From positions 3,162,001 to 3,226,000 of the forward strand of contig NZ_CP121194.1 of NCBI RefSeq assembly GCF_039993895.1: DNA of 64,000 bases, in the 5' to 3' direction. The notes beneath the pieces were generated by a model that saw only the letters and a program-made list of their open reading frames with translations, ran no database searches and was not told the origin of the DNA. Source of the stretch: Edaphobacter paludis (lineage in GTDB: Bacteria; Acidobacteriota; Terriglobia; Terriglobales; Acidobacteriaceae). The position numbers were made by a program, and so were the translations under genes. Of this stretch, positions 1-64,000 are shown in pieces. Within the stretch, counting starts at the first letter, position 1; each line of letters starts with the position of its first letter.

Positions 1-276
1 CAGTGCGAACCACCACCAGAACAGGCCGTAAGACAGAAAGGCGACCATACCGAAGGTGTTACCGGTACGAAATTCGAGAATGCCGGCGATGATCTGTGCA
101 ACTCCGCCATAGGCAAACGCCAGAGGGACGATGACAGGGATGGCCTCGTGCGGCATCAGGCCAGCGTTGACACAACTGAGAACAACGGTGGTGAGGCCGA
201 AGCCAGCCAGGCCAAGAGGGCCGGGGTTGGCGGTTGGTCGAGAGACGGATTGATCGTTTTCGGTGAGTTGCAACAT
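1..276 (-). CDS. satP: Acetate uptake permease, SatP/YaaH (GPR1/FUN34) family, C-terminus outside window
   Basis: This is the first 92 codons of an inner-membrane protein that runs off the left edge. Residues about 17-35 contain the family hallmark NPxPLGLxGFGLTT, followed by hydrophobic helices and the conserved GNTFG segment near residue 71 and an aromatic SYGLFWW stretch. Family members (SatP in E. coli, about 190 residues, six helices) import acetate or succinate with protons. The ATG at 274-276 has an AGGAG ribosome site just upstream. It is divergent from coaD with about 175 bp between them. The assignment from the N-terminal motif is strong; substrate is inferred from the family. Confidence 0.88.
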
Positions 277-451
277 ACTGACGCTCCTGTGCCGAGGTTA
301 AAAGTCCGACGAAAGATTATGTCTTCTGGAAATGCAACCCTATCTTACCGATGGATGGTCTTGTGAGATTAAAGAAGGCGATGAGGGAAGAGCACGCTTT
401 CGGGAATGCCGGTTGGCTTCAAGAGGCGAGGCAACGTATGCTTTGGAAGGT

Positions 452-946
452 ATGCACACGGTAAAGGCGATTTATCCGGGAACGTTCGATCCGCTTACAA
501 ATGGGCACCTCGATCTGATTGCGCGAGGAGCGAAAATTGTGGACCATCTAGTGGTTGCGATCCTGCGCAACTCCGAGAAGGGTACGCCTCTGTTCACCGT
601 GCCGGAACGCGAGGAGATGATCTCCGAAGCGGTGGCGGGTTTCAAAAATGTATCGGTGATGACCTTCGACGGCCTGCTGGTTGACTTTGCGCGGCAGCAG
701 GGGGCGAAGGCGGTCCTGAGGGGGATTCGAGCGATCTCGGACTATGAGTATGAGTTCCAGATGGCGATGATGAACCGCAAGCTCGATCCGGAGCTGGAGA
801 CGCTGTTTATGATGCCGGCGGAGAAATATACCTACGTGAGTTCACGGCTGATCAAGGGTGTATTTCGACTGGGTGGGGACGTGACGGCGCTCGTGCCTCC
901 GCTGGTGATGGAGCGGCTGAAGGCGAAGGTTCCGGCGCGAGTCTAG
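452..946 (+). CDS. coaD: Phosphopantetheine adenylyltransferase (CoaD)
   Basis: CoaD transfers AMP from ATP to 4'-phosphopantetheine, the penultimate step of coenzyme A synthesis, in the cytosol. The 164-residue product begins with the nucleotidyltransferase signature GTFDPLTNGHLDL (TxGH-type ATP site) and has the late motif YTYVSSRLIK near residues 124-133; length matches the usual 160. The reading frame is open upstream to 332, but homology begins at the ATG at 452, which is preceded by GGAAGG; the longer start is rejected. The next gene starts 13 bp downstream, so the two are probably cotranscribed. Confidence 0.95.
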   Translation: MHTVKAIYPGTFDPLTNGHLDLIARGAKIVDHLVVAILRNSEKGTPLFTVPEREEMISEAVAGFKNVSVMTFDGLLVDFARQQGAKAVLRGIRAISDYEYEFQMAMMNRKLDPELETLFMMPAEKYTYVSSRLIKGVFRLGGDVTALVPPLVMERLKAKVPARV

Positions 947-959
947 CCGGTGGGGATCT

Positions 960-1574
960 ATGACGAAGCTGGTGGAGCAGTTCGGCAATATCGATATTTA
1001 TCTCTTCGACCAGTTGCTGCGCGGAAACATTGCGCCGGGTATGCAGGTGCTCGACGCAGGCTGCGGGGGTGGCCGAAACTTGGTGTATCTACTGCGCGAG
1101 GGCTACGAAGTTTTTGGCGTGGACGCGAGCGCGGAGGCGGTGGACCATCTGAGGTCGGTCGCGGCAACGCTTGCGCCTACGCTGGAGCCAGGCAACTTCC
1201 GTGTAGAAGCAGTAGAGGCAATGTCGTTTCCCGAGCAGTTTGTGGATGTCGTGATCTCGAACGCGGTGCTGCACTTTGCGCGGGACGATGCGCAGTTTGA
1301 AGCGATGGTGCGAGAGATGTGGCGGGTGCTGCGACCGGGTGGAATGCTGTTCTGCCGCCTGGCTTCGACGATTGGAATAGATCCCAGCCGACCTTTTCAT
1401 CCGATCGCAGGCAGGCGATTTTTGATGCCAGGCGGAATGGAGTGGTATCTAGTGGATGAAACACTGCTGATGAAGTTGACGGAAGAGTTGGGTGGGCAAC
1501 TTATCGATCCGCTAAAGACGACAGTGGTGCAGGGGGCCAGGTGCATGACCACCTGGGTGGTTAGGAAAGCGTAA
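960..1574 (+). CDS. Class I SAM-dependent methyltransferase
   Basis: This 204-residue protein has the SAM-binding glycine loop VLDAGCGGGRN at about residues 30-40, an acidic ribose-binding strand VFGVDAS near 51-57, and the post-motif VLRPGGMLF near 122-130, so it is a Rossmann-fold methyltransferase. It follows coaD closely with a GGTGGGG ribosome site. The substrate cannot be told from sequence; the best general resemblance is to UbiE/TehB-type small-molecule methyltransferases. It converges on kdpC, and an AT-rich inverted repeat (TAAATAATT at 1572 and its complement at 1609-1617) spans the junction. Confidence 0.8.
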   Translation: MTKLVEQFGNIDIYLFDQLLRGNIAPGMQVLDAGCGGGRNLVYLLREGYEVFGVDASAEAVDHLRSVAATLAPTLEPGNFRVEAVEAMSFPEQFVDVVISNAVLHFARDDAQFEAMVREMWRVLRPGGMLFCRLASTIGIDPSRPFHPIAGRRFLMPGGMEWYLVDETLLMKLTEELGGQLIDPLKTTVVQGARCMTTWVVRKA

Positions 1575-1610
1575 ATAATTCCACGGTAGTTTGGGTTGGC
1601 GGGTCGGCAA

Positions 1611-2189
1611 TTATTTAGCCCCGATAGGTGCAGCCTCATCGAGAGCGAGATTAAGTTCGAGAACGTTGACACGCGGCTCACCGAGAAAACCGAACTGCCG
1701 TCCTCGCGTGTGCTTGGCGACGAGCTGGCGGACGGTGCTCGTTTCAAGATGGCGTTCACGAGCGACTCGGGCAACCTGAAACTCCGCGGCGGCAGGGGTG
1801 ATGTCGGGATCGAGGCCGGAAGCGGAGGCGGTGACGAGATCGATTGGAACATCAGCACCTGGAAGGTCAGTCTGTGCTGAAGCTGTATCGCTGGCGATGC
1901 GGTCGATGAGCTTCTTGTTGGTGGGGCCGTAGTTCGAGCCACTGGAGTTTGCGGCATCGTAGCCGTTGCCCGCGGCTGAGGGGCGCGAGTGGAAGTATCC
2001 GGGAGCGGAGAAGGACTGCCCGATGATGCGAGAGCCGATCAACTGACCCTGCTGGTAGATCAGTTGGCCGTTTGCCTTGTCTTTGAAGAAGACTTGCGCG
2101 AGGCCCGTGACGGCGTAGGGATAGAGCAGGCCGAAGAGGACGGTGGTCACGACTGTGTAAAGGATGGCGGTGATGAGATGGCGACGCAT
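1611..2189 (-). CDS. kdpC: Potassium-transporting ATPase subunit C (KdpC)
   Basis: KdpC is the single-span subunit that stabilises the KdpFABC pump and helps nucleotide binding. The 192-residue product has one N-terminal membrane helix (about 7-30) and the conserved block around QSFSAPGYFHSRPSAAG..YD, followed by SGSNYGPTN near residues 75-85, both diagnostic of KdpC. The length is usual. It is the last gene of the kdp operon, 11 bp after kdpB, and shares its regulation. Confidence 0.96.
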   Translation of the reverse strand: MRRHLITAILYTVVTTVLFGLLYPYAVTGLAQVFFKDKANGQLIYQQGQLIGSRIIGQSFSAPGYFHSRPSAAGNGYDAANSSGSNYGPTNKKLIDRIASDTASAQTDLPGADVPIDLVTASASGLDPDITPAAAEFQVARVARERHLETSTVRQLVAKHTRGRQFGFLGEPRVNVLELNLALDEAAPIGAK

Positions 2190-2200
2190 GGCGAGTCCTT

Positions 2201-4240
2201 CTAAGCCAGATGAATGGCGGTAATGACGATGTCGATCAGCTTGATGCCGAGGAAGGGCGCGACGATGCCGCCCACTCCGTAGATAAGCAGGTTGCGGCGG
2301 AGGAGCGTCTCAGCTGACATGGCTTTGTATCCAACGCCGCGCAGCGCCAGTGGAATAAGGCCGACGATGATGAGAGCGTTGAAGATGACGGCGGAGAGAA
2401 TTGCCGACTGCGGGGTCTTGAGGTGCATGATGTTGAGCGCGTTCAATACAGGGAAGGTTGCGGCAAACATAGCCGGGATAATGGCGAAGTATTTGGCGAC
2501 GTCATTGGCTATGGAGAAGGTTGTGAGCGCTCCACGCGTCATGAGAAGCTGCTTGCCGATTTCGACAATCTCGATGAGCTTGGTTGGGTTGGAGTCGAGA
2601 TCGACCATATTGCCAGCTTCTTTGGCGGCTTGAGTTCCGGTGTTCATCGCGACGCCTACATCTGCCTGGGCGAGCGCGGGTGCGTCGTTGGTGCCGTCAC
2701 CAGTCATGGCGACCAGCTTGCCTTCAGCCTGTTCGCGACGGATGAGATCCATCTTGTCTTTCGGTTTGGCCTCGGCGAGAAAGTCGTCGACGCCGGCTTC
2801 GCGCGCGATGGCCGCGGCGGTAAGCGGATTATCGCCAGTGATCATGATGGTGCGAATGCCCATGGCGCGAAGCTGCGTGAAGCGCTCCTTCATGCCTCCC
2901 TTGACGATGTCCTTCAGATGGATGACGCCGAGGGCCTGCCGGTTCTCGGCGACGACGAGAGGCGTGCCGCCGCTGCGCGCTATAACCTCGACTGCGGCTC
3001 GGACTTCATCAGGAAGAATGCCGCCGTTCTCCTTTAGAAACGCGGCAATGGCATCGGTAGATCCTTTGCGGATGATGCGCCCATCGAGGTTGACGCCTGA
3101 CATTCGAGTGACAGCAGAGAAGGGCACGAACTCTGCGTTCAGCTCATGAAGTTCGCGACCACGCAGACCGTATAGCTCTTTGGCGAGAACAACGATGCTG
3201 CGGCCTTCAGGGGTTTCGTCGGGAAGAGAAGAGAGTTGCGCAGCGTCGGCGAGTTGATCTTTGCTGACGCCGGGCGCAGGGATGAACTCCGAAGCCTGGC
3301 GATTGCCAAGAGTGATGGTCCCTGTCTTATCGAGCAGCAATGTGTCGACATCGCCTGCAGCTTCGACGGCGCGGCCGGACATGGCAAGGACGTTGTGCTG
3401 GACGAGGCGGTCCATTCCCGCGATGCCGATTGCCGAGAGCAGGCCGCCGATCGTCGTTGGGATGAGACAGACGAGCAGCGAGATAAGAACGAAGACTGTT
3501 TGCGGGGCGGTTGAGTAAATTGCGAAGGGTTGCAGCGTGACCACGGCCAGCAGAAAAATAATCGTGAGACCGGCGAGAAGAATATTCAGCGCGATCTCGT
3601 TTGGTGTTTTCTGACGCTCAGCGCCTTCGACAAGCGCGATCATACGATCGAGAAACGTCTCGCCGGGGTTGGAGGTGATGCGTACTTTGATCTGATCGGA
3701 GAGAACGCGCGTGCCTCCAGTGACGGCAGAGCGGTCGCCACCAGCCTCGCGAATAACGGGCGCTGACTCTCCTGTGATAGCGGATTCGTCGACGGAGGCT
3801 ACGCCTTCGATGACCTCACCATCTCCGGGTATGGTGCCTCCGGCGATGACAAAGACAAGATCACCAGCACGAAGCTGTGAACTGGCGACCTCGTCGGTCT
3901 TGCCGTTTGGGAGGATGCGCACAGCAGTGGTCTCAGACTTGGCGCGTCGCAAGGCGTCGGCCTGAGCTTTGCCTCGACCTTCGGCCATCGCTTCGGCGAA
4001 GTTGGCGAAGAGCACCGTGAACCATAGCCAAAGTGTGATCTGTAGATCGAAGCCGAGCGTGTGGTGATGAGCTGCAATGTCGCGGAGGAGATAGATCGAT
4101 GTGATCACGCTGCCAATCTCGACTACGAACATGACGGGGTTCTTCATCATGGTTCGTGGATTGAGCTTGACGAGAGCATCTATCAGAGCGCGATGGACGA
4201 TTTTTGTATCCCAGAGAGAGCGTTTACGTGTGTTTGCCAT
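2201..4240 (-). CDS. kdpB: Potassium-transporting ATPase ATP-binding subunit (KdpB)
   Basis: KdpB is the P-type ATPase that energises high-affinity potassium uptake. In this 679-residue protein the actuator motif TGES lies at 156-159, the phosphorylated aspartate at D304 in DKTGT, and the hinge [11 protein letters not shown] near 520. Membrane helices sit in the first 90 residues, at about 215-280 and in the last 110 residues. No key residue is missing. It lies between kdpA (22 bp gap) and kdpC (11 bp gap). Confidence 0.98.
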
Positions 4241-4262
4241 GGTGATCTATTTACTTTCTGGC

Positions 4263-6050
4263 TTAGAAGGTTTTGCCGGCGTGCATGAGTAAGTGCTCCA
4301 GGAGAGGACCGAGAGTAAGAGCGGGGAAGAAGGTGAGAGCACCGACGATGAGGATGACTCCGACGAGCAGCACAGTGAAGAGAGGTGTGTGCACCGGGAA
4401 GGTTCCTGCCGATGGAGGAACGAGCTTCTTCTTCGCGAGATTGCCTGCGACGGCCAACATCGGAACGATCATGAGGAAACGACCAACCAGCATGGCCGTG
4501 GCGAGCGAGAAGTTGTACCAGTGCGTGTTGGCGCTGAGACCCGCGAATGCGGAACCATTGTTCCCTGTGGCCGAAGTGTAGGCATAAAGGATCTCGGAGA
4601 GTCCGTGCGGCCCTGTGTTGGCGAGCGCTGAAAGACCAAGGTTCGGCATCATCAGCGAGATCGCAGTGAAGCTGAGAATGGAAAGTGGAAAGATGAGCAC
4701 ATAGAGCATCGCCATCTTCACATCGAAGGACTCAATCTTCTTTCCGAGATACTCTGGCGTGCGTCCGACCATGAGACCAGCGATAAAGACGGACAGGATA
4801 ACGAAGATCAACATGCCGTACATTCCAGAGCCGACACCGCCGAAGATGATCTCGCCAAGCATGATGTTCACGAGAGGGACGAGTCCGCCAAGAGGCATAA
4901 AGGAATCATGCATGGCGTTGACCGCTCCGCAACTGGCGTCCGTCGTGACGGTGGCGAAGAGAGCAGAGTCTGCAACTCCGAAGCGGACTTCCTTGCCTTC
5001 CATATTTCCGCCGGGCTGCATTGCCGAGGCGTGCTGGTCTATATGCATTGTTGCGGTATGCAGCAGAGGGTTTGGTTGCGCCTCTGCGTAGTAGGCAACG
5101 AAGACCCCGGCAAAGAAGAGCACAGACATCGCGGCAAACACGGCCCAGCCATGAGCGGGGGAACGGACCATTCTGCCTAGCGTTACCGTCAGTCCGGCAG
5201 GAATGAGAAATATGGATAGCATCTCCAGTAGATTTGAAAATGGTGTTGGGTTCTCAAACGGGTGAGCGCTGTTGGTGTTGAAGAATCCTCCACCATTGGT
5301 GCCGAGCATTTTGATGGCTTCCTGTGAGGCGACCGGGCCTTGTGCAATGCTTTGCGTTGTTACGATCTGGGTTGCGGGCTTGCCATCGGTGCCTGTCGTG
5401 GTTACAGTCTGCGACTGAATGAGCTTCGCCTGGTCATAAGGGCGGAAATTCTGAACTACGCCCTGGGAGACAAGAAGAAGAGCGTAGATCAAACATGTGG
5501 GCAGAAGTACCCACAGCGATGCGCGTGTCGCGTCCACCCAAAAGTTACCGAGGGTCTTCGACTCGCGTCGAGAGATGCCGCGAATGAAAGCGATGGCCAG
5601 CGAGATCCCGATGGCGGCGGAGAAGAAGTTATGGTAGGCGAGCGTCAGCATCTCCGTGAGATAACTCATCGTTGTCTCAGGAACGTAAGCCTGCCAATTG
5701 GTGTTCGTCGTAAAGGAGGCAGCCGTATTGAGAGCAAGATCGGGCGCCACTGCCGCAAGATGTTGAGGATTGAGCGGGAGGAGATGCTGTAAACGCTCAA
5801 TTGCATAGGTGACCAGCAACGTTACCAGACTGAAGAGCAGCATAACGATGCCATACTCTGTCCAACGCATCTCATGCGTCTCGTCTATGCCTGTAACGCG
5901 ATAGATGAGTCGTTCGATTGGGCGGAGGAGAGGATCGACAAAGGTACGCTCGCGTTCGAAGACGCGGGCCATATAGATGCCGAGTGGTTTCGCGCAGATG
6001 AGAACGAGAGCGAAGAAGAAAAATATCTGGAACCAGCCATTAGCGGTCAT
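4263..6050 (-). CDS. kdpA: Potassium-transporting ATPase potassium-binding subunit (KdpA)
   Basis: KdpA forms the channel-like pathway that selects potassium in the KdpFABC pump. The 595-residue product has about ten membrane helices and the four degenerate selectivity loops of the superfamily, seen around NTAASFTTNTNWQ, GTNGGGFFNTNSAHPFENP, CGAVNAMHDSFMPLGG and TSATGNNGSAFAG. The length agrees with E. coli KdpA (557) plus slightly longer loops. It starts 17 bp after kdpF. Confidence 0.98.
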   Translation of the reverse strand: MTANGWFQIFFFFALVLICAKPLGIYMARVFERERTFVDPLLRPIERLIYRVTGIDETHEMRWTEYGIVMLLFSLVTLLVTYAIERLQHLLPLNPQHLAAVAPDLALNTAASFTTNTNWQAYVPETTMSYLTEMLTLAYHNFFSAAIGISLAIAFIRGISRRESKTLGNFWVDATRASLWVLLPTCLIYALLLVSQGVVQNFRPYDQAKLIQSQTVTTTGTDGKPATQIVTTQSIAQGPVASQEAIKMLGTNGGGFFNTNSAHPFENPTPFSNLLEMLSIFLIPAGLTVTLGRMVRSPAHGWAVFAAMSVLFFAGVFVAYYAEAQPNPLLHTATMHIDQHASAMQPGGNMEGKEVRFGVADSALFATVTTDASCGAVNAMHDSFMPLGGLVPLVNIMLGEIIFGGVGSGMYGMLIFVILSVFIAGLMVGRTPEYLGKKIESFDVKMAMLYVLIFPLSILSFTAISLMMPNLGLSALANTGPHGLSEILYAYTSATGNNGSAFAGLSANTHWYNFSLATAMLVGRFLMIVPMLAVAGNLAKKKLVPPSAGTFPVHTPLFTVLLVGVILIVGALTFFPALTLGPLLEHLLMHAGKTF

Positions 6051-6067
6051 TGAAGGTCTTCCCTTTG

Positions 6068-6154
6068 TTAGAACTTTTCGGGGCGCAGAAGCGCGTAGAC
6101 GAGGTAAACGAAAAGCGCAAGAGAGATGAGCGAGAGAATGAAAGTTTCAAGCAT
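6068..6154 (-). CDS. kdpF: KdpF, small stabilising subunit of the Kdp potassium pump
   Basis: This 28-residue ORF has a single hydrophobic span (about residues 4-22) ending in LLRPEKF, the C-terminal signature typical of KdpF. Its ATG follows directly on the TAG stop of the upstream 33-residue ORF, which suggests translational coupling. KdpF is known to bind between KdpB and KdpA and stabilise the complex. It is easily missed by gene callers because of its length. Position directly before kdpA supports the call. Confidence 0.93.
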   Translation of the reverse strand: MLETFILSLISLALFVYLVYALLRPEKF

Positions 6155-6256
6155 CTATTTGCCCTCCGTAGAATCCAACCGTCCACAACCGAAGATGTAG
6201 AGGATGGCAATAGCGAAGAAAGCTATGCTTGCTGCAATGCATCCGATATCCCACAT
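6155..6256 (-). CDS. Small single-span membrane protein directly upstream of kdpF
   Basis: A 33-codon ORF starts at the ATG at 6254-6256 after an AAGGAAT ribosome site and ends in TAG immediately before the kdpF ATG. Residues about 5-24 form one hydrophobic helix, followed by a short tail with GCGRL and polar residues. I recall similar unnamed micro-ORFs with a helix and a C-x-R-L tail before kdpF in other bacterial kdp operons, but I cannot confirm this here. The perfect abutment with kdpF and the ribosome site argue that it is translated. A role as an extra pump subunit or leader peptide is inference. Confidence 0.7.
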   Translation of the reverse strand: MWDIGCIAASIAFFAIAILYIFGCGRLDSTEGK

Positions 6257-6319
6257 GAATCATTCCTTTCCGTACTACACGAGACCGCAAGCCTGGCAAA
6301 TCAGTAGAAACGCAAACCT

Positions 6320-6472
6320 CTACCTCATTGGGCCTTTGAGCTTGCATTCCCGCTTGAGAGTTGTCAACAGGCTTTTTCTGCTGATTTGCCCGGCAAGCCA
6401 ACGGCGACAAACAAATGTAAGAAGGGCAAACGTTATGATGTACGCGCCTACGCCATATAACAGACTTCTCAT
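6320..6472 (-). CDS. Candidate 50-residue membrane protein, first ORF of the kdp transcript
   Basis: A 50-codon ORF begins at the ATG at 6470-6472, preceded by AGAGGGACG, a good ribosome site. It encodes a hydrophobic helix (about residues 5-22, with YIITFALLTF) followed by a basic, polar tail rich in Lys and Arg, as expected for a small inner-membrane protein with a positive-inside C-terminus. It lies 57 bp downstream of the 11-bp repeat array and 63 bp upstream of the 33-residue ORF. I do not recognise a family. Its position suggests it is expressed with the potassium pump; it could also be a chance ORF in a leader. Confidence 0.5.
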   Translation of the reverse strand: MRSLLYGVGAYIITFALLTFVCRRWLAGQISRKSLLTTLKRECKLKGPMR

Positions 6473-6528
6473 GACGTCCCTCTTGGGCCATATGACCTAT
6501 GCCCATGAGCTATTTCATAGGGTTTGCC

Positions 6529-6568
6529 GTAAAGAGTCCGTAGGGAAGATGTAAAGAATTCGTAAAGA
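6529..6568 (-). promoter_or_regulatory. Four tandem 11-bp repeats, putative KdpE operator
   Basis: On the minus strand the heptamer TCTTTAC recurs with an exact 11-bp period; on the plus strand GTAAAGA starts at 6529, 6551 and 6562, with a degenerate GTAGGGA at 6540. Direct repeats one helical turn apart are typical of OmpR/PhoB-family regulators, and TTTAC resembles the TTTATA/TTTACA half-sites of E. coli KdpE. The array lies just after the kdpE stop and upstream of the small kdp ORFs, so it probably activates the kdp operon. Confidence 0.6.
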
Positions 6569-6572
6569 CGGT

Positions 6573-7289
6573 TTACAGGTCGTCGCTGCCTGTAGGGCGA
6601 AAGCGGTACCCGACCCACGGCTCGGTGAGGATGTAACGCGGCTCGTCGGACGTCTCTATCTTTTTTCGCAGTTGGCCAATACTGACTCGGAGATATTCTG
6701 GCTGATCTGCGTGGGCGCCCCATACTGCTTGCAGAAGAGCCCGATGCGTTAGAACCTGTCCGGCATGTTCGGCAAAACAGACGAGAAGATCGAACTGTTT
6801 TGGAGTGAGATGAATGTCCCTGCCGCGCACGGTGACACGATGTTGCGGAATGTCGATGCGAAAGTCGCCAAGGTCGATGACGGTCTGCATGTCTCGAGTT
6901 TCGCTTAGGTTACGCCGTAGCTGGGCGCGGACACGAGCTTGCAACTCCTGAATGCTGAAGGGCTTAGTCACATAGTCGTCGGCGCCTGCATCGAGAGCTT
7001 CAATCTTCATGCGTTCGTTATTGCGCACGGAGAGGACGATGATTGGCATATCGGAGTTGGCGCGAAGTTCGCGGCAAAGCTCAACGCCGTTCATCTCCGG
7101 CATAGAGACGTCGGTTATCACCAGGTCCGGCTTCCACTCAAGAGCGATGTCGGCGCCTTCAATGCCATTGTTTGCGATGCGCACGGCATATCCCTGCGTG
7201 GAAAGCGCAGTCCGCAGCACCCGAATAATCTGCGGTTCGTCGTCCACAATCAGAATCTTTGCCGGTTGGTCTTGTTCGATCGACTTCAT
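6573..7289 (-). CDS. kdpE: Response regulator KdpE (OmpR family)
   Basis: KdpE activates kdp transcription when phosphorylated. The 238-residue protein has a receiver domain with the acidic pair near D16-D17, phospho-acceptor D60 in VITDVSMPEMNG, and the conserved Lys in KPFS, followed by an OmpR-type winged helix (about 130-232) ending in VGYRFRP. Its ATG overlaps the stop of the upstream kdpD-like gene by 4 bp, so the two are cotranscribed. The likely target repeats lie immediately downstream. Confidence 0.95.
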   Translation of the reverse strand: MKSIEQDQPAKILIVDDEPQIIRVLRTALSTQGYAVRIANNGIEGADIALEWKPDLVITDVSMPEMNGVELCRELRANSDMPIIVLSVRNNERMKIEALDAGADDYVTKPFSIQELQARVRAQLRRNLSETRDMQTVIDLGDFRIDIPQHRVTVRGRDIHLTPKQFDLLVCFAEHAGQVLTHRALLQAVWGAHADQPEYLRVSIGQLRKKIETSDEPRYILTEPWVGYRFRPTGSDDL

Positions 7290-8434
7290 TCCCGCTCCCG
7301 ATGCTGCGTGACGATGTGAACATCGACGTTTGGCGCTTCTGAGAGAAAGTGCTGGATGGCCCAGTAATAAAGATACTTGCGGAAACCGCTGACAGCGGTC
7401 CGGCCAAAGATGATGTGCGTGATACGTTTTTCGCGAACGAACTCCGCTGCTGCGTGGGCAACGCTTGTACCTTTTATCGTGACAACCTGAGCGCCAAGAT
7501 TACGCGCGAACTGAATGTTCGTCGCAAGCGTACTCTGCTCTTCGTCACCGTCTCCAGTATCGATGTGGAGCACGAAGAGTTCGCCCCCGACACCCTCGGC
7601 GATGCGTGCGCCGCGAGTAATCAAAATTTGAGACGCGCTGCTGGAACTGATGCAGACGGCCACCCGCTCGCGAACAGCCCACTGCTCCTGGATGCGTTTG
7701 GCGTCCATATAAGCGGTGAGTGTGCGGTCCACGGCTTTGGTGACATGTTGCAGGGCCAGTTCGCGGAGGGCGATGAGATTGCCGCGGCGGAAAAAGTTGG
7801 CAAGAGCTTTTTCGGCTCGGTCGACCCCATAGATATCGCCGCGTCTCATCCGAGTCTGGAGAGCCTCTGGAGTCAGGTCAGCCATAACGATTTCGTCGGC
7901 GCGCTGCACCAGCCAGTCAGGCACGGTCTCGCGGATCTGGATACCTGTGATGCTCTGCACCGTAGGCGCAACGCTCTCGATGTGTTGAACGTTCATCGTT
8001 GCGAGCACATCGATGTTGGCAGCCAATACAGCGAGAACATCTTCGTAGCGCTTGCGATGCTTACTGCCTTCAATATTGGTATGGGCCAGCTCGTCGATAA
8101 GGACGATCTGTGGATGGCGAGCAAGAATCCCGTCGAGGTCCATCTCCTCGAAGACAACTCCTCTATATTCGATCTTCTTCCGCGGGATCTGTTCAAGCTG
8201 GTTGACAAGTTCCGCTGTTCGAGGACGACCATGAGCTTCTACCACGCCGACAACAATGTCTTCGCCACGCTGTTTACGGCGAATGGCTTCGCTGAGCATG
8301 TTGTAGGTTTTGCCGACGCCGGGCGCATAACCGAGAAAGAGCTTAAAGATTCCGCCCTTCTTTTCAGGCGCAACTTTTTCAAGCCACTCTTCCGGGCTCT
8401 TGGTACTGCGGTCTAATGGCTCGCGGCTAGGCAT
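7286..8434 (-). CDS. kdpD: KdpD N-terminal sensor half (KdpD plus USP domains), no kinase
   Basis: The 382-residue product matches only the cytoplasmic N-terminal part of KdpD: a Walker A loop GYAPGVGKT at 35-43, the conserved DELAHTN..GSKHRKR block, NVQHIES, and a USP-like domain from about 250 to the end. It lacks the four membrane helices, GAF, HisKA and ATPase domains of full KdpD (about 890 residues). The remaining domains are encoded by the divergent gene at 8446. In full-length KdpD this part senses potassium, ionic strength and c-di-AMP. No clear ribosome site precedes the ATG at 8434, so the start is tentative. Confidence 0.92.
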   Translation of the reverse strand: MPSREPLDRSTKSPEEWLEKVAPEKKGGIFKLFLGYAPGVGKTYNMLSEAIRRKQRGEDIVVGVVEAHGRPRTAELVNQLEQIPRKKIEYRGVVFEEMDLDGILARHPQIVLIDELAHTNIEGSKHRKRYEDVLAVLAANIDVLATMNVQHIESVAPTVQSITGIQIRETVPDWLVQRADEIVMADLTPEALQTRMRRGDIYGVDRAEKALANFFRRGNLIALRELALQHVTKAVDRTLTAYMDAKRIQEQWAVRERVAVCISSSSASQILITRGARIAEGVGGELFVLHIDTGDGDEEQSTLATNIQFARNLGAQVVTIKGTSVAHAAAEFVREKRITHIIFGRTAVSGFRKYLYYWAIQHFLSEAPNVDVHIVTQHRERE

Positions 8435-8445
8435 AGGGCTAACAT

Positions 8446-9897
8446 ATGAGGGTGCAACGATCGATGGTCAAAAGCGCGCTTCGCTATAGTATTTCAACGG
8501 CCGTTATTGCTGTCATTGTAGCCGTGTACTTCCATTGGGAGCACGCGAACGAAATGACGGTGGCATTGACCTGCCTGATGGTCATCCTTCTGGTGGCCGC
8601 AAACTGGGGTCTTCGCCATGCCATTTATCTTTCGATATTGTCATCCGCTGCCATTAATTTCTTCTTCCTTCCTCCAATTGGTACGTTCACCATTGGCGAT
8701 TCACGGAATTGGGTGGCACTCGCAGCATTTCTACTGACGGGGATCGTGGCGAGCCAGCTTGCGGAACGGGCACGCCGGGAGGCCAAGAGATCGCGCTTCC
8801 GCCAACGGGAGGCAGAACGCCTTTACGAATTCAGCCAACAGATGCTGGTGACCGGCAATGTAATCGACCTGCTGAACTCGTTGCCCGGGATGATTGCAAC
8901 AACATTCAACCTTCCTGGCGCTGCCGTTTATCTCCGCGAGAAGGACCGCGTATACAGGTCGAGCCCGAATTACATGGACGTAACCGCGGATGAGCTTCGG
9001 GATGCCGCCTTCACGCGAGATCGCCGGGTGGATGAGGCGCGATCGGTCACTCTGTCGCCTATCCTGCTGGGGACGAGACCTATCGGCGCGGTAGGCATCA
9101 CCGGCACGGGCGCCTCGCCCGAGGCGCTGGATGCCGTTTGCGGACTGGCAGCAATTGCCATCGAGCGGGTCAACGCCGTCGAAACCCTTACCCGAGTGGA
9201 AGCGTCTCGCGAGAGTGAGCGGCTGCGGAATGCTCTGCTCGATTCTGTCGCTCACGAACTACGCACTCCTTTAACCTCGATTACAGCGGCGATTACAACC
9301 CTGCAGACAAATACTGCACTTGATTCGAACCAGCGCGCAGAGATGATGAAGGTGATTGAAGAAGAGGCTGCCCGACTGAATCACCTGGTCGGTCAGGCGA
9401 TGGAGATGGCGGCGCTGGACGCCCACGACATCAAGCTGGATAAGCAACTGCATTCCATGCGCGAGGCTGTAGACCTGGCATTGGAGGCGGTACAGCCCCA
9501 GCTTAAAACGCATCCTGTCGAGGTCCGGCTGCCGGATTCGCTTCCCCCCGTGGAGATGGATATCGATTGGATAGCCAAGGTAATTCAGCATTTGCTTGAC
9601 AACGCCGCAAAATACTCCTCAGAGGGAAGCCCGATTTTTATCAGCGCGGAGGTCTCGAAGCACCGGCTCGTGACCAGCGTCGCCGATCGTGGCGCAGGCA
9701 TCGATGACTTTGAACGCATGTTGATCTTCGACAAGTTCTACCGTGGCCAGGGACAACGCTATCGTGTGCAGGGTACGGGAATGGGGTTGGCCATTGCCAA
9801 GGCCATCGTGGAGGCGCACGGGGGGGCGATTGAGGTGACCAGTCAGCCTTCTCAGGGATCTGTGTTTTCTTTCTACCTGCCGCTAAGAGACCTCTAG
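8446..9897 (+). CDS. KdpD C-terminal half: DUF4118-GAF-histidine kinase
   Basis: This 483-residue membrane histidine kinase has four closely spaced helices in residues 12-105 with the DUF4118 motif FFFLPPIGTFTI, a GAF-like region (about 130-245), a HisKA box with H270 in SVAHELRTPLTSI, and an HATPase domain with NAAKYS, DRGAGI and GTGMGLAIAKAIVEAHGG. This is the domain order of KdpD downstream of its USP domain. The ATG at 8446 is 11 bp from the divergent start of the sensor half; an alternative ATG lies at 8464. Together the two genes probably reconstitute KdpD and phosphorylate KdpE (inference). Confidence 0.9.
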   Translation: MRVQRSMVKSALRYSISTAVIAVIVAVYFHWEHANEMTVALTCLMVILLVAANWGLRHAIYLSILSSAAINFFFLPPIGTFTIGDSRNWVALAAFLLTGIVASQLAERARREAKRSRFRQREAERLYEFSQQMLVTGNVIDLLNSLPGMIATTFNLPGAAVYLREKDRVYRSSPNYMDVTADELRDAAFTRDRRVDEARSVTLSPILLGTRPIGAVGITGTGASPEALDAVCGLAAIAIERVNAVETLTRVEASRESERLRNALLDSVAHELRTPLTSITAAITTLQTNTALDSNQRAEMMKVIEEEAARLNHLVGQAMEMAALDAHDIKLDKQLHSMREAVDLALEAVQPQLKTHPVEVRLPDSLPPVEMDIDWIAKVIQHLLDNAAKYSSEGSPIFISAEVSKHRLVTSVADRGAGIDDFERMLIFDKFYRGQGQRYRVQGTGMGLAIAKAIVEAHGGAIEVTSQPSQGSVFSFYLPLRDL

Positions 9898-9994
9898 ATA
9901 TACCGTCAGGCAGGATTTTTGGAGAATTTGACCATTTGAAGGCAAATCGCAGGGAATACTTTATCTTGCGGGGTAAATCTGACAAACTAGAGGT

Positions 9995-11188
9995 ATGAGC
10001 ACAACAGCTACCAAGATATTTGCGGACCGCATAGGCCGCATTGAAGTTTCAGCGACGATGGCAATCACAGCGGCGGCGCTCAAACTGAAGTCGGAAGGTG
10101 TCAACCTGGCGGACTTTGGCGCAGGCGAGCCGCACTTTGCGACGCCAAGGCATATCAAGGACGCGGCCATCGATGCCATCGAGAAGAACTTTACCCGCTA
10201 TACGAATGTTGCGGGTATTCCCGAGGTGCGGAAGGCGATCGTGGATCGTCATACGGCCGACTTCGGCTCGAACTATACGCCCGAGGAGTGCGTGTTCACG
10301 ACCGGCGGAAAGCTCGCCCTGTTCAATGCGATCCAAGTGCTTGTGGACCATGGCGATGAGGTGATTCTGCCAGTTCCCTACTGGGTCTCCTTCAAGGACA
10401 TCATTCAGTATGCGGGCGGCAAGGTGGTGCTGGTTCAGACTGACGAAGCGGAGAACTTCCGCGTCACCGCCAAGATGATCGAGGCTGCGATCACCCCGAA
10501 GACGAAAGCTATTATTTTAAATACGCCCTCGAATCCGTCGGGCGCGGTAGTATCGCCGGAAGACCTGGAAGCGATCGTCCGGCTGGCGCATAAGCACGAG
10601 ATTTATGTGCTGCTTGATGAGTGCTACGTATATCTGAACTTCGCCGGCGAAATTGTCAGCGGCGGCTCGTTCACCGACTGTAAGGAACATGTCGTAGTTC
10701 TGGGTTCCCTGTCGAAGACGTATGCGATGACGGGCTGGCGCGCCGGCTTCGCGCTGGGACCAAAGCCAATCATTGCGGCGATGAGCAAGTTGCAGTCGCA
10801 GAGCACATCGAACACAGCGAGCATGGTGCAACGCGCTTCGATCGCCGCTGTGAGCGGATCGCAACAATGCGTCACCGAGATGCGTGCGGACTATATTAAG
10901 CTGCGCGATCAAGTGCTGGCGGGACTCAAGACAATTCCTGGATTGACCTGCACCGTGCCTCAGGGCGCGTTCTACGTTTATCCCAACGTGAAAAGCTTTA
11001 TCGGCAAGGGCGGCGTCAAGTCGGCTTCTGACCTTGCGGCAAAGCTGCTGAGCGAAGCGCACGTTGTTGTGGTTCCAGGTGAAGCATTCGGAACGGACGA
11101 ACATATTCGGTTGTCCTATGCGGTTTCGCATGAGGTAATTGATGAAGGCGTCAAGCGGATGCAGGCATATTTTGCAACGCTGGGCTAA
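9995..11188 (+). CDS. Aspartate aminotransferase, class I PLP-dependent
   Basis: This 397-residue fold-type I aminotransferase has NTPSNPSG near 176-183, the PLP lysine K241 in SLSKTYAMTGWRAG, and the substrate-binding arginine in the C-terminal HIRLSYA. It resembles the Ib-subgroup aspartate/prephenate aminotransferases (AspB/AatA) that swap amino groups between aspartate or glutamate and 2-oxo acids. It is followed by an intrinsic terminator, so it is probably monocistronic. Exact substrate range is uncertain. Confidence 0.9.
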   Translation: MSTTATKIFADRIGRIEVSATMAITAAALKLKSEGVNLADFGAGEPHFATPRHIKDAAIDAIEKNFTRYTNVAGIPEVRKAIVDRHTADFGSNYTPEECVFTTGGKLALFNAIQVLVDHGDEVILPVPYWVSFKDIIQYAGGKVVLVQTDEAENFRVTAKMIEAAITPKTKAIILNTPSNPSGAVVSPEDLEAIVRLAHKHEIYVLLDECYVYLNFAGEIVSGGSFTDCKEHVVVLGSLSKTYAMTGWRAGFALGPKPIIAAMSKLQSQSTSNTASMVQRASIAAVSGSQQCVTEMRADYIKLRDQVLAGLKTIPGLTCTVPQGAFYVYPNVKSFIGKGGVKSASDLAAKLLSEAHVVVVPGEAFGTDEHIRLSYAVSHEVIDEGVKRMQAYFATLG

Positions 11189-11208
11189 TCGTTGGTTCTA
11201 GGTATCGA

Positions 11209-11231
11209 CCGCACCTGCACGGTGCGGTTTT
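11209..11231 (+). terminator. Intrinsic terminator after the aminotransferase gene
   Basis: A 7-bp GC stem (CCGCACC / GGTGCGG, 5-base loop) is followed by TTTT, 20 bp after the stop codon of the aminotransferase and just before manC. Confidence 0.75.
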
Positions 11232-11249
11232 CCTTTGAGATGGGGTTGT

Positions 11250-12410
11250 ATGTCCAAAGAAGTTGGCACGTCGAAGTTGCGGTTTGCTCCAGTGATTCTT
11301 GCGGGTGGCAGTGGAACGCGGTTCTGGCCTCGGAGCCGGAAGGCGAGAGCGAAGCAGGTATTGGCTCTCGATGGCGACAAAACCATGATCCAGCAGACGC
11401 TGGAGCGGTTGAGCCCCCTTGTGGCGCCTTCCAGCGTATGGGTTATCACCAACGAGCTTCTGGATGACGTGATCGCGGAACAGTTGCCGGAGGTTCCACG
11501 AGAACACATCCTGAGCGAGCCGGCTGCGCGAAACACCGCTCCGGCGTGCGCTCTGGCAGCGTTTTTGCTGGAGAAGACTGAGCCGGATACGGTCATCGGC
11601 GTGTTTCCCTCGGACCAGGTGGTGAAGGACAGTGCGCGCTTTGCGAAGGTGATTCATGCCGGAGCGGAGTTGGCAGCCAGCGGCGACAAGATCGTGGTTC
11701 TCGGCGTGCCTCCTACGCGGGCTGAGACGGGCTACGGCTACATCGAGCAGGGCGCAGTTGCCGAGGATGCGACGAAGATTGCAGGTGGCATCGAGGCCCG
11801 CCGAGTAAAGCGGTTCACCGAGAAGCCCGACAAAGAGCATGCCGAACAGTTTGTGGCAACGGGCAACTATGCCTGGAACAGTGGGATATTTCTGTGGAGT
11901 GCACGGACCTTGGCTGGAGCGATTCGAGAGTATTGTCCCGCGATGGCGCCGCTGCTCGAAAAGATTGCCGCAGCCTATGGAACGGACCAGTTTACGCAGG
12001 TGTTTGCGGAAGTCTATCCGCAGTGCGAGAACATCAGCATCGACTATGCAGTGCTGGAGCCAAGGTCGCGTAAGGGTGAAGCGGGCGCTGAAATTTATTG
12101 CCTGCCCGGTGACTTCGAATGGAACGATCTTGGATGCTGGTCGACGCTGCACGAGAATATGGCGGACTGTTCGCCGGAGAAGCTTGCCTTCGCCAACGTG
12201 TTCGATGAGACCGATCCTCTCTGTGTCTCCATCGATTCGAATGGCAACTATGTTTACGCTCCCGGCAAGGTGATTGCGCTGGTTGGCGTGAATAATCTGG
12301 TTGTCGTGCAGACGAAAGATGCGCTGCTGATTACGACGCGTGACCGGTCGCAGGAAGTGGGCAAGGTTGTCGCGGAGTTGAAGAAGGCTGGACGGGAAGA
12401 CTTAATTTAG
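11250..12410 (+). CDS. manC: Mannose-1-phosphate guanylyltransferase
   Basis: The enzyme makes GDP-mannose from GTP and mannose-1-phosphate. The protein (386 residues from the ATG at 11250) has the nucleotidyltransferase signature LAGGSGTRFWPRSR and the downstream KQVL at its N-terminus, FPSDQVV for the metal-binding region, and FTEKP and WNSGIF in the core. Length fits the single-domain ManC class without the isomerase domain. The frame opens at 11235, but 11250 fits the family better and has GATGGGG upstream. It is followed 14 bp later by a phosphohexomutase, giving a likely mannose-nucleotide unit. Confidence 0.92.
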   Translation: MSKEVGTSKLRFAPVILAGGSGTRFWPRSRKARAKQVLALDGDKTMIQQTLERLSPLVAPSSVWVITNELLDDVIAEQLPEVPREHILSEPAARNTAPACALAAFLLEKTEPDTVIGVFPSDQVVKDSARFAKVIHAGAELAASGDKIVVLGVPPTRAETGYGYIEQGAVAEDATKIAGGIEARRVKRFTEKPDKEHAEQFVATGNYAWNSGIFLWSARTLAGAIREYCPAMAPLLEKIAAAYGTDQFTQVFAEVYPQCENISIDYAVLEPRSRKGEAGAEIYCLPGDFEWNDLGCWSTLHENMADCSPEKLAFANVFDETDPLCVSIDSNGNYVYAPGKVIALVGVNNLVVVQTKDALLITTRDRSQEVGKVVAELKKAGREDLI

Positions 12411-12424
12411 CGAATGGCGGCGTA

Positions 12425-13861
12425 ATGGCAGAGACAGTGGTGAAGTTTGGAACGGATGGGTGGCGTGGCATTATTGCCGACGACTTTACCTTTGCCAACG
12501 TGCGCGTGGCGGCGGCGGCGATTGCGAACTACGTGCTGGCTCATGAGAATGCAGCCGCTGGGGTTTGCATTGCCTATGACACGCGCTTCGGGTCGCATTC
12601 GTTTGCGAAAGTGGTAGCGGAGGTTATGGCTGGGGCTGGCATTCCAGTCGCTCTGGCCGCGGAGATTACGCCTACGCCTGCGCTTTCCTACGCGGTGCGT
12701 GAGCGCAAAGCGGCTGGCGGCGTGATGATTACGTCCAGCCATAATCCCGCGGAGTGGAATGGCGTGAAGTACAAGGCAAGTTATGGCGGGTCGGGCTTAC
12801 CTTCCATTATGACTTCGATTGAGAGCTATCTGGGAAAGCCTCTCGCTAAGAGCGCGGCACCAGCGGCGATCGAAGAGGTGAACTTCAATCCCGACTACGT
12901 TGCGGCGATCACGCGCTTTGTTGATTTGGAGGCAATTCGGTCGTCCGGATATAAATTTCTGATCGACGTGATGTATGGCGCGGGTCGAGGCGTGCTTGCG
13001 GGAATCTTCACGAAGGCGAAGATTCCATTTGTGGAGATTCGTAACGAGATCAACCCGGCGTTTCCGGGGATTAATCCAGAGCCCATTCTGCCGCATATTC
13101 GCGAGACGCAGATGGCGGTTGTAGCGGAGCATTGCGATGCCGGTTTGATTACGGATGGCGATGCCGACCGCATCGGCGCTGTAGATGAGCATGGCAATGT
13201 CGTGGATGCACACAAGATTTTTTCCGTGTTGCTGAAGTGGCTGCTGGAGCGTAAGAAGTGGCCGGGCGATGTAACCCGTGCTTTCAATACGACGAAGATG
13301 ATCGACCGCATTGCCGCGAAGTATGGACGGCGGCTGCATGAGCATGGCATCGGCTTTAAGTATGTCTGTGAGTTGATGCTGGATCAGGAGATTTTGATTG
13401 GCGGCGAGGAATCGGGCGGCGTTGGCATCAGCCGCCACCTGCCGGAGCGCGATGGGATGCTGAACTCGCTGCTGCTGGCGAATGTGATGGCGGATGAGAA
13501 GAAGACGCTTGGCGAACTGGTAGCAGCTTTGCAGGAAGAGTTTGGCGAACACCAGTACGGGCGCGTGGACATGCACATCGAGGAGACGTTGAAGCAGTCT
13601 GCCATTGCGCGAGCGAAGGCTGGCGTGACTGACATTGCGGGTATGAAGGTGCTTCGCGTCGAGACCATGGATGGCATCAAGTTCTTCCTCGACAATCCTG
13701 ATTGTTCCGGCAAACCAAATGCCGCGGAGACTTGGCTCCTGTTGCGCGCATCGGGCACCGAGCCGCTGCTGCGCGTCTATTGTGAGAGCTGTTCGGTCGA
13801 ATCGGTCACGAAGGTATTAGAAGCGGCGCAGAGGTTTGTGTTGCAGGGGAGCGCTGTTTGA
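12425..13861 (+). CDS. Phosphoglucomutase/phosphomannomutase family protein
   Basis: This 478-residue alpha-D-phosphohexomutase moves phosphate between C1 and C6 of a hexose. It shows the catalytic serine S105 in TSSHNP, the metal loop DGDADR at 244-249, the sugar-binding GEESGG at 327-332, and the phosphate-binding RASGTEP near the C-terminus. All active-site loops are intact. Beside manC it would supply mannose-1-phosphate, although glucose or glucosamine substrates cannot be excluded. Its stop overlaps the TTG start of the next gene by 4 bp. Confidence 0.9.
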   Translation: MAETVVKFGTDGWRGIIADDFTFANVRVAAAAIANYVLAHENAAAGVCIAYDTRFGSHSFAKVVAEVMAGAGIPVALAAEITPTPALSYAVRERKAAGGVMITSSHNPAEWNGVKYKASYGGSGLPSIMTSIESYLGKPLAKSAAPAAIEEVNFNPDYVAAITRFVDLEAIRSSGYKFLIDVMYGAGRGVLAGIFTKAKIPFVEIRNEINPAFPGINPEPILPHIRETQMAVVAEHCDAGLITDGDADRIGAVDEHGNVVDAHKIFSVLLKWLLERKKWPGDVTRAFNTTKMIDRIAAKYGRRLHEHGIGFKYVCELMLDQEILIGGEESGGVGISRHLPERDGMLNSLLLANVMADEKKTLGELVAALQEEFGEHQYGRVDMHIEETLKQSAIARAKAGVTDIAGMKVLRVETMDGIKFFLDNPDCSGKPNAAETWLLLRASGTEPLLRVYCESCSVESVTKVLEAAQRFVLQGSAV

Positions 13862-14523
13862 GTAAGTCTATCTGCGTTGAGACAAAGGGTCTTTTGTTTG
13901 ACATGGATGGAGTGCTGATCAGCTCCATCGGTTCGGTAGTACGTTGCTGGCGACGGTGGGCCGAGATCTATCACGTGCCGAACGCGGAGACCTACACGGT
14001 GCCACACGGTGTTCGTGCTATCGACATCGTGAAGTCATTGCGTCCCGATATCGACCCCAACGAGGGATTGCGCGTGATCGAGGACATGGAGATCGAAGAC
14101 ATGGCAGACCTGAAGGTGCTGCCGGGGGTGAAGAAGCTGCTGGAAAGTTTGCCGCTGGAGCGATGGGCCATTGTGACCTCGGCAACGCGGCGGTTGCTGC
14201 TGGGGCGGTTGGAGGCAGCAGGACTGCCGATCCCGGAGCGCATCATCAGCGGCGATATGGTCGAGCGCGGGAAGCCTGATCCAGAGCCATACCGTCGCGG
14301 AGCCGGGTTGCTTGGTCTCCGCCCCGAAGATTGTGTTGTGGTGGAAGATGCGCCATCCGGCGTAGGCGCTGGCGTGGCTGCGGGATGTCGTGTGCTCGGT
14401 GTGCTGGGGACGCATTCGTTGGCTGAGTTGCAGCAGGCCATGTGGATTGCGCCATCACTTGAAGACGTCACGGTGACAACATTGGCGGACAAGCTCGAGT
14501 TGTGTTTCGAACCCGCAGGCTAA
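13858..14523 (+). CDS. HAD-superfamily sugar-phosphate phosphatase (beta-PGM-like)
   Basis: The 221-residue protein carries the HAD motifs: DMDGVL near 15-20 with both catalytic aspartates, VTSA in motif II, GKPDPEPY with the motif III lysine, and VVEDAPSGVGAG for motif IV. It belongs to subfamily IA, which contains sugar- and polyol-phosphate phosphatases. TTG appears to be the start, overlapping the upstream stop with AGGGGAG before it, indicating coupling to the phosphohexomutase. The substrate is probably a hexose phosphate, by context only. Confidence 0.82.
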   Translation: MSKSICVETKGLLFDMDGVLISSIGSVVRCWRRWAEIYHVPNAETYTVPHGVRAIDIVKSLRPDIDPNEGLRVIEDMEIEDMADLKVLPGVKKLLESLPLERWAIVTSATRRLLLGRLEAAGLPIPERIISGDMVERGKPDPEPYRRGAGLLGLRPEDCVVVEDAPSGVGAGVAAGCRVLGVLGTHSLAELQQAMWIAPSLEDVTVTTLADKLELCFEPAG

Positions 14524-14589
14524 AACGGAAGCTTGCACTTAATCTCTCGAACGAGCGATCTTGCTCGATTCGATATAGGATTTGGTGGT

Positions 14590-16806
14590 ATGCATCGTCC
14601 ATCTATACTTCGCACCCTTGTGTGTCTTGTCGTCCTTGGCTCAACCGCTTCGATGTTGGCCGCGCCTCCTGGGCCAGTTGACTGGGTCAATCCTCTGATC
14701 GGCACCGCCAGCGGCAAGATCGGGTATGGCGGAACAATGCCGTTTGTGACTCCGCCATTCGGCATGACCGACTGGACGCCGCAGACGCGCCAGAACAAGA
14801 TTAGCGTGGTCTCGTACAACTACGACGACAAGACAATCTCAGGATTTATCGGAACGCATCAACCGGCGATCTGGATGGGCGACTACGGATACGTCACGCT
14901 GATGCCCGAGATCGGTGACCTGAAGACAACTCCCGATGAGCGGAAGCTGCCCTTCACTCACGCCGACGAGATTGCACACCCCGACTTCTACTCCGTCAGG
15001 ATGGACGCCGGAGGTGGGAAGCAGATTCGTTCGGAGATGACAGCGACGGAGCGGTGCAGCTATATGCGCTTCACCTTCCCGGCAAATACGCCGTCGCGAA
15101 TCTTGATTGAAGCCTCAAGAGCAGGTCATGCAGGTTCGGTGCACGTCGATGCGGCCAACCACGAGATCACCGGTTACAACCCCGACCGAATGGATGCCCA
15201 TCTTGGACCGGCCGCGCTCAAAAACTTCAAAGGCTATTTCGTCGTTCAGTTCCGGCAGGCATTTCAAAAGGCTAACACCTATGGAATGGATGACGCGCAG
15301 GCCAGCCACGCTCGCGGAGCTTATGCAGGCTTCGCTCCGTCCACGGGAAAACAGGTCATTGAACTGCGCGTCGGGACGTCCTTCATCAGCATTGAGCAGG
15401 CGCGCGAGAACTTGAAGAAAGAGATTCCCGAGTGGAACTTCGAAGCTGTCCGGCAGGCATTGCGCGACAAATGGCAGGCGAAGCTCGACAGAATTGGATT
15501 GCAGGGTGCTTCGGACGAAGAGCGGGGGACGGTCTATACCGCTGCCTATCATGCGCTGCTCTATCCGCGGATCTTCTCCGAATACGGACGCTACTACAGC
15601 GCGTTTGACGACACCGTTCATCAGGGCGAGTCGTATACCGCCTATTCGATATGGGATACCTTTCGCGCCGAAAACAGCCTGTTGACGCTACTCGCTCCGG
15701 AGCGAGTGGATGGCATGATCACAGCCTTGCTGCAGAACTATCGCGAGGGCGGCTGGATGCCGAAGTGGCCGAATCCGGGCTACACCAACATCATGATCGG
15801 CACCCACGCGGACTCGCTGGTCGCCGAGGCTATCCGCAAGGGCTTTCATGGATTCGATCGTGACCTGGCGTGGAAGGCCGTCTATAAAGACGCCATGACA
15901 CCGCCCGACGGAGACACGACGCGCCGCTGGGCCGACCGCGAGCCGCATACCCCTTATGAAGCCCGAGGCGGGCTGACCTATTACAAGGAACTCGGCTATA
16001 TTCCCACCGATAAGACCGCCGAAGCTTCATCGCGGACGCTCGAGGACAGTTACGACGACTGGTGCGTAGCGCAGGTCGCAAAGGCGCTGGGCAAAGAGAA
16101 GGACTACCAGTTCTTTCTGCACCGCTCGCTGAACGACCGCCATCTCTACAATCCGGCAGATGGATTGATGCGAGGCAAGACCTCCGACGGAAAATGGGCC
16201 GCTGCGGATGCCGGATGGACGGAAGGCACGGCCTGGGTCTACACCTGGGCGCCTCTGCACGACGAGGCCGGCATTCTCGAGCTGATGGGCGGAGACGCTG
16301 CCTACAATGCGAAGCTGGACCAGCACTTTGCCGGTGGCCATAACGTTCACAGCAACGAGCCGAGCCATCATTATGGCTACTTGTACGACTTCAGCGGCGA
16401 GCCCTGGAAGACGCAGGCAAAGGTGCGGGAGATTGCACTTGCAGAGTATGCCGGACAGCCCGTTGGCCTCGACGGTGACGACGACTGCGGCCAGATGTCA
16501 GCGTGGTATCTGTTCACTGCGTTTGGCATCTATCCCGTGAACCCGGCGTCAGGGGACTATATGATCGGCAGCCCCATGTTCAGCAGGATGAGTCTTCGAC
16601 TGGCGAATGGGAAGCAGTTCACCGTGATTGCGGACCACAACTCCAGTGCCAACGTATATATCCAGTCGGCGACGCTCAACGGCAAACCGCTGACGAAGCC
16701 TGTTATCCGCTACGAGGACATTATGGCCGGCTCGACGCTGCACTTTGTGATGGGACCCGAGACTTCGCACTGGGCAGCCAACTGGCGCGCTCAGGCCATT
16801 CAGTAA
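14590..16806 (+). CDS. Secreted GH92 alpha-mannosidase
   Basis: From the ATG at 14590 (AGGA upstream) the 738-residue product begins with a clean signal peptide (MHRPSILRT, hydrophobic core, cut after ASMLA). The mature part starts DWVNPLIGT, a hallmark of glycoside hydrolase family 92, and contains YSIWDTFRAENSLL, EGTAWVY, NEPSHH and GDDDCGQMSAWYLF, all typical of the GH92 catalytic domain. Family members are calcium-dependent exo-acting alpha-mannosidases. The frame extends upstream to a TTG at 14533, but that would bury the signal peptide. Next to manC it may link external mannan degradation with mannose metabolism. Confidence 0.93.
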   Translation: MHRPSILRTLVCLVVLGSTASMLAAPPGPVDWVNPLIGTASGKIGYGGTMPFVTPPFGMTDWTPQTRQNKISVVSYNYDDKTISGFIGTHQPAIWMGDYGYVTLMPEIGDLKTTPDERKLPFTHADEIAHPDFYSVRMDAGGGKQIRSEMTATERCSYMRFTFPANTPSRILIEASRAGHAGSVHVDAANHEITGYNPDRMDAHLGPAALKNFKGYFVVQFRQAFQKANTYGMDDAQASHARGAYAGFAPSTGKQVIELRVGTSFISIEQARENLKKEIPEWNFEAVRQALRDKWQAKLDRIGLQGASDEERGTVYTAAYHALLYPRIFSEYGRYYSAFDDTVHQGESYTAYSIWDTFRAENSLLTLLAPERVDGMITALLQNYREGGWMPKWPNPGYTNIMIGTHADSLVAEAIRKGFHGFDRDLAWKAVYKDAMTPPDGDTTRRWADREPHTPYEARGGLTYYKELGYIPTDKTAEASSRTLEDSYDDWCVAQVAKALGKEKDYQFFLHRSLNDRHLYNPADGLMRGKTSDGKWAAADAGWTEGTAWVYTWAPLHDEAGILELMGGDAAYNAKLDQHFAGGHNVHSNEPSHHYGYLYDFSGEPWKTQAKVREIALAEYAGQPVGLDGDDDCGQMSAWYLFTAFGIYPVNPASGDYMIGSPMFSRMSLRLANGKQFTVIADHNSSANVYIQSATLNGKPLTKPVIRYEDIMAGSTLHFVMGPETSHWAANWRAQAIQ

Positions 16807-16833
16807 ACAGCGTGCTTTAGCTCATGTCTGAAA

Positions 16834-17655
16834 TCAGCGCCCGAGCAGGGCTTCGACGCGACGCAGATCGTCTTCGGTGTCGACGCCGATGGTGTCGAAT
16901 TCCGTAGGTTCGACGTAGAGGCTGATACCGTTTTCGAGGAAGCGAAGCTGTTCGAGCCGCTCCGTCTGTTCAAGCGCGCTGGGCGGCAGCGTAGCGAAGC
17001 GTTCAAGGGCGCTCTTGCGATAGGCGTAGAGGCCCATATGCTTCCAATATTGCGGTGCGATCTTGTCGCGGTCGTAGGGAATGGTAGCGCGAGAGAAGTA
17101 GAGCGCGCGACCATCGACCGCGGTGACGACCTTTACTGCATTCGGGTTCGTAATATTTTCTGCGGTGCAGAGCACTTTAAGGGTCGAGACCTCGACATGC
17201 GGACGGCTGAAAGCACGGAGCATTGCCGTGATGTGCTGAGGCTTCAGCAGCGGCTCGTCGCCCTGAATATTGACGTAGATGTCCGCGTGGACGAGCTGGG
17301 AGACGGCGTAGACGCGGTCGGTGCCGCTGGGCAGATCCGGCGAAGTGAGTTGGAAAGGCCAGCCGTTTCGGTCGCATAGCTCGGCCACTTCGGCAGAGTC
17401 AGTGGCTATCAAAACCTGGTCGAGCTGAGGGCATGCCTTGGCCGCTTCGAAGACCCACGCCAGCATCGGCTTACCTGCGATGGTGCGAAGGACTTTGCGG
17501 GCCAGACGGGTCGAGGCCAGGCGTGCAGGGATGACACCGAGAACGATGGGCTCCGGCTTTTCGCTCTGGCGCGAATCAAGTATGATTGGAACTGGCTGTG
17601 CCGCGACGGTTCTCCTGAACTGCTCGTTGCGTGACTTTCCTGCTGGTACAGCCAT
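16834..17655 (-). CDS. kdsB: 3-deoxy-manno-octulosonate cytidylyltransferase (KdsB)
   Basis: KdsB activates Kdo as CMP-Kdo for LPS inner-core synthesis. The homologous region begins with LGVIPARLASTRL near residue 39 and includes KPMLAWVFEAA, SGTDR and VNIQGDEPLL. The product of 273 residues is about 25 longer than usual owing to a polar N-terminal stretch of 37 residues. No alternative ATG, GTG or TTG lies close to the conserved start, so the ATG at 17655 is kept, although no ribosome site precedes it. The start lies 11 bp from a divergent tRNA gene. Confidence 0.93.
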   Translation of the reverse strand: MAVPAGKSRNEQFRRTVAAQPVPIILDSRQSEKPEPIVLGVIPARLASTRLARKVLRTIAGKPMLAWVFEAAKACPQLDQVLIATDSAEVAELCDRNGWPFQLTSPDLPSGTDRVYAVSQLVHADIYVNIQGDEPLLKPQHITAMLRAFSRPHVEVSTLKVLCTAENITNPNAVKVVTAVDGRALYFSRATIPYDRDKIAPQYWKHMGLYAYRKSALERFATLPPSALEQTERLEQLRFLENGISLYVEPTEFDTIGVDTEDDLRRVEALLGR

Positions 17656-17665
17656 TACACATTAG

Positions 17666-17742
17666 GGCGGTGTAGCTCAGATGGTTAGAGCGACGGACTC
17701 ATAACCCGTAGGTCGGCAGTTCGATTCTGCCCACCGCCACCA
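17666..17742 (+). tRNA. tRNA-Met (anticodon CAT), CCA encoded
   Basis: A full cloverleaf is visible: acceptor GGCGGTG pairs with CACCGCC, discriminator A and encoded CCA at 17740-17742, anticodon CAT at 17700-17702 in loop CTCATAA, T-stem GGCAG/CTGCC with TTCGATT loop. The paired G1-C72 argues for elongator rather than initiator tRNA; a lysidine-modified tRNA-Ile2 is an alternative. The anticodon stem has an A-C mismatch next to the loop. Confidence 0.9.
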
Positions 17743-18189
17743 ATGTTGTATACGGACATCGCCGAGAAGTACGACTGGCAAGGATTTTACTCAAAACAGG
17801 GTAGCACGATGATTCCGAACCGAAGGATTCAATTCCCTAGCCTACCCCAGGCGCCTCAGCTTTCGCTTGATAGTGTCTCCATACAGACATTTTGATGCGC
17901 GGACCCACCCTTCCGGGTTCACTCACTGAACGAATTCCACCATTGTTGAATGACCTTGAAAGATGTCGGAAGCAAAAATCTTTCCGCGGTTCATTTTGGT
18001 CGGGAGTTTACTGAGAAGTTAGTAGTTGGTTAGACAATATTTGACTGGGTACAAAGTTGGGTTGGGGTTCAAGTAAGGGTTCAGGTTTGCCGGGTAAATG
18101 ATTGTGTGAACCTTGGCAGGTTCGGAAATCAGGCATGGCACTGAAGATAGGCATTGACCTGCGCCTCGCGGGTGTTTACTTTGTGGCTA
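17743..18189. other. Intergenic region between tRNA-Met and the XRE gene
   Basis: About 450 bp with lower G+C and no convincing gene. A 20-codon ORF (18135-18197) overlaps the XRE start and could be a leader peptide, but nothing supports translation. The segment near 18069-18085 repeats a GGTTCA element. I see no tRNA, terminator or attachment site. Confidence 0.5.
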
Positions 18190-18603
18190 ATGGCTGACAT
18201 GCAAACTATTCCCAATGATCTGGAGAGCGGGCCCGCGGCGGACCTCTCGATTTCGATGAACATCGGTACGACAATCCGGGGCTACCGGTTGCAGAAGGGT
18301 ATGTCGCAGGGCGATATCGAAAAGCGGACAGGTCTGCTGCGCTGTTATCTGTCGCGTGTCGAAAACGGCCATACTGTGCCCTCGCTGGAGACGCTACAGA
18401 AGATTGCGCGTGCGCTCGATTTGCAGCTCTCGGAGTTCTTTGCGGAAGAGATTATCGGCAGAGAGATGTCGTCGCTGAACCTGGGCGAGGACGAGATCCG
18501 GTTTTTGACGCAGGTGCAACGATACTCGGCGCATCTGAGTGACAGCGACCGGAGATTGCTGCTAGCCATGGTCAGGAAGTTCGCGCAGACGACGTTGAGT
18601 TAG
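18190..18603 (+). CDS. XRE-family helix-turn-helix regulator
   Basis: From the ATG at 18190 the product is about 137 residues. After a short variable N-terminus it has a Cro/C1-type helix-turn-helix: IRGYRLQKGMSQGDIEKRTG, LSRVENG and PSLETLQKIARAL, followed by a C-terminal helical part (HLSDSDRRLLLAMVRKFAQ) suited to dimerisation. The start could also be 18199 or 18259; none has a good ribosome site. It converges with the DUF120 gene, the two stop codons overlapping by 3 bp. Target genes are unknown. Confidence 0.82.
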   Translation: MADMQTIPNDLESGPAADLSISMNIGTTIRGYRLQKGMSQGDIEKRTGLLRCYLSRVENGHTVPSLETLQKIARALDLQLSEFFAEEIIGREMSSLNLGEDEIRFLTQVQRYSAHLSDSDRRLLLAMVRKFAQTTLS

Positions 18604-19022
18604 GGCTCAGAAGTTCCATACGCCGCCCATTCTGGGGCGATGGCTACCTCTAAATAATCACCATCCTGAAGCCGGAAGAGATCGCGTAGCCTTACGTCTG
18701 TCGCAATTTCTATGATGGTCTTTGGATGATCGCCTGTTCCATTCTCGTTTGCGTCGGTGCGTAGCAGAAATGCTTTTCTACCTTGAATCGAGCAGGGAAC
18801 GATGCTGACGGAGACTCGACCTCCGTACTCGGATGCTTCCAGCCGAATGACCTTCGCGGGCAAGGAATATTCGGATTCGAGCTGGAGATTCAGGGTTCCG
18901 GGGTAGAGACGCATTCCGGTTTTGCGCTCGTAGTGGTCCTGAAGCTGGCCGATCCAGAATGAAAAGCTGCCGACGCCTGAGACAACTCTTCCTCGCAGCA
19001 CTAGCGTTTTTCCATCCATCAT
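18600..19022 (-). CDS. DUF120 protein resembling CTP-dependent riboflavin kinase
   Basis: This 140-residue protein resembles the archaeal RibK/DUF120 fold: LRGRVVSGVGS at the N-terminus, YPGTLNLQL near residues 41-49 (in the archaeal enzyme the Thr and Asn of TLN bind magnesium), and the C-terminal IIEIATDVRLRDLFRLQDGDYLEV matching the archaeal IEIIAPxxLRExxxLKDGD block. Archaeal RibK phosphorylates riboflavin to FMN using CTP, whereas most bacteria use the unrelated RibF. Spacing and motif order match across the whole length. Kinase activity is inferred; a nucleotide- or flavin-binding role without catalysis is possible. Confidence 0.72.
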   Translation of the reverse strand: MMDGKTLVLRGRVVSGVGSFSFWIGQLQDHYERKTGMRLYPGTLNLQLESEYSLPAKVIRLEASEYGGRVSVSIVPCSIQGRKAFLLRTDANENGTGDHPKTIIEIATDVRLRDLFRLQDGDYLEVAIAPEWAAYGTSEP

Positions 19023-19056
19023 CAGTGTCTCAATGGGCCGGGTCCGACTGAAGCAG

Positions 19057-19890
19057 CTACCTCAGGTTGGCGATCCAGTAGCCGAACAGTGCGAGGCAGA
19101 AGGCGGCAGCGGCGAAGGTGAACCTCTGGCGCTGGAGGTAGCGGCTGCGGCCGGAGGTCATGCGTGCGAGGAGCGGAACTCCCAGCGCGAGACCGGAGAG
19201 GAAGCCGCCGAGGTGGGCGAAGTTGTCGATGCGAATGACCGGGACGAAGAGGGTGGCTCCGCCGATGAGCAGGTTGATAGCGGCGAACCAGATGACCGAC
19301 TTACGAAGGCGCTTGAGCTCAGACCAGGGAATGGGGAGCTTTTTATTGCTGAGCAGGACGATAAGGATTCCGGCGATGCCGAAGACGGCACCTGAAGCTC
19401 CTGCTCCGACGGAGTTATCGCGGGTGACCACATTGATGAACAAGCTGAGCAGGTTGCCGGCGATACCAGTGAGGAAGTAGACCGCGACCAGGCCGAAGGG
19501 GCCCAGCAGCGGCTCACCGAGCAGTCCGAGGTTCCAGAGACACCACATGTTGGTGGCGATGTGGATCAGGCCAACGTGGACGAAGGTAGCGGTGATCAGC
19601 CGGTACCACTGGCCATGCAGGATGAGCGAGGCTTGCGCGGCGCCGAAGTGGATCAGGTCGCGGACAGTGGGCTCGCTGGGGGAGACGCCGCGCAGGACCA
19701 TCCAAAGGTAAACGGCGCAGTTGATGCCGAGCAGGAGGTAGGTGCCGGGGGTGACGAGGATGTTCCAGCCGCGCTCGCGAGAGTTGGGGCGGGATCGCTC
19801 GCGCTCGTAGTCGGGTATAGGGGCGCGTTCGGGTGGCCCGCCGTAGGAGGGGGGGAGCAGTTCGCCTTCTGGTTGGTGAGTAGGTGGCAT
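19057..19890 (-). CDS. Rhomboid-family intramembrane serine protease
   Basis: The 277-residue protein has a proline-rich cytoplasmic N-terminus (about 45 residues) and six to seven membrane helices. The catalytic pair is visible as S166 in GAGASGAVFG and H226 in NFAHLGGF; the conserved HxxxN of helix 2 appears as HIATNMWCLWNLG. Rhomboids cut transmembrane helices within the bilayer. Substrates are unknown. It is followed by no close partner on the same strand apart from the DUF120 gene. Confidence 0.92.
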   Translation of the reverse strand: MPPTHQPEGELLPPSYGGPPERAPIPDYERERSRPNSRERGWNILVTPGTYLLLGINCAVYLWMVLRGVSPSEPTVRDLIHFGAAQASLILHGQWYRLITATFVHVGLIHIATNMWCLWNLGLLGEPLLGPFGLVAVYFLTGIAGNLLSLFINVVTRDNSVGAGASGAVFGIAGILIVLLSNKKLPIPWSELKRLRKSVIWFAAINLLIGGATLFVPVIRIDNFAHLGGFLSGLALGVPLLARMTSGRSRYLQRQRFTFAAAAFCLALFGYWIANLR

Positions 19891-20030
19891 GTCTTCGTTT
19901 GTTCTACGCTATCGCGGCGAGGGGTGGATTACAAATCGAGGCTGCGTGGAGGGAACTTTAATCCCAATTGCACCAATGGTCCCCGATTTACGAATGGGCA
20001 ACCGCAAAAGCGTAGCTACGGGAAGGTATT

Positions 20031-20145
20031 GCATCCCACCCTTCGCAAAGTGCGCGAAGAATGGGGCACCCAGGGTTTGGGAGCATCGGAAGAGAGCAGA
20101 CAAAACCAGAATGCGGAGCTCTTCGCTTTCCTCAGGATGACACTT
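20031..20145. repeat. Non-coding interspersed hairpin element
   Basis: Between the rhomboid gene and the next ORF lies a hairpin CTTCGC-loop-GCGAAG (20041-20059) flanked by CCCACC and GGGGCACC, followed by CTTCGCTTTCCTCAGGATGACA (20121-20142, quoted in part). A related CTTCGC..GCGAAGGATGACA unit occurs at 42048. Similar short elements are, from memory, common between genes in this phylum. Confidence 0.45.
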
Positions 20146-20162
20146 TGTTCTGGAGAGCAAGA

Positions 20163-20654
20163 TCAGGCGGCGTTTTTGTGGAAGCGCTCTCGGAGGTCGG
20201 CGGGGATGTGTTTCTGAACGATGCCGCCAAGAAAGCCAGGGAGCGGCGTAGCGACGGCAACCAGAATCCAGATGAGAGTGGAAAAGGCCATGCCAGCGAT
20301 GGCGACAGCTTCGAGCGAGATGGCTACGGCGTGAGTCTGGGTGAGGCGGACGTGCAGCGAAAAGATGTGGGTGACCAGTTCGACGCGGTGAATGACCACA
20401 GCCGCCAACAGGAAAGCTACGATAGAGAGCGTGCTTACAATGATGAGAAGAACGTCGATGGTGCGGGCGATGGCCTGTCGGCGGCGGCAGTGGGCGCAGT
20501 CGATGAAGTGCTTCTCATAATCCGTGCGCATGACCGGGGAGAGGGCAGAGATGTCGTAGCGCCAGCCGGAGAGGATGTTTCCTACCACCGGGTCGGTGCA
20601 GGAGGAGGGGTGCTGACGGCGGTTATCTGGGAAAGCAACTGTTCGTTTTTCCAT
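20163..20654 (-). CDS. Membrane protein with ZAS-like HxxxCxxC motif
   Basis: I do not recognise a named family. The 163-residue product has a polar N-terminus with C19 and then H49-x3-C53-x2-C56 (KHFIDCAHCRRR), which matches the zinc-binding motif of ZAS anti-sigma factors, followed by two membrane helices at about 65-90 and 109-135 and a basic tail. Unlike classical anti-sigma proteins it has two helices and no linked sigma gene nearby. A zinc-binding or redox-sensing membrane protein is the most that can be said. Confidence 0.65.
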   Translation of the reverse strand: MEKRTVAFPDNRRQHPSSCTDPVVGNILSGWRYDISALSPVMRTDYEKHFIDCAHCRRRQAIARTIDVLLIIVSTLSIVAFLLAAVVIHRVELVTHIFSLHVRLTQTHAVAISLEAVAIAGMAFSTLIWILVAVATPLPGFLGGIVQKHIPADLRERFHKNAA

Positions 20655-20835
20655 TAGTTTACTTACTTCATTCTAACTTGTTCGATAGCGAATGGCATTA
20701 GAAAGATTGATTTGGGGGTAATGGATCTGAGGCTATTCAAAGGCGAAGAAAAGAAGAAAATAGATATAGGAGGTCGCTTCCTTCAGGTCAAAAGGAAGTG
20801 GTTTTGCGGAAGATCAGGGGCAGAGATAGCTTGAT

Positions 20836-21786
20836 TTAGAGCATGATAGGGTCGAGCGGGTTCGATTGCATAGCGAGCAGGACGCGATTGCCGAGCAGGG
20901 TGGGGTGGTTGACGAGTGCCTGTTCTGCGGCGATGCGGGCGAGTTCGGGGGCGTTGTTGGACTCGGAGAGGTGGCCGAGCACGATGTACGCCGCGCCGCC
21001 GTCGTAGTCGGTGGAGAGGAATTCGGCCGTGGCGTGGTTGGAGAGGTGGCCAACGCGGGAAAGGACGCGCTGTTTGACCGACCAGGGATAGGGACCGTCG
21101 CGGAGCATCTCGAGGTCATGGTTGGATTCGAGCAGGAGAACGTCGATGCGTTTGAGGGCGGCCTTGACGTTGGGAGGCATGTAGCCAAGGTCGGTGGCGA
21201 CGGCCATGCGGATGCCTTCGGCGGAGAAGACGAAGCCGCAGGGGTCGGCAGCATCGTGGGGAATAGTGAAGGGAGTGATGTCGAGGTCGCCGATGCAGAA
21301 GCTGGTGCCGGAATGAAAATACTCGACCGCGGGGAGATGGGAGGGGTTGGATTTGACGATGGGAGTTTCGGGTTCGCAAAGATTATCGGCGTTGGAATCT
21401 GGCGCGGCTTCCGCTGCAATTTCTAAATTGCCCTGAGCTACAGCGGCAGCGCGGGCTTCTTTTTCCTGCTGGACGTGATCGAGCCACTTGGCGTAGGTCA
21501 TGGTGGTGCGAGGAGTGACCATGCGGCCCCACGCGCGGTGGGTGGGCTCTGTGATGTATACGGGGATGCCGAGGCGGCGGGCGAGGACGGCGAGTCCGGC
21601 TACGTGGTCGATGTGCTCATGGGTAATGAGGATGGCGTCGAGGGTGGCGGGGTCTTCTCCGGCGAGGGCCATGCGGCGCAGAAGTTCACGGCAGGAGAGA
21701 CCGGCATCGACCAGTACGCGGGTGCGGGAGGAAGAGATGACAGTGCTGTTGCCTTTGGAACCGGAGGCGAGCACTGTCATACGCAT
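20836..21786 (-). CDS. MBL-fold metallo-hydrolase, YycJ/WalJ type
   Basis: The product from ATG 21786 (316 residues) begins MRMTVLASGSKGNST, the usual start of the WalJ/YycJ branch of metallo-beta-lactamase fold hydrolases, with the metal motif THEHIDH near 60-66, the later NHATAEF and the C-terminal LGHLSESNNAPE. These are putative 5'-3' exonucleases linked to DNA repair and cell-wall signalling in Firmicutes; function here is inferred. The frame opens at 21870, but the extra residues are not conserved; 21780 or 21789 are alternative starts. Confidence 0.85.
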   Translation of the reverse strand: MRMTVLASGSKGNSTVISSSRTRVLVDAGLSCRELLRRMALAGEDPATLDAILITHEHIDHVAGLAVLARRLGIPVYITEPTHRAWGRMVTPRTTMTYAKWLDHVQQEKEARAAAVAQGNLEIAAEAAPDSNADNLCEPETPIVKSNPSHLPAVEYFHSGTSFCIGDLDITPFTIPHDAADPCGFVFSAEGIRMAVATDLGYMPPNVKAALKRIDVLLLESNHDLEMLRDGPYPWSVKQRVLSRVGHLSNHATAEFLSTDYDGGAAYIVLGHLSESNNAPELARIAAEQALVNHPTLLGNRVLLAMQSNPLDPIML

Positions 21787-21909
21787 CATTCGTCTACGAT
21801 ACGCCTGTTGTCTGTGGGTTTTGTGGGGGGATGTGCCGGGAATGGTACGGGAGTATAAGAAGAGCCGCACATCCCGTAGGCGGGACGCGCAGCTCCTATT
21901 CCTCGAATA

Positions 21910-22362
21910 CTATTCTTCGCGCAAAGGGGCGAGGAAGTTGACCGTGCTGCGGAGGACGACCTCGTTGTTCTGGTTGAAGGCCAGGGTGCGCGTGCGGACG
22001 ACGCCGTAGTTTTTGCGCGAGGTCGATTGGCGGACGCCGACAACCTCAATCTCGGTATGGATGGTGTCGCCGGGACGGACGGGAAGGGTCCAGCGCATCT
22101 CTTCGACTCCGGCGCCGATCATGCCTCCGGCTACGGTAATGTTCTGCACGCGCAGGCGCATGACGATGGCGGCGGTGAGCCAGCCGGAGGCGGCGAGACC
22201 TTTGAAGAAGGAGCCTTCGCCGGCTGCTTCGTCGAGATGGAATGGCTGAGGATCGTATTTCTGGCCGAACTCTTTGATCTCTTCCGCGGTCACTTTAGCG
22301 CCGCCGATGGAGTGGAATTTCTGACCGACGTAGAAGTCTTCGAAATAAAGCTCTTGCGGCAT
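21910..22362 (-). CDS. MaoC-family (R)-specific enoyl-CoA hydratase-like protein
   Basis: The 150-residue single hotdog-fold protein has the family motif DPQPFHLDE (catalytic Asp and His separated by four residues) near residues 37-45 and GLAASGWLTAAI following it. Such proteins hydrate enoyl-CoA to (R)-3-hydroxyacyl-CoA. The neighbouring gene 113 bp upstream encodes 3-hydroxybutyryl-CoA dehydrogenase on the same strand, which fits acyl-CoA metabolism. Its substrate is not determined by sequence. Confidence 0.88.
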   Translation of the reverse strand: MPQELYFEDFYVGQKFHSIGGAKVTAEEIKEFGQKYDPQPFHLDEAAGEGSFFKGLAASGWLTAAIVMRLRVQNITVAGGMIGAGVEEMRWTLPVRPGDTIHTEIEVVGVRQSTSRKNYGVVRTRTLAFNQNNEVVLRSTVNFLAPLREE

Positions 22363-22475
22363 GTATTCTCCCTGCTGACTGTTCGTTGCTGGCTATTCCC
22401 GGCTGGCTACGAGTTTACGAGATGATGAGGGAGGCTGGCTATGAGAAGTCTGCCGCGTGTTCTATTACCGGAATT

Positions 22476-23333
22476 TTATGTGGGATAGGTGTAGAAACCG
22501 CGACCAGATTTGCGACCCAGCCAGCCCGCATCGACCATGCGGATGAGCAGGGGGCACGGACGGTACTTTGGGTCGCCAAGCGCATCGTGCAGGACGCGCA
22601 TGATGTCGAGGCAGACGTCGAGACCGATGAAGTCGGCCAGCGTGAGCGGGCCCATCGGGTGGGCCATGCCGAGGACAAAGACCTGATCGACGGCTTCGGC
22701 GGTGGCTACGCCTTCCATGACCGCGAAGATGGCCTCGTTAATCAAGGGCATAAGAACGCGGTTGGAGACGAAACCTGCGGCGTCGTTGACCGCGATGGGA
22801 GTCTTGCCGAGGGCTTCGGCGAGCGACTTAATGGTGTCGAAGGTTTGCTGCGAGGTTTGGAGGCCGCGAATGACTTCGACCAGCGGCATCACCGGGACGG
22901 GGTTGAAGAAGTGCATGCCGATGACCTGCGTCGGGCGGCTGGTTTGCGCGGCCAGCTTCGTGATGGAAATGGAACTGGTGTTCGAGGCGAGAATGGCTTC
23001 GGCAGGAAGAATGCGATCGAGGTCGCGAAAGAGGCTGGATTTAACCTCGAACTTTTCTGTGGCGGCCTCGATGGCTAGGGTGCAGATATTCAGGGCTTCG
23101 CGGTCGGTAGTGGGAGTGATGCGGGCACGGGCTTCTTGTGCCTGTTGCTTGGTCAGTTTTTCTTTGCTGACTTCGCGTGCGAGATTGTTTTCGATGGTGG
23201 CAAGGCCACGGCCGAGAAAGGATTGCTGGAGATCGCAGAGAAGTACGTTGAAGCCGGAGCGAGCGCAGACGTGGGCGATGCCGTTGCCCATGGTTCCGGC
23301 TCCGAGGACTGCGATGGTTTGTGGTTGCGTCAT
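22476..23333 (-). CDS. 3-hydroxybutyryl-CoA dehydrogenase
   Basis: This 285-residue NAD(P)-dependent enzyme oxidises (S)-3-hydroxybutyryl-CoA to acetoacetyl-CoA or the reverse. The dinucleotide fold starts with VLGAGTMGNGIAHVCA, followed by SNTSSISITKLA and the catalytic His in GMHFFNPVPVMPLVEVI, and the C-terminal domain carries GFVSNRVLMPLINEA and GPLTLADFIGLDVCL. Length and motifs agree with Hbd/PaaH. It probably works with the downstream MaoC protein. Confidence 0.93.
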   Translation of the reverse strand: MTQPQTIAVLGAGTMGNGIAHVCARSGFNVLLCDLQQSFLGRGLATIENNLAREVSKEKLTKQQAQEARARITPTTDREALNICTLAIEAATEKFEVKSSLFRDLDRILPAEAILASNTSSISITKLAAQTSRPTQVIGMHFFNPVPVMPLVEVIRGLQTSQQTFDTIKSLAEALGKTPIAVNDAAGFVSNRVLMPLINEAIFAVMEGVATAEAVDQVFVLGMAHPMGPLTLADFIGLDVCLDIMRVLHDALGDPKYRPCPLLIRMVDAGWLGRKSGRGFYTYPT

Positions 23334-23474
23334 GAGAGTTGATGCCTTCTCCGAGAAGGAAAAGTGTAACAGTCCGTACGGGGCGTGTTACCAAACTGCT
23401 CGCGGAGACAGGGGATCAATTGGAAAGGCAAATGTACGGGATGAATGAAGTAGAAACGCGCCTGCGGTTGGTTC

Positions 23475-24266
23475 TTAGAGGTAAGTAGAGCTAATAGACA
23501 CTAAAAGGACAGTGATATTGTCATGGCCTCCCCTTCCATTGGCGGCCGCGATGAGGACCTCGCAGGCCTCGGTGAGAGCGGACTGTGTGGCTGGAGTTGG
23601 GATGGCGGCGAGTATGGTTTCTATTTCGCAGTCGGAGATCTCATGGCTAAGGCCGTCGGAGGCGAGCAGATAAAGGTCGTTGGGCCGGAGATAGTGGCTC
23701 TCGATCTCGGGGACGACGCCGGGCCGCGAGCCGATGGCACGGGTGATGATGTTACGCATGGGAGAGACGACAGCCTGGGCAGGCGTAATCTGGCCGGCGC
23801 GGAGCTGCTCTCCTACAAGGGAGTGATCGTGGGTGAGTTGTTGCAGATGGCCGTGCCGTAGGCGATAGCAGCGACTGTCGCCTACGTGGGCCAGCCACAG
23901 AACAGGGTCTTCAGAACGTTCATTGCGGACGGGAGCGAGCAGCGCGACCAGCGTCGTGCCCATGCCAGCGAGCCTCGAGGACTGGCGGGAGTGCTGATAG
24001 ACGGCCTGATTGGCGGCGTGGATGGCCGCGCAGAGTCGTGCCTGCGGGCTGGCGGCGTGGTTGCCATTGGTGGTCGGCGACGTGAGGTAGCTGAGGAAGG
24101 TTTTGGCGGCAAGGTGGCTGGCCACCTCTCCCGCTGCGGCTCCGCCCATGCCATCGCAGACGACAAAGGCCCCGGACTCAAGGGAGGCTGCGCAGGCGTC
24201 CTCGTTGCCGCGGCGGACGAGGCCAGGGTGAGACAACATCGCGTAGATGAGTTGATTTGCCGACAC
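23475..24266 (-). CDS. PP2C-family serine/threonine protein phosphatase
   Basis: The protein, about 263 residues, shows the PP2C metal-binding motifs: RRGNEDA near the N-terminus, VCDGMGGAAAGE, then ASDGLSHEIS and GGHDNITVLLV at the C-terminus. It would remove phosphate from Ser/Thr of proteins phosphorylated by Hanks-type kinases; no such kinase is encoded nearby. The frame opens with a TTG at 24308, but a GTG at 24266 keeps the first beta-strand (QLIYAMLSHPG) without a cysteine-rich extension; ATG 24239 is another option. The start is therefore uncertain. Confidence 0.9.
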   Translation of the reverse strand: MSANQLIYAMLSHPGLVRRGNEDACAASLESGAFVVCDGMGGAAAGEVASHLAAKTFLSYLTSPTTNGNHAASPQARLCAAIHAANQAVYQHSRQSSRLAGMGTTLVALLAPVRNERSEDPVLWLAHVGDSRCYRLRHGHLQQLTHDHSLVGEQLRAGQITPAQAVVSPMRNIITRAIGSRPGVVPEIESHYLRPNDLYLLASDGLSHEISDCEIETILAAIPTPATQSALTEACEVLIAAANGRGGHDNITVLLVSISSTYL

Positions 24267-24358
24267 AGTTGAGAGTGAAATTCTTCCGCAGAAAAAGATA
24301 CACGGCAACGCGGTGAAGGCAAAGGCTGAGTTAGTTTAGGTGCTGAGGGAATGAACGG

Positions 24359-25204
24359 ATGAACCGGATTGTGCATGGGGACAACCTCAATGTTTTGCGA
24401 AAAATGAAATCGGGCTCGGTGGAGTTGATCTATATCGACCCACCATTTAATACTGGCAAGCGGCAGGCTCGGAAACAGATGAAGACCGTGCGGGATGAGG
24501 CGGGAGACCGAATAGGTTTCGGGGGGCAACGGTACAGAACGGAGGTGCTGAAGGTGCAAGCTGGCGGCACGGGATATGGCGACCAGTTTGGAGACTTTCT
24601 TGGATTTTTGCGGCCACGGATGGAGGCGGCCTACCGGGTGCTGTCGCCTACGGGATCGTTTTTTTTTCATATCGACTACCGCGAGGTCCATTACTGCAAG
24701 GTGATGCTGGACGAGATCTTTGGGCGCGAGTGTTTTCAGAACGAGATCATCTGGGCGTATGACTATGGCGCGCGTTCGAAGAAACGCTGGCCTGCGAAGC
24801 ATGACAACATCCTCTGGTACACGAAAGACGCAGAACGGTACACGTTCAATCTGGAGGAGTGCGACCGGATTCCGTATATGGCACCGGGGTTGGTGGGGGC
24901 GAAGAAGGCTGCGCGGGGAAAGACGCCCACCGATGTCTGGTGGCACACGATTGTTTCTCCTACAGGCAAAGAAAAGACGGGATATGCGACGCAGAAGCCG
25001 CTGGGAGTACTGGAGCGGATTGTGAAGATCCACTCGAATCCGGGAGAGAAAGTGCTCGATTTTTTTGCAGGGAGCGGAACGACGGGAGAGGCTGCGGCGA
25101 AGCACGGACGGAGCTTTGTGATGGTCGACGAGAGTGAAGATGCGATACGCGTGATGAAGCAGCGGCTGGCAAATTGGCTGGGACATCGTAGAATCAAGCG
25201 ATGA
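24359..25204 (+). CDS. Orphan DNA methyltransferase (beta class, N4/N6)
   Basis: The 281-residue protein carries the amino-methyltransferase motif IV DPPF at 27-30 and the SAM-binding motif I FAGSGTTG at 236-243, in the order typical of beta-class enzymes, with a presumed target-recognition region between. It would methylate adenine N6 or cytosine N4 in a specific DNA sequence. No restriction endonuclease or specificity gene is found nearby, so it is likely a solitary, possibly regulatory, methyltransferase. Its TGA overlaps the ATG of the VKOR gene by 4 bp. Confidence 0.9.
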   Translation: MNRIVHGDNLNVLRKMKSGSVELIYIDPPFNTGKRQARKQMKTVRDEAGDRIGFGGQRYRTEVLKVQAGGTGYGDQFGDFLGFLRPRMEAAYRVLSPTGSFFFHIDYREVHYCKVMLDEIFGRECFQNEIIWAYDYGARSKKRWPAKHDNILWYTKDAERYTFNLEECDRIPYMAPGLVGAKKAARGKTPTDVWWHTIVSPTGKEKTGYATQKPLGVLERIVKIHSNPGEKVLDFFAGSGTTGEAAAKHGRSFVMVDESEDAIRVMKQRLANWLGHRRIKR

Positions 25205-25656
25205 AATATCTGGTGGCGTTGCTGGCTTTAGCGGGGTTGGGGGTAAGCGTAATGGGATTGCTGATCCATAATATGGATCCGGCAAAGGCACCTCCGTGTG
25301 CGGTGAGCGAGCATTGGGACTGCGGGTCGGTGAACCATAGCCGATTTTCGGTCTTTCCGCCGAGGACCTTCGATGAAGCTCCGGGCAAGGTGCATATTCC
25401 GGTGGCCACGGTAGGGATTGTGGCCTATGCCGTGATCGCCGTGCTGGCGCTGATGGAGCGGTGGTGGCTGGTGTTCGAGACGGCGCAACTGGGATTCATG
25501 TGCGCCTCGTTTCTGAGCTACCTCGAAGCGTTTGTGATGGAGAAGTGGTGCATCTACTGCGTGTGGTCGTGGGGGATTATGACAACGATTCTGTTGCTGA
25601 CGATCGGGTGGCTGGTGTATCGGCGGCGCGGTGGAAGAATAGCGTGGCAGAAATAG
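25201..25656 (+). CDS. Vitamin K epoxide reductase (VKOR) family protein
   Basis: This 151-residue, four-helix membrane protein has a periplasmic loop cysteine pair C33 and C41 (in WDCGSV), followed by the conserved serine in NHSRFS, and the active CxxC at C117-C120 (WCIYC) in the last helix hairpin. Bacterial VKOR homologues reoxidise DsbA-like thioredoxins using quinone. No fused thioredoxin domain is present and no DsbA gene is adjacent. It is translationally coupled to the upstream DNA methyltransferase. Confidence 0.9.
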   Translation: MKYLVALLALAGLGVSVMGLLIHNMDPAKAPPCAVSEHWDCGSVNHSRFSVFPPRTFDEAPGKVHIPVATVGIVAYAVIAVLALMERWWLVFETAQLGFMCASFLSYLEAFVMEKWCIYCVWSWGIMTTILLLTIGWLVYRRRGGRIAWQK

Positions 25657-25665
25657 AGGAAATCT

Positions 25666-26046
25666 ATGTGGCCTAAAGTGCTTGCGCAATTGTTCGAACT
25701 GCTTCCCCACGTCACGCGTCTGGTGCCGATGGCGGACAAGTATTTTTCGACGAAGACAGCGTCGGAAAAAACCACCCAGGCGGCCATGGCAGCCATGGCC
25801 GAGGGCATTCGTGGCGACCTGGGACAGGTAACCCAGGCCCAGGCCGGGCTTCATCAGCAGTTGCAGGAGCAGAGCGTTCAGATTGCCGAAGTCTCCGCCG
25901 ACGTAAAGAGGATGGCGACGGCGACGGAGCGGGTGACGGCGCTGGAGTCGCAGGTGGCAGCCTTGGGATGGTGGGTGAAGATTGGGGTTTCGCTGATTGT
26001 GGTTTTGCTGGTGTCGGTGATTGTGCTGCTGGTGCGCGGCCGGTAA
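25666..26046 (+). CDS. Small coiled-coil, C-tail membrane protein
   Basis: I do not recognise a family. The 126-residue product has a short amphipathic N-terminus, an Ala/Gln-rich heptad region from about 45 to 100 that should form a coiled coil, and one C-terminal membrane helix at 104-123 ending in RGR. It begins 9 bp after the VKOR stop with a GAGGAAA ribosome site, so it belongs to the same transcript. A membrane-anchored scaffold is plausible but unproven. Confidence 0.72.
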   Translation: MWPKVLAQLFELLPHVTRLVPMADKYFSTKTASEKTTQAAMAAMAEGIRGDLGQVTQAQAGLHQQLQEQSVQIAEVSADVKRMATATERVTALESQVAALGWWVKIGVSLIVVLLVSVIVLLVRGR

Positions 26047-26072
26047 AGAGCTCTGACGGTTAGAATCTCAGT

Positions 26073-27014
26073 ATGGGGATCAGCTGGGAACAAGCTCTGG
26101 ATTGCTTCAATAGTGATGACTTGATTGGAATCGGCATGGAGGCCGACGCGGTGCGGCGCAAACTGCATCCGGAGGGCGTGGTGAGCTATGCCATCGACCG
26201 GAAGATCGATTGTGCAACAGCTCCATTCGAGGCGCTCTACCAACAGATTCACGCGACCGTGGAGATGGGTGGGACAGGCGTAACTCTACGCCAGCGGGTC
26301 GATGCAGAACGGAAAATTGATTGGTATGAAGAATTGTTTGCCGGAGTGAGGGAGCAGTTCCCTGCCCTATGGCTGCATTGTCTTTCTGCCAGTGAGATCC
26401 TGGCCATTGCAGTCCGCTCACGACTGACCGTGCGGGATACGATTCTGCGGCTGCGGGATGCTGGCCTCCGCTCGATCCCAGGTGACGATGCCGGAATTCT
26501 GGATGATGCGGTGCAGCAGCAGAGTGGCCGGGACAGGTGGACCGTGGCAGACTGGGTTTCAACACACCGCACAGCGCACGAGTTGGGCATTCGGACGACT
26601 GCTGGGATGACATTTGGCGTGGGCGAGAGTTTTGAACAGAGGCTGAACCATCTTGACGCCGTGCGGCAGTTGCAGGAGGAGACCGGCGGATTTACCGCGT
26701 TTACTCCGGTGAGCTTTCAACCCCGCAAGGTCGGCGTGAGCGGCTTCGAGGAGGCGACTGCAGTGGAATATCTCAAGACGCTGGCTATCTCTCGGATGGT
26801 TTTGGACAATATCGATAACGTGCAGGCCGACCTGGAGACGCAGGGGTTGAAGGTCTTGCAGATGGGACTGCGGTTTGGCGGGAACGATGTGGGTTCAGTG
26901 CTGTGGGATGGGGCGGATGACACGACTGAGGAGGACCTGCGGCGAGTAATCCGCGGCGCGGGTTTCAAACCGGTGCAGCGGGATACGCTGTATCAAACGA
27001 TGTTTTTGAACTAG
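26073..27014 (+). CDS. MqnC-like protein lacking the radical-SAM cluster motif
   Basis: The 313-residue product aligns by eye with dehypoxanthine futalosine cyclase (MqnC), a radical-SAM enzyme of menaquinone synthesis: ADAVRRKLHP and VSYAIDRKI at the start, WYEELFAGVREQFPALWLHCLSASEI, LRDAGLRSIPGDDAGIL, and TAGMTFGVGESFEQRLNHL with QEETGGFTAFTPVSFQP. The segment that should carry CxxxCxxC between the DR..I strand and the GGTG helix is deleted; only isolated cysteines (C11, C47 and one in LHCLS) remain. The enzyme therefore cannot bind the usual 4Fe-4S cluster and is presumably non-catalytic or repurposed. The frame is intact, with no sign of frameshift. Confidence 0.8.
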   Translation: MGISWEQALDCFNSDDLIGIGMEADAVRRKLHPEGVVSYAIDRKIDCATAPFEALYQQIHATVEMGGTGVTLRQRVDAERKIDWYEELFAGVREQFPALWLHCLSASEILAIAVRSRLTVRDTILRLRDAGLRSIPGDDAGILDDAVQQQSGRDRWTVADWVSTHRTAHELGIRTTAGMTFGVGESFEQRLNHLDAVRQLQEETGGFTAFTPVSFQPRKVGVSGFEEATAVEYLKTLAISRMVLDNIDNVQADLETQGLKVLQMGLRFGGNDVGSVLWDGADDTTEEDLRRVIRGAGFKPVQRDTLYQTMFLN

Positions 27015-27129
27015 AGCCGCAAGCGGGCCAAATGGAAGCCGTTAGCTTCGCGTAGAATCGTCAAATTAGCAACTTTCGCTGGAGTATCTCCTGTTTTCTT
27101 TCGTTCAATCGATTCCGTCTACGCTCGCC

Positions 27130-28755
27130 ATGCTGGTAGCTCCGCATGGCTTTGGCCATTATTGGAAGACCCACTACGCCGACAAGACGTTCGAACACCT
27201 GTACCGGTGGAATACGTTCGATACGTGCATGTTGATTCCCTACTTCATCGTGATGGTGATTCTGGCGTTCTATGGGATTCACCGGTATCAGCTGGTCTGG
27301 CTCTATTACAAGAACAAGAAGAATGCGCCAAAGTGGGATGAGCCGCCCGCGCGGTTTGCCGAAGGCCAGCTGCCGTTTGTGACGGTGCAATTGCCGATGT
27401 TCAACGAACAGTTTGTGATCGATCGGCTTATGGAAGCTGTGTGTCAGCTTGAGTATCCTCGCGACCGGCTTGAGATTCAGGTGCTGGATGACTCGACCGA
27501 TGAGACCCAGACCGTGGCCCGGGAGATGGTAGAACGATATGCTTCGGGCGCCATGGGAATGCCGCCACAGCCGATTTTTTATCTACACCGCACCAACCGG
27601 CATGGGTATAAGGCCGGAGCGTTGGACAAAGGCCTCGATGTTGCAAGGGGCGAGCTGGTGGCGATATTCGATGCGGACTTTGTGCCTCCGCCACGGTGGC
27701 TGATGCAGGTGGTGCACCATTTTGCCGAGCCGGAGATCGGCATGGTGCAAACGCGCTGGACGCACCTGAACCGGAACTATAGCTTTCTGACTCAAGTCGA
27801 AGCCATCCTGCTGGACGGGCACTTTGTATTGGAGCATGGCGGGCGCAGCCGGTCTGGTGTGTTCTTCAACTTCAACGGCACGGCAGGGATGTGGCGGCGG
27901 CAAACGATCACGGACGCTGGCGGATGGCAGCACGACACGCTGACAGAGGACACCGACCTCAGCTACAGGGCGCAACTGGTGGGGTGGAAGTTCAAGTATC
28001 TCCAGGATGTGGAGTGTCCGGCGGAGCTGCCGATTGAGATGACCGCCTTCAAGACGCAGCAGGCGCGCTGGGCGAAGGGACTGATCCAAACGGCGAAGAA
28101 GATTCTGCCGCAGGTGATGAAGAGCGATGCGCCGTGGCATACCAAGCTCGAGGCGTGGTATCACCTGACGGCGAATATCAGCTATCCGCTGATGATCATA
28201 CTGAGCGTGCTGCTCATGCCAGCGATGATTATCCGGAGCTGGCAGGGCTATCTGCAGATGCTGCTGATCGACTTTCCACTGTTCATGGCGAGCACGATGT
28301 CGGTGTCGACGTTTTATCTTGTCAGCCAGAAGGAGCTGTTTCCCAAGGCATGGCATAAGAGGATCTTCTACGTGCCGTTTCTGCTGGCGCTGGGAGGCAT
28401 TGGGCTCACGATCACCAATACCAAGGCCGTCATGGAAGCCCTCTTTGGTGTAAAGAGCGCATTCGCGCGGACTCCGAAGTACAAGGTGCTGAAGAAGGGT
28501 GAAAAGTCCCAGGCCAAGGTCTACCGGAAACGGCTGGGGATTGTGCCGTGGATCGAGCTGGTGCTCGGAGCTTACTTTGCGTGGACGGTCTGGTATGCCG
28601 TCTCCACGGAGAACTTCTTCACTGTGCCATTCCTGCTTCTGTTTGTGTTCGGATACTGGTACACCGGCCTGCTGAGCCTGCTACAAGGGCGGTTTGAGCG
28701 AGGCGGAAGTGCTGGGCAGGAGATGCACGAGAAGCCTTATCCGATTGGGATATGA
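27130..28755 (+). CDS. Processive family 2 glycosyltransferase, cellulose synthase/CslA-like
   Basis: The 541-residue membrane protein has a helix at about 33-52, a GT-A domain with DDS (120-122), DAD (181-183), TEDTD (272-276) and the processive QQARW motif (310-314), then four or more helices from residue 340 onward. It would polymerise a beta-linked glycan from a nucleotide sugar; CslA-like enzymes use GDP-mannose, and manC lies about 16 kb away. The frame stays open upstream to 27070 with hydrophobic residues but no standard start codon, so a longer N-terminus from CTG is conceivable. Confidence 0.9.
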   Translation: MLVAPHGFGHYWKTHYADKTFEHLYRWNTFDTCMLIPYFIVMVILAFYGIHRYQLVWLYYKNKKNAPKWDEPPARFAEGQLPFVTVQLPMFNEQFVIDRLMEAVCQLEYPRDRLEIQVLDDSTDETQTVAREMVERYASGAMGMPPQPIFYLHRTNRHGYKAGALDKGLDVARGELVAIFDADFVPPPRWLMQVVHHFAEPEIGMVQTRWTHLNRNYSFLTQVEAILLDGHFVLEHGGRSRSGVFFNFNGTAGMWRRQTITDAGGWQHDTLTEDTDLSYRAQLVGWKFKYLQDVECPAELPIEMTAFKTQQARWAKGLIQTAKKILPQVMKSDAPWHTKLEAWYHLTANISYPLMIILSVLLMPAMIIRSWQGYLQMLLIDFPLFMASTMSVSTFYLVSQKELFPKAWHKRIFYVPFLLALGGIGLTITNTKAVMEALFGVKSAFARTPKYKVLKKGEKSQAKVYRKRLGIVPWIELVLGAYFAWTVWYAVSTENFFTVPFLLLFVFGYWYTGLLSLLQGRFERGGSAGQEMHEKPYPIGI

Positions 28756-28776
28756 GACTGGTACGGAGATGAAGAA

Positions 28777-28801
28777 AGCCCGGCATTGAGCCGGGCTTTT
28801 T
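28777..28801. terminator. Bidirectional intrinsic terminator
   Basis: An 8-bp perfect stem AGCCCGGC/GCCGGGCT with a 5-base loop is followed by TTTTT on the plus strand and by TTTCTTC on the minus strand. It serves the GT2 gene and the convergent beta-barrel gene. Confidence 0.85.
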
Positions 28802-28822
28802 CTGTGTTCAGGTTGGTGAAGG

Positions 28823-29812
28823 TTAGAAACGTATGCCGAAGGTCACCGGGATCAATGTGGTTCGAGCGCTGGCCTGGGGGAATGCGTTGAAGTAGCTGGT
28901 ATTTCCGCTAACGTCGAAGCGACGCGCCTGATTGTCAGTCCAGACGTAACGTGCCTCTCCATAGAAGCGGGTGCCGGACCAGCGGGAGACCTTGTAGGTA
29001 AAGCCGAGGCCGGCATTTACGCCAAAGGCATTGCTGGCGTACTTGTCGATGGGCTGGTTGGCCTGGTACTGATAGCAACCATAGTATGGATCGCAGTAGG
29101 TTCCGATGCCGGGTATGGTGAAGACAGTGGCCTTATGATAGTAGCCGGCGCCGCCGGTGACATAAGCTCCCCAGGTATCAGACGTGTAGTAATTGACGAT
29201 GGGATCCAACGAAAAGGACCAGTCGTGAATATAGCCGTTGAGTTGGGTGAGAGAGTTTCCATTCTGATCGGTCGCACCAAGGCTGTTGTAAAGGGCGAGC
29301 TGGTTGTTGAGCGTGTGGGTCTGGATGCCCATCTTGTCGTAGTCAAACTGGAGCAACACACCTAGAGTCTTGTTGAAATTACGCCCTCCGCCAACCTGAA
29401 ACCTCCAACCGGGAGATGCGTAATTGTGTGTACCGCCCGTTGGCAGGTTGAAGCCGCCGCCAACCATGAAGGTGTATTTTTGTGAGCCGTCGGGATTGGT
29501 GTGGCTATCGCTGTAGTTCGGACGGCGGTAGCGGCGGCGCGGCGGAGGCTGCATCGCGGCTGCAGGGCTGGGATCGAAGCGCTCCGTTGCGACAGTCTCG
29601 GAGTCCGACGAACTTGAACTGGAACTCGGTGAGGAAAGATCGAGTGGTGCCATGAGGCTCGCCTGAAGATTAAGAGCAGGCTGCGCCGGTGCCGCTGTGG
29701 CGGCTGGCTGCTGGGCCTCGAGACCAAGCGTGGCGGCTGCGGTAAAGACGCCGAAGGCCGCGGTGCGAAGAAGGAGGGTGGAAAGGCGATTTTTATTGCT
29801 CGTCGTGTGCAT
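28823..29812 (-). CDS. Outer-membrane beta-barrel protein
   Basis: The 329-residue product has a signal peptide (basic start, hydrophobic 12-31, cut near LEAQ), a Ser/Pro/Ala-rich linker to about residue 95, then alternating amphipathic strands such as YTFMVGGGFNLPTGG and FQVGGGRNFNKTLGVLLQFDYD, with a terminal aromatic residue (VTFGIRF) as expected for barrel insertion by BAM. It resembles OmpW/OmpA-type eight-strand barrels. No ligand can be assigned. It ends at the bidirectional terminator. Confidence 0.83.
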   Translation of the reverse strand: MHTTSNKNRLSTLLLRTAAFGVFTAAATLGLEAQQPAATAAPAQPALNLQASLMAPLDLSSPSSSSSSSDSETVATERFDPSPAAAMQPPPRRRYRRPNYSDSHTNPDGSQKYTFMVGGGFNLPTGGTHNYASPGWRFQVGGGRNFNKTLGVLLQFDYDKMGIQTHTLNNQLALYNSLGATDQNGNSLTQLNGYIHDWSFSLDPIVNYYTSDTWGAYVTGGAGYYHKATVFTIPGIGTYCDPYYGCYQYQANQPIDKYASNAFGVNAGLGFTYKVSRWSGTRFYGEARYVWTDNQARRFDVSGNTSYFNAFPQASARTTLIPVTFGIRF

Positions 29813-29924
29813 CTTAAAGGCTCCCTTGGTTCTGCGAATGCTGCTGTCTGCGAGTTCTTCCTAAGCTTCAACCCGGCTAATGTGCGCTTGTTGTGTAGGA
29901 CGCTTAAAAAACCGTTTTGGATGA

Positions 29925-29970
29925 CAAAAAAATAGTCACGTGCATTCCGTTAGTACAGGATGCACGTGAC
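29925..29970 (-). terminator. Intrinsic terminator of the RNase E/G gene
   Basis: On the minus strand, about 20 bp after the stop codon, GTCACGTGCATCC pairs with GGAATGCACGTGAC (one bulge), followed by TATTTTTTT. The 11-bp perfect outer stem makes this a strong terminator. Confidence 0.85.
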
Positions 29971-29989
29971 TTAGATATAACCGAGCGCT

Positions 29990-32900
29990 TTAGTGGATGT
30001 CGAACTGCTCGGGGTGAAGGCTGGGATCGGATTTGACCAGGATAGTTTTACCGACCATCTCTTCCATCTCCTGCAACCATTTCGTCGAAGACTTGAGTTG
30101 CTTGACGACGTCAGGATGGACGCGCAGCATGACATCCCCGCGGTCGAGGTGCTTCTGCATCTTGCGCATCTCGACGTAGATGTCGTTGCATACCGTGACT
30201 GGAGACTTGACCATTCCAGTACCCACACAGACGTTGCACGTGGTGGAGAGGGTGCGCTCGAGCGACTGCTTGACCCGCTTACGGGTGATGGCGACCAGGC
30301 CAAAGTCATTGAACTGAAGAACCTTCGATGGGGCACGGTCGCTCTTGAGCTCTTCTTCGAGGGCGGCCATGACCCGATTGCGATTCTTGCGCTCATCCAT
30401 GTCGATGAAGTCGATGATGATGATGCCGCCCAGGTCGCGCAGGCGAATCTGACGGACGATCTCGGGAATCGCATCGAGGTTGGTCTTGACGATGGTGTCT
30501 TCGAGGCGGGCGGTCTTGCCGACAAACTTGCCGGTGTTGATATCGATCGCGACGAGGGCTTCGGTCTGGTTGATGACGATGCTGCCGCCGGATTTGAGCC
30601 ACACCTTCGAGCGAAGGGCCTTGTTTATCTCTTCGGTAATGCCGAACTGCTCGAAGAGAGGAGTCTCTTTGGTATAGAGCTTGACGCGGCGGATGAGCGA
30701 GGGCTGGAAGCGCTGCAGGAATCGCAGCACTCGCTCATACTCGGTCTCGGTGTCGACCCAGATGGCAGAGAAGTTATCAGTGACCTGATCGCGAAGGATG
30801 CGCTCGACTAGGTTCAGGTCGTGATAGATGAGAGCCGGGGATTTGCTGGACTCCGAGCGCTGCTTGATGTCGGCCCAGAGGTTGAGCAGGAAGCGGAGAT
30901 CGCTGCGCAGCTCTTCTTCACTGGCACCCGACGCGGCGGTTCGGACGATGAAGCCTCCCGAGGCCTCACCCTTTTCGCTGAGCAGAATTTCCTTCAGACG
31001 GCGGCGTTCGCTGTCGGACTCGATCTTGCGAGAGACGCCGGTGTGATTGACCGTCGGCATGAAGACCAGGAAGCGGCCAGGAAGAGCGATGTGCGAGGTA
31101 ATGCGCGCACCCTTCTTGGCGATGGGCTCCTTGGCAATCTGGACGAGAACCTCCTGGCCCGGCTTCAGCAATTCGCTGATCGCGGGCAGATTGGTCGTCT
31201 GCATCGAGTTGCGTCCGCCACGACGGTCCCGGCTCCCCCCGCTGCGTTCGCGGTCGCCTGCGCCGCCGGTGTAGCGGGGGCGGTCGCCACGGCTACGGTC
31301 ACCACGGCGTCCATCACGACGGGCACCATCGCGGCGACTGCTTCGGCCACGGTCGCCATCGCGCGGACGTTCCTGATCAGGCGCGGTCTGAGATTGGTCG
31401 AAGCCGGTAGCAGCGGCATGTTCGCCCTCTTCGTGGATGAGGCCGTCTTCTTCGTCCGCTTCGTCTTCCTCTTCGGATACGTCGGATTCATCGAGGTCTT
31501 CTTCGTACTCGTGAGTGCCGTCGTCGAAGGAGTCTTCTTCTTCGAGCTCTTCAAGCTCGTCGTCTTCGATGACGCTGTTGCCGGAGCTGGTGATCTCGTC
31601 GATAGACATCTCGCGGATCATGGTGCCCAGGTCTGCGGCGCCTTCGAGGGTCTCCTCTTCGTCAAGGTCGTCCATCTCTTCGATGGAGCTGGCCTGAAGA
31701 GTGGTGGGGTAATCCTCTTCTTCTATGACTTCTTCTTCGAGTTCCCCAGCGCCGGGCGCGAATTGCTGAGGTACCGGCTCGATGCCGTCTTCAACGGCAT
31801 TCTCGGCGGGATTGGCGATGACGGTCTCGTGCTGGATCGGAGAAGCAGGTTCGATTGCCGGCTCAGGCGTGAACGCCGCAACAGGAGGCTCGGTAGCCAT
31901 CTCGCCAGTGGCATGGATGGCGGTGAACTCATGCGCTGCGGGCTCTTCTATGTGCTCGGCGTGATGCTCTATCGGCTCTTCTATTGTCGGGGCGCTCTGA
32001 CGAAACTCACTGGGCGCGACGGGATCGACGCGGTAGGAGGCAGAGGCGTCGGTGGGCTCGTACTCGGACGGCGGTGTGGATTCGTGGGCTTGTTCGACAG
32101 ACGCCTGCTCAATGGGCTCGGCCTCGACTGCTTCGGGAACCTCGACTGCTTCGCTGATGCTGGCCTGCTGCTGGTGGTCGTTGCGAAGGCTGGGCTGAGA
32201 GCCGGAACGATGTTCAGCGCGCGGTTCCTGACGGGAGTCACGGGATTCCGGGCGGCGGTGGCGTGAGAGACTTTCGCCGGGAAGAATAGCTCCGCCGTCC
32301 CATCCGGTGGGAACTTCATAGCCGGGCGATGAGGCCAGGATAATGGTCGGCTCAGCTGTCTTGGCGGTGGCCTGAGGCTGATCGCCGTCTTTGCGGTACT
32401 TCGAGAGCGATTCGCCGGGGAGCACGATGGGCTCGGGTGGTGGGCCATCCGTGCCTGCTGACTCGTTGGAGGGAGCGTCGTCCACGCCATAGAGCGAGGT
32501 CCGGGGGGCAAAGCCGCGAGGGGTACGGCGCTGGCCAGCATCGCGGTCGCGTCCGCCACGATCATTTCGACCTCCGCGGTCGTTACGTCCACCGCGGTCT
32601 CCACGATCGTTGCGCCCATTGCGGTCGCGGCGTTCCGTGTTCTCCGTTGCCGATTCGGGTGCCGGGTACGCGGCAGGAACAGGCGCGGAGTTGCGTGGAG
32701 TAGACCGCTCGGCTGCGCCTTCGAGGTCAAGGGGGGAGTCATACTGACTCTCGTTCTGCTCCTCGGGATCGGGAGCGGTGAACTCAGATTGTGCATCGGC
32801 ATTAACAGGCTGCACTGAGGCGTCACGCTGACCGGGGCGGCCACGGCGGCGTCCACGACGGCCACGCCAGCGGCGGCTTCCATCGGCACCGGGAGCGCCT

Positions 32901-33457
32901 TCGCCGATCTCGGCGGTGTCGGCAGGTTCGGCGGAGAGACTGTCGGGGTGAGGGCCGAAGTCGCTCTCCGGAGTGAAGTCGGCGACGATAGCTTCGGGAT
33001 TCTCTAACGGCTGAGCAGTATCGGAGCCGGGCTGGCGGTTGCCGCGGCGGCGGTCGTTGCGGCCCCGGCCCCCACGGTCGCGGCCCCGGTCACCGCGCTC
33101 GGGGCGAGCGGCGGATTCTTCAGAGGGAGCGGCGGTTGCGCCTTCGAGGGTAACGGGTGTCTCACGGCGGCGGTTGTCGGCACGCTTGCCATGGTCGCCG
33201 TTGGTGTCGAAGTCTGCGGAGTCGCCGGCTTCTTCCATGAAGTCGGTGATGTAAAGGAAGGCGTCGCGCTCAAGGCCGATGTCCACAAAACTGGACTGCA
33301 TGCCCGGCAGAACGCGCGTGACGCGTCCGTTATAGATGGAACCGGCGAGGGTATATTCGTTCTCGCGCTCGTAATAAATTTCGGTGAGGTCGTCGTTTTC
33401 GACGATGGCAAGCCGCGTCTCGTGCGGCGTACTTGAGATATAAATTTCTTTCGACAT
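29990..33457 (-). CDS. Ribonuclease E/G with a giant insertion in the S1 domain
   Basis: RNase E/G cuts single-stranded RNA in rRNA processing and mRNA decay. The catalytic parts are present: the S1 start GSIYNGRVTRVLPGMQSSFVDIG (about 39-61, quoted in part), catalytic D972 in AIDINTG and D1016 in IIIDFIDM, and the zinc-link CNVC at 1074-1077. Between the two S1 halves (about 75 to 756) lies an insertion of roughly 680 residues, made of Arg/Gly/Asp-rich repeats, then an acidic stretch, then another RGD/RR-rich stretch. E. coli has about 20 residues there. Total length is 1155. The insertion is low complexity and probably disordered, comparable in composition to the C-terminal scaffold of RNase E but at a different place. 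Confidence 0.93.
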   Translation of the reverse strand: MSKEIYISSTPHETRLAIVENDDLTEIYYERENEYTLAGSIYNGRVTRVLPGMQSSFVDIGLERDAFLYITDFMEEAGDSADFDTNGDHGKRADNRRRETPVTLEGATAAPSEESAARPERGDRGRDRGGRGRNDRRRGNRQPGSDTAQPLENPEAIVADFTPESDFGPHPDSLSAEPADTAEIGEGAPGADGSRRWRGRRGRRRGRPGQRDASVQPVNADAQSEFTAPDPEEQNESQYDSPLDLEGAAERSTPRNSAPVPAAYPAPESATENTERRDRNGRNDRGDRGGRNDRGGRNDRGGRDRDAGQRRTPRGFAPRTSLYGVDDAPSNESAGTDGPPPEPIVLPGESLSKYRKDGDQPQATAKTAEPTIILASSPGYEVPTGWDGGAILPGESLSRHRRPESRDSRQEPRAEHRSGSQPSLRNDHQQQASISEAVEVPEAVEAEPIEQASVEQAHESTPPSEYEPTDASASYRVDPVAPSEFRQSAPTIEEPIEHHAEHIEEPAAHEFTAIHATGEMATEPPVAAFTPEPAIEPASPIQHETVIANPAENAVEDGIEPVPQQFAPGAGELEEEVIEEEDYPTTLQASSIEEMDDLDEEETLEGAADLGTMIREMSIDEITSSGNSVIEDDELEELEEEDSFDDGTHEYEEDLDESDVSEEEDEADEEDGLIHEEGEHAAATGFDQSQTAPDQERPRDGDRGRSSRRDGARRDGRRGDRSRGDRPRYTGGAGDRERSGGSRDRRGGRNSMQTTNLPAISELLKPGQEVLVQIAKEPIAKKGARITSHIALPGRFLVFMPTVNHTGVSRKIESDSERRRLKEILLSEKGEASGGFIVRTAASGASEEELRSDLRFLLNLWADIKQRSESSKSPALIYHDLNLVERILRDQVTDNFSAIWVDTETEYERVLRFLQRFQPSLIRRVKLYTKETPLFEQFGITEEINKALRSKVWLKSGGSIVINQTEALVAIDINTGKFVGKTARLEDTIVKTNLDAIPEIVRQIRLRDLGGIIIIDFIDMDERKNRNRVMAALEEELKSDRAPSKVLQFNDFGLVAITRKRVKQSLERTLSTTCNVCVGTGMVKSPVTVCNDIYVEMRKMQKHLDRGDVMLRVHPDVVKQLKSSTKWLQEMEEMVGKTILVKSDPSLHPEQFDIH

Positions 33458-34051
33458 TCTCTTACTCTTTCTGCCCGCCCTGGTTGAGGCGCGAGCGGCA
33501 GACGAGGCAGAGAGCGAGATCGGGAGTGGCTCCTAGCTATAAATTCTAGGTGCAGCTCACCGTGGGTACGGACAGGATGCGGGATGCAGAAGCGCGTGAA
33601 CGACGATCAAAGATAAGTGCGAGATGAGTAAACAACTCTGCCGCAACCGCGCGTTCAAACAACGCGGGGATAGCGACACTCAGGAGATCGATGACACGAG
33701 GGGATGCTTCGAACAAAAGCGAACATGCGGAGTTTGTGACCGAAACAACCTCAACATCTGAAACTTGAGGCGGGGCCGTTTGCCTTCCGGATGCAATCAT
33801 TTCCCTGAAACCTGTCCGGCCAACGGAATCGATCGTCTCTCGCCTGGCCGGCCTTTTCTTCTAAAAATGCTTCTAAAAAAAGCTTCTAAAGATCTTGTTG
33901 CCGCTGCCGGCGCCTTGCGCCAAAGGGAGCGGGTTGTTTTGCTGCCCGGCATCTGGCCGAACAGGTGTTGCCAATAGTATTGCACCAAATCTGCTGCAAC
34001 GGCGGAGATGGGTGCTTCTTTGAGTTCGGGAAATTGTAACCGATTCCCAAA
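33458..34051. other. Long intergenic region upstream of the RNase E/G gene
   Basis: About 590 bp without a convincing gene. An 84-codon minus frame (33546-33800) has no family signature or ribosome site. On the minus strand TTTTAGAAG-like units recur three times near 33857-33890, next to a GGCCGGCC inverted repeat. Some of this is likely the long 5' leader of the RNase mRNA, which in E. coli mediates autoregulation; that is inference. Confidence 0.4.
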
Positions 34052-35152
34052 CTAGTTCACGAACCGGCGCATACGAATGTTCATAACAATCCCGAGCGCG
34101 AGGAAGGTGAAGAGAATCGACGATCCGCCATAGCTCATGAGCGGAAGAGGGATTCCCGTGACCGGCATCAGACCGACGACCATGCCTATATTGACCGCAA
34201 TCTGGAAGATGATGACGGCGACGACCCCCATGATGATGAAGGTGCCAGGCAGATCTGAAGCTGTTTGAGCGTTCTGAATCAAACGCATCAATATAAGAAA
34301 GTATAACAGGATGACACCAAGGGCGCCGATGAAGCCATGCTCCTCGCAGAAGGCGGCGAAGATGAAGTCCGTATAAGGGATCGGCAGAAAATCGCCCTGC
34401 GTCTGCGTTCCCTTGTTCGCTCCTTTGCCCCAGATGCCCCCCGAGCCCACGGCGATCAGCGACTGGCGGATCTGGTAGCCGGAGCCGCGCGGGTCGGTGT
34501 CGGGATTGAGGAAGGCGTTGATGCGAGCCTGCTGATAGGGCTTGAGGTGTTTGCCGCTCTTCCACGCCCCTACTCCCACCAGAGTGACGGCCAGGAGGAT
34601 GATGGCTGCCTGCTTGAAGCGCATCCCGCCAAGGAAGAGACCGCAGAAGAGGATGGGCAGGTAGGTAAGCGAGGTGCCGAGGTCCGGCTGCTTGAGCACC
34701 ATGAGCATCGGAATGCAGACCAGTGCGAAGGCCTTGGCGATGTCCTTCCAGGTGAGTTCCTTGCCCGCGAGCCCCCAAAAGTAACGGGCGATAGTGACGA
34801 TCAGTACGAGTTTGACCCACTCGGAGGGTTGAAAGTGAATTCCGCCGGGGAATTTGATCCAGCGGCGGCCTCCCAGCACCTTAGTGCCGAAGGCGAGAAC
34901 AGCCATCAGGGCCACGATGCTGATGCCATACGCCCAGTGAGCGATGTCGATGAGGCGGTGATAGTCGATCAGCGAGATCAGAAACATCAAAACTAGACCG
35001 CTCGCCAGAAAGCCGATCTGCTTCTGATCGAAGCCGTGGAATTTGGTGTGAACCGTGGCTGATTTAATTTCGAGGACGGAGATGACCGAGAGTACAAGGA
35101 CGAAGCCAAGCAGAACCCAATCGAAATCGCGGAAAGAAAAGAGGCGGCGCAT
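34052..35152 (-). CDS. rodA: Peptidoglycan glycosyltransferase RodA
   Basis: RodA is the SEDS-family polymerase of the elongasome, working with PBP2 at the inner membrane. The 366-residue protein has about ten membrane helices, GGRRWIKF after the third helix, QPSEWVKL, QPDLGTSL with the catalytic aspartate, and the C-terminal PVTGIPLPLMSYGGSS. Length is usual. It lies downstream of mrdA, separated from it by the glutaminase-like gene. Confidence 0.95.
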   Translation of the reverse strand: MRRLFSFRDFDWVLLGFVLVLSVISVLEIKSATVHTKFHGFDQKQIGFLASGLVLMFLISLIDYHRLIDIAHWAYGISIVALMAVLAFGTKVLGGRRWIKFPGGIHFQPSEWVKLVLIVTIARYFWGLAGKELTWKDIAKAFALVCIPMLMVLKQPDLGTSLTYLPILFCGLFLGGMRFKQAAIILLAVTLVGVGAWKSGKHLKPYQQARINAFLNPDTDPRGSGYQIRQSLIAVGSGGIWGKGANKGTQTQGDFLPIPYTDFIFAAFCEEHGFIGALGVILLYFLILMRLIQNAQTASDLPGTFIIMGVVAVIIFQIAVNIGMVVGLMPVTGIPLPLMSYGGSSILFTFLALGIVMNIRMRRFVN

Positions 35153-35215
35153 GTGCTGGCTACTATCTTAGCCGGACAAATGCACCGCCGTCGGTTTGCA
35201 TGGATGCTGAAAAGG

Positions 35216-37282
35216 TTATTGCTGCGCCGATGCCTTGGCGCGCCACTTCTCCGTCAGGGATTTGTCAGCCAGCGCCTTGATGAAGACTCCTCCTACAACG
35301 CTGCGGGCCTGGAAGCCGACCTGCTTGCCAGTTTTGGTGTCGTACCAGTCGGTGAGCGGGACGCGGGTGGGGGTTTCGTTGGTCCATTTGTAGATAGGAT
35401 CGACGATGGCGTTGAACGCAGCAGGTGTATCGGCGAGGGTTGCTGTCCAAAGCTCCCAGTCGAGCTTGGTGTAATCGGCACGGCTATCAAGCGGCAGGCC
35501 GTACTGATTGATCTTGGTCTGATAGTAGGCGATCTCGCTGTCGCGGACCGATTTGGGAAAGAGGTTGTAACCGAGCAGGTCGTCCCAGACGAGGTTGTAC
35601 TTCTGGCTCCAGGTGTTGGGACTGTTAAAGGCTAGTTTGTAATGGTCGCCTTCCTTGGCCATCGTGATCCACTTGCTCGCGTAGGTCTTGGCCGTAGCTT
35701 GATACTCGCGTGCCACCGATTCTTTGTTGAGAAGGTGAGCGAGGTTGGCGTATGCCGCGAGGCCGTCGATGGCCTTGATGGAGAGATTCGAGTTGTGGGC
35801 TACGTGGCCAGCGAAGTCGTCCGTCGTGAGCTGATTTTCCGGGTCGAGGCCATTTGCCTTGAGGTATTGGGCCCACTTGGTGAGCTGCGGCCAATAGCGT
35901 TCCGCGAGGGCCGTGTTGCCTTCGGCGCGGGAGACGGCGTCCACGAGGATGAGCAGGTTGCCGCTCTCTTCCACCGGCATCTGGTTCTCTTCGGTCTTTT
36001 CGCCGCCGCCGTACTCCTGTCCATTAGCCAGCGGATACTGGCCGAGATCATGAGGCGCGAAGGGGAACTTCCAGCGATTGGGCAGCGCCGCGTATTTCAG
36101 GACGGGCGAGATCTGAGCCTCGAGAAGTTTGGGGTTAAAGAACAGAAAGAAAGGAGCGGACGGATAGAGAACGTCCACGGTGGCGATGTCTCCGTTGGAG
36201 AAGTTCTCCTTGGCGAAAAGGTACGGCGAGCCGTCAACATCCGCAACCAGTCCATGGGCAGCCATCGCCTGACGGTAGGCGAGGATTGCAATGGCGGCAT
36301 AATGCTCGCTTCCGGCCTTGGTGAGATCTGCGGTCAGTTCCTTGTCGAGCGTCGTGCCGCGAGCTTCGAGAGAGGTGTACTGCCGCTCCGCATCATCAAG
36401 CATCTGCGAGACGGGCTCGTTGTTCCGCTGCCAATAGGGGCGAAGGTTGCGCTGCATGTACTGGATCGCGTAGTTCTGCGTGTAGGAAACGAGGAGATGG
36501 CGGCTGACCGGCTCCCCTGCGACTTTGCCGAAGGCGAGAACAGCGTCGAGATGAGCGCCGTTTCGGTCTGCGCGCATGGGCATATCCATGTCATCGGCAG
36601 TAGGAAGCTGGCCGGTGGTCACGAAGTCGTGGCGCGCGTGCGAGGCGATGGCTGTTGTCGACTGCTCATCCTTGGGGATGGCGAGATGGAAGTAGCCCCA
36701 GTCGATGCGGAGATTGTCGCCGGAACGGTTGAGGACATTCTGATCGCGCGAGCCAACAGAGAGGACGTTCTCGGTTGCGGTCTGGTTGCGGGTGTAGACC
36801 ACCTGCTCCGAGGCATCGTTGACGGCGATGATGGGATCGACATCGAGGAGAACGGAAACATCATGCGACGCACCGTCGGTCGATTGCGCCGTCCACGTGA
36901 GATAGGTGACCGGGCGCGAGAGGATATCAAGGTCGCTGAGGATCGTCGGCGTGAAGAACGTGAAATGAAGATCAATACCCGCCGCCTTGAACTCATAGAA
37001 CGTGTGCGTCGGTGTGATGGAGCGCGCGACCTGCTCCATTGCGGGAAGGTCGCGGGGATCACGGCCCATGAAGCGGTAGGCCTTGCCGTCGATACGCACC
37101 AGACCGCTGATAGGCTGGGGCGCGCCTGTCCAATGCGTAGTGTTGGAGTCGGTGAGGTTGTCGGTGGTCGACCAGATGCTGAAGTAAGGGTTATGCGTAA
37201 TTAGCGGTGTTGCCGGGGCCCGCTGTTGGGCAAATGCGGAGGAAGACAGCAGCACGAGAGCGAGCGACAACATCAATTTCAT
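35216..37282 (-). CDS. Secreted glutaminase A-like protein (DUF5127/DUF4965/DUF1793)
   Basis: The 688-residue product starts with a signal peptide (MKLMLSLALVLLSSSAFA-QQ). The mature protein shows features of the fungal GtaA/bacterial DUF4965 family: ITHNPYFSIWSTTDNL and THWTG at the N-terminus, a middle DMDMP region, YGGGEKTEENQMPVEESGN in the helical domain, and KYNLVWDDLLGYNLFP with YGLPLDSRADYTKLDWELW near the end. Fungal members hydrolyse glutamine; many bacterial members are untested and may act on glycans. It sits between mrdA and rodA on the same strand, with GAGGTATCG as ribosome site, and is not part of the usual elongasome set. Confidence 0.82.
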   Translation of the reverse strand: MKLMLSLALVLLSSSAFAQQRAPATPLITHNPYFSIWSTTDNLTDSNTTHWTGAPQPISGLVRIDGKAYRFMGRDPRDLPAMEQVARSITPTHTFYEFKAAGIDLHFTFFTPTILSDLDILSRPVTYLTWTAQSTDGASHDVSVLLDVDPIIAVNDASEQVVYTRNQTATENVLSVGSRDQNVLNRSGDNLRIDWGYFHLAIPKDEQSTTAIASHARHDFVTTGQLPTADDMDMPMRADRNGAHLDAVLAFGKVAGEPVSRHLLVSYTQNYAIQYMQRNLRPYWQRNNEPVSQMLDDAERQYTSLEARGTTLDKELTADLTKAGSEHYAAIAILAYRQAMAAHGLVADVDGSPYLFAKENFSNGDIATVDVLYPSAPFFLFFNPKLLEAQISPVLKYAALPNRWKFPFAPHDLGQYPLANGQEYGGGEKTEENQMPVEESGNLLILVDAVSRAEGNTALAERYWPQLTKWAQYLKANGLDPENQLTTDDFAGHVAHNSNLSIKAIDGLAAYANLAHLLNKESVAREYQATAKTYASKWITMAKEGDHYKLAFNSPNTWSQKYNLVWDDLLGYNLFPKSVRDSEIAYYQTKINQYGLPLDSRADYTKLDWELWTATLADTPAAFNAIVDPIYKWTNETPTRVPLTDWYDTKTGKQVGFQARSVVGGVFIKALADKSLTEKWRAKASAQQ

Positions 37283-37360
37283 CGATACCTCAAGATGTAA
37301 GCCATTACAACTCTAACCACCATAACGTTAGCGACGGGAATTTGGAATGGTTCAAGGGAA

Positions 37361-39304
37361 CTATTCGGCTGCGGGAGGAAGATTGACAGGCGAAGCTGAG
37401 GCCGCAGGGGCTGTGGGTTTGGTTGCCAGCGGTGCGGTCGCAAGCTCGCGAACATTGCCGGCACGCTTGCGCTGCTTGTTGACGTAGGCGTCGATCACCT
37501 GGGCGGCCAGCCTCGCCGAGTTATTGCCCCAGTTTCCGTGCTGCCACAGAACAGCAACGACAATATCTGGATTGCGCCGGGGAGTCATGCCGACGAACCA
37601 CGCGTTCGGCAGAGTATTGTGGCCTCCCCCTGACCGTGACAGGGCGTCGTGGCTCATCACCTGCGCAGTGCCGGTCTTGCCGGCGAAGTCGATGCCGTCC
37701 AGATGCGCCGCATAGGCCGTGCCGATAGGGCTGCCGGTCACATTGGCCATGGCATCGGTGATGATCTGCCAGTTTTCCGGTGACAGAGGAATGGTCTTGT
37801 CACCTGAGCCGGAGAAGGTCTCGTGAACGGCTTCGAGCTCCTCGGGAGAGACCTCGTCGGGAAAGACGACGTGGGGGCGATGCAGGACACCGCCGGAGGC
37901 GATGCCGCCAAGGGCACGGGCGAGCTGAATCGGAGTGACGGTGACGGCTCCCTGACCGATGCCAACCGAGATGGTCTCACCGGCGTACCACGGCTGATGC
38001 ATGGCGTGGAGCTTCCACGCGGTGGAGGGCATAGTGCCCGTGGCCTCGTCGGGCAGGTCGACCCCGGTCTTCTGCGAGAGCCCCAGCGAGACAGCGTATT
38101 TCGCAATAGTGTCGATGCCGAGGCGATTCGCCAACGTGTAGAAGAAAGTATCGCAGGAGTAGGGGATAGCGTTGAAGATGTTGACTGCCCCGTGATGCTG
38201 GTCGCAGGCGTAGAAGTGGCCGTAGAAGCTGGCCCCACCCTGACAGTTAACGTGCATGTCCTGGGCAACTCCCTCCTGCAAACCAGCGACCGACATGATG
38301 ATCTTAAAGGTGCTGCCGGGAGCGAGCTGGGCCTGGATCGCCTTGTTCATCAGCGGATGATCAGGGTTATCGAGGATTCCGTTCCAGTAGCTCCGGGTGA
38401 GGTGGCTGGAGAACTCGTTCGGGTCGAAGGTCGGACGGGAGGCCATGGCAAGGACTTCGCCGGTGTGCGGGTCAAGCGCCACGATAGCTCCCACCTTGCC
38501 GTCGAGCGCCTTTTCGGCGGCCATCTGCACGTCGAGGTCAATGGTAAGGCGAAGATCTTTGCCGGGGATGGCGAGCGTCTCTCCGAGGTGGCCGAGTTCC
38601 TTGCCATGACTGTTCACGATCACATCTTTGTAGCCGTCCGTGCCGCGCAGGACGGAGTCGTAGGTTTCCTCTACGCCGGAGCGGCCGACAACATCGCCGG
38701 GATCGTAGAAGGCGTAGCGCGGATTGTTGAGCATCTCCTCCGAGACCTCGCCGACATAGCCGATAAGATGGGCGGCGAAGCCGTCGCGAGGATAGAGGCG
38801 GCGTTGTACGTCGAGCGTCTCCAGTTCAGGCAGCTCATTGCGATGGGCCTCGATGAAGGCCTGCTCGTCCGGCGTGATGTCCTGCTTGAGCGGGATGGGC
38901 TGGTACTTGGGCGCGGCTTGATAGTGGCGGAGAATGGCCTGAATCTGGTCGATGGGAATGTTGAGGCCACGTGAGATGAGGGGTAGATCGAGGTCGACGT
39001 CTTTAGCCTGCTCGCGGAGCAGATAGCAGGAGACGGACGGGTAGTTGTCGACCAGCAGGCGGCCTTCGCGGTCAAAGATGCGACCGCGGGGAGCGAGAAT
39101 GGGGACTTTGCGGATGCGGTTGGCGTCGGCGAGGGCCCGGAAGTTGTCGGCGCCGAGTACCTGAAGACGCCAGAGGCCGGTAATGAGCACGGCGAGAATA
39201 AGCGCAACAATATATTGCGCGGAGTGGAGCTTGCCCGCCGGAAGTTTTTCGGCCTTGCCGTTGAGATCCAGCGCGGGATTCTCGGAGTGGGGGGAGGGTT
39301 CCAT
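37361..39304 (-). CDS. mrdA: Penicillin-binding protein 2 (MrdA), transpeptidase
   Basis: PBP2 cross-links peptidoglycan in the elongasome. Taking the ATG at 39304 the product is about 647 residues: a membrane anchor (about 25-45), the pedestal with APRGRIFDREG, and the transpeptidase with catalytic serine in GSTFKI, second motif SCD in the YSCDTFF segment (SxN class variant) and KTG in GKTGTAQ. The frame opens at a TTG at 39394, but homology and membrane topology fit the later ATG. The C-terminus ends in an Ala/Pro tail. Confidence 0.95.
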   Translation of the reverse strand: MEPSPHSENPALDLNGKAEKLPAGKLHSAQYIVALILAVLITGLWRLQVLGADNFRALADANRIRKVPILAPRGRIFDREGRLLVDNYPSVSCYLLREQAKDVDLDLPLISRGLNIPIDQIQAILRHYQAAPKYQPIPLKQDITPDEQAFIEAHRNELPELETLDVQRRLYPRDGFAAHLIGYVGEVSEEMLNNPRYAFYDPGDVVGRSGVEETYDSVLRGTDGYKDVIVNSHGKELGHLGETLAIPGKDLRLTIDLDVQMAAEKALDGKVGAIVALDPHTGEVLAMASRPTFDPNEFSSHLTRSYWNGILDNPDHPLMNKAIQAQLAPGSTFKIIMSVAGLQEGVAQDMHVNCQGGASFYGHFYACDQHHGAVNIFNAIPYSCDTFFYTLANRLGIDTIAKYAVSLGLSQKTGVDLPDEATGTMPSTAWKLHAMHQPWYAGETISVGIGQGAVTVTPIQLARALGGIASGGVLHRPHVVFPDEVSPEELEAVHETFSGSGDKTIPLSPENWQIITDAMANVTGSPIGTAYAAHLDGIDFAGKTGTAQVMSHDALSRSGGGHNTLPNAWFVGMTPRRNPDIVVAVLWQHGNWGNNSARLAAQVIDAYVNKQRKRAGNVRELATAPLATKPTAPAASASPVNLPPAAE

Positions 39305-39448
39305 GGTGATTCGTTTCCAGTCTACGTCTTCAGCCACTGCTTTGACTGCTCTTCCCTGATCACCGTTTCCTGTCAAGACCTCTGGGCTCTTCAAGCCCCA
39401 GAAGATATCGCACGGCTAACTTATAGTGGGCCACTTTCAGTCGACAAA

Positions 39449-39973
39449 TCAGTCCTGACGCTTCGTATGGTCGAGCAGGAAAAAGATCGGAATGGCGATA
39501 ACGGTGTTGATGCAGGCGCGGAGCAGTTCATGTCCCCAGAGGAGATGGTAGTCCGGAAGTCCGAGCAGGCGATGGTCAATGAGAAAGAGCAGGACGCTGT
39601 TGATGATGGAGAAGGTAAAGGTGATGACGATGCGGGTTAAGGGGCTTTCGACATCGACCTGAAGCCCAATGCTTGCAGCGACATAGCCAATGGCTGACTT
39701 GGCCATCCCGTTGACGCCGATGGGCTGGTTGGTGAGTGCGTCCTGGAGCAGACCGATGACGGCTCCGGTAAGAGTTCCAGCGATGGGACTGCGGCGGGAA
39801 ACGCTGAAGAATAGAACGACAATCAGCGGCAGGTCCACGATAGCGAAACGCGGAAGCAGCTTAGGAACGAAGGCCTGCAGCAGGATTGCCAGCAGCGGCA
39901 CAAGCAGAGTGACGGCGGGCGAGAAGGTATGCTGCTCGAGTTCCTGGCGTGAGGTGTAACTGCGGTTGAGCAT
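39449..39973 (-). CDS. mreD: Rod shape-determining protein MreD
   Basis: The 174-residue protein has five to six membrane helices and the MreD-like features LVPLLAILLQAFVP, DLPLIVVLFFSV and GLLQDAL near the middle. It begins 5 bp after mreC and precedes mrdA, the standard order. MreD is an inner-membrane elongasome component whose exact role is not settled. Confidence 0.9.
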   Translation of the reverse strand: MLNRSYTSRQELEQHTFSPAVTLLVPLLAILLQAFVPKLLPRFAIVDLPLIVVLFFSVSRRSPIAGTLTGAVIGLLQDALTNQPIGVNGMAKSAIGYVAASIGLQVDVESPLTRIVITFTFSIINSVLLFLIDHRLLGLPDYHLLWGHELLRACINTVIAIPIFFLLDHTKRQD

Positions 39974-39978
39974 TTTGG

Positions 39979-41277
39979 CTAGTTCTGCGGTTCGGCTTCT
40001 GACTTCGTTGGGGGAGCTTTACGTGACTTTTGTGGTGGCCGGCCGGGTGCGGTATCTGGTAAAGACTGCGTCGGGACAGCGTTATTTAGGAAGTGGTTCT
40101 TGGCTCCGGGGGTGAGTTCGGAGGCTGGAGGCGTGTCGCCGGGGGTGTAGCGATCCGGGTGAATCGTCGGGAGTGGGTGCGGGATGGGGGCGACGGGAGG
40201 CACGGCCGGAGTAGCCCCTGAAGCAGCGGGAGTTGCCGGCGCAGGGACGTTAGGGTCGTGGAGGCTGGGCAGGCGGTCGGCCATGACCTCGGCGGCAGAG
40301 CGGGCCTGGGCTTCGGCGGCAGCTTCGGCATCGGCAGCGGCCTTGGCCTTGATGGCTGCAGCGGCGGCAGCCTGAGCTTCGGCTGTCGTGGCTCCGATGG
40401 CAAGGTCCTTCTGGGCAGCCACGGGCAGCGTGGGTTGGGTCCCGGTGATGACGAGGACCTCTTCCAGTTGCGAGAGGTTGGCAGCAGGCTTGAGGCGGAT
40501 AGCGGTGTAGGGCTGGTGGTCGGGGTCGGGCGCGATGGACTCGATGGTGCCAACGGGAAGGCCGCGCGGGAAGATCTGGTCACCCCCTGAAGTCAGAACC
40601 GTCTCGCCGGGTTTGATGCGGGAGTCTGCGGTGAGGTTCGAGATCTGGATACCGCCGTTGGGAGTGCCATGAAGGATGGCGAGAATGCGTGTACTGCTGA
40701 GCAGGACTCCGGCTCCGGAGGTGGGGTCGTTGATGAGCAAGACCTGAGCGGTGTGGGGGAAGACGTCGCGGACCTTACCGACGATGCCGTCGGGCGTAAT
40801 GACGGCCATGTCAGGCGTGAGTTTGTAGTCCGCGCCCTTGTCGATATAGAGAACGTGGGAGAGGTCGGTCCCACTGGTGCCGATGACCTGCGCGGCGACC
40901 GTCGAGGCGATGTAGTGCTGCTGGAAGGCAAGGAGCGCCTGGAGCCGGTGGCCTTGAATAGCATCTTCTGCGAAGGCGGCCTGTTCGAGGCGCAGACGAG
41001 CGATTTGCTGCTGGAGGTCCCGATTCTGCTGGCGGACGTCGCGAAGATTGATGTAGTTAGCCCATGCGTTGCGTGTGTTGTAGCCGATGGCGTGGAAGAA
41101 GCGCTCGAAAGGGGTGACGCTGGCGACAACCCAGTAGCGCATCAGGGTAACGTCATGGCTGTCAGGCGCGCCTGATTCGACGGGACGGCGCACCTGAATG
41201 GCGAGGCCGATCGTCTGCGCGAGCAATACCGCGACCAGTACCAGAACGTTTCTAAAGCGTGTGAAGAAGGATTCCAT
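39979..41277 (-). CDS. mreC: Rod shape-determining protein MreC with extended tail
   Basis: MreC is a bitopic scaffold linking MreB to PBP2. The ATG at 41277 has GCAGGG before it; the frame opens at a TTG at 41286. The product, 432 residues, has one N-terminal helix (about 8-28), a coiled coil with LRDVRQQNRDLQQQIARLR, and two beta domains with VIGTSGTDLSHVLYIDKG, and GDQIFPRGLPVGTIESI. From about residue 290 the protein continues in an Ala-rich coil and a Pro-rich tail not found in E. coli MreC (367 residues). Confidence 0.93.
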   Translation of the reverse strand: MESFFTRFRNVLVLVAVLLAQTIGLAIQVRRPVESGAPDSHDVTLMRYWVVASVTPFERFFHAIGYNTRNAWANYINLRDVRQQNRDLQQQIARLRLEQAAFAEDAIQGHRLQALLAFQQHYIASTVAAQVIGTSGTDLSHVLYIDKGADYKLTPDMAVITPDGIVGKVRDVFPHTAQVLLINDPTSGAGVLLSSTRILAILHGTPNGGIQISNLTADSRIKPGETVLTSGGDQIFPRGLPVGTIESIAPDPDHQPYTAIRLKPAANLSQLEEVLVITGTQPTLPVAAQKDLAIGATTAEAQAAAAAAIKAKAAADAEAAAEAQARSAAEVMADRLPSLHDPNVPAPATPAASGATPAVPPVAPIPHPLPTIHPDRYTPGDTPPASELTPGAKNHFLNNAVPTQSLPDTAPGRPPQKSRKAPPTKSEAEPQN

Positions 41278-41423
41278 GCCCTGCAACTATTATGGGCGAG
41301 ATGGCGAAAGTCGTGGGGAGATACGGGGTAACTCCTTTGGGTAAGCAGTTGCAGTTTGGAACAAATTGGGCCGGGGGACGTATCTGCGTGAGATCCTGAA
41401 CAGAATTTTGGTGAGGTTAAGCT

Positions 41424-42047
41424 ATGCTGCGTGCGGTTCTTTTGCTGTTTTTGCTGATGGCAGTTCCTCAGCCGGACACGGTGCAGGTGGCGCGTGCAAC
41501 TGTCGATAATGCCGCTGCGAACGATGGCCCGAACTATACGACGGACGGGCAGTTGAAGATGCCTGAGCGGTATCGCGAGTGGATATTTCTGACCTCGGGG
41601 GTGGACATGAGCTACAGTCCGAACCCCGCGATGGCAGGCCACTCGATGTTCGACAATGTGTTTGTGAATCCGGCGGCCTACCATCTATTTCAGAAGACCG
41701 GAACGTGGCCAGACAAGACGACGCTGGTACTGGAGATTCGCGGGGCCGAGGGGCCAAGCTCGATCAACAAGCGAGGACATTCGCAGTCGCCTGAAATTAT
41801 GGGGATGGAGGTGCATGTGAAGGATGCGCGCCTGGAAGACGGCTGGGGTTTCTATGAATTCACCGGCCCGGGGAGTGCAAAGCTAATCAAGCGACCTGCG
41901 AATTGCTATCAATGCCATGAGGGGCATGGTGCGGTGGATACGACCTTCGTACAGTTCTATCCGACCCTGCTGGGCGTGGCAAAGGCGAAGGGGACGTTGA
42001 GCGCTGCTTATCTGAAGGAGATCAGCACGCCAGAGATGGGGAAATAG
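41424..42047 (+). CDS. Cytochrome P460-family c-type haem protein
   Basis: The 207-residue exported protein has a short signal-like N-terminus, REWIFLTSGVDMSY near 51-64, and a c-type haem site C161-x2-C164-H165 in NCYQCHEGHGAVDTTFVQFYP, the typical end of the P460 domain. Cytochromes P460 in ammonia oxidisers convert hydroxylamine to nitrous oxide using a Lys cross-linked haem; related proteins in other phyla have unknown function. Whether a cross-link lysine exists here cannot be told by eye. It is divergent from mreC with 146 bp between them. Confidence 0.82.
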   Translation: MLRAVLLLFLLMAVPQPDTVQVARATVDNAAANDGPNYTTDGQLKMPERYREWIFLTSGVDMSYSPNPAMAGHSMFDNVFVNPAAYHLFQKTGTWPDKTTLVLEIRGAEGPSSINKRGHSQSPEIMGMEVHVKDARLEDGWGFYEFTGPGSAKLIKRPANCYQCHEGHGAVDTTFVQFYPTLLGVAKAKGTLSAAYLKEISTPEMGK

Positions 42048-42073
42048 CTTCGCTTCGCGAAGGATGACAAAGT
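42048..42073. repeat. Short hairpin element CTTCGC/GCGAAG followed by GATGACA
   Basis: CTTCGC at 42048-42053 and GCGAAG at 42057-42062 form a 6-bp hairpin immediately after the P460 stop, followed by GATGACAAAG. It shares its core with the element near 20041-20142 and may serve as a terminator between convergent genes. Confidence 0.45.
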
Positions 42074-42089
42074 TATCGGAGGGAAGACA

Positions 42090-43802
42090 TCAGTAACGCC
42101 AACTTTTGGTGTCGGCGCCGGGTGGAGCGGTTCTAAGCATGTGCTCGACCATCTGAGGAAGAACCCGCTGGGCCCAGTTATTGTGGTTTTGCTCCATGGT
42201 GTACTCCACGGGGCCTCCGATGTAGCAATGGGGCATGCCGGGCCCGTATTGGAAGGTCGCGTCGGAGTGGGGATTGCGTGTGTCGTCAAGCGTGGACTGC
42301 AGCAGATGGACGGCGTTGTTGAGGAAGTAGGTGTCGCCGTCTCCGACGCTGAGGTGGAGTTTGCCTTCGAGCTTTGGCCCGAGGGTGCGCCAGTCGCGCT
42401 GCAAAATGGCGGTAAGGTCATAGCGATCGTGCCAGTAGGCAACAGTAGATTTGTCGATGGCTCCAGTCAGCGGATCGATCACATCTTCAGGGTAACCGTC
42501 GGAGCCGGCGGGCGAGAAGACGGCCTGCCAGATGTCCCATTGCTCCGTGGAGCGGCCGTGTGTACCGAGGACGTACTCGTAGCGGTACTCGTCGCCGGTG
42601 TTGCCAATGATGGAGCCGTCGGGTTTGCGGTCGGCGGCGATGGGAATTTCGCCGAAGTCGCCCTTGCGCACGAAGGCGTTGGTGTCGTCGTACAGGTCTA
42701 CATTCTGGTAGGCGTGGAAGTCGATGGGATCGGGGCAGGCAGTGTAGGTGCCGTTGTAGAGGTCGGGGTAAAAGATCTGGGTCGCCAGCGATTCCCAGCC
42801 ACCGGTGCTGCCGCCATACGTAGCGCGAGCCCAACCTTGGCCGATGCCGCGATACTTCTGCTCGATGGCCGGGATGAGTTCTTCATTGATGGCTGCACCG
42901 TAGGGGCCGACGTTGGCCGAGTCTACGTCATAGGAGTCGTCGTAGTAGGGGTTAGGGCTTTGGACGTAGAGCAGAAGGACGCGGGGAAGCCGGCCTGCGG
43001 TCCAGTCCTGAAAGAACTTGTAGGCAGCCACCGCACGGGAATTATCTGCGGACGCCGGTGGCGTCGTGACCCACGGAAGCGGCGCGCCGAAGCCGGGACG
43101 GAAGTGGTCCTGATAGACGACCAGGGGATAGCGGGCGTCGGGATGCTGGTCGAAGCCGTCAGGTAGCAGCACCCAGGCGCCAAGATACATGTCGCGGCCC
43201 CAGAACTTGCTCAGCTTTTCGCTGCGGAAGCGGATGTACTTGAGCCACTTTGCGCCCGGCTCTTTAGCGGCGATGACTTCTGGATCTCTCTCTGTGCCCG
43301 CTATGGGAGGGATTACTTTATCGAGGGTGAGCTTGAGAGTTGCGTTCGATTTTGGGTCGAGGTGGAGTCTGACTGGCGCGTTGTATGGGTTGCCGGGCTT
43401 GAGGTTCCAGTGCTGGCCTTCGCCTTGGTCTGGCGGTAGCCAGAGGGTCTTGCCGGAGGCCAGGTGGAACTGCTCATAGACATTGAAGACGGCCTGTACG
43501 GTGTAGTCGCCAGGGTCGAGATCGGCGAGAGACTTGCGCGGGTAGCCGATGGTCTTGTCATCGATGACGATTGGCTTGTTGGGAGCGAGGTCGGTTACAT
43601 CGACGCCGAAGCCCTGCGCGGAGGTGTAGGTCTCCTGGAGTTGCATTCTTGGCTCAGGTTCACCATTGCCGGCTTTCTTGGTGATGACGAGGATGAGATG
43701 GCCGGTGAGACGTTTGGTGGTCGGGATGGTGACTTCGATGCGCCGTGCAAAGACGGGGTACGCCAGAAGAAGCGTCGTGGCAAGAACGAGAATAGAGCGC
43801 AT
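42090..43802 (-). CDS. Secreted alpha/beta-hydrolase-fold esterase-like protein
   Basis: The 570-residue product has a signal peptide (MRSILVLATTLLLAYPVFA), an N-terminal beta-rich region (about 20-200), then an esterase-type domain with YPLVVYQDHF, the nucleophile elbow GGSTGGWESLA near residue 330, and a late histidine in GMPHCYIGG. It resembles the putative esterase (enterochelin esterase-like) group. The substrate is unknown. A second esterase gene with a related architecture lies just upstream on the same strand, 63 bp away. Confidence 0.78.
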   Translation of the reverse strand: MRSILVLATTLLLAYPVFARRIEVTIPTTKRLTGHLILVITKKAGNGEPEPRMQLQETYTSAQGFGVDVTDLAPNKPIVIDDKTIGYPRKSLADLDPGDYTVQAVFNVYEQFHLASGKTLWLPPDQGEGQHWNLKPGNPYNAPVRLHLDPKSNATLKLTLDKVIPPIAGTERDPEVIAAKEPGAKWLKYIRFRSEKLSKFWGRDMYLGAWVLLPDGFDQHPDARYPLVVYQDHFRPGFGAPLPWVTTPPASADNSRAVAAYKFFQDWTAGRLPRVLLLYVQSPNPYYDDSYDVDSANVGPYGAAINEELIPAIEQKYRGIGQGWARATYGGSTGGWESLATQIFYPDLYNGTYTACPDPIDFHAYQNVDLYDDTNAFVRKGDFGEIPIAADRKPDGSIIGNTGDEYRYEYVLGTHGRSTEQWDIWQAVFSPAGSDGYPEDVIDPLTGAIDKSTVAYWHDRYDLTAILQRDWRTLGPKLEGKLHLSVGDGDTYFLNNAVHLLQSTLDDTRNPHSDATFQYGPGMPHCYIGGPVEYTMEQNHNNWAQRVLPQMVEHMLRTAPPGADTKSWRY

Positions 43803-43865
43803 GGTTGAGCCTCGAACGGATGGCTTTCGAGGGCTAAGAATAGCAGGTGGATGCGATAGAAGTTG

Positions 43866-46153
<2,288 letters not shown>

Positions 46154-46185
46154 GATGAATCTTTCTTCTGGTGTATGCTCCTGCC

Positions 46186-46836
46186 ATGTCGATCGACGGG
46201 AATGCTGCCGGTGGCGTAAGGATTCTTGATGTGGGGTGCGGGGCGGGCGATTCCATGCAGGAGGAGCTGCAACTTCGCTGCGGTAGCCTGGCGCACGCAC
46301 TCCCGATTGAGATGGTGGGAATCGATATCGATGGCGAAGCCCTCGCACAGGGACGATTGAACTTTCCGCAGTTCCTTTTTATCTGTGCGAAGGCCGAGAA
46401 CATACCATTTCCCGACGGGTCGTTCGACGTGGTGATCTCTCGCGTCGCGATGCCTTATATGGATATTCCTGTTGCCCTGCGCGAGATGCGGCGCGTGCTC
46501 AAAGCCAATGGAGAGCTACGTATCAAACTGCATCCTCTGTCGTTTACGCTGTCGGAGCTTGCGGTTGAGATGCGGTCAGGATCTCTTCGGAGGAGGATGC
46601 AGAACCTTACCTATCGCTTGTATGTGGTTGCGAATGGGATGGCGCTGCACTATGCGGGCTTCAACTTTCGCTTCCCCCTGGCCCGGCACCGCTGCGAGTC
46701 GTTTCAGACGCAGAGCGGGATTCGACGCGCCCTGGTTGCAGCGGGATTCAGAGAGATTGACGCGTCTTGCTGGGACACCAAAATAACCCCGCCTCATGCC
46801 GGCAACTGTAGGGCGTCTGCGCGCCGTAATCCTTAG
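46186..46836 (+). CDS. Class I SAM-dependent methyltransferase
   Basis: The roughly 216-residue protein has motif I ILDVGCGAGDS near its N-terminus, MVGIDIDGEAL, AKAENIPFPDGSFDVVISRVA and MRRVLKANGELRIK, the set found in UbiE/Methyltransf_11 proteins. Start could also be the GTG at 46171; neither has a clear ribosome site. It follows era by 32 bp and converges with the response regulator gene. The substrate is not recognisable. Confidence 0.8.
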   Translation: MSIDGNAAGGVRILDVGCGAGDSMQEELQLRCGSLAHALPIEMVGIDIDGEALAQGRLNFPQFLFICAKAENIPFPDGSFDVVISRVAMPYMDIPVALREMRRVLKANGELRIKLHPLSFTLSELAVEMRSGSLRRRMQNLTYRLYVVANGMALHYAGFNFRFPLARHRCESFQTQSGIRRALVAAGFREIDASCWDTKITPPHAGNCRASARRNP

Positions 46837-46850
46837 GAAGCAGTGGAAGA

Positions 46851-48242
46851 CTATTCCTTGATGCTTACGCCGAGGGTCTTCATCTTCCGGTAGAGGTGGC
46901 TACGTTCGAGGCCGAGAGACTCGGCGGTGCGGCTTACATTGCCGTGGTTTTCGTCGAGCTTCTTGAGGATGTAGTCGCGCTCGTAGGCTTCGCGGGCTTC
47001 GAGCAGTGACGAGAATTCTTCGCCGCGCGGGTTGATGCGGCCCGATTCGGTGAGCTTGCCAGGTCCTCGATAGACGAGCATAGGCAGGTGTTTGCGTTCG
47101 ATGCGCTGCGTCTTCGGGTTGAGGATGAGGACGCGCTCGACGAGATTGCGCAGCTCGCGTACATTGCCCGGCCAGTGATACTGACGAAGCGCCGCAAGAG
47201 CATCTTCGGTCATCTCGACATGGGGGCGTCCATATTGCTGACCGAACTCCTGCAGGAATTCCTTGACCAGCAGAGGGATGTCTTCCTTGCGATCGCGCAG
47301 CGGCGGCACGAAAAAGGGAATGACGTTGAGGCGATAGAAGAGGTCTTCGCGGAAGTTGCCGCGCGCGATCTCTTCTTCGAGGTCTTTGTTCGTGGCCGCG
47401 ATGACACGGACATCAACATGGATGGGGTGCGAGGCACCGACGGGCAGAAAACGCTGTTCGTCGAGGGCGCGAAGCACCTTGGCCTGCGTCTTGAGGCTCA
47501 TGTCGCCGACTTCGTCGAGGAAGAGGGTGCCCCCGTCGGCGCGCTCGAACGTTCCGCGCTTCTCCTGCGGACCGCTGGTTCCGGCGGGGACCGCTCCGTG
47601 GCGATAGCCGAAGAGTTCGCTCTCGATATAGTCCTCGGGAATCGCGGCGCAGTTGAGTTCGACGAAGGGGCGATCTTTGCGCAGGCTTTCGGCGTGCATG
47701 GCGCGACCGATGAGTTCCTTGCCAGTGCCGGATTCGCCATAGATGAGGACGCGGCCGTTGGTGGGGGCCATCAGCTTGATCTGCTGGCGCAGCGCCTTCA
47801 GAGGCACACTCTGGCCGGTAACAGTTCCCTTCACCGCGAGCTGGCGCGAAAACTCCGCATTATCTTCGCGCATCTGACGCGCCTTCATCGCATTCTTCAG
47901 AACGATGAGAGTTCGGTCGAGCGAGAGCGGCTTTTCGAGAAAGTCGTATGCGCCGAGTTTGGTCGCTCGCACCGCGGCCTCGATTGTTCCGTGACCGCTG
48001 ATGATGACGACCTCCGGAACATTGGTGCTATCGATGGTGCGTATCTCCGCAAGCGCTTCGAGACCGTCCCGGTCAGGCAGCCAGATATCGAGCAACACGA
48101 CGTCATACGCCGCGTCGCGCAGCAGTTCGAGCGCCTCGGTGGCGGTTGCGCTGGTGGTAACGAGGTACCCCTCTTCGCGCAGGATGCTCTCCAGCGATTC
48201 GCGGATCTCGGCTTCGTCATCGACGATAAGAACGTGATTCAA
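46851..48242 (-). CDS. NtrC/NtrX-type response regulator with degenerate GAFTGA loop
   Basis: The 463-residue protein has a receiver domain (phospho-acceptor D52 in LLDIWLPDRDG), an AAA+ domain with Walker A GESGTGKE at 169-176, Walker B GGTLFLDEVGD and arginine-finger region NFREDLFYRLNV, and a C-terminal Fis-type helix-turn-helix (VSRTAESLGLERSHLYRKM). The sigma-54 contact loop, normally GAFTGA, reads GAVPAG at 216-221. It overlaps the upstream kinase gene by 4 bp, so the two form a two-component operon related to NtrY/NtrX. Loss of the loop makes classical sigma-54 activation doubtful. Confidence 0.9.
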   Translation of the reverse strand: MNHVLIVDDEAEIRESLESILREEGYLVTTSATATEALELLRDAAYDVVLLDIWLPDRDGLEALAEIRTIDSTNVPEVVIISGHGTIEAAVRATKLGAYDFLEKPLSLDRTLIVLKNAMKARQMREDNAEFSRQLAVKGTVTGQSVPLKALRQQIKLMAPTNGRVLIYGESGTGKELIGRAMHAESLRKDRPFVELNCAAIPEDYIESELFGYRHGAVPAGTSGPQEKRGTFERADGGTLFLDEVGDMSLKTQAKVLRALDEQRFLPVGASHPIHVDVRVIAATNKDLEEEIARGNFREDLFYRLNVIPFFVPPLRDRKEDIPLLVKEFLQEFGQQYGRPHVEMTEDALAALRQYHWPGNVRELRNLVERVLILNPKTQRIERKHLPMLVYRGPGKLTESGRINPRGEEFSSLLEAREAYERDYILKKLDENHGNVSRTAESLGLERSHLYRKMKTLGVSIKE

Positions 48243-50710
48243 GCAGGGCCTCCATGGCCGTTAGCGGTTGTGCTTGGCAGTTCGAGTTCGCTGTCGGTGC
48301 TGACCGCGGCTCTCAGTTCGATGGTGAATTTGGCTCCGGCGGGAAAGTTCTTTTCTGCGCGAATCGTTCCCTGGTGCTCCTGAATGATCTTTGCAGCGAT
48401 GGCGAGGCCAAGGCCGGTGCCGCGCTGCTTGGTGGAGAAGTAAGGGAGGAAGAGGCGTTCGCGCATATCGTCGGTAAGGCCGGTGCCGGTGTCCGCGATA
48501 GAGAGTTCGACCATGCCGTTTTCCAGTTGTGCCGTGCAGATGCGCAGTTCACGCAGGAGGCTCTCCTGCATGGCTTCAGCTGCGTTGTCGATAAGGTTGC
48601 CGAGGGCGCGCTTGAGCGCTTCGGGATCAGCCATCACCAGCGGAAGACCGGACGGCATCTTCTTTACGATATTGATGTTCTGCATGCGTCCGGCGAACAA
48701 GGCCAACGCGTTTTCGACAATTGTGTTGAGGTCGGCTGGACGAGGGCGCGCCGTGGGAAACTCGGCCAAAGCAGCAAACTGATCGACGAGCGACCTCATA
48801 CTCTCGACCGACGAACTGATGACCTCGCTGCAACGACGGATGACGGCGGTCGAAGGCGATTCGACCTTGTGGGCGTCGAGCGTTATCGCGAGACGGTCAA
48901 TGTGGCGGTGAATCTGCTCGGCGCTTAGGCTGATCGGAGTGAGCGGATTTTTGATCTCGTGCGCGACGCGACGGGCGACCTCCTTCCATGCGGACTGCTT
49001 CTGTGCCCGCAGGAGTTCAGTCGCATTTTCGAGAACGAGCACGTAGCCGCGATGCTCCCGGCTCATGCGGTCGTGTTGGCCGGGAGTTTCGAGCAGGGCT
49101 ACCGTGGCGAGCAGGTTCAGGTTGCCGCCGAATCTGTCATTGCCGATGCCCGTGATCTCCATCTCACTGGATGCGGAGCCCATGCGGTGACTGCGCTTGA
49201 TGAGATGGTCGATAATATCGGCGACCTCCCGCGGAAAGACGTCTTCGATGACGCGGCCAAGGAAGGGGCGCTGGCCGCCGGGGTCCATCATCTCGCTGAG
49301 AGCGCGGTTGGTGAGCACGATGCGACGGTCCGCGTCGAGCGTAGCCACCCCGTTGGGGATGGTCTCAAGCATGGTTTCGAGTTCACTGCGGCGGCCCTCA
49401 AGCGCGGCATTGGCGGCGCTGATCTGCACCGTGGACTGCTCGACGGCGCGACGGCTGTCTTCGAGGTCGCTGGCCATGTGATTGAAGCTACGCACAAGTT
49501 CGCCAAGTTCTTCGGTCGCGCCCTCGTCGACGCGATGGGCGTAGTCTCCCGCAGCGATAGCCTCCATCGCATCGCCAAGGGCCTCCACCGGCCTCGTAAC
49601 CTGCTTGGCAATATGCAACGCGATCCAACTGGAGGCAAAGAGTGCGAGGATCGTCATCATGAGCAGCAGGCTCATATAGAGGCTTCTGATCTGGCGCCGC
49701 TCCCGGAACAAGACCCAGTAAGCGTCGTCTTCCTTGCGCAGATGGGCCATGGTTGCGGCCATGCCGAACGGCATCGGCAGGCCGACGACCACCGTGTTGC
49801 CCTGCTGAACTGTTGTGGCGGCGAGCGCATAATCAATCTGGCCAAGCGAGAAGATGGGCGAATCGCTGCGCTGCGCTGCGGCAAGAATGGCCGCGTCCGT
49901 GGGATTAGTGAGTGGCGGCGCGTGGCTATTTGTTGTGGCCCTCTCTTCGTCGGAAGCAGCCTGAGGCAGCCAGGACTTTACCTCTGCAGTGGTCCCGTCG
50001 CGCTGCGGCATGTGGAAGGCCGCGATAGCGCGGCCATCGCGGTAGACGATGGCGAATCCGTTCTGCAATGTAATCTCATGCTGACGCAAGACGGCATCGA
50101 TGGCTTCGTGATTTTGCCGTGAACCGGGCGCTGCCTGACGTGCATTGGAATGGACGGCTCCCCGGCGTGGCCTGGCAGGCGTTGCAGCCGACTTCGATTC
50201 CTGAGTTGCGGCACCCATCGCGCCGGGAATGCCGGACGCAATGGAATCTGCCTCCGCGCGAGCGTTGGCCGTAGTGTACTGGGCAAGCGCGAGGGCCATG
50301 CTGTTGCTGTCGTTGCGCATCTGCGTTACCGGCTGCGAGAACCAGCGGTCGACGGCCCGGTTCATCAGCAGATAGCTGAAGGCGAACATGAAGGCGATCG
50401 GCAGGAAGCTCACCAGAACAGCGCCCCACAGCATCCGTGTTCGCAGACGCGCTCCCATGACGCGGCTGCGCTGGTCCGCGTAGAGCTTGAGCATGTTGCG
50501 GACCAGCAGCACAAGGACGACGACGAAGAGCAGAAACGCCACAATCGACAGTCCCGTAAAAATGAAGATCTGTTCCAGGTTTCCCGGGTGCGGAAGCCGC
50601 GGCGAATTGAAAGCATTGAGGATGTTCAGTGCGGCAAGAAGAACAAGGAAGCATGCGCCCAGAGCGATGATCAGGACCTTTCGCCGGTTTGGATTGTTGG
50701 GCATCGCCAT
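48239..50710 (-). CDS. NtrY-type membrane histidine kinase
   Basis: The 823-residue kinase has helices at about 10-30, 48-70 and 93-115, a long extracytoplasmic segment (about 116-345), another helix near 350, a HAMP domain (ATEELGELVRSFNHMASDLE), a PAS domain, a HisKA box with VARRVAHEIKNPLTPISLSAEQIHRH (quoted in part) and an HATPase domain with NLIDNAAEAM, DTGTGL and GTGLGLAI. This is the NtrY architecture. Its partner is the overlapping NtrX-like regulator. NtrY systems sense nitrogen or redox state in other bacteria; the signal here is unknown. Confidence 0.92.
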   Translation of the reverse strand: MAMPNNPNRRKVLIIALGACFLVLLAALNILNAFNSPRLPHPGNLEQIFIFTGLSIVAFLLFVVVLVLLVRNMLKLYADQRSRVMGARLRTRMLWGAVLVSFLPIAFMFAFSYLLMNRAVDRWFSQPVTQMRNDSNSMALALAQYTTANARAEADSIASGIPGAMGAATQESKSAATPARPRRGAVHSNARQAAPGSRQNHEAIDAVLRQHEITLQNGFAIVYRDGRAIAAFHMPQRDGTTAEVKSWLPQAASDEERATTNSHAPPLTNPTDAAILAAAQRSDSPIFSLGQIDYALAATTVQQGNTVVVGLPMPFGMAATMAHLRKEDDAYWVLFRERRQIRSLYMSLLLMMTILALFASSWIALHIAKQVTRPVEALGDAMEAIAAGDYAHRVDEGATEELGELVRSFNHMASDLEDSRRAVEQSTVQISAANAALEGRRSELETMLETIPNGVATLDADRRIVLTNRALSEMMDPGGQRPFLGRVIEDVFPREVADIIDHLIKRSHRMGSASSEMEITGIGNDRFGGNLNLLATVALLETPGQHDRMSREHRGYVLVLENATELLRAQKQSAWKEVARRVAHEIKNPLTPISLSAEQIHRHIDRLAITLDAHKVESPSTAVIRRCSEVISSSVESMRSLVDQFAALAEFPTARPRPADLNTIVENALALFAGRMQNINIVKKMPSGLPLVMADPEALKRALGNLIDNAAEAMQESLLRELRICTAQLENGMVELSIADTGTGLTDDMRERLFLPYFSTKQRGTGLGLAIAAKIIQEHQGTIRAEKNFPAGAKFTIELRAAVSTDSELELPSTTANGHGGPA

Positions 50711-50763
50711 GCTCCTCAGTGACCTGATTATAGGTACCCCGGCCGCTTATTCCATCGCAACGA

Positions 50764-51879
50764 TCAGGACACCAGCGATGTTACAGGCTGCCATTCGCGA
50801 TTTTGGGCGGTCGCCACGGCAGCATAGGTCAGGACGCCGTTGTAAGTATTGACCCCCTCGGCGATTCCTTTGTCTTCGCTGATGGCGGCCTTTGCGCCCA
50901 GACGCGCCAGCTTCAGCACGTAGGGAAACGTCGCATTGGTAAGCGCCAATGTGGAGGTATTTGGGACCGCCGCAGGCATATTGGTGACGCAATAGTGAAC
51001 GACACCATTGACTTCGTACGAGGGGTTGCTGTGCGTGGTGGGATGAGCAGTCTCGATGCAGCCACCCTGGTCGATGGCCACGTCGACGATTACCGCGCCC
51101 CTCTTCATCTTCTCCACCATGGCGCGGGTTACGATCTTGGGCGCTGCCGCGCCGGGAATGAGAACGCCGCCAATGACCAGATCGGCCTCGCAGACAGCGC
51201 GCTCGATGTTGTAGCTGTTAGAGGCCACGGTGAAGACGCGGCCATTGAAGATGTCGTCCAGCTCGCGCAGGCGGTTGAGATTCAGGTCGATCAGCGTGAC
51301 CTTCGCGCCCATGCCGAGGGCGATCTTCGCGGCGTTGGTTCCGACGATGCCGCCGCCGATGATGCAGACGTTGCCGGGAGCGACGCCGGGAACTCCGCCA
51401 AGCAAAACTCCGCGTCCGCCATGCTCTTTTTCAAGATAGGCAGCGCCGACCTGCACGGACATGCGACCGGCGACCTCGCTCATGGGCGTCAGTAACGGCA
51501 ATCCACCAGTACGGTCACGCACGGTCTCGTAGGCAATGCCGGTGACGCTGCTCGCAAGCAAAGAGTCAGTGAGCCCGGTAAGCGGCGCCAGGTGGAGATA
51601 GGTAAACAGAACAAGGCCTTCCCGGAAGTGCCGGTACTCCTTTTCGACTGGTTCCTTTACCTTGACGATCATCTCGGAGAGCCGCCAGACATCGTGCGCC
51701 GAGCCGACGATCTCGGCTCCCGCTGCCTGGTATTCGTCGTCGGGCATGGCCGAGAGAACACCGGCATCGTGTTCGACCAGAACCTTATGCCCCTGCTCTA
51801 CCAAGGCCTTGACGCCTGCGGGGGTGACACCTACACGGCTCTCATGATCCTTTATCTCTTTTGGGACGCCAATGATCAT
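50764..51879 (-). CDS. ald: Alanine dehydrogenase
   Basis: The enzyme interconverts L-alanine and pyruvate plus ammonia with NAD. The 371-residue product starts [20 protein letters not shown] (quoted in part), shows the substrate lysine/arginine regions, [10 protein letters not shown] and [13 protein letters not shown], and the NAD-binding fold [20 protein letters not shown] near 170-189. Length matches the family (about 370). It lies 53 bp upstream of ntrY on the same strand, so nitrogen metabolism may be linked with that system. Confidence 0.96.
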
Positions 51880-52019
51880 CTTTCACCTCTGCCTAACTGA
51901 TGTCTTCGATTGTATCTACCGATATTGACTCTAACGGGTCCTCCACGCTGGACTTTCACCTCAGCACCAGTGGATTACACTACTGATAGTCTCTTTTCAG
52001 GAAACGACTCCGAAAAACT

Positions 52020-53084
52020 ATGTCTTCAAACAGCTTTCAGATGCGATATTCGCGCATACACAATATGCGGTCCCTCTTCAGCCTCTTTTCGAGCGATCTG
52101 GCCATCGATCTCGGCACGGCAAATACGCTGGTGTACGCACATGGCAAGGGCATCATCGTTAACGAGCCATCGATCATTGCAGTGAACAAGAACACCAACG
52201 AAGTCGAAGCCGTCGGCAAGGAAGCCAAGGAGATGCTTGGCCGCACTCCCGGCAACATCGTCGCCATAAAGCCCATGAAGGACGGCGTCATCGCCGACTT
52301 CCGCCACACCGAGAAGATGCTGAACTACTTCATCCAGAAGGCACACAACCGCAAGATGATGGTGCATCCCCGCATCGTCATCGGCGTCCCCAGCGAGATT
52401 ACGCAGGTGGAAAAGCGCGCCGTCATGGACTCGGCTTACCGGGCTAAGGCGAGCGAGGTGCACCTGGTGGAGCAGGCCATGGTCGCCGCCATCGGCGCCG
52501 GTCTTCCCATTACAGAGCCAGGCGGCAACATGGTCGTCGACATCGGCGGCGGGACTACGGACATTGCAGTGATTTCTCTGGCAGGCATCGTCTATTCGCG
52601 CTCGGTGCGCATGGCCGGCAACCAGATGGACGAGGCCGTCATGACCTACCTCAAGCGGAAATACAACCTGCTGATCGGCGAGCGCACCGCCGAACAGATC
52701 AAGATTTCGCTGGGCTCGGCCTATCCCCTCGACAAGCCCATTGAGATGGAGGTCAAGGGCCGCAACCTCATCGAGGGCGTTCCCAAGACCATCACCATTG
52801 AGGACTCCGAGATTCGCGAGGCGCTCAGCGAATCCATCGCGACCATCATCAACGCAATTCGCGTGGCTCTGGAGCGGACTCCGCCCGAGTTGTCGGCAGA
52901 TATCTCGGACCGCGGCATCGTCCTGACCGGCGGCGGCGCGCTCATCAAAAATCTCGACAAGCGAATTCGAGAGGAAACCGGTTTGCCGGTTTCCATTGCC
53001 GATGATCCGCTGTGCTCGGTCGTTCTTGGCACCGGAAAGATGCTCTCCGACTTCAAGCTGCTGCGGAAGATCTCGATCGACTGA
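52020..53084 (+). CDS. mreB: Rod shape-determining actin-like protein MreB
   Basis: MreB forms membrane-bound filaments that guide the elongasome. Conserved homology begins at MRSLFSLFSSDLAIDLGTANT (ATG 52065); an upstream ATG at 52020 adds 15 residues. Neither has a well-spaced ribosome site, so the start is open. Phosphate-binding loops DLGTANT and DIGGGTTDIA, the adenosine motif GGGALIKN and the overall length (339-354) are typical. It stands alone, divergent from ald and about 11 kb from mreC and mreD. Confidence 0.96.
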   Translation: MSSNSFQMRYSRIHNMRSLFSLFSSDLAIDLGTANTLVYAHGKGIIVNEPSIIAVNKNTNEVEAVGKEAKEMLGRTPGNIVAIKPMKDGVIADFRHTEKMLNYFIQKAHNRKMMVHPRIVIGVPSEITQVEKRAVMDSAYRAKASEVHLVEQAMVAAIGAGLPITEPGGNMVVDIGGGTTDIAVISLAGIVYSRSVRMAGNQMDEAVMTYLKRKYNLLIGERTAEQIKISLGSAYPLDKPIEMEVKGRNLIEGVPKTITIEDSEIREALSESIATIINAIRVALERTPPELSADISDRGIVLTGGGALIKNLDKRIREETGLPVSIADDPLCSVVLGTGKMLSDFKLLRKISID

Positions 53085-53108
53085 TTCCTAATGTAGCGAA
53101 TTTTAAAG

Positions 53109-53135
53109 AAGCCCCGTCAATTGGCGGGGCTTTTT
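53109..53135 (+). terminator. Intrinsic terminator after mreB
   Basis: AAGCCCCG and CGGGGCTT form an 8-bp stem with an 8-base loop followed by TTTAT, 24 bp after the mreB stop. Confidence 0.88.
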
Positions 53136-53277
53136 ATGTGACATTTTAATTTGAAATTCCCATTTTGGAACCGAACTCGGGTATTTGTAGCAATTACTTT
53201 CTACCCCAAGCTTATTAGGGCATACGGTAATCAATATCTAAGTAAATTGCTGAACTGCTGATTGGAACTAAAAAGCC

Positions 53278-53919
53278 TTGAGTCTTTGTGCGTGCGCGCT
53301 GAACACAATAGCTACCATTGACGACCTTTGCATTCACCACAAGTCGGCATATCAAAGTTATAAGAAGTCGACACCGGATGACATTATTGGCCTACCAGTC
53401 CAAGAATGGATACACCAAAGATTGCAAGCCGAGCTTGACCGGCCCGAGTCCTACGCAGAATTAAATCAACGGACACCAGAACATAGGTCTGAGCGGGACG
53501 AGTACATCGAAAAGATGAGGGCGGGGTTGGCAGCCGCGATTCTCACAATCGATCACCTGCTGGGCCCTAATTGGTTTCGGGCAGATCCGGGCGATGTTGC
53601 GGGCATCCAAGCCTGTTTTGACGGCCTCGATGCCTATCAACAGATGACCTCTGCTGGAGTTTCACCGCCTCCAAGGCGGGTTCTGAACTTCATTACGCAG
53701 AGAGTAAAACTCGATGGCTATCAGGGTGATGGAATCACGGATATCTGCGGCTGCGCGGATGTGATTGAAGACGGCAACCAACTCTGCCACTTTCATCGCC
53801 AGCATTACTTTGCATACAGGCAAAAAGCGGACGCGGCAACAATGCTTCGCGTCCAGCAATGGGCGGTGAAACGCATGTCAGCCGTAAGTGTCTGGAAAAC
53901 AAAGGGCGCGGCGCGATAA
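53278..53919 (+). CDS. Uncharacterised protein with Cys/His cluster
   Basis: I do not recognise this 213-residue protein. It is polar and helical, and near the C-terminus has C157-x-C159-x10-C170-H171-x-H173-x2-H176, a possible metal site. The only start near the beginning is TTG at 53278 (GGAA 10 bp before); a stop lies at 53269, so the N-terminus may be truncated. The flanking 150 bp upstream are AT-rich compared with the neighbourhood, and the gene has no cotranscribed partner. It could be a recent arrival or a gene remnant. Confidence 0.6.
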   Translation: MSLCACALNTIATIDDLCIHHKSAYQSYKKSTPDDIIGLPVQEWIHQRLQAELDRPESYAELNQRTPEHRSERDEYIEKMRAGLAAAILTIDHLLGPNWFRADPGDVAGIQACFDGLDAYQQMTSAGVSPPPRRVLNFITQRVKLDGYQGDGITDICGCADVIEDGNQLCHFHRQHYFAYRQKADAATMLRVQQWAVKRMSAVSVWKTKGAAR

Positions 53920-53920
53920 T

Positions 53921-55321
53921 TCATCTGCCAGAAATCTGGGAGATAAGGCTGACGCGGATGCGGTCGATGCGGCGGTCAGTGCTGGCCAGCACTTCCAGAC
54001 GGAGGCCATCCTCTTCGATCACCTCTCCCGGTAGCGGAATATGCCCCGCCATCTCCGAGACCAGGCCACCAAGCGTCGTGGATTCATAATGCTCCGGCAG
54101 GCGAAGAGCGGTCGGGTCATCCTTCGTGTCGCGGGTGTCGCGCGCAGGAACATCTTCGGCGTCTGCCGACTCGAGGTCTTCAGCAGGCTGCGTCGATGGC
54201 TCGAACTGATCGGCAAAGAGATCGCGCAGCCGCGATAGCTCAAAACTACCCGAGACGATGTAGGAGCCATCCGGCTCGCGGATGGGCGTGTCGTCCGCCT
54301 CAGGCTCATCATGCTCATCGGCAATCTCGCCAACGATGGCCTCGATCAGGTCTTCGATCGTGACCAGCCCCGCAACCCCGCCGTACTCGTCGATGACGAT
54401 GCTCATGTGCTGTTTTTCACGCTGCATCTCGCGCAGCAGTTCGGCGACCTTCTTGGTCTCCGGCACAAAGACGGCAGGCCGCTGCAACTGGGCCACGCTC
54501 CGTGTGCTGGCTTCGCTGTCGGGAATCTGTAGCAGGTCGTGGGCGAAGATGATTCCTGTGATGTTATCGAGCGAGTTCGAATACACCGGTACCCGCGAGA
54601 AGACGTGCTGCCCAATCTGCTCCGTGAAGCGCTCCAGGCTCATGCTGCCGGGCACGGCGAAGATCTCCGGGCGCGGCGTCATCACCTCATGCACCACCTT
54701 ATCGCCGAACTCGACCACCGACCTCACCAGTTCGCGGTCGGACTCTTCGAGAATGCCCTCTTCCTCGCCTGCTTCGAGCAGCGCGTCCATCGCCTCTGAC
54801 GGATGCTCCTCTTCTTCTGCATCCTCCGGCTCCGCCAGCGCCGCAATCGAGAGCAGCAGGCCAAGCAGCAGCGTAACCGGAAGGATGAGATAGAAGAGCG
54901 CCTGCAAGAGATACCGGATGCGGGCGATCCACAAACCGCGCGTGCGGGTGAAGAGGATCTGGGGCAACAGGCGGTCGAAGATGAGGATCAGCAGAATGAT
55001 CTCGAAGATCGCCAGCGCTATCTCAGATCCGCTGGGGCTACGCGCCACCAATGGCAGCAGCGCCGTGTGCGTGTAGAGCCTCAGGCCGGTCAGCAGCGCA
55101 ATCGCAGCCACGCTGAGCTGGCGCAGAACGGACGCCGAGAGCGCAATGGACTCGCGGCCAAGGCCGAGCTTCGGCTCGACGAACTCCTCCCAGACGTCAA
55201 TATTGTCCTGATACTCGCGGGCGAGAAATTTGCCCATCTCCGAGTAGACGCGATCGACATACGCCGCCAGCGTCAGGATGGCCAGCAGCACCGCGAAGAT
55301 AAGAAAGTAGAGAGGGCTCAT
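53921..55321 (-). CDS. CNNM/CorC (YbeX)-family CBS-domain membrane protein
   Basis: The 466-residue protein has an N-terminal membrane region with three or four helices, although it diverges from the usual DUF21 domain, then two CBS domains (VMTPRPEIFAVPGSMSLERF and IDEYGGVAGLVTIEDLIEAIVGEI, quoted in part) and a C-terminal CorC_HlyC domain (GGLVSEMAGHIPLPGEVIEEDGL, quoted in part). The family handles Mg/Co efflux or ribosome-related functions (YbeX). An acidic insert of about 35 residues separates CBS2 and CorC. It overlaps ybeY by 4 bp, the usual ybeX-ybeY pairing. Confidence 0.9.
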   Translation of the reverse strand: MSPLYFLIFAVLLAILTLAAYVDRVYSEMGKFLAREYQDNIDVWEEFVEPKLGLGRESIALSASVLRQLSVAAIALLTGLRLYTHTALLPLVARSPSGSEIALAIFEIILLILIFDRLLPQILFTRTRGLWIARIRYLLQALFYLILPVTLLLGLLLSIAALAEPEDAEEEEHPSEAMDALLEAGEEEGILEESDRELVRSVVEFGDKVVHEVMTPRPEIFAVPGSMSLERFTEQIGQHVFSRVPVYSNSLDNITGIIFAHDLLQIPDSEASTRSVAQLQRPAVFVPETKKVAELLREMQREKQHMSIVIDEYGGVAGLVTIEDLIEAIVGEIADEHDEPEADDTPIREPDGSYIVSGSFELSRLRDLFADQFEPSTQPAEDLESADAEDVPARDTRDTKDDPTALRLPEHYESTTLGGLVSEMAGHIPLPGEVIEEDGLRLEVLASTDRRIDRIRVSLISQISGR

Positions 55322-55781
55322 GCGCTCCTCCTGCCTTTCGCCCCAGGTTTCGTTGCGGCCACGCGCTCAATCAGAGTGACGGGCAGCCGCAGCTCCCGCC
55401 TCAATTCCCTCTCTCGTGCGGCCATCTCGCCGTTGTCGACTTCGTGGTCCAGACCGGAGAGATGCAACAGTCCATGCAGAAGAAGAATGCGGACCTCATC
55501 ACGCAGCGTGTGTCCGAACGCCGCAGCTTGCCGTGCCGCAGTGTCGAGCGAGATCGCCAGATCGCCGGCATGGCCATACGGATTTTCGGCTGCGGGAAAG
55601 CTCAGCACATCCGTGGCCTTGTTCTTGCCACGAAAGGTCTTGTTCAGACGACGCAGGGTAGCGTCGTCAGCCAGCAGAACATCGACATCACCGCGCAGGC
55701 CCACTGCCTCGCTGGCGCGATTGAAGAAGCGCGACAGACCGGACTTCGAAAGCTCAGTAGTCGTGGGATAGTCGATATTGA

Positions 55782-55785
<4 letters not shown>
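55318..55785 (-). CDS. ybeY: Endoribonuclease YbeY
   Basis: YbeY is a zinc-dependent RNase for 16S rRNA 3'-end maturation and ribosome quality control. The 155-residue product has the metal site HGLLHLSGLDHE near 115-126 (HxxxHxxxxxH) and LNKTFRGKNKATDVLSFP in the middle. It overlaps the corC-like gene and the GH16 gene by 4 bp each, and GGAAGG lies before its ATG. Length matches the family. Confidence 0.95.
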
Positions 55786-56660
<875 letters not shown>

Positions 56661-56816
56661 GGAGCCGAACTTCTTCTTCGAGAGCGCGGCGGCGACGAGG
56701 GAGACTGTATTTGGGGGTTCGATGTTGATCATCGTAAAGAAAGAAAAATAGCAGAGCCTGTTACGACCCTGCTAATAATGGTATCGCATCCTCTCCCCTC
56801 GACCGTAAAAAGCGGC

Positions 56817-57563
56817 TCAGTGCGCTCTGCGCAAATCGTCGAGCATGGGAACGCCCACCAGAACCAGCAACAGAGCAGCCAGGGGGAGGAAAAATAGAAA
56901 GCCCACATGCCTGAAGCTCAGAGCCCCCATCGCCCCGCCAACAAAGAACAGGCCGATCAGCGACAGCAGCAGCGCCAGCTTCTGTCGGTCCGCTCGCACG
57001 ATGGACTTGCCCGGATGGCTCATGGAGCGGTTCCAATAGAACAGCTTGCCCAGTTCGATGCCGATATCGGTGACGATACCCGTGACATGTGTGGTGCGAA
57101 TCTCAGCGTGCGAGATTTTGGTAATAATGGCATTCTGCAACCCCATGGTGAAGCACAGCAGAAGCGTAACCGTCGACACCAATACCCTGTTCGGATGCTC
57201 AAAAAGACCGCCCATCAGGCCAAAGCAGGCCAGCAAAATGGCCTCGACAATGAGGGGAAACACATACTCACTACGCATGCTTTGCCGCCGCCCCCAATTG
57301 ACAACGATCGCCGTGAAGGCAGCACCAATCAGAAACGCCAGCATGGCGCTGAAGCCCGCAACCAGAAGAGCTATATCCCCCAGTGCGAGGTTGTCCGCCA
57401 TCGAAGAGACGATGCCCGACATGTGAGAACTGTAATGCCGAACCGCAAGATAACCGCCCGCGTCCGTGGCACCTGCAACAAAAGCCAGAACCATCGCGAG
57501 GTGGCGATTGGCCCGCTCGCTGCGTTCGGTTCCAATCAAATAGCGCAGATATTGTGTGGGCAT
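56817..57563 (-). CDS. YoaK/DUF1275 family membrane protein
   Basis: The 248-residue protein has six or seven membrane helices. It shows the DUF1275 features GATDAGGYLA near 31-40, SHMSGIVSSMADNLALG near 46-62, and GLQNAIITKISHAEIRTTHVTGIVTDIG (quoted in part). The family has no established function. It lies between phoH and the GH16 gene on the same strand. Confidence 0.9.
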   Translation of the reverse strand: MPTQYLRYLIGTERSERANRHLAMVLAFVAGATDAGGYLAVRHYSSHMSGIVSSMADNLALGDIALLVAGFSAMLAFLIGAAFTAIVVNWGRRQSMRSEYVFPLIVEAILLACFGLMGGLFEHPNRVLVSTVTLLLCFTMGLQNAIITKISHAEIRTTHVTGIVTDIGIELGKLFYWNRSMSHPGKSIVRADRQKLALLLSLIGLFFVGGAMGALSFRHVGFLFFLPLAALLLVLVGVPMLDDLRRAH

Positions 57564-57619
57564 GGCGCAAAGTCATCTTCGCACACCATGCCCTGACCGC
57601 AAATACGGCTACACTCCGT

Positions 57620-58660
57620 CTACTGTGGCTTAGCTATAGGCTGGGCCGAGATTGTCGGAGGAACCGTAGATTCTGTGAGAGCGGCGTCGCCGATAGGTAA
57701 CGGCAGTTGCTGTTGCGCGCGGCCATAACTGTCGTAGGCGCGAACGATGCGCTGCACAAGCTGGTGCCGCACCACATCGACATCCTCGAAGTGGCAGAAG
57801 CGGATGCCCTCCACGCCATCCAGAACATGCAGCGCTTCCAGCAACCCCGATTTCTTCGGATTCGGCAGGTCGGTCTGGGTCAAGTCGCCGGTGATGACAG
57901 CTTTCGAGTTGTTCCCCATACGCGTGAGGAACATCTTCATCTGCTCCATGGTCGTGTTCTGCGCCTCGTCCATGATGATGAAAGCGTCGTTAAGCGTGCG
58001 GCCACGCATGAAGGCCAGCGGAGCGACCTCGATGACATTGCTCTCCAATAGCTTGTCTACCTTCAGCGGATCGAGCAGGTCATACAGCGCGTCATACAAC
58101 GGCCGCAGATAAGGATCGACCTTTTCCTGCAACGAGCCGGGAAGAAATCCCAGCCGCTCTCCGGCCTCCACCGCAGGACGAACAAGAACGATGCGGCTGA
58201 CTTTTTTCGACATTAGCACAGAGACGGCCATCGCGACCGCAAGGTACGTCTTACCCGTACCGGCGGGCCCCAGGCCAAAGGTCATGTCGCACTGCTCGAT
58301 GGCCTCGACATACTTCCGCTGATTCGGAGAGCGCGGCTGCACCATCCGTTTCACGCCGGCAGACCGCTGCTTGCTGGAGTCGACCAGCGAACGCAATGTA
58401 ACCGCCGGATCGGCAATGACCAGCTTCAACATGCCATTCAGTTCGCCGTTCGAAGGGTTAATGCCCGATTTGCGGAGAGAATCAAAATCCAAGAAAATCC
58501 GTTCGACCCGATCGATACTGACAGCGTCCCCGGTTATCTGGATGGCGTCAGAGCGAAGGTCAATCGTGACATGAAGACCATCTTCGAGCAGCCTGAGGTT
58601 TTCGTCGCGGGTCCCATAAAGGGGCTCAATGCCGGGAGTGATTTCCAGGGATTTTTTCAT
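57620..58660 (-). CDS. PhoH-family ATPase (PhoH-like, YbeZ)
   Basis: The 346-residue product has an N-terminal KH-like segment (about 20-90) and a RecA-like ATPase with Walker A GPAGTGKT at 132-139, LVRPAVEAGERLGFLPG, and Walker B FIIMDEAQN. It belongs to the YbeZ type that works beside YbeY. The ATG at 58660 follows a TTG by 3 bp; ATG is preferred. Position in the phoH-ybeY-corC cluster supports a ribosome/RNA role. Confidence 0.93.
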   Translation of the reverse strand: MKKSLEITPGIEPLYGTRDENLRLLEDGLHVTIDLRSDAIQITGDAVSIDRVERIFLDFDSLRKSGINPSNGELNGMLKLVIADPAVTLRSLVDSSKQRSAGVKRMVQPRSPNQRKYVEAIEQCDMTFGLGPAGTGKTYLAVAMAVSVLMSKKVSRIVLVRPAVEAGERLGFLPGSLQEKVDPYLRPLYDALYDLLDPLKVDKLLESNVIEVAPLAFMRGRTLNDAFIIMDEAQNTTMEQMKMFLTRMGNNSKAVITGDLTQTDLPNPKKSGLLEALHVLDGVEGIRFCHFEDVDVVRHQLVQRIVRAYDSYGRAQQQLPLPIGDAALTESTVPPTISAQPIAKPQ

Positions 58661-58663
58661 CAA

Positions 58664-59235
58664 GAGGAGCGCTGACCTCCGTCAGGGATTGCTTGGTTAT
58701 TTGATGCTTGAGGGTGGAAGAAGTTGTGACGCTGGGAGAGGCACACAACCCGGTAGGCTGCGCTGGGTGCTAAGACCGGGATGGCTGAAGTTGCCAATCG
58801 TGTGTCGAAGATGGGCACAGACTAGAACTGCGACGGGGGTACAGTCAAGTGGCAAATGATGAATTCCCTAAGACCAGGGAAACCGCTAGGTTTCGACGGT
58901 AGTGACGAGCTCGGTAAAGAATTCTCTATCGTACTGCGAAGCTTTGCCAGCTCTTTCATATCGGCCAATGCGTAAGTAACAGCTGTTCAGGGTTTAGCGC
59001 CCTACAGCTTAAACCCGCTCGGGCCCGATCTTCTGGGCTGGGCTAAGGTCATACGCCATGTCGAGATCCAGGTTGATAGCCACCAGCAGGCGGGCCAGAG
59101 AATTCTTGACCATCCTGCCCAAGTTCCGTAGACTTAGAGATTGCAGGGGATGGGTCGGGCTGTGTCTATAGCCAGCCTCCGGCCTGCATCCTAAAATTCC
59201 CCGACAGACATCGGGTTAGAGAAAAGAGTTCAGTA
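58664..59235. other. Intergenic region between phoH and rpsT
   Basis: About 570 bp between divergent genes without a clear gene or structured RNA that I can name. A minus-strand 34-codon ORF (59009-59113) reads smoothly and continues upstream in frame without a start, so may be a gene remnant. The rpsT promoter should lie toward the right end. Confidence 0.45.
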
Positions 59236-59514
59236 ATGGCAAATCATGTTTCCTCGTTGAAGCGCGCACGTCAGACCGAAACCAAGACCACGATCAACCG
59301 CGCCAACAAGAGCAAGTTGCGTGGCACCCTGCGCACCCTGCGCGAGGCCATCGCCAAGGGCGACGCCAAGACAATCGGCGATGTCTACCGCTCGACCGTT
59401 TCTGTGCTCGACAAGAGCGTCCAGAAGGGTGTCCTGCATAAGAATACCGCCAGCCGCTACAAGAGCCGCCTCAACGCTCGCGTCAAGGCAGTTGCGACCG
59501 CCAAGGCTGCCTAA
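59236..59514 (+). CDS. rpsT: 30S ribosomal protein S20
   Basis: The 92-residue basic helical protein starts [19 protein letters not shown] and contains [33 protein letters not shown], all diagnostic of bS20, which binds the 5' and 3' minor domains of 16S rRNA. A GAGAAAAGAG ribosome site precedes the ATG. It is monocistronic, with a stem-loop 30 bp after the stop. Confidence 0.97.
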
Positions 59515-59545
59515 ACTTCACCGTACGACAAGGGATCTGCACAAA

Positions 59546-59580
59546 GGCTGGCTTACGGCATTGACCGGAGCCAGCCCTTC
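59546..59580 (+). terminator. Probable terminator after rpsT
   Basis: GGCTGGCT and AGCCAGCC form an 8-bp stem with a 15-base loop followed by a CTTCTATTTT tract. Confidence 0.6.
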
Positions 59581-61208
59581 TATTTTGTCTCCCTTTCAGC
59601 GGTATTCCCCTGATCATTCCCTTTGTCTCCGGGCAACGTGTAGAGCGTAGGCGGCTTACGCGGCTGCTCGGGCGCGGCATCCCCTGAAACTGCGGCATTG
59701 GGCGCTGGCTGAGAAGCTACAGGCGCGGGTGCAGCCGAAGAGATGCTGGTGGTCTTCGGAACATTCGCAGAGGTTGCTGGAGCAGCCTTCGACCCGGCGG
59801 GTTCATCCGCAGATGAACTCGCAGTCGTGGCCGACGGCGACGTTGGCTCTGCAAAATCAATCGGCTGAATGTTCTCCTCCGGCACCAGCGCCCGCGCCTC
59901 TTTCAGTTCAATCTGGTCTTTTTTGCTGAGGGGCGGCAGGTTATAGATAGCGATGGCGCCGTCGCGGATGACCGCCAGACTCATTCCATCCGGTGCCAAA
60001 GCGAAGTTCTGCCCTGCGCGTGCAATGGGCGAGCAGTCAACGTGCAGCAGCTGCTTTCCGCTCTCTGTCTGATAGACGACCACGTTCTGCGCCGTGTACG
60101 CCTGCTCCGGAATAATCGCCAGATCGACAGTCGCGGCCTCACCCAGAACGCGCCCCAGCGCGAACCGTCCACTCTCAGGAGCGAACGTCATCGACGTTCC
60201 CACGTAATCGCCAAACAGGTTCTGCTCCCACATCTGTTCACCGCGCATGTTGAACCCGCCGAGAACCATCGGCGTCTGGCCGCCATGGCAGCCAAACGCG
60301 ACGAACTCGCTGCTGCTGACAAACCGCGGTGTCGGGTCACAGGTGGAACCAAAAGGCGCAAGTTCTTTCGCTTTGCCGTGAAATGGCCGAAAGTCGAAGG
60401 CCCACTCCTGCCGCCCCTCATCGACCACTCCGATGTGGCCTGCCCCGATTGCCGCGACATCGCCAAAGTGGGAGGAATGGGCCACTCCGGCCAAGGTCGC
60501 CTGCACCACATCTCCGCGGCCCGGCATCGCCAATCGATAGAAACTGAGCGCCACCGGATCAGGATCGCCCGGCCTCCCGACCGGGTCCGGCGCGGGCTTC
60601 GGGGCCGGTCCGAAGAGCGGCGGCCGCGGGGCAGGCACCGGAGGCATACGCTCCGCCGTCTCGACAATCATCAGGTCCGACTCCGGAGACAGCAGCACTG
60701 CGCCAATCCTTCGGTCCGTCGTCAGGAAGCCCCGCTGTGCAAACGGCTGTCCCGAAGCCAGGTTCGCCATCGGCGCAAACGTGGTCAGCGTATCGTGGAC
60801 GCGCAGCAGAAACCGTCCATGCCCGAGCCCCCAAAGATACTGGCCACTATCGTGAAGTCGCCAGTCGGTCCGCGCCAGCACCCGGCCCGAGGGCAGTTCG
60901 ATCAGTACCGCCTCCACCATTCGGTCCTCGTCGTCCGGAGGATCGTTGGCGATGCGCTGCATCAGCCGGTGCACCCCAAATGTAAAGAGCAGATGCTGAT
61001 TGTCAACGTAGTTCACCGTCAGCATCGAGCTGCCCGCCAGCAGAAACTGCGTCGACTGCGGCTGAAATCCCAACGAATCCAAAGGAATACGAAGCGATGG
61101 TCCAGTCGCCCACGCAGGCATCTGAACTGAAGCCAGCAAAACCAGCAGCATCAGCCGGAGAAGCTGACGGGTTCGTGAGATCGCGTAAGTCCTGACGGGA
61201 ACCGGCAT
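59580..61208 (-). CDS. Secreted hypothetical protein with propeller-like repeats
   Basis: The 542-residue product has a signal peptide (about 1-35, cut near WATG) and a body (about 40-440) of repeated beta-strand units such as QYLWGLGHGRFLLRVHDTL, suggestive of a beta-propeller, although no canonical WD or NHL motif is clear. A proline-rich linker lies near 190-215 and the last 100 residues are Ser/Ala/Pro-rich and probably disordered. I do not recognise a named family or an active site. It is opposite rpsT and ends in the rpsT terminator region. Confidence 0.72.
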   Translation of the reverse strand: MPVPVRTYAISRTRQLLRLMLLVLLASVQMPAWATGPSLRIPLDSLGFQPQSTQFLLAGSSMLTVNYVDNQHLLFTFGVHRLMQRIANDPPDDEDRMVEAVLIELPSGRVLARTDWRLHDSGQYLWGLGHGRFLLRVHDTLTTFAPMANLASGQPFAQRGFLTTDRRIGAVLLSPESDLMIVETAERMPPVPAPRPPLFGPAPKPAPDPVGRPGDPDPVALSFYRLAMPGRGDVVQATLAGVAHSSHFGDVAAIGAGHIGVVDEGRQEWAFDFRPFHGKAKELAPFGSTCDPTPRFVSSSEFVAFGCHGGQTPMVLGGFNMRGEQMWEQNLFGDYVGTSMTFAPESGRFALGRVLGEAATVDLAIIPEQAYTAQNVVVYQTESGKQLLHVDCSPIARAGQNFALAPDGMSLAVIRDGAIAIYNLPPLSKKDQIELKEARALVPEENIQPIDFAEPTSPSATTASSSADEPAGSKAAPATSANVPKTTSISSAAPAPVASQPAPNAAVSGDAAPEQPRKPPTLYTLPGDKGNDQGNTAERETK

Positions 61209-61378
61209 GGCAGAGTCCGCGTATCTATCCTGTACAGCGCCGCGTAGGTCTACTCTTTCACAGACGCATCCCAGCCGCCAACGTCAGCGCGTTCATGCTG
61301 AATTTAGAGGAATGGCTGCTCCCACTGGTGGTACAAAGACTGAAGCGCTCTAAGCATTGAAAGCCCGGAGGAAATTGC

Positions 61379-63484
61379 ATGTTGCATGGATCGAAGACGA
61401 ACCTCAGCCGTAAGCCGAACCTTAAGGCAGCCTTTGCTGTCATCGCGGCAATCACATGCACCGCCGGATTCGCCCAGCAACCCGCGCCCGCGCCGGCAGC
61501 CAGTCCAGCTGCCAAGATCTACGTTCCCATTCCCGGCTTCGATACCACCTCCATCGATGCCAGCGTCAATCCCTGCGATGACTTCTACAAGTTTGCCTGT
61601 GGAAAGTTCGCAGCCAACCATCCCATTCCACCAGATCAGGATGGCGTCGATGGCTTCTACGCCCTCTACAACGTCAACACCCAGCGCCTGAGCAACATCC
61701 TCACCAAGGCCGCGACTGGCGGAGCGTCGCGCTCGCCCGAGGAGCAGAAGATCGGTGACTACTATAAGGCTTGCATGGATACCGCCGCCATCGACGCCAA
61801 GGGACTCGGCCCGGTCCAGCCTCTGCTTGACGAAATCGACGCTATCACCGCCAAGGCACAGCTTCCCGCACTCATCGGCAAACTTCAGCGCATGGGCATC
61901 GATGTCTTCTTCGGTTATGGCGAGCAGCAAGACCTCAAAGACGCCACCAAACAGATCGCCGTCATCGCGCAGGATGGCCTCGGCCTCCCTGAAAAGGACT
62001 ACTACCTCCGCACCGGCGCAAAGGACGAGTCCATCCGTCAGCAGTACGTCGACCACGTCGCCAGGATGTTGACCCTCGCGGGCAGCACGCCGGAACAGGC
62101 GCAAAAAGACGCGGCCTCGATCATGGCGTTCGAGACCGCGCTGGCCAAAGGCTCCATGAGCGTAACCGAGATGCGCGACCCCGAGAAGACCTATCATCTT
62201 CAACCCATCGCAACCTTCGAGGCCAGCATTCACGGCATCAACTTCGGCGCGTTCGAAGAAGCCATCGACTCTCCGCGGGTCAGCGAGATCAACAACTCCA
62301 CCCCGCAGTTCTTCCCCGTTCTGCTGCAACAGCTTCATTCCAACGATCTGGAAACGCTTAAGGCGTACATGCGCTATCACCTGCTCACCGCAGTCGCCGG
62401 ACGGCTCCCCAGCCAATTCGACCAGGAGAACTTCGACTTCTATGGCCGCAAGCTGCGCGGGCAGCCCGAGCAGGCCCCGCGCTGGAAGCGCTGCTCCAGC
62501 TCCGTCGATGCCGCCCTTGGCGAGGCTCTCGGCAAGGTCTACGTCCAGCACTACTTCGCCGGCGACAGCAAAGCCCGTACGCTCCAGATGGTTGATGACA
62601 TCGAGGCCGCCATGTCCAACGACATCGACCAGATCAGCTGGATGTCCCCCGAAACCAAGACTCGTGCCAAGCAGAAGCTGCACCTCGTAGCCAACAAAAT
62701 CGGCTACCCGGAAAAGTGGCGCGACTACAGCAAGCTCGTGGTCAAACCCGACGACGCCCTTGGCAACTCGCTCCGTGCAAACGGATTTGAAAACGACCGC
62801 GAACTCAACAAGATCGGCAAGCCTGTCGATCCGCTGGAGTGGCAGATGACGCCTCCCACCGTCAACGCCTACTACGATCCCAGCATGAACAACATCAACT
62901 TCCCCGCCGGTATTCTTCAACCTGCCTTCTACGATTCCAAAGAAGACGACGCCGTCAACTACGGCCACATCGGCGCCGTCATCGGCCACGAGCTGACCCA
63001 CGGCTTCGACGACCAGGGCCGCAAGTTCGACGGCAAGGGCAATCTCACCGACTGGTGGACACCAGAGGACGCGAAGAACTTCGAGTCCCGCACCGACTGT
63101 CTCGACAATGAGTACAGCAGCTTCACCGCCGTCGATGATGTGAAGGTAAACGGCAAGCTGACCCTCGGCGAAAACACGGCCGACAATGGCGGCCTGGTGC
63201 TCGCCTACATGGCCTATCTCGAACGCGCGAAGAAGGAGGGCGTCGATCTTCAGGCAAAGAAGGACGGCTACACCTCACCGCAACGCTTCTACATTGCGTA
63301 CGCACAGAACTGGTGCGAGAACTCACGCCCGGAGAACGTCCGCGCGCAAGTCCTCAGCGACCCCCACTCGCCCGACCACTTCCGTGCTAACGGAGCCATC
63401 GTCAACCAGCCCGGCTTCGCTGAAGCCTTCGGCTGCAAAAAAGGCTCGCCCATGGTTCCGGTCAACAGCTGCCGGGTCTGGTAA
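61379..63484 (+). CDS. M13-family zinc metallopeptidase (neprilysin-like)
   Basis: The 701-residue exported protein has a hydrophobic signal (about 16-32) and an Ala/Pro linker, the N-terminal PCDDFYKFACGKF, the central NNINFPAGILQPAFYD, the zinc site H537-E-L-T-H541 with third ligand E598 in GENTADNGG, and the terminal NSCRVW. Neprilysin-type enzymes cleave short peptides. It is about the normal length (670-750). Its neighbours do not suggest a specific substrate. Confidence 0.96.
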   Translation: MLHGSKTNLSRKPNLKAAFAVIAAITCTAGFAQQPAPAPAASPAAKIYVPIPGFDTTSIDASVNPCDDFYKFACGKFAANHPIPPDQDGVDGFYALYNVNTQRLSNILTKAATGGASRSPEEQKIGDYYKACMDTAAIDAKGLGPVQPLLDEIDAITAKAQLPALIGKLQRMGIDVFFGYGEQQDLKDATKQIAVIAQDGLGLPEKDYYLRTGAKDESIRQQYVDHVARMLTLAGSTPEQAQKDAASIMAFETALAKGSMSVTEMRDPEKTYHLQPIATFEASIHGINFGAFEEAIDSPRVSEINNSTPQFFPVLLQQLHSNDLETLKAYMRYHLLTAVAGRLPSQFDQENFDFYGRKLRGQPEQAPRWKRCSSSVDAALGEALGKVYVQHYFAGDSKARTLQMVDDIEAAMSNDIDQISWMSPETKTRAKQKLHLVANKIGYPEKWRDYSKLVVKPDDALGNSLRANGFENDRELNKIGKPVDPLEWQMTPPTVNAYYDPSMNNINFPAGILQPAFYDSKEDDAVNYGHIGAVIGHELTHGFDDQGRKFDGKGNLTDWWTPEDAKNFESRTDCLDNEYSSFTAVDDVKVNGKLTLGENTADNGGLVLAYMAYLERAKKEGVDLQAKKDGYTSPQRFYIAYAQNWCENSRPENVRAQVLSDPHSPDHFRANGAIVNQPGFAEAFGCKKGSPMVPVNSCRVW

Positions 63485-63641
63485 CCGGTCCACTCTCACA
63501 CGAGTAAGAACCAATTCTCTTTGTACGCGATCCAGACCCGCATGGAGGCTGACTCATGTGTAGTACGGAATCAGCTTCACCGTCGAAGGTTCAGAGCGAT
63601 TCCCAACGCCTTAACCAGCACCCGCGGCTGCCAATCCAGCG

Positions 63642-64000
63642 CTATTCCGCTGGATCGTAGTTCAGGTTCTGCCCGAGCCATCGCTCGACCTCTGCCACGC
63701 TCATTCCCTTGCGTTCGCTATAGTCGGCGACCTGATCGCGGTCGATCTTGCCGAGCGAGAAATAGCGTGATTCCGGGTGGGCGAAATAGAGCCCGCTCAC
63801 GCTCGAACCAGGCCACATCGCAAACGACTCCGTAATCAGCATTCCCGTGTTCGCCTGCACGTCGAGCAATTTCCAGATCGTGCCCTTCTCCGTATGGTCT
63901 GGACACGCCGGATAACCCGGAGCTGGCCTGATACCGCGATACTTCTCGTGAATGAAGTCCTCATTACTCAGGCCTTCGGTAAGGCCATAGCCCCACTCGT
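63642..64000 (-). CDS. metH: Cobalamin-dependent methionine synthase, C-terminal activation domain (partial)
   Basis: This is the last part of MetH; the beginning lies beyond the right edge. It has [21 protein letters not shown] (quoted in part), the SAM-binding region of the reactivation domain, followed by [31 protein letters not shown] and the final NLNYDP. The domain reductively methylates inactive cob(II)alamin. The frame runs unbroken to the edge. Confidence 0.93.

Follow-up and report, generated by a model that had tools for sequence, protein, structure and literature searches.

Radical SAM proteins are defined by their cluster, and two of them are the closest described relatives of the protein examined here: MqnC, the cyclic dehypoxanthinyl futalosine synthase (TIGR03699), and MqnE, the aminofutalosine synthase (PDB 6xi9/6xig). 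Pseudoenzymes in general have an enzyme ancestry, have lost catalytic residues, and are retained by selection, and the protein at this locus appears to resemble them in all three respects. MqnC and pseudoenzymes are known kinds of protein, but a selected, cluster-less radical SAM protein tied to a substitute enzyme is apparently undescribed; we did not find an earlier description of a radical SAM or MqnC pseudoenzyme of this kind in the open-licence literature. In the portions consulted, one paper foresees that a different step of the Mqn pathway has undergone non-orthologous replacement (PMC4746308), one reports repeated switches between quinone pathways (PMC13386864), and neither mentions loss of the MqnC cluster. 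Here, we describe many soil acidobacteria in which the vitamin K2 enzyme MqnC lacks its iron-sulfur site, the rest of the protein is under selection, and the genome also encodes an intact MqnC-like enzyme. This suggests that MqnC has a job beyond catalysis.

Within the window (the whole 64,000-nucleotide stretch of the Edaphobacter paludis genome that was analyzed), the open reading frame (ORF) at 26073–27014 on the plus strand encodes a 313-aa protein with an ATG start and an intact frame, a pseudoenzyme candidate that we call the cluster-less native MqnC. Its top NCBIfam match was the MqnC model TIGR03699 (267 bits, E = 1.8e-79, best stretch beginning at profile position 73), and it scored lower with the other CofH-family models. 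PF19288 (CofH_C) was detected over its gathering score at residues 206–309 (56.8 vs. 27 bits), and PF04055 (Radical_SAM) was under its own (22.7 vs. 29.5 bits) and covered only residues 103–195. The protein shares with MqnC its within-genus neighborhood, N-terminal helices, BioB-like barrel (as modeled below), and CofH_C part. By contrast, it lacks the 4Fe-4S loop, has lost many MqnC-invariant residues, and falls under the curated family cut-off of 428.1 bits.

We aligned 43 cluster-less proteins (leaving out the short G329, G158, G026, and G056) with the 348-aa full-length MqnC of G027, a genome of the same genus. Residues 50–74 of the G027 protein, including CTEYCTFC, are absent from the 313-aa protein, leaving a gap of 25 columns with aligned flanks on either side; a smaller alignment agreed, and two later loops were also a few residues shorter than in G027. 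The junction falls at codons 49–50 (26217–26222, plus strand). These results bear out the preliminary description, which had reported an MqnC homologue with its 4Fe-4S cysteine motif cleanly missing from an intact frame. Two doubts attached to that description were also dispelled. The 313-aa protein has three cysteines, at positions 11, 47, and 103, but a C-x2-5-C-x2-4-C pattern occurs neither in it nor in any of 41 cluster-less homologues counted, ruling out a shifted cysteine triad (0/41). The deletion is conserved in relatives and recurs across numerous species and assemblies, including some of 1–10 contigs, so an assembly error or a one-strain event is ruled out as well. Judged from its sequence, the ORF is the native mqnC with a clean, in-frame, 25-residue deletion of the CxxxCxxC loop. 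When contigs of named genomes were scanned with the 313-aa protein, six loci were returned. The cluster was missing from three of them (in Granulicella sp. L60, Granulicella sp. UBA5172, and a draft genome from a lichen), two were full length, and the sixth (L035) was excluded because its ORF as extracted starts past the cluster region.

Within the genus, the surroundings of mqnC are alike in both states. Of the cluster-less genomes of the genus, 25 of 27 had the upstream VKOR-family gene (25201–25656, plus strand) beside mqnC, as did 13 of 14 cluster-bearing ones. An upstream 126-aa gene without a Pfam match (25666–26046, plus strand) neighbored mqnC in most of the genus, whichever the state, and the downstream family 2 glycosyltransferase gene (27130–28755, plus strand) did so in 26/27 cluster-less and 12/14 cluster-bearing genomes. 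In other genera, where the fetched flanks were unequal in length, the glycosyltransferase gene was found in 13/15 cluster-less and 11/32 cluster-bearing genomes, bringing it to 39 of the 42 cluster-less genomes of the family. These neighbors clearly identify the cluster-less gene as the native mqnC within the genus, as opposed to an additional copy; outside the genus, synteny was weaker. A functional link of the two upstream genes (25201–26046) to quinones is possible.

The window's genome (4.04 Mb, one contig) contains two other homologues. One is a canonical MqnE, whose 501 bits exceed the MqnE cut-off of 434.55. The other is a divergent MqnC-like radical SAM protein of 359 aa (G000:C1:2811464-2812540; L003:1183-2262), hereafter C2, a candidate for an unrecognised cyclase. 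The preliminary description had proposed looking for a canonical mqnC in the same genome; the homologue search found none there, only C2 and MqnE. C2 belongs to the same CofH/MqnC subfamily as the window protein (33% identity over residues 64–303), but it sits elsewhere in the genome and keeps the CxxxCxxC motif as CVAQCDYC, which was present in 57 of 57 C2 proteins. With TIGR03699, C2 reached 310.8 bits, under the 428.1 cut-off but above its own MqnE score of 217.4. It shares Y47, Y61, W238, and S280 with MqnC where MqnE differs, and among 55 positions conserved in C2 at which MqnC and MqnE are distinct, it was MqnC-like at 14, MqnE-like at 9, and neither at 32. The C2 tree has one clade in the family of the window's genome (f1) and one in a second family with C2 (f2), with support of 99 each. 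In G017 and G022, C2 lies near an MqnD-type gene.

MqnA/MqnD-family genes, of which the window's genome has two, were present in 60 of 61 genomes, and MenD exceeded its cut-off in 0 of the 61 searched, which points to the futalosine pathway as the expected source of menaquinone. A switch to the classical Men pathway is rejected by the same MenD count; the weaker MenD matches in 56 genomes we take to be other enzymes of the same fold family. The genome G030, putatively Granulicella tundricola MP5ACTX9, carries a cluster-less MqnC together with C2, and G216, putatively G. mallensis MP5ACTX8, carries a full MqnC without C2. In the portions of the reports consulted, MK-8 is the major quinone of both G. 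tundricola MP5ACTX9 (PMC4148992) and G. mallensis MP5ACTX8 (PMC3910553). If these strain matches hold, cells without the MqnC cluster would make menaquinone, with C2 as the sole candidate cyclase found. Because the putative G. tundricola genome would make MK-8 without a MenD over cut-off, C2 is, going by gene inventories, likely a working dehypoxanthine futalosine cyclase.

The 12 f2 genomes with C2 present a different picture. None of the 12 had an MqnC match, C2 was their sole CofH-family match, and a 40-row profile (E up to 10) found no cluster-less remnant in them. C2 therefore does not always need a cluster-less MqnC. A recognisable full MqnE was also lacking in these 12 genomes (G037–G044, G046–G048, and G050) and in G051 and G058, although MqnA/MqnD-family genes were present, and these genomes may use another aminofutalosine synthase or another route. 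Because f2 is also without a recognisable MqnE, C2 might do something else there.

Across f1, cluster loss closely accompanied C2. Among 37 genomes of the genus, 26 carried C2, and 24 of these were cluster-less; G035 keeps the cluster (CTEHCTFC), and G004 had no native MqnC match. Ten C2-negative genomes of the genus had a full cluster-bearing MqnC, and G026 had only a fragment; neither G026 nor G004 (63% complete) is complete enough to be counted. An evenly drawn sample of 299 f1 genomes from 79 genera yielded 30 with C2. Sixteen of the 30 lay outside the genus, 15 of them cluster-less (genera g34, g56, g80, g82, and g83) and one, G262, with its cluster kept, and the draw added three more cluster-less genomes of the genus (G208, G275, and G322). 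In total, 42 of 45 f1 genomes with C2, from six genera, were cluster-less, two (G035 and G262) were cluster-bearing, and one (G004) had no native mqnC match. The cluster was present in 44 of 44 C2-negative f1 genomes in which mqnC was read, 13 of the genus and 31 of other genera, the latter picked non-randomly from a list. A search of the 299 genomes for a 70-residue cluster segment (E < 1e-25) gave a strong match in 1 of 30 C2-positive and 240 of 269 C2-negative genomes. Many of the 29 C2-negative genomes without a strong match are fragmented drafts, with the exceptions of G250 (one contig, 99% complete; E = 3.2e-18) and G224 (99% complete; no match), and there may be cases of cluster-less MqnC without C2 among the 29.

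Seven independent pairs differed in C2. Five agreed with the association, none disagreed, and two showed no difference (p = 0.0625, in a test for which p = 0.05 was out of reach). The frame was open in 40 of the 42 cluster-less genes; in G158, the gene is split between contig ends, and in G329, two ambiguous bases interrupt it. Two genomes combine C2 with a native MqnC that still bears its cluster, G035 (L023 and L087) and G262 (L171 and L221). In G035, the motif is kept but CAFD stands in place of CAFY, which may mark the loss at an early stage.

To describe what the cluster-less proteins keep, we scored 41 of them at 159 positions invariant in full-length and outgroup MqnC. G275, near-identical to G208, and the lichen locus, with the same residues as G016 over the region shown, were omitted from this count and from the MqnC tree. 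Fifty-eight of the 159 positions were kept in at least 85% of the proteins, among others D16, L17, G21, A24, D25, R28, H32, P33, V37, Y39, R151, L152, A155–L157, W186, H190, R191, A193, H194, G197, F206, G207, G209, E210, Q226, G231, F232, T256, R268, F295, G296, N298, D299, G301, R325, A331–F333, P335, and R338. Another 54 were kept in fewer than 34%. These losses include N44–N49, the three cysteines, Y54, F57, A59–Y61, E71–Y73, M97, Q98, G100, H102, P103, G163, G164, E166, M205, I236, W238, Q241, T245, G248, W281, and most of the 306–314 loop. In the window protein, PGDDAG (26478–26495, plus strand) replaces the MqnC motif PGGGAE, with G163, G164, and E166 lost in full-length numbering, and TPVSFQP (26703–26723, plus strand) replaces IPWSFQP, with I236 and W238 lost; the N-terminal 40 residues (26073–26192, plus strand) remain near those of full-length MqnC. 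Family motifs suggest that the lost positions make up the catalytic face and that those kept form the scaffold; along with the cluster residues, the presumed SAM- and substrate-site residues are gone.

An AlphaFold2 model of the 313-aa protein (40 input sequences, 8 of them full length) reached a pLDDT of 87.1 and a pTM of 0.87, and at the junction, it places a short turn instead of the loop, between a strand at 36–46 and a helix at 52–64. The best solved structural match was MqnE (6xi9_A; Z 36.9, rmsd 2.4 over 307 residues, 26% identity). By this model, the BioB-like, MqnE-type alpha/beta barrel is retained, as the preliminary description had supposed. Still, MqnE is cluster-bearing, and the window's genome has its own separate, canonical MqnE with CVASCRLC.

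The remaining protein is under strong purifying selection, though less tight than on the enzyme. In 14 cluster-less pairs, pairwise codon models gave omega values of 0.034–0.146 (likelihood ratios of 78–291 against omega 1), those of the four pairs with dS >2 being rough. For the same pairs, C2 had omega 0.027–0.173 in 13, with the remaining pair saturated, and MqnE had 0.008–0.034 in 8. Full-length MqnC had 0.011–0.022 in seven of eight other pairs, with the eighth saturated; the cluster-less protein thus evolves faster than full-length MqnC. Pooled by region over nine pairs, with residues numbered by the first protein of each pair, omega was 0.081 for residues 1–40, 0.240 for 41–75, 0.103, 0.094, and 0.090 for the middle, and 0.043 for 256–317. 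All six regions were below 1, the loop region being the most relaxed and the C-terminal part (from residue 256; 26838–27011, plus strand), most of which lies within the PF19288 match, the lowest. Selection on the remaining fold in dozens of genomes indicates that the protein retains some task for which the fold is required. Activity aside, the pseudoenzyme proposed in the preliminary description is supported, with the cluster loop and other MqnC-invariant positions gone and the fold kept under purifying selection.

On balance, we favor the reading that this is a radical SAM pseudoenzyme left after displacement by a paralogue. Selection would preserve it for a role other than catalysis, probably that of a protein partner. 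The divergent C2 would have taken over dehypoxanthine futalosine cyclisation. The sequences show that native MqnC lost its 4Fe-4S loop and many MqnC-invariant positions and that the barrel, N-terminal helices, and C-terminal part have remained under strong purifying selection across dozens of genomes. The retained task would be non-catalytic and should depend on the scaffold together with both terminal parts. Its likeliest form would be a partner or scaffold for menaquinone enzymes, acting through surfaces that ordinary MqnC already had; given the displacement reading, we rate such a role within the pathway at slightly under even chances, and we consider sensing of a small molecule, or work unrelated to the pathway, less likely. 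A somewhat more tentative proposal is that MqnC has an old second function free of catalysis, such that once C2 handles the radical chemistry, the Fe-S loop is lost, repeatedly and in separate genera, and the barrel is kept for that function. Two ligands had been suggested for the cluster-less protein. Binding of a futalosine intermediate is disfavored because the presumed substrate-side residues are mostly lost: Q98, G100, H102, P103, W238, Q241, and T245, which by family motifs would line the substrate site, were each kept in fewer than 34% of the 41 proteins. Binding or regulation of the true MqnC is possible, but with C2 in that position, a mirror-tree comparison in 27 genomes gave it no support, finding no co-evolution of cluster-less MqnC and C2 beyond species history (partial r = 0.06, permutation p = 0.28).

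Other accounts of the retained protein fit these results less well. If mqnC were simply a leftover on its way out after the C2 takeover, one would expect its faster evolution, the omega of 0.24 in the loop region, and lineages as diverged as G100, which is only 34% identical. Yet omega was 0.034–0.146 in all 14 pairs, nearly all frames were open, and the fold-bearing residues were kept, so we reject decay and consider it very improbable. The preliminary description had also raised a new chemistry, which here would be an enzyme working radical-free on the same or another substrate. The barrel retained in the model would allow for this, and some replacements recur (D at 163 and at 164 in 19/41 each, T at 236 in 20/41). 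However, the residues at lost positions differ by lineage, loop lengths vary, and no newly invariant site was seen among the lost positions, which makes a new enzyme improbable in our estimation. Slightly less improbable, though still doubtful, is a two-chain cyclase in which C2 gives the radical and the cluster-less MqnC gives the scaffold. The close co-occurrence of the two in f1 and the five agreeing pairs of seven are what such a complex predicts, but C2 stands alone in f2, G035 and G262 combine it with a full MqnC, and the mirror-tree signal is absent. The first and last of these observations argue against a fixed C2 partner in general.

On how often the cluster was lost, two lines of evidence disagree. 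In an rpoB tree of 30 genomes (18 cluster-less and 12 with the cluster; 40 genomes searched, 3 without a match, 30 of 37 loci used), the state changed nine times, with at least seven changes forced by starred branches, and this scatter suggests a repeated origin. By contrast, the MqnC tree without the deleted columns grouped the 41 cluster-less rows into a single clade (SH-aLRT 99), as expected if a single cluster-less allele of one origin had spread by recombination at the mqnC locus. This clade could be an artifact, since many cluster-less rows are long-branched and all lost the same constraints. A tree on 159 columns with full-length-like residues, a choice biased towards mixing of states, split the cluster-less rows and needed six changes, two of them forced. 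In addition, distances of the cluster-less protein track those of MqnE (r = 0.78), and its N-termini follow their own lineage: in g80, where 17 proteins from the two states were compared, 15 start with MGITRQQALDC and 2 with MGISRQQALDC, g82 and g34 mostly have GLG and VVTY, and g1 mostly has GIG and VVSY. Taken together, the sequences suggest that cluster loss happened more than once, despite the MqnC tree, and we regard one spreading allele as unlikely, though a more serious contender than any of the functional rivals above.

If MqnC does have an old second function, nature would have provided a separation-of-function form of it in the cluster-less protein, and repeated paralogue displacement would have fixed a radical SAM pseudoenzyme. 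A natural control set exists in relatives with differing cluster and C2 states, including the putative G. tundricola and G. mallensis. A hidden non-catalytic role of MqnC becomes testable in this way, and C2, a candidate cyclase under the MqnC cut-off, can be named. Counts of mqnC genes by name alone could tally cluster-less proteins as enzymes.

A comparable case may exist for MqnE. In G051, which is without a full MqnE, a 162-aa ORF (contig C36, minus strand; L264:1854-2342) matches only the N- and C-terminal parts of MqnE, and its family consists of this one genome. This mini-MqnE is without the middle of the barrel and the cluster and adjoins a gene that reads as UbiA-like, and so resembles the MqnC case taken one step further.
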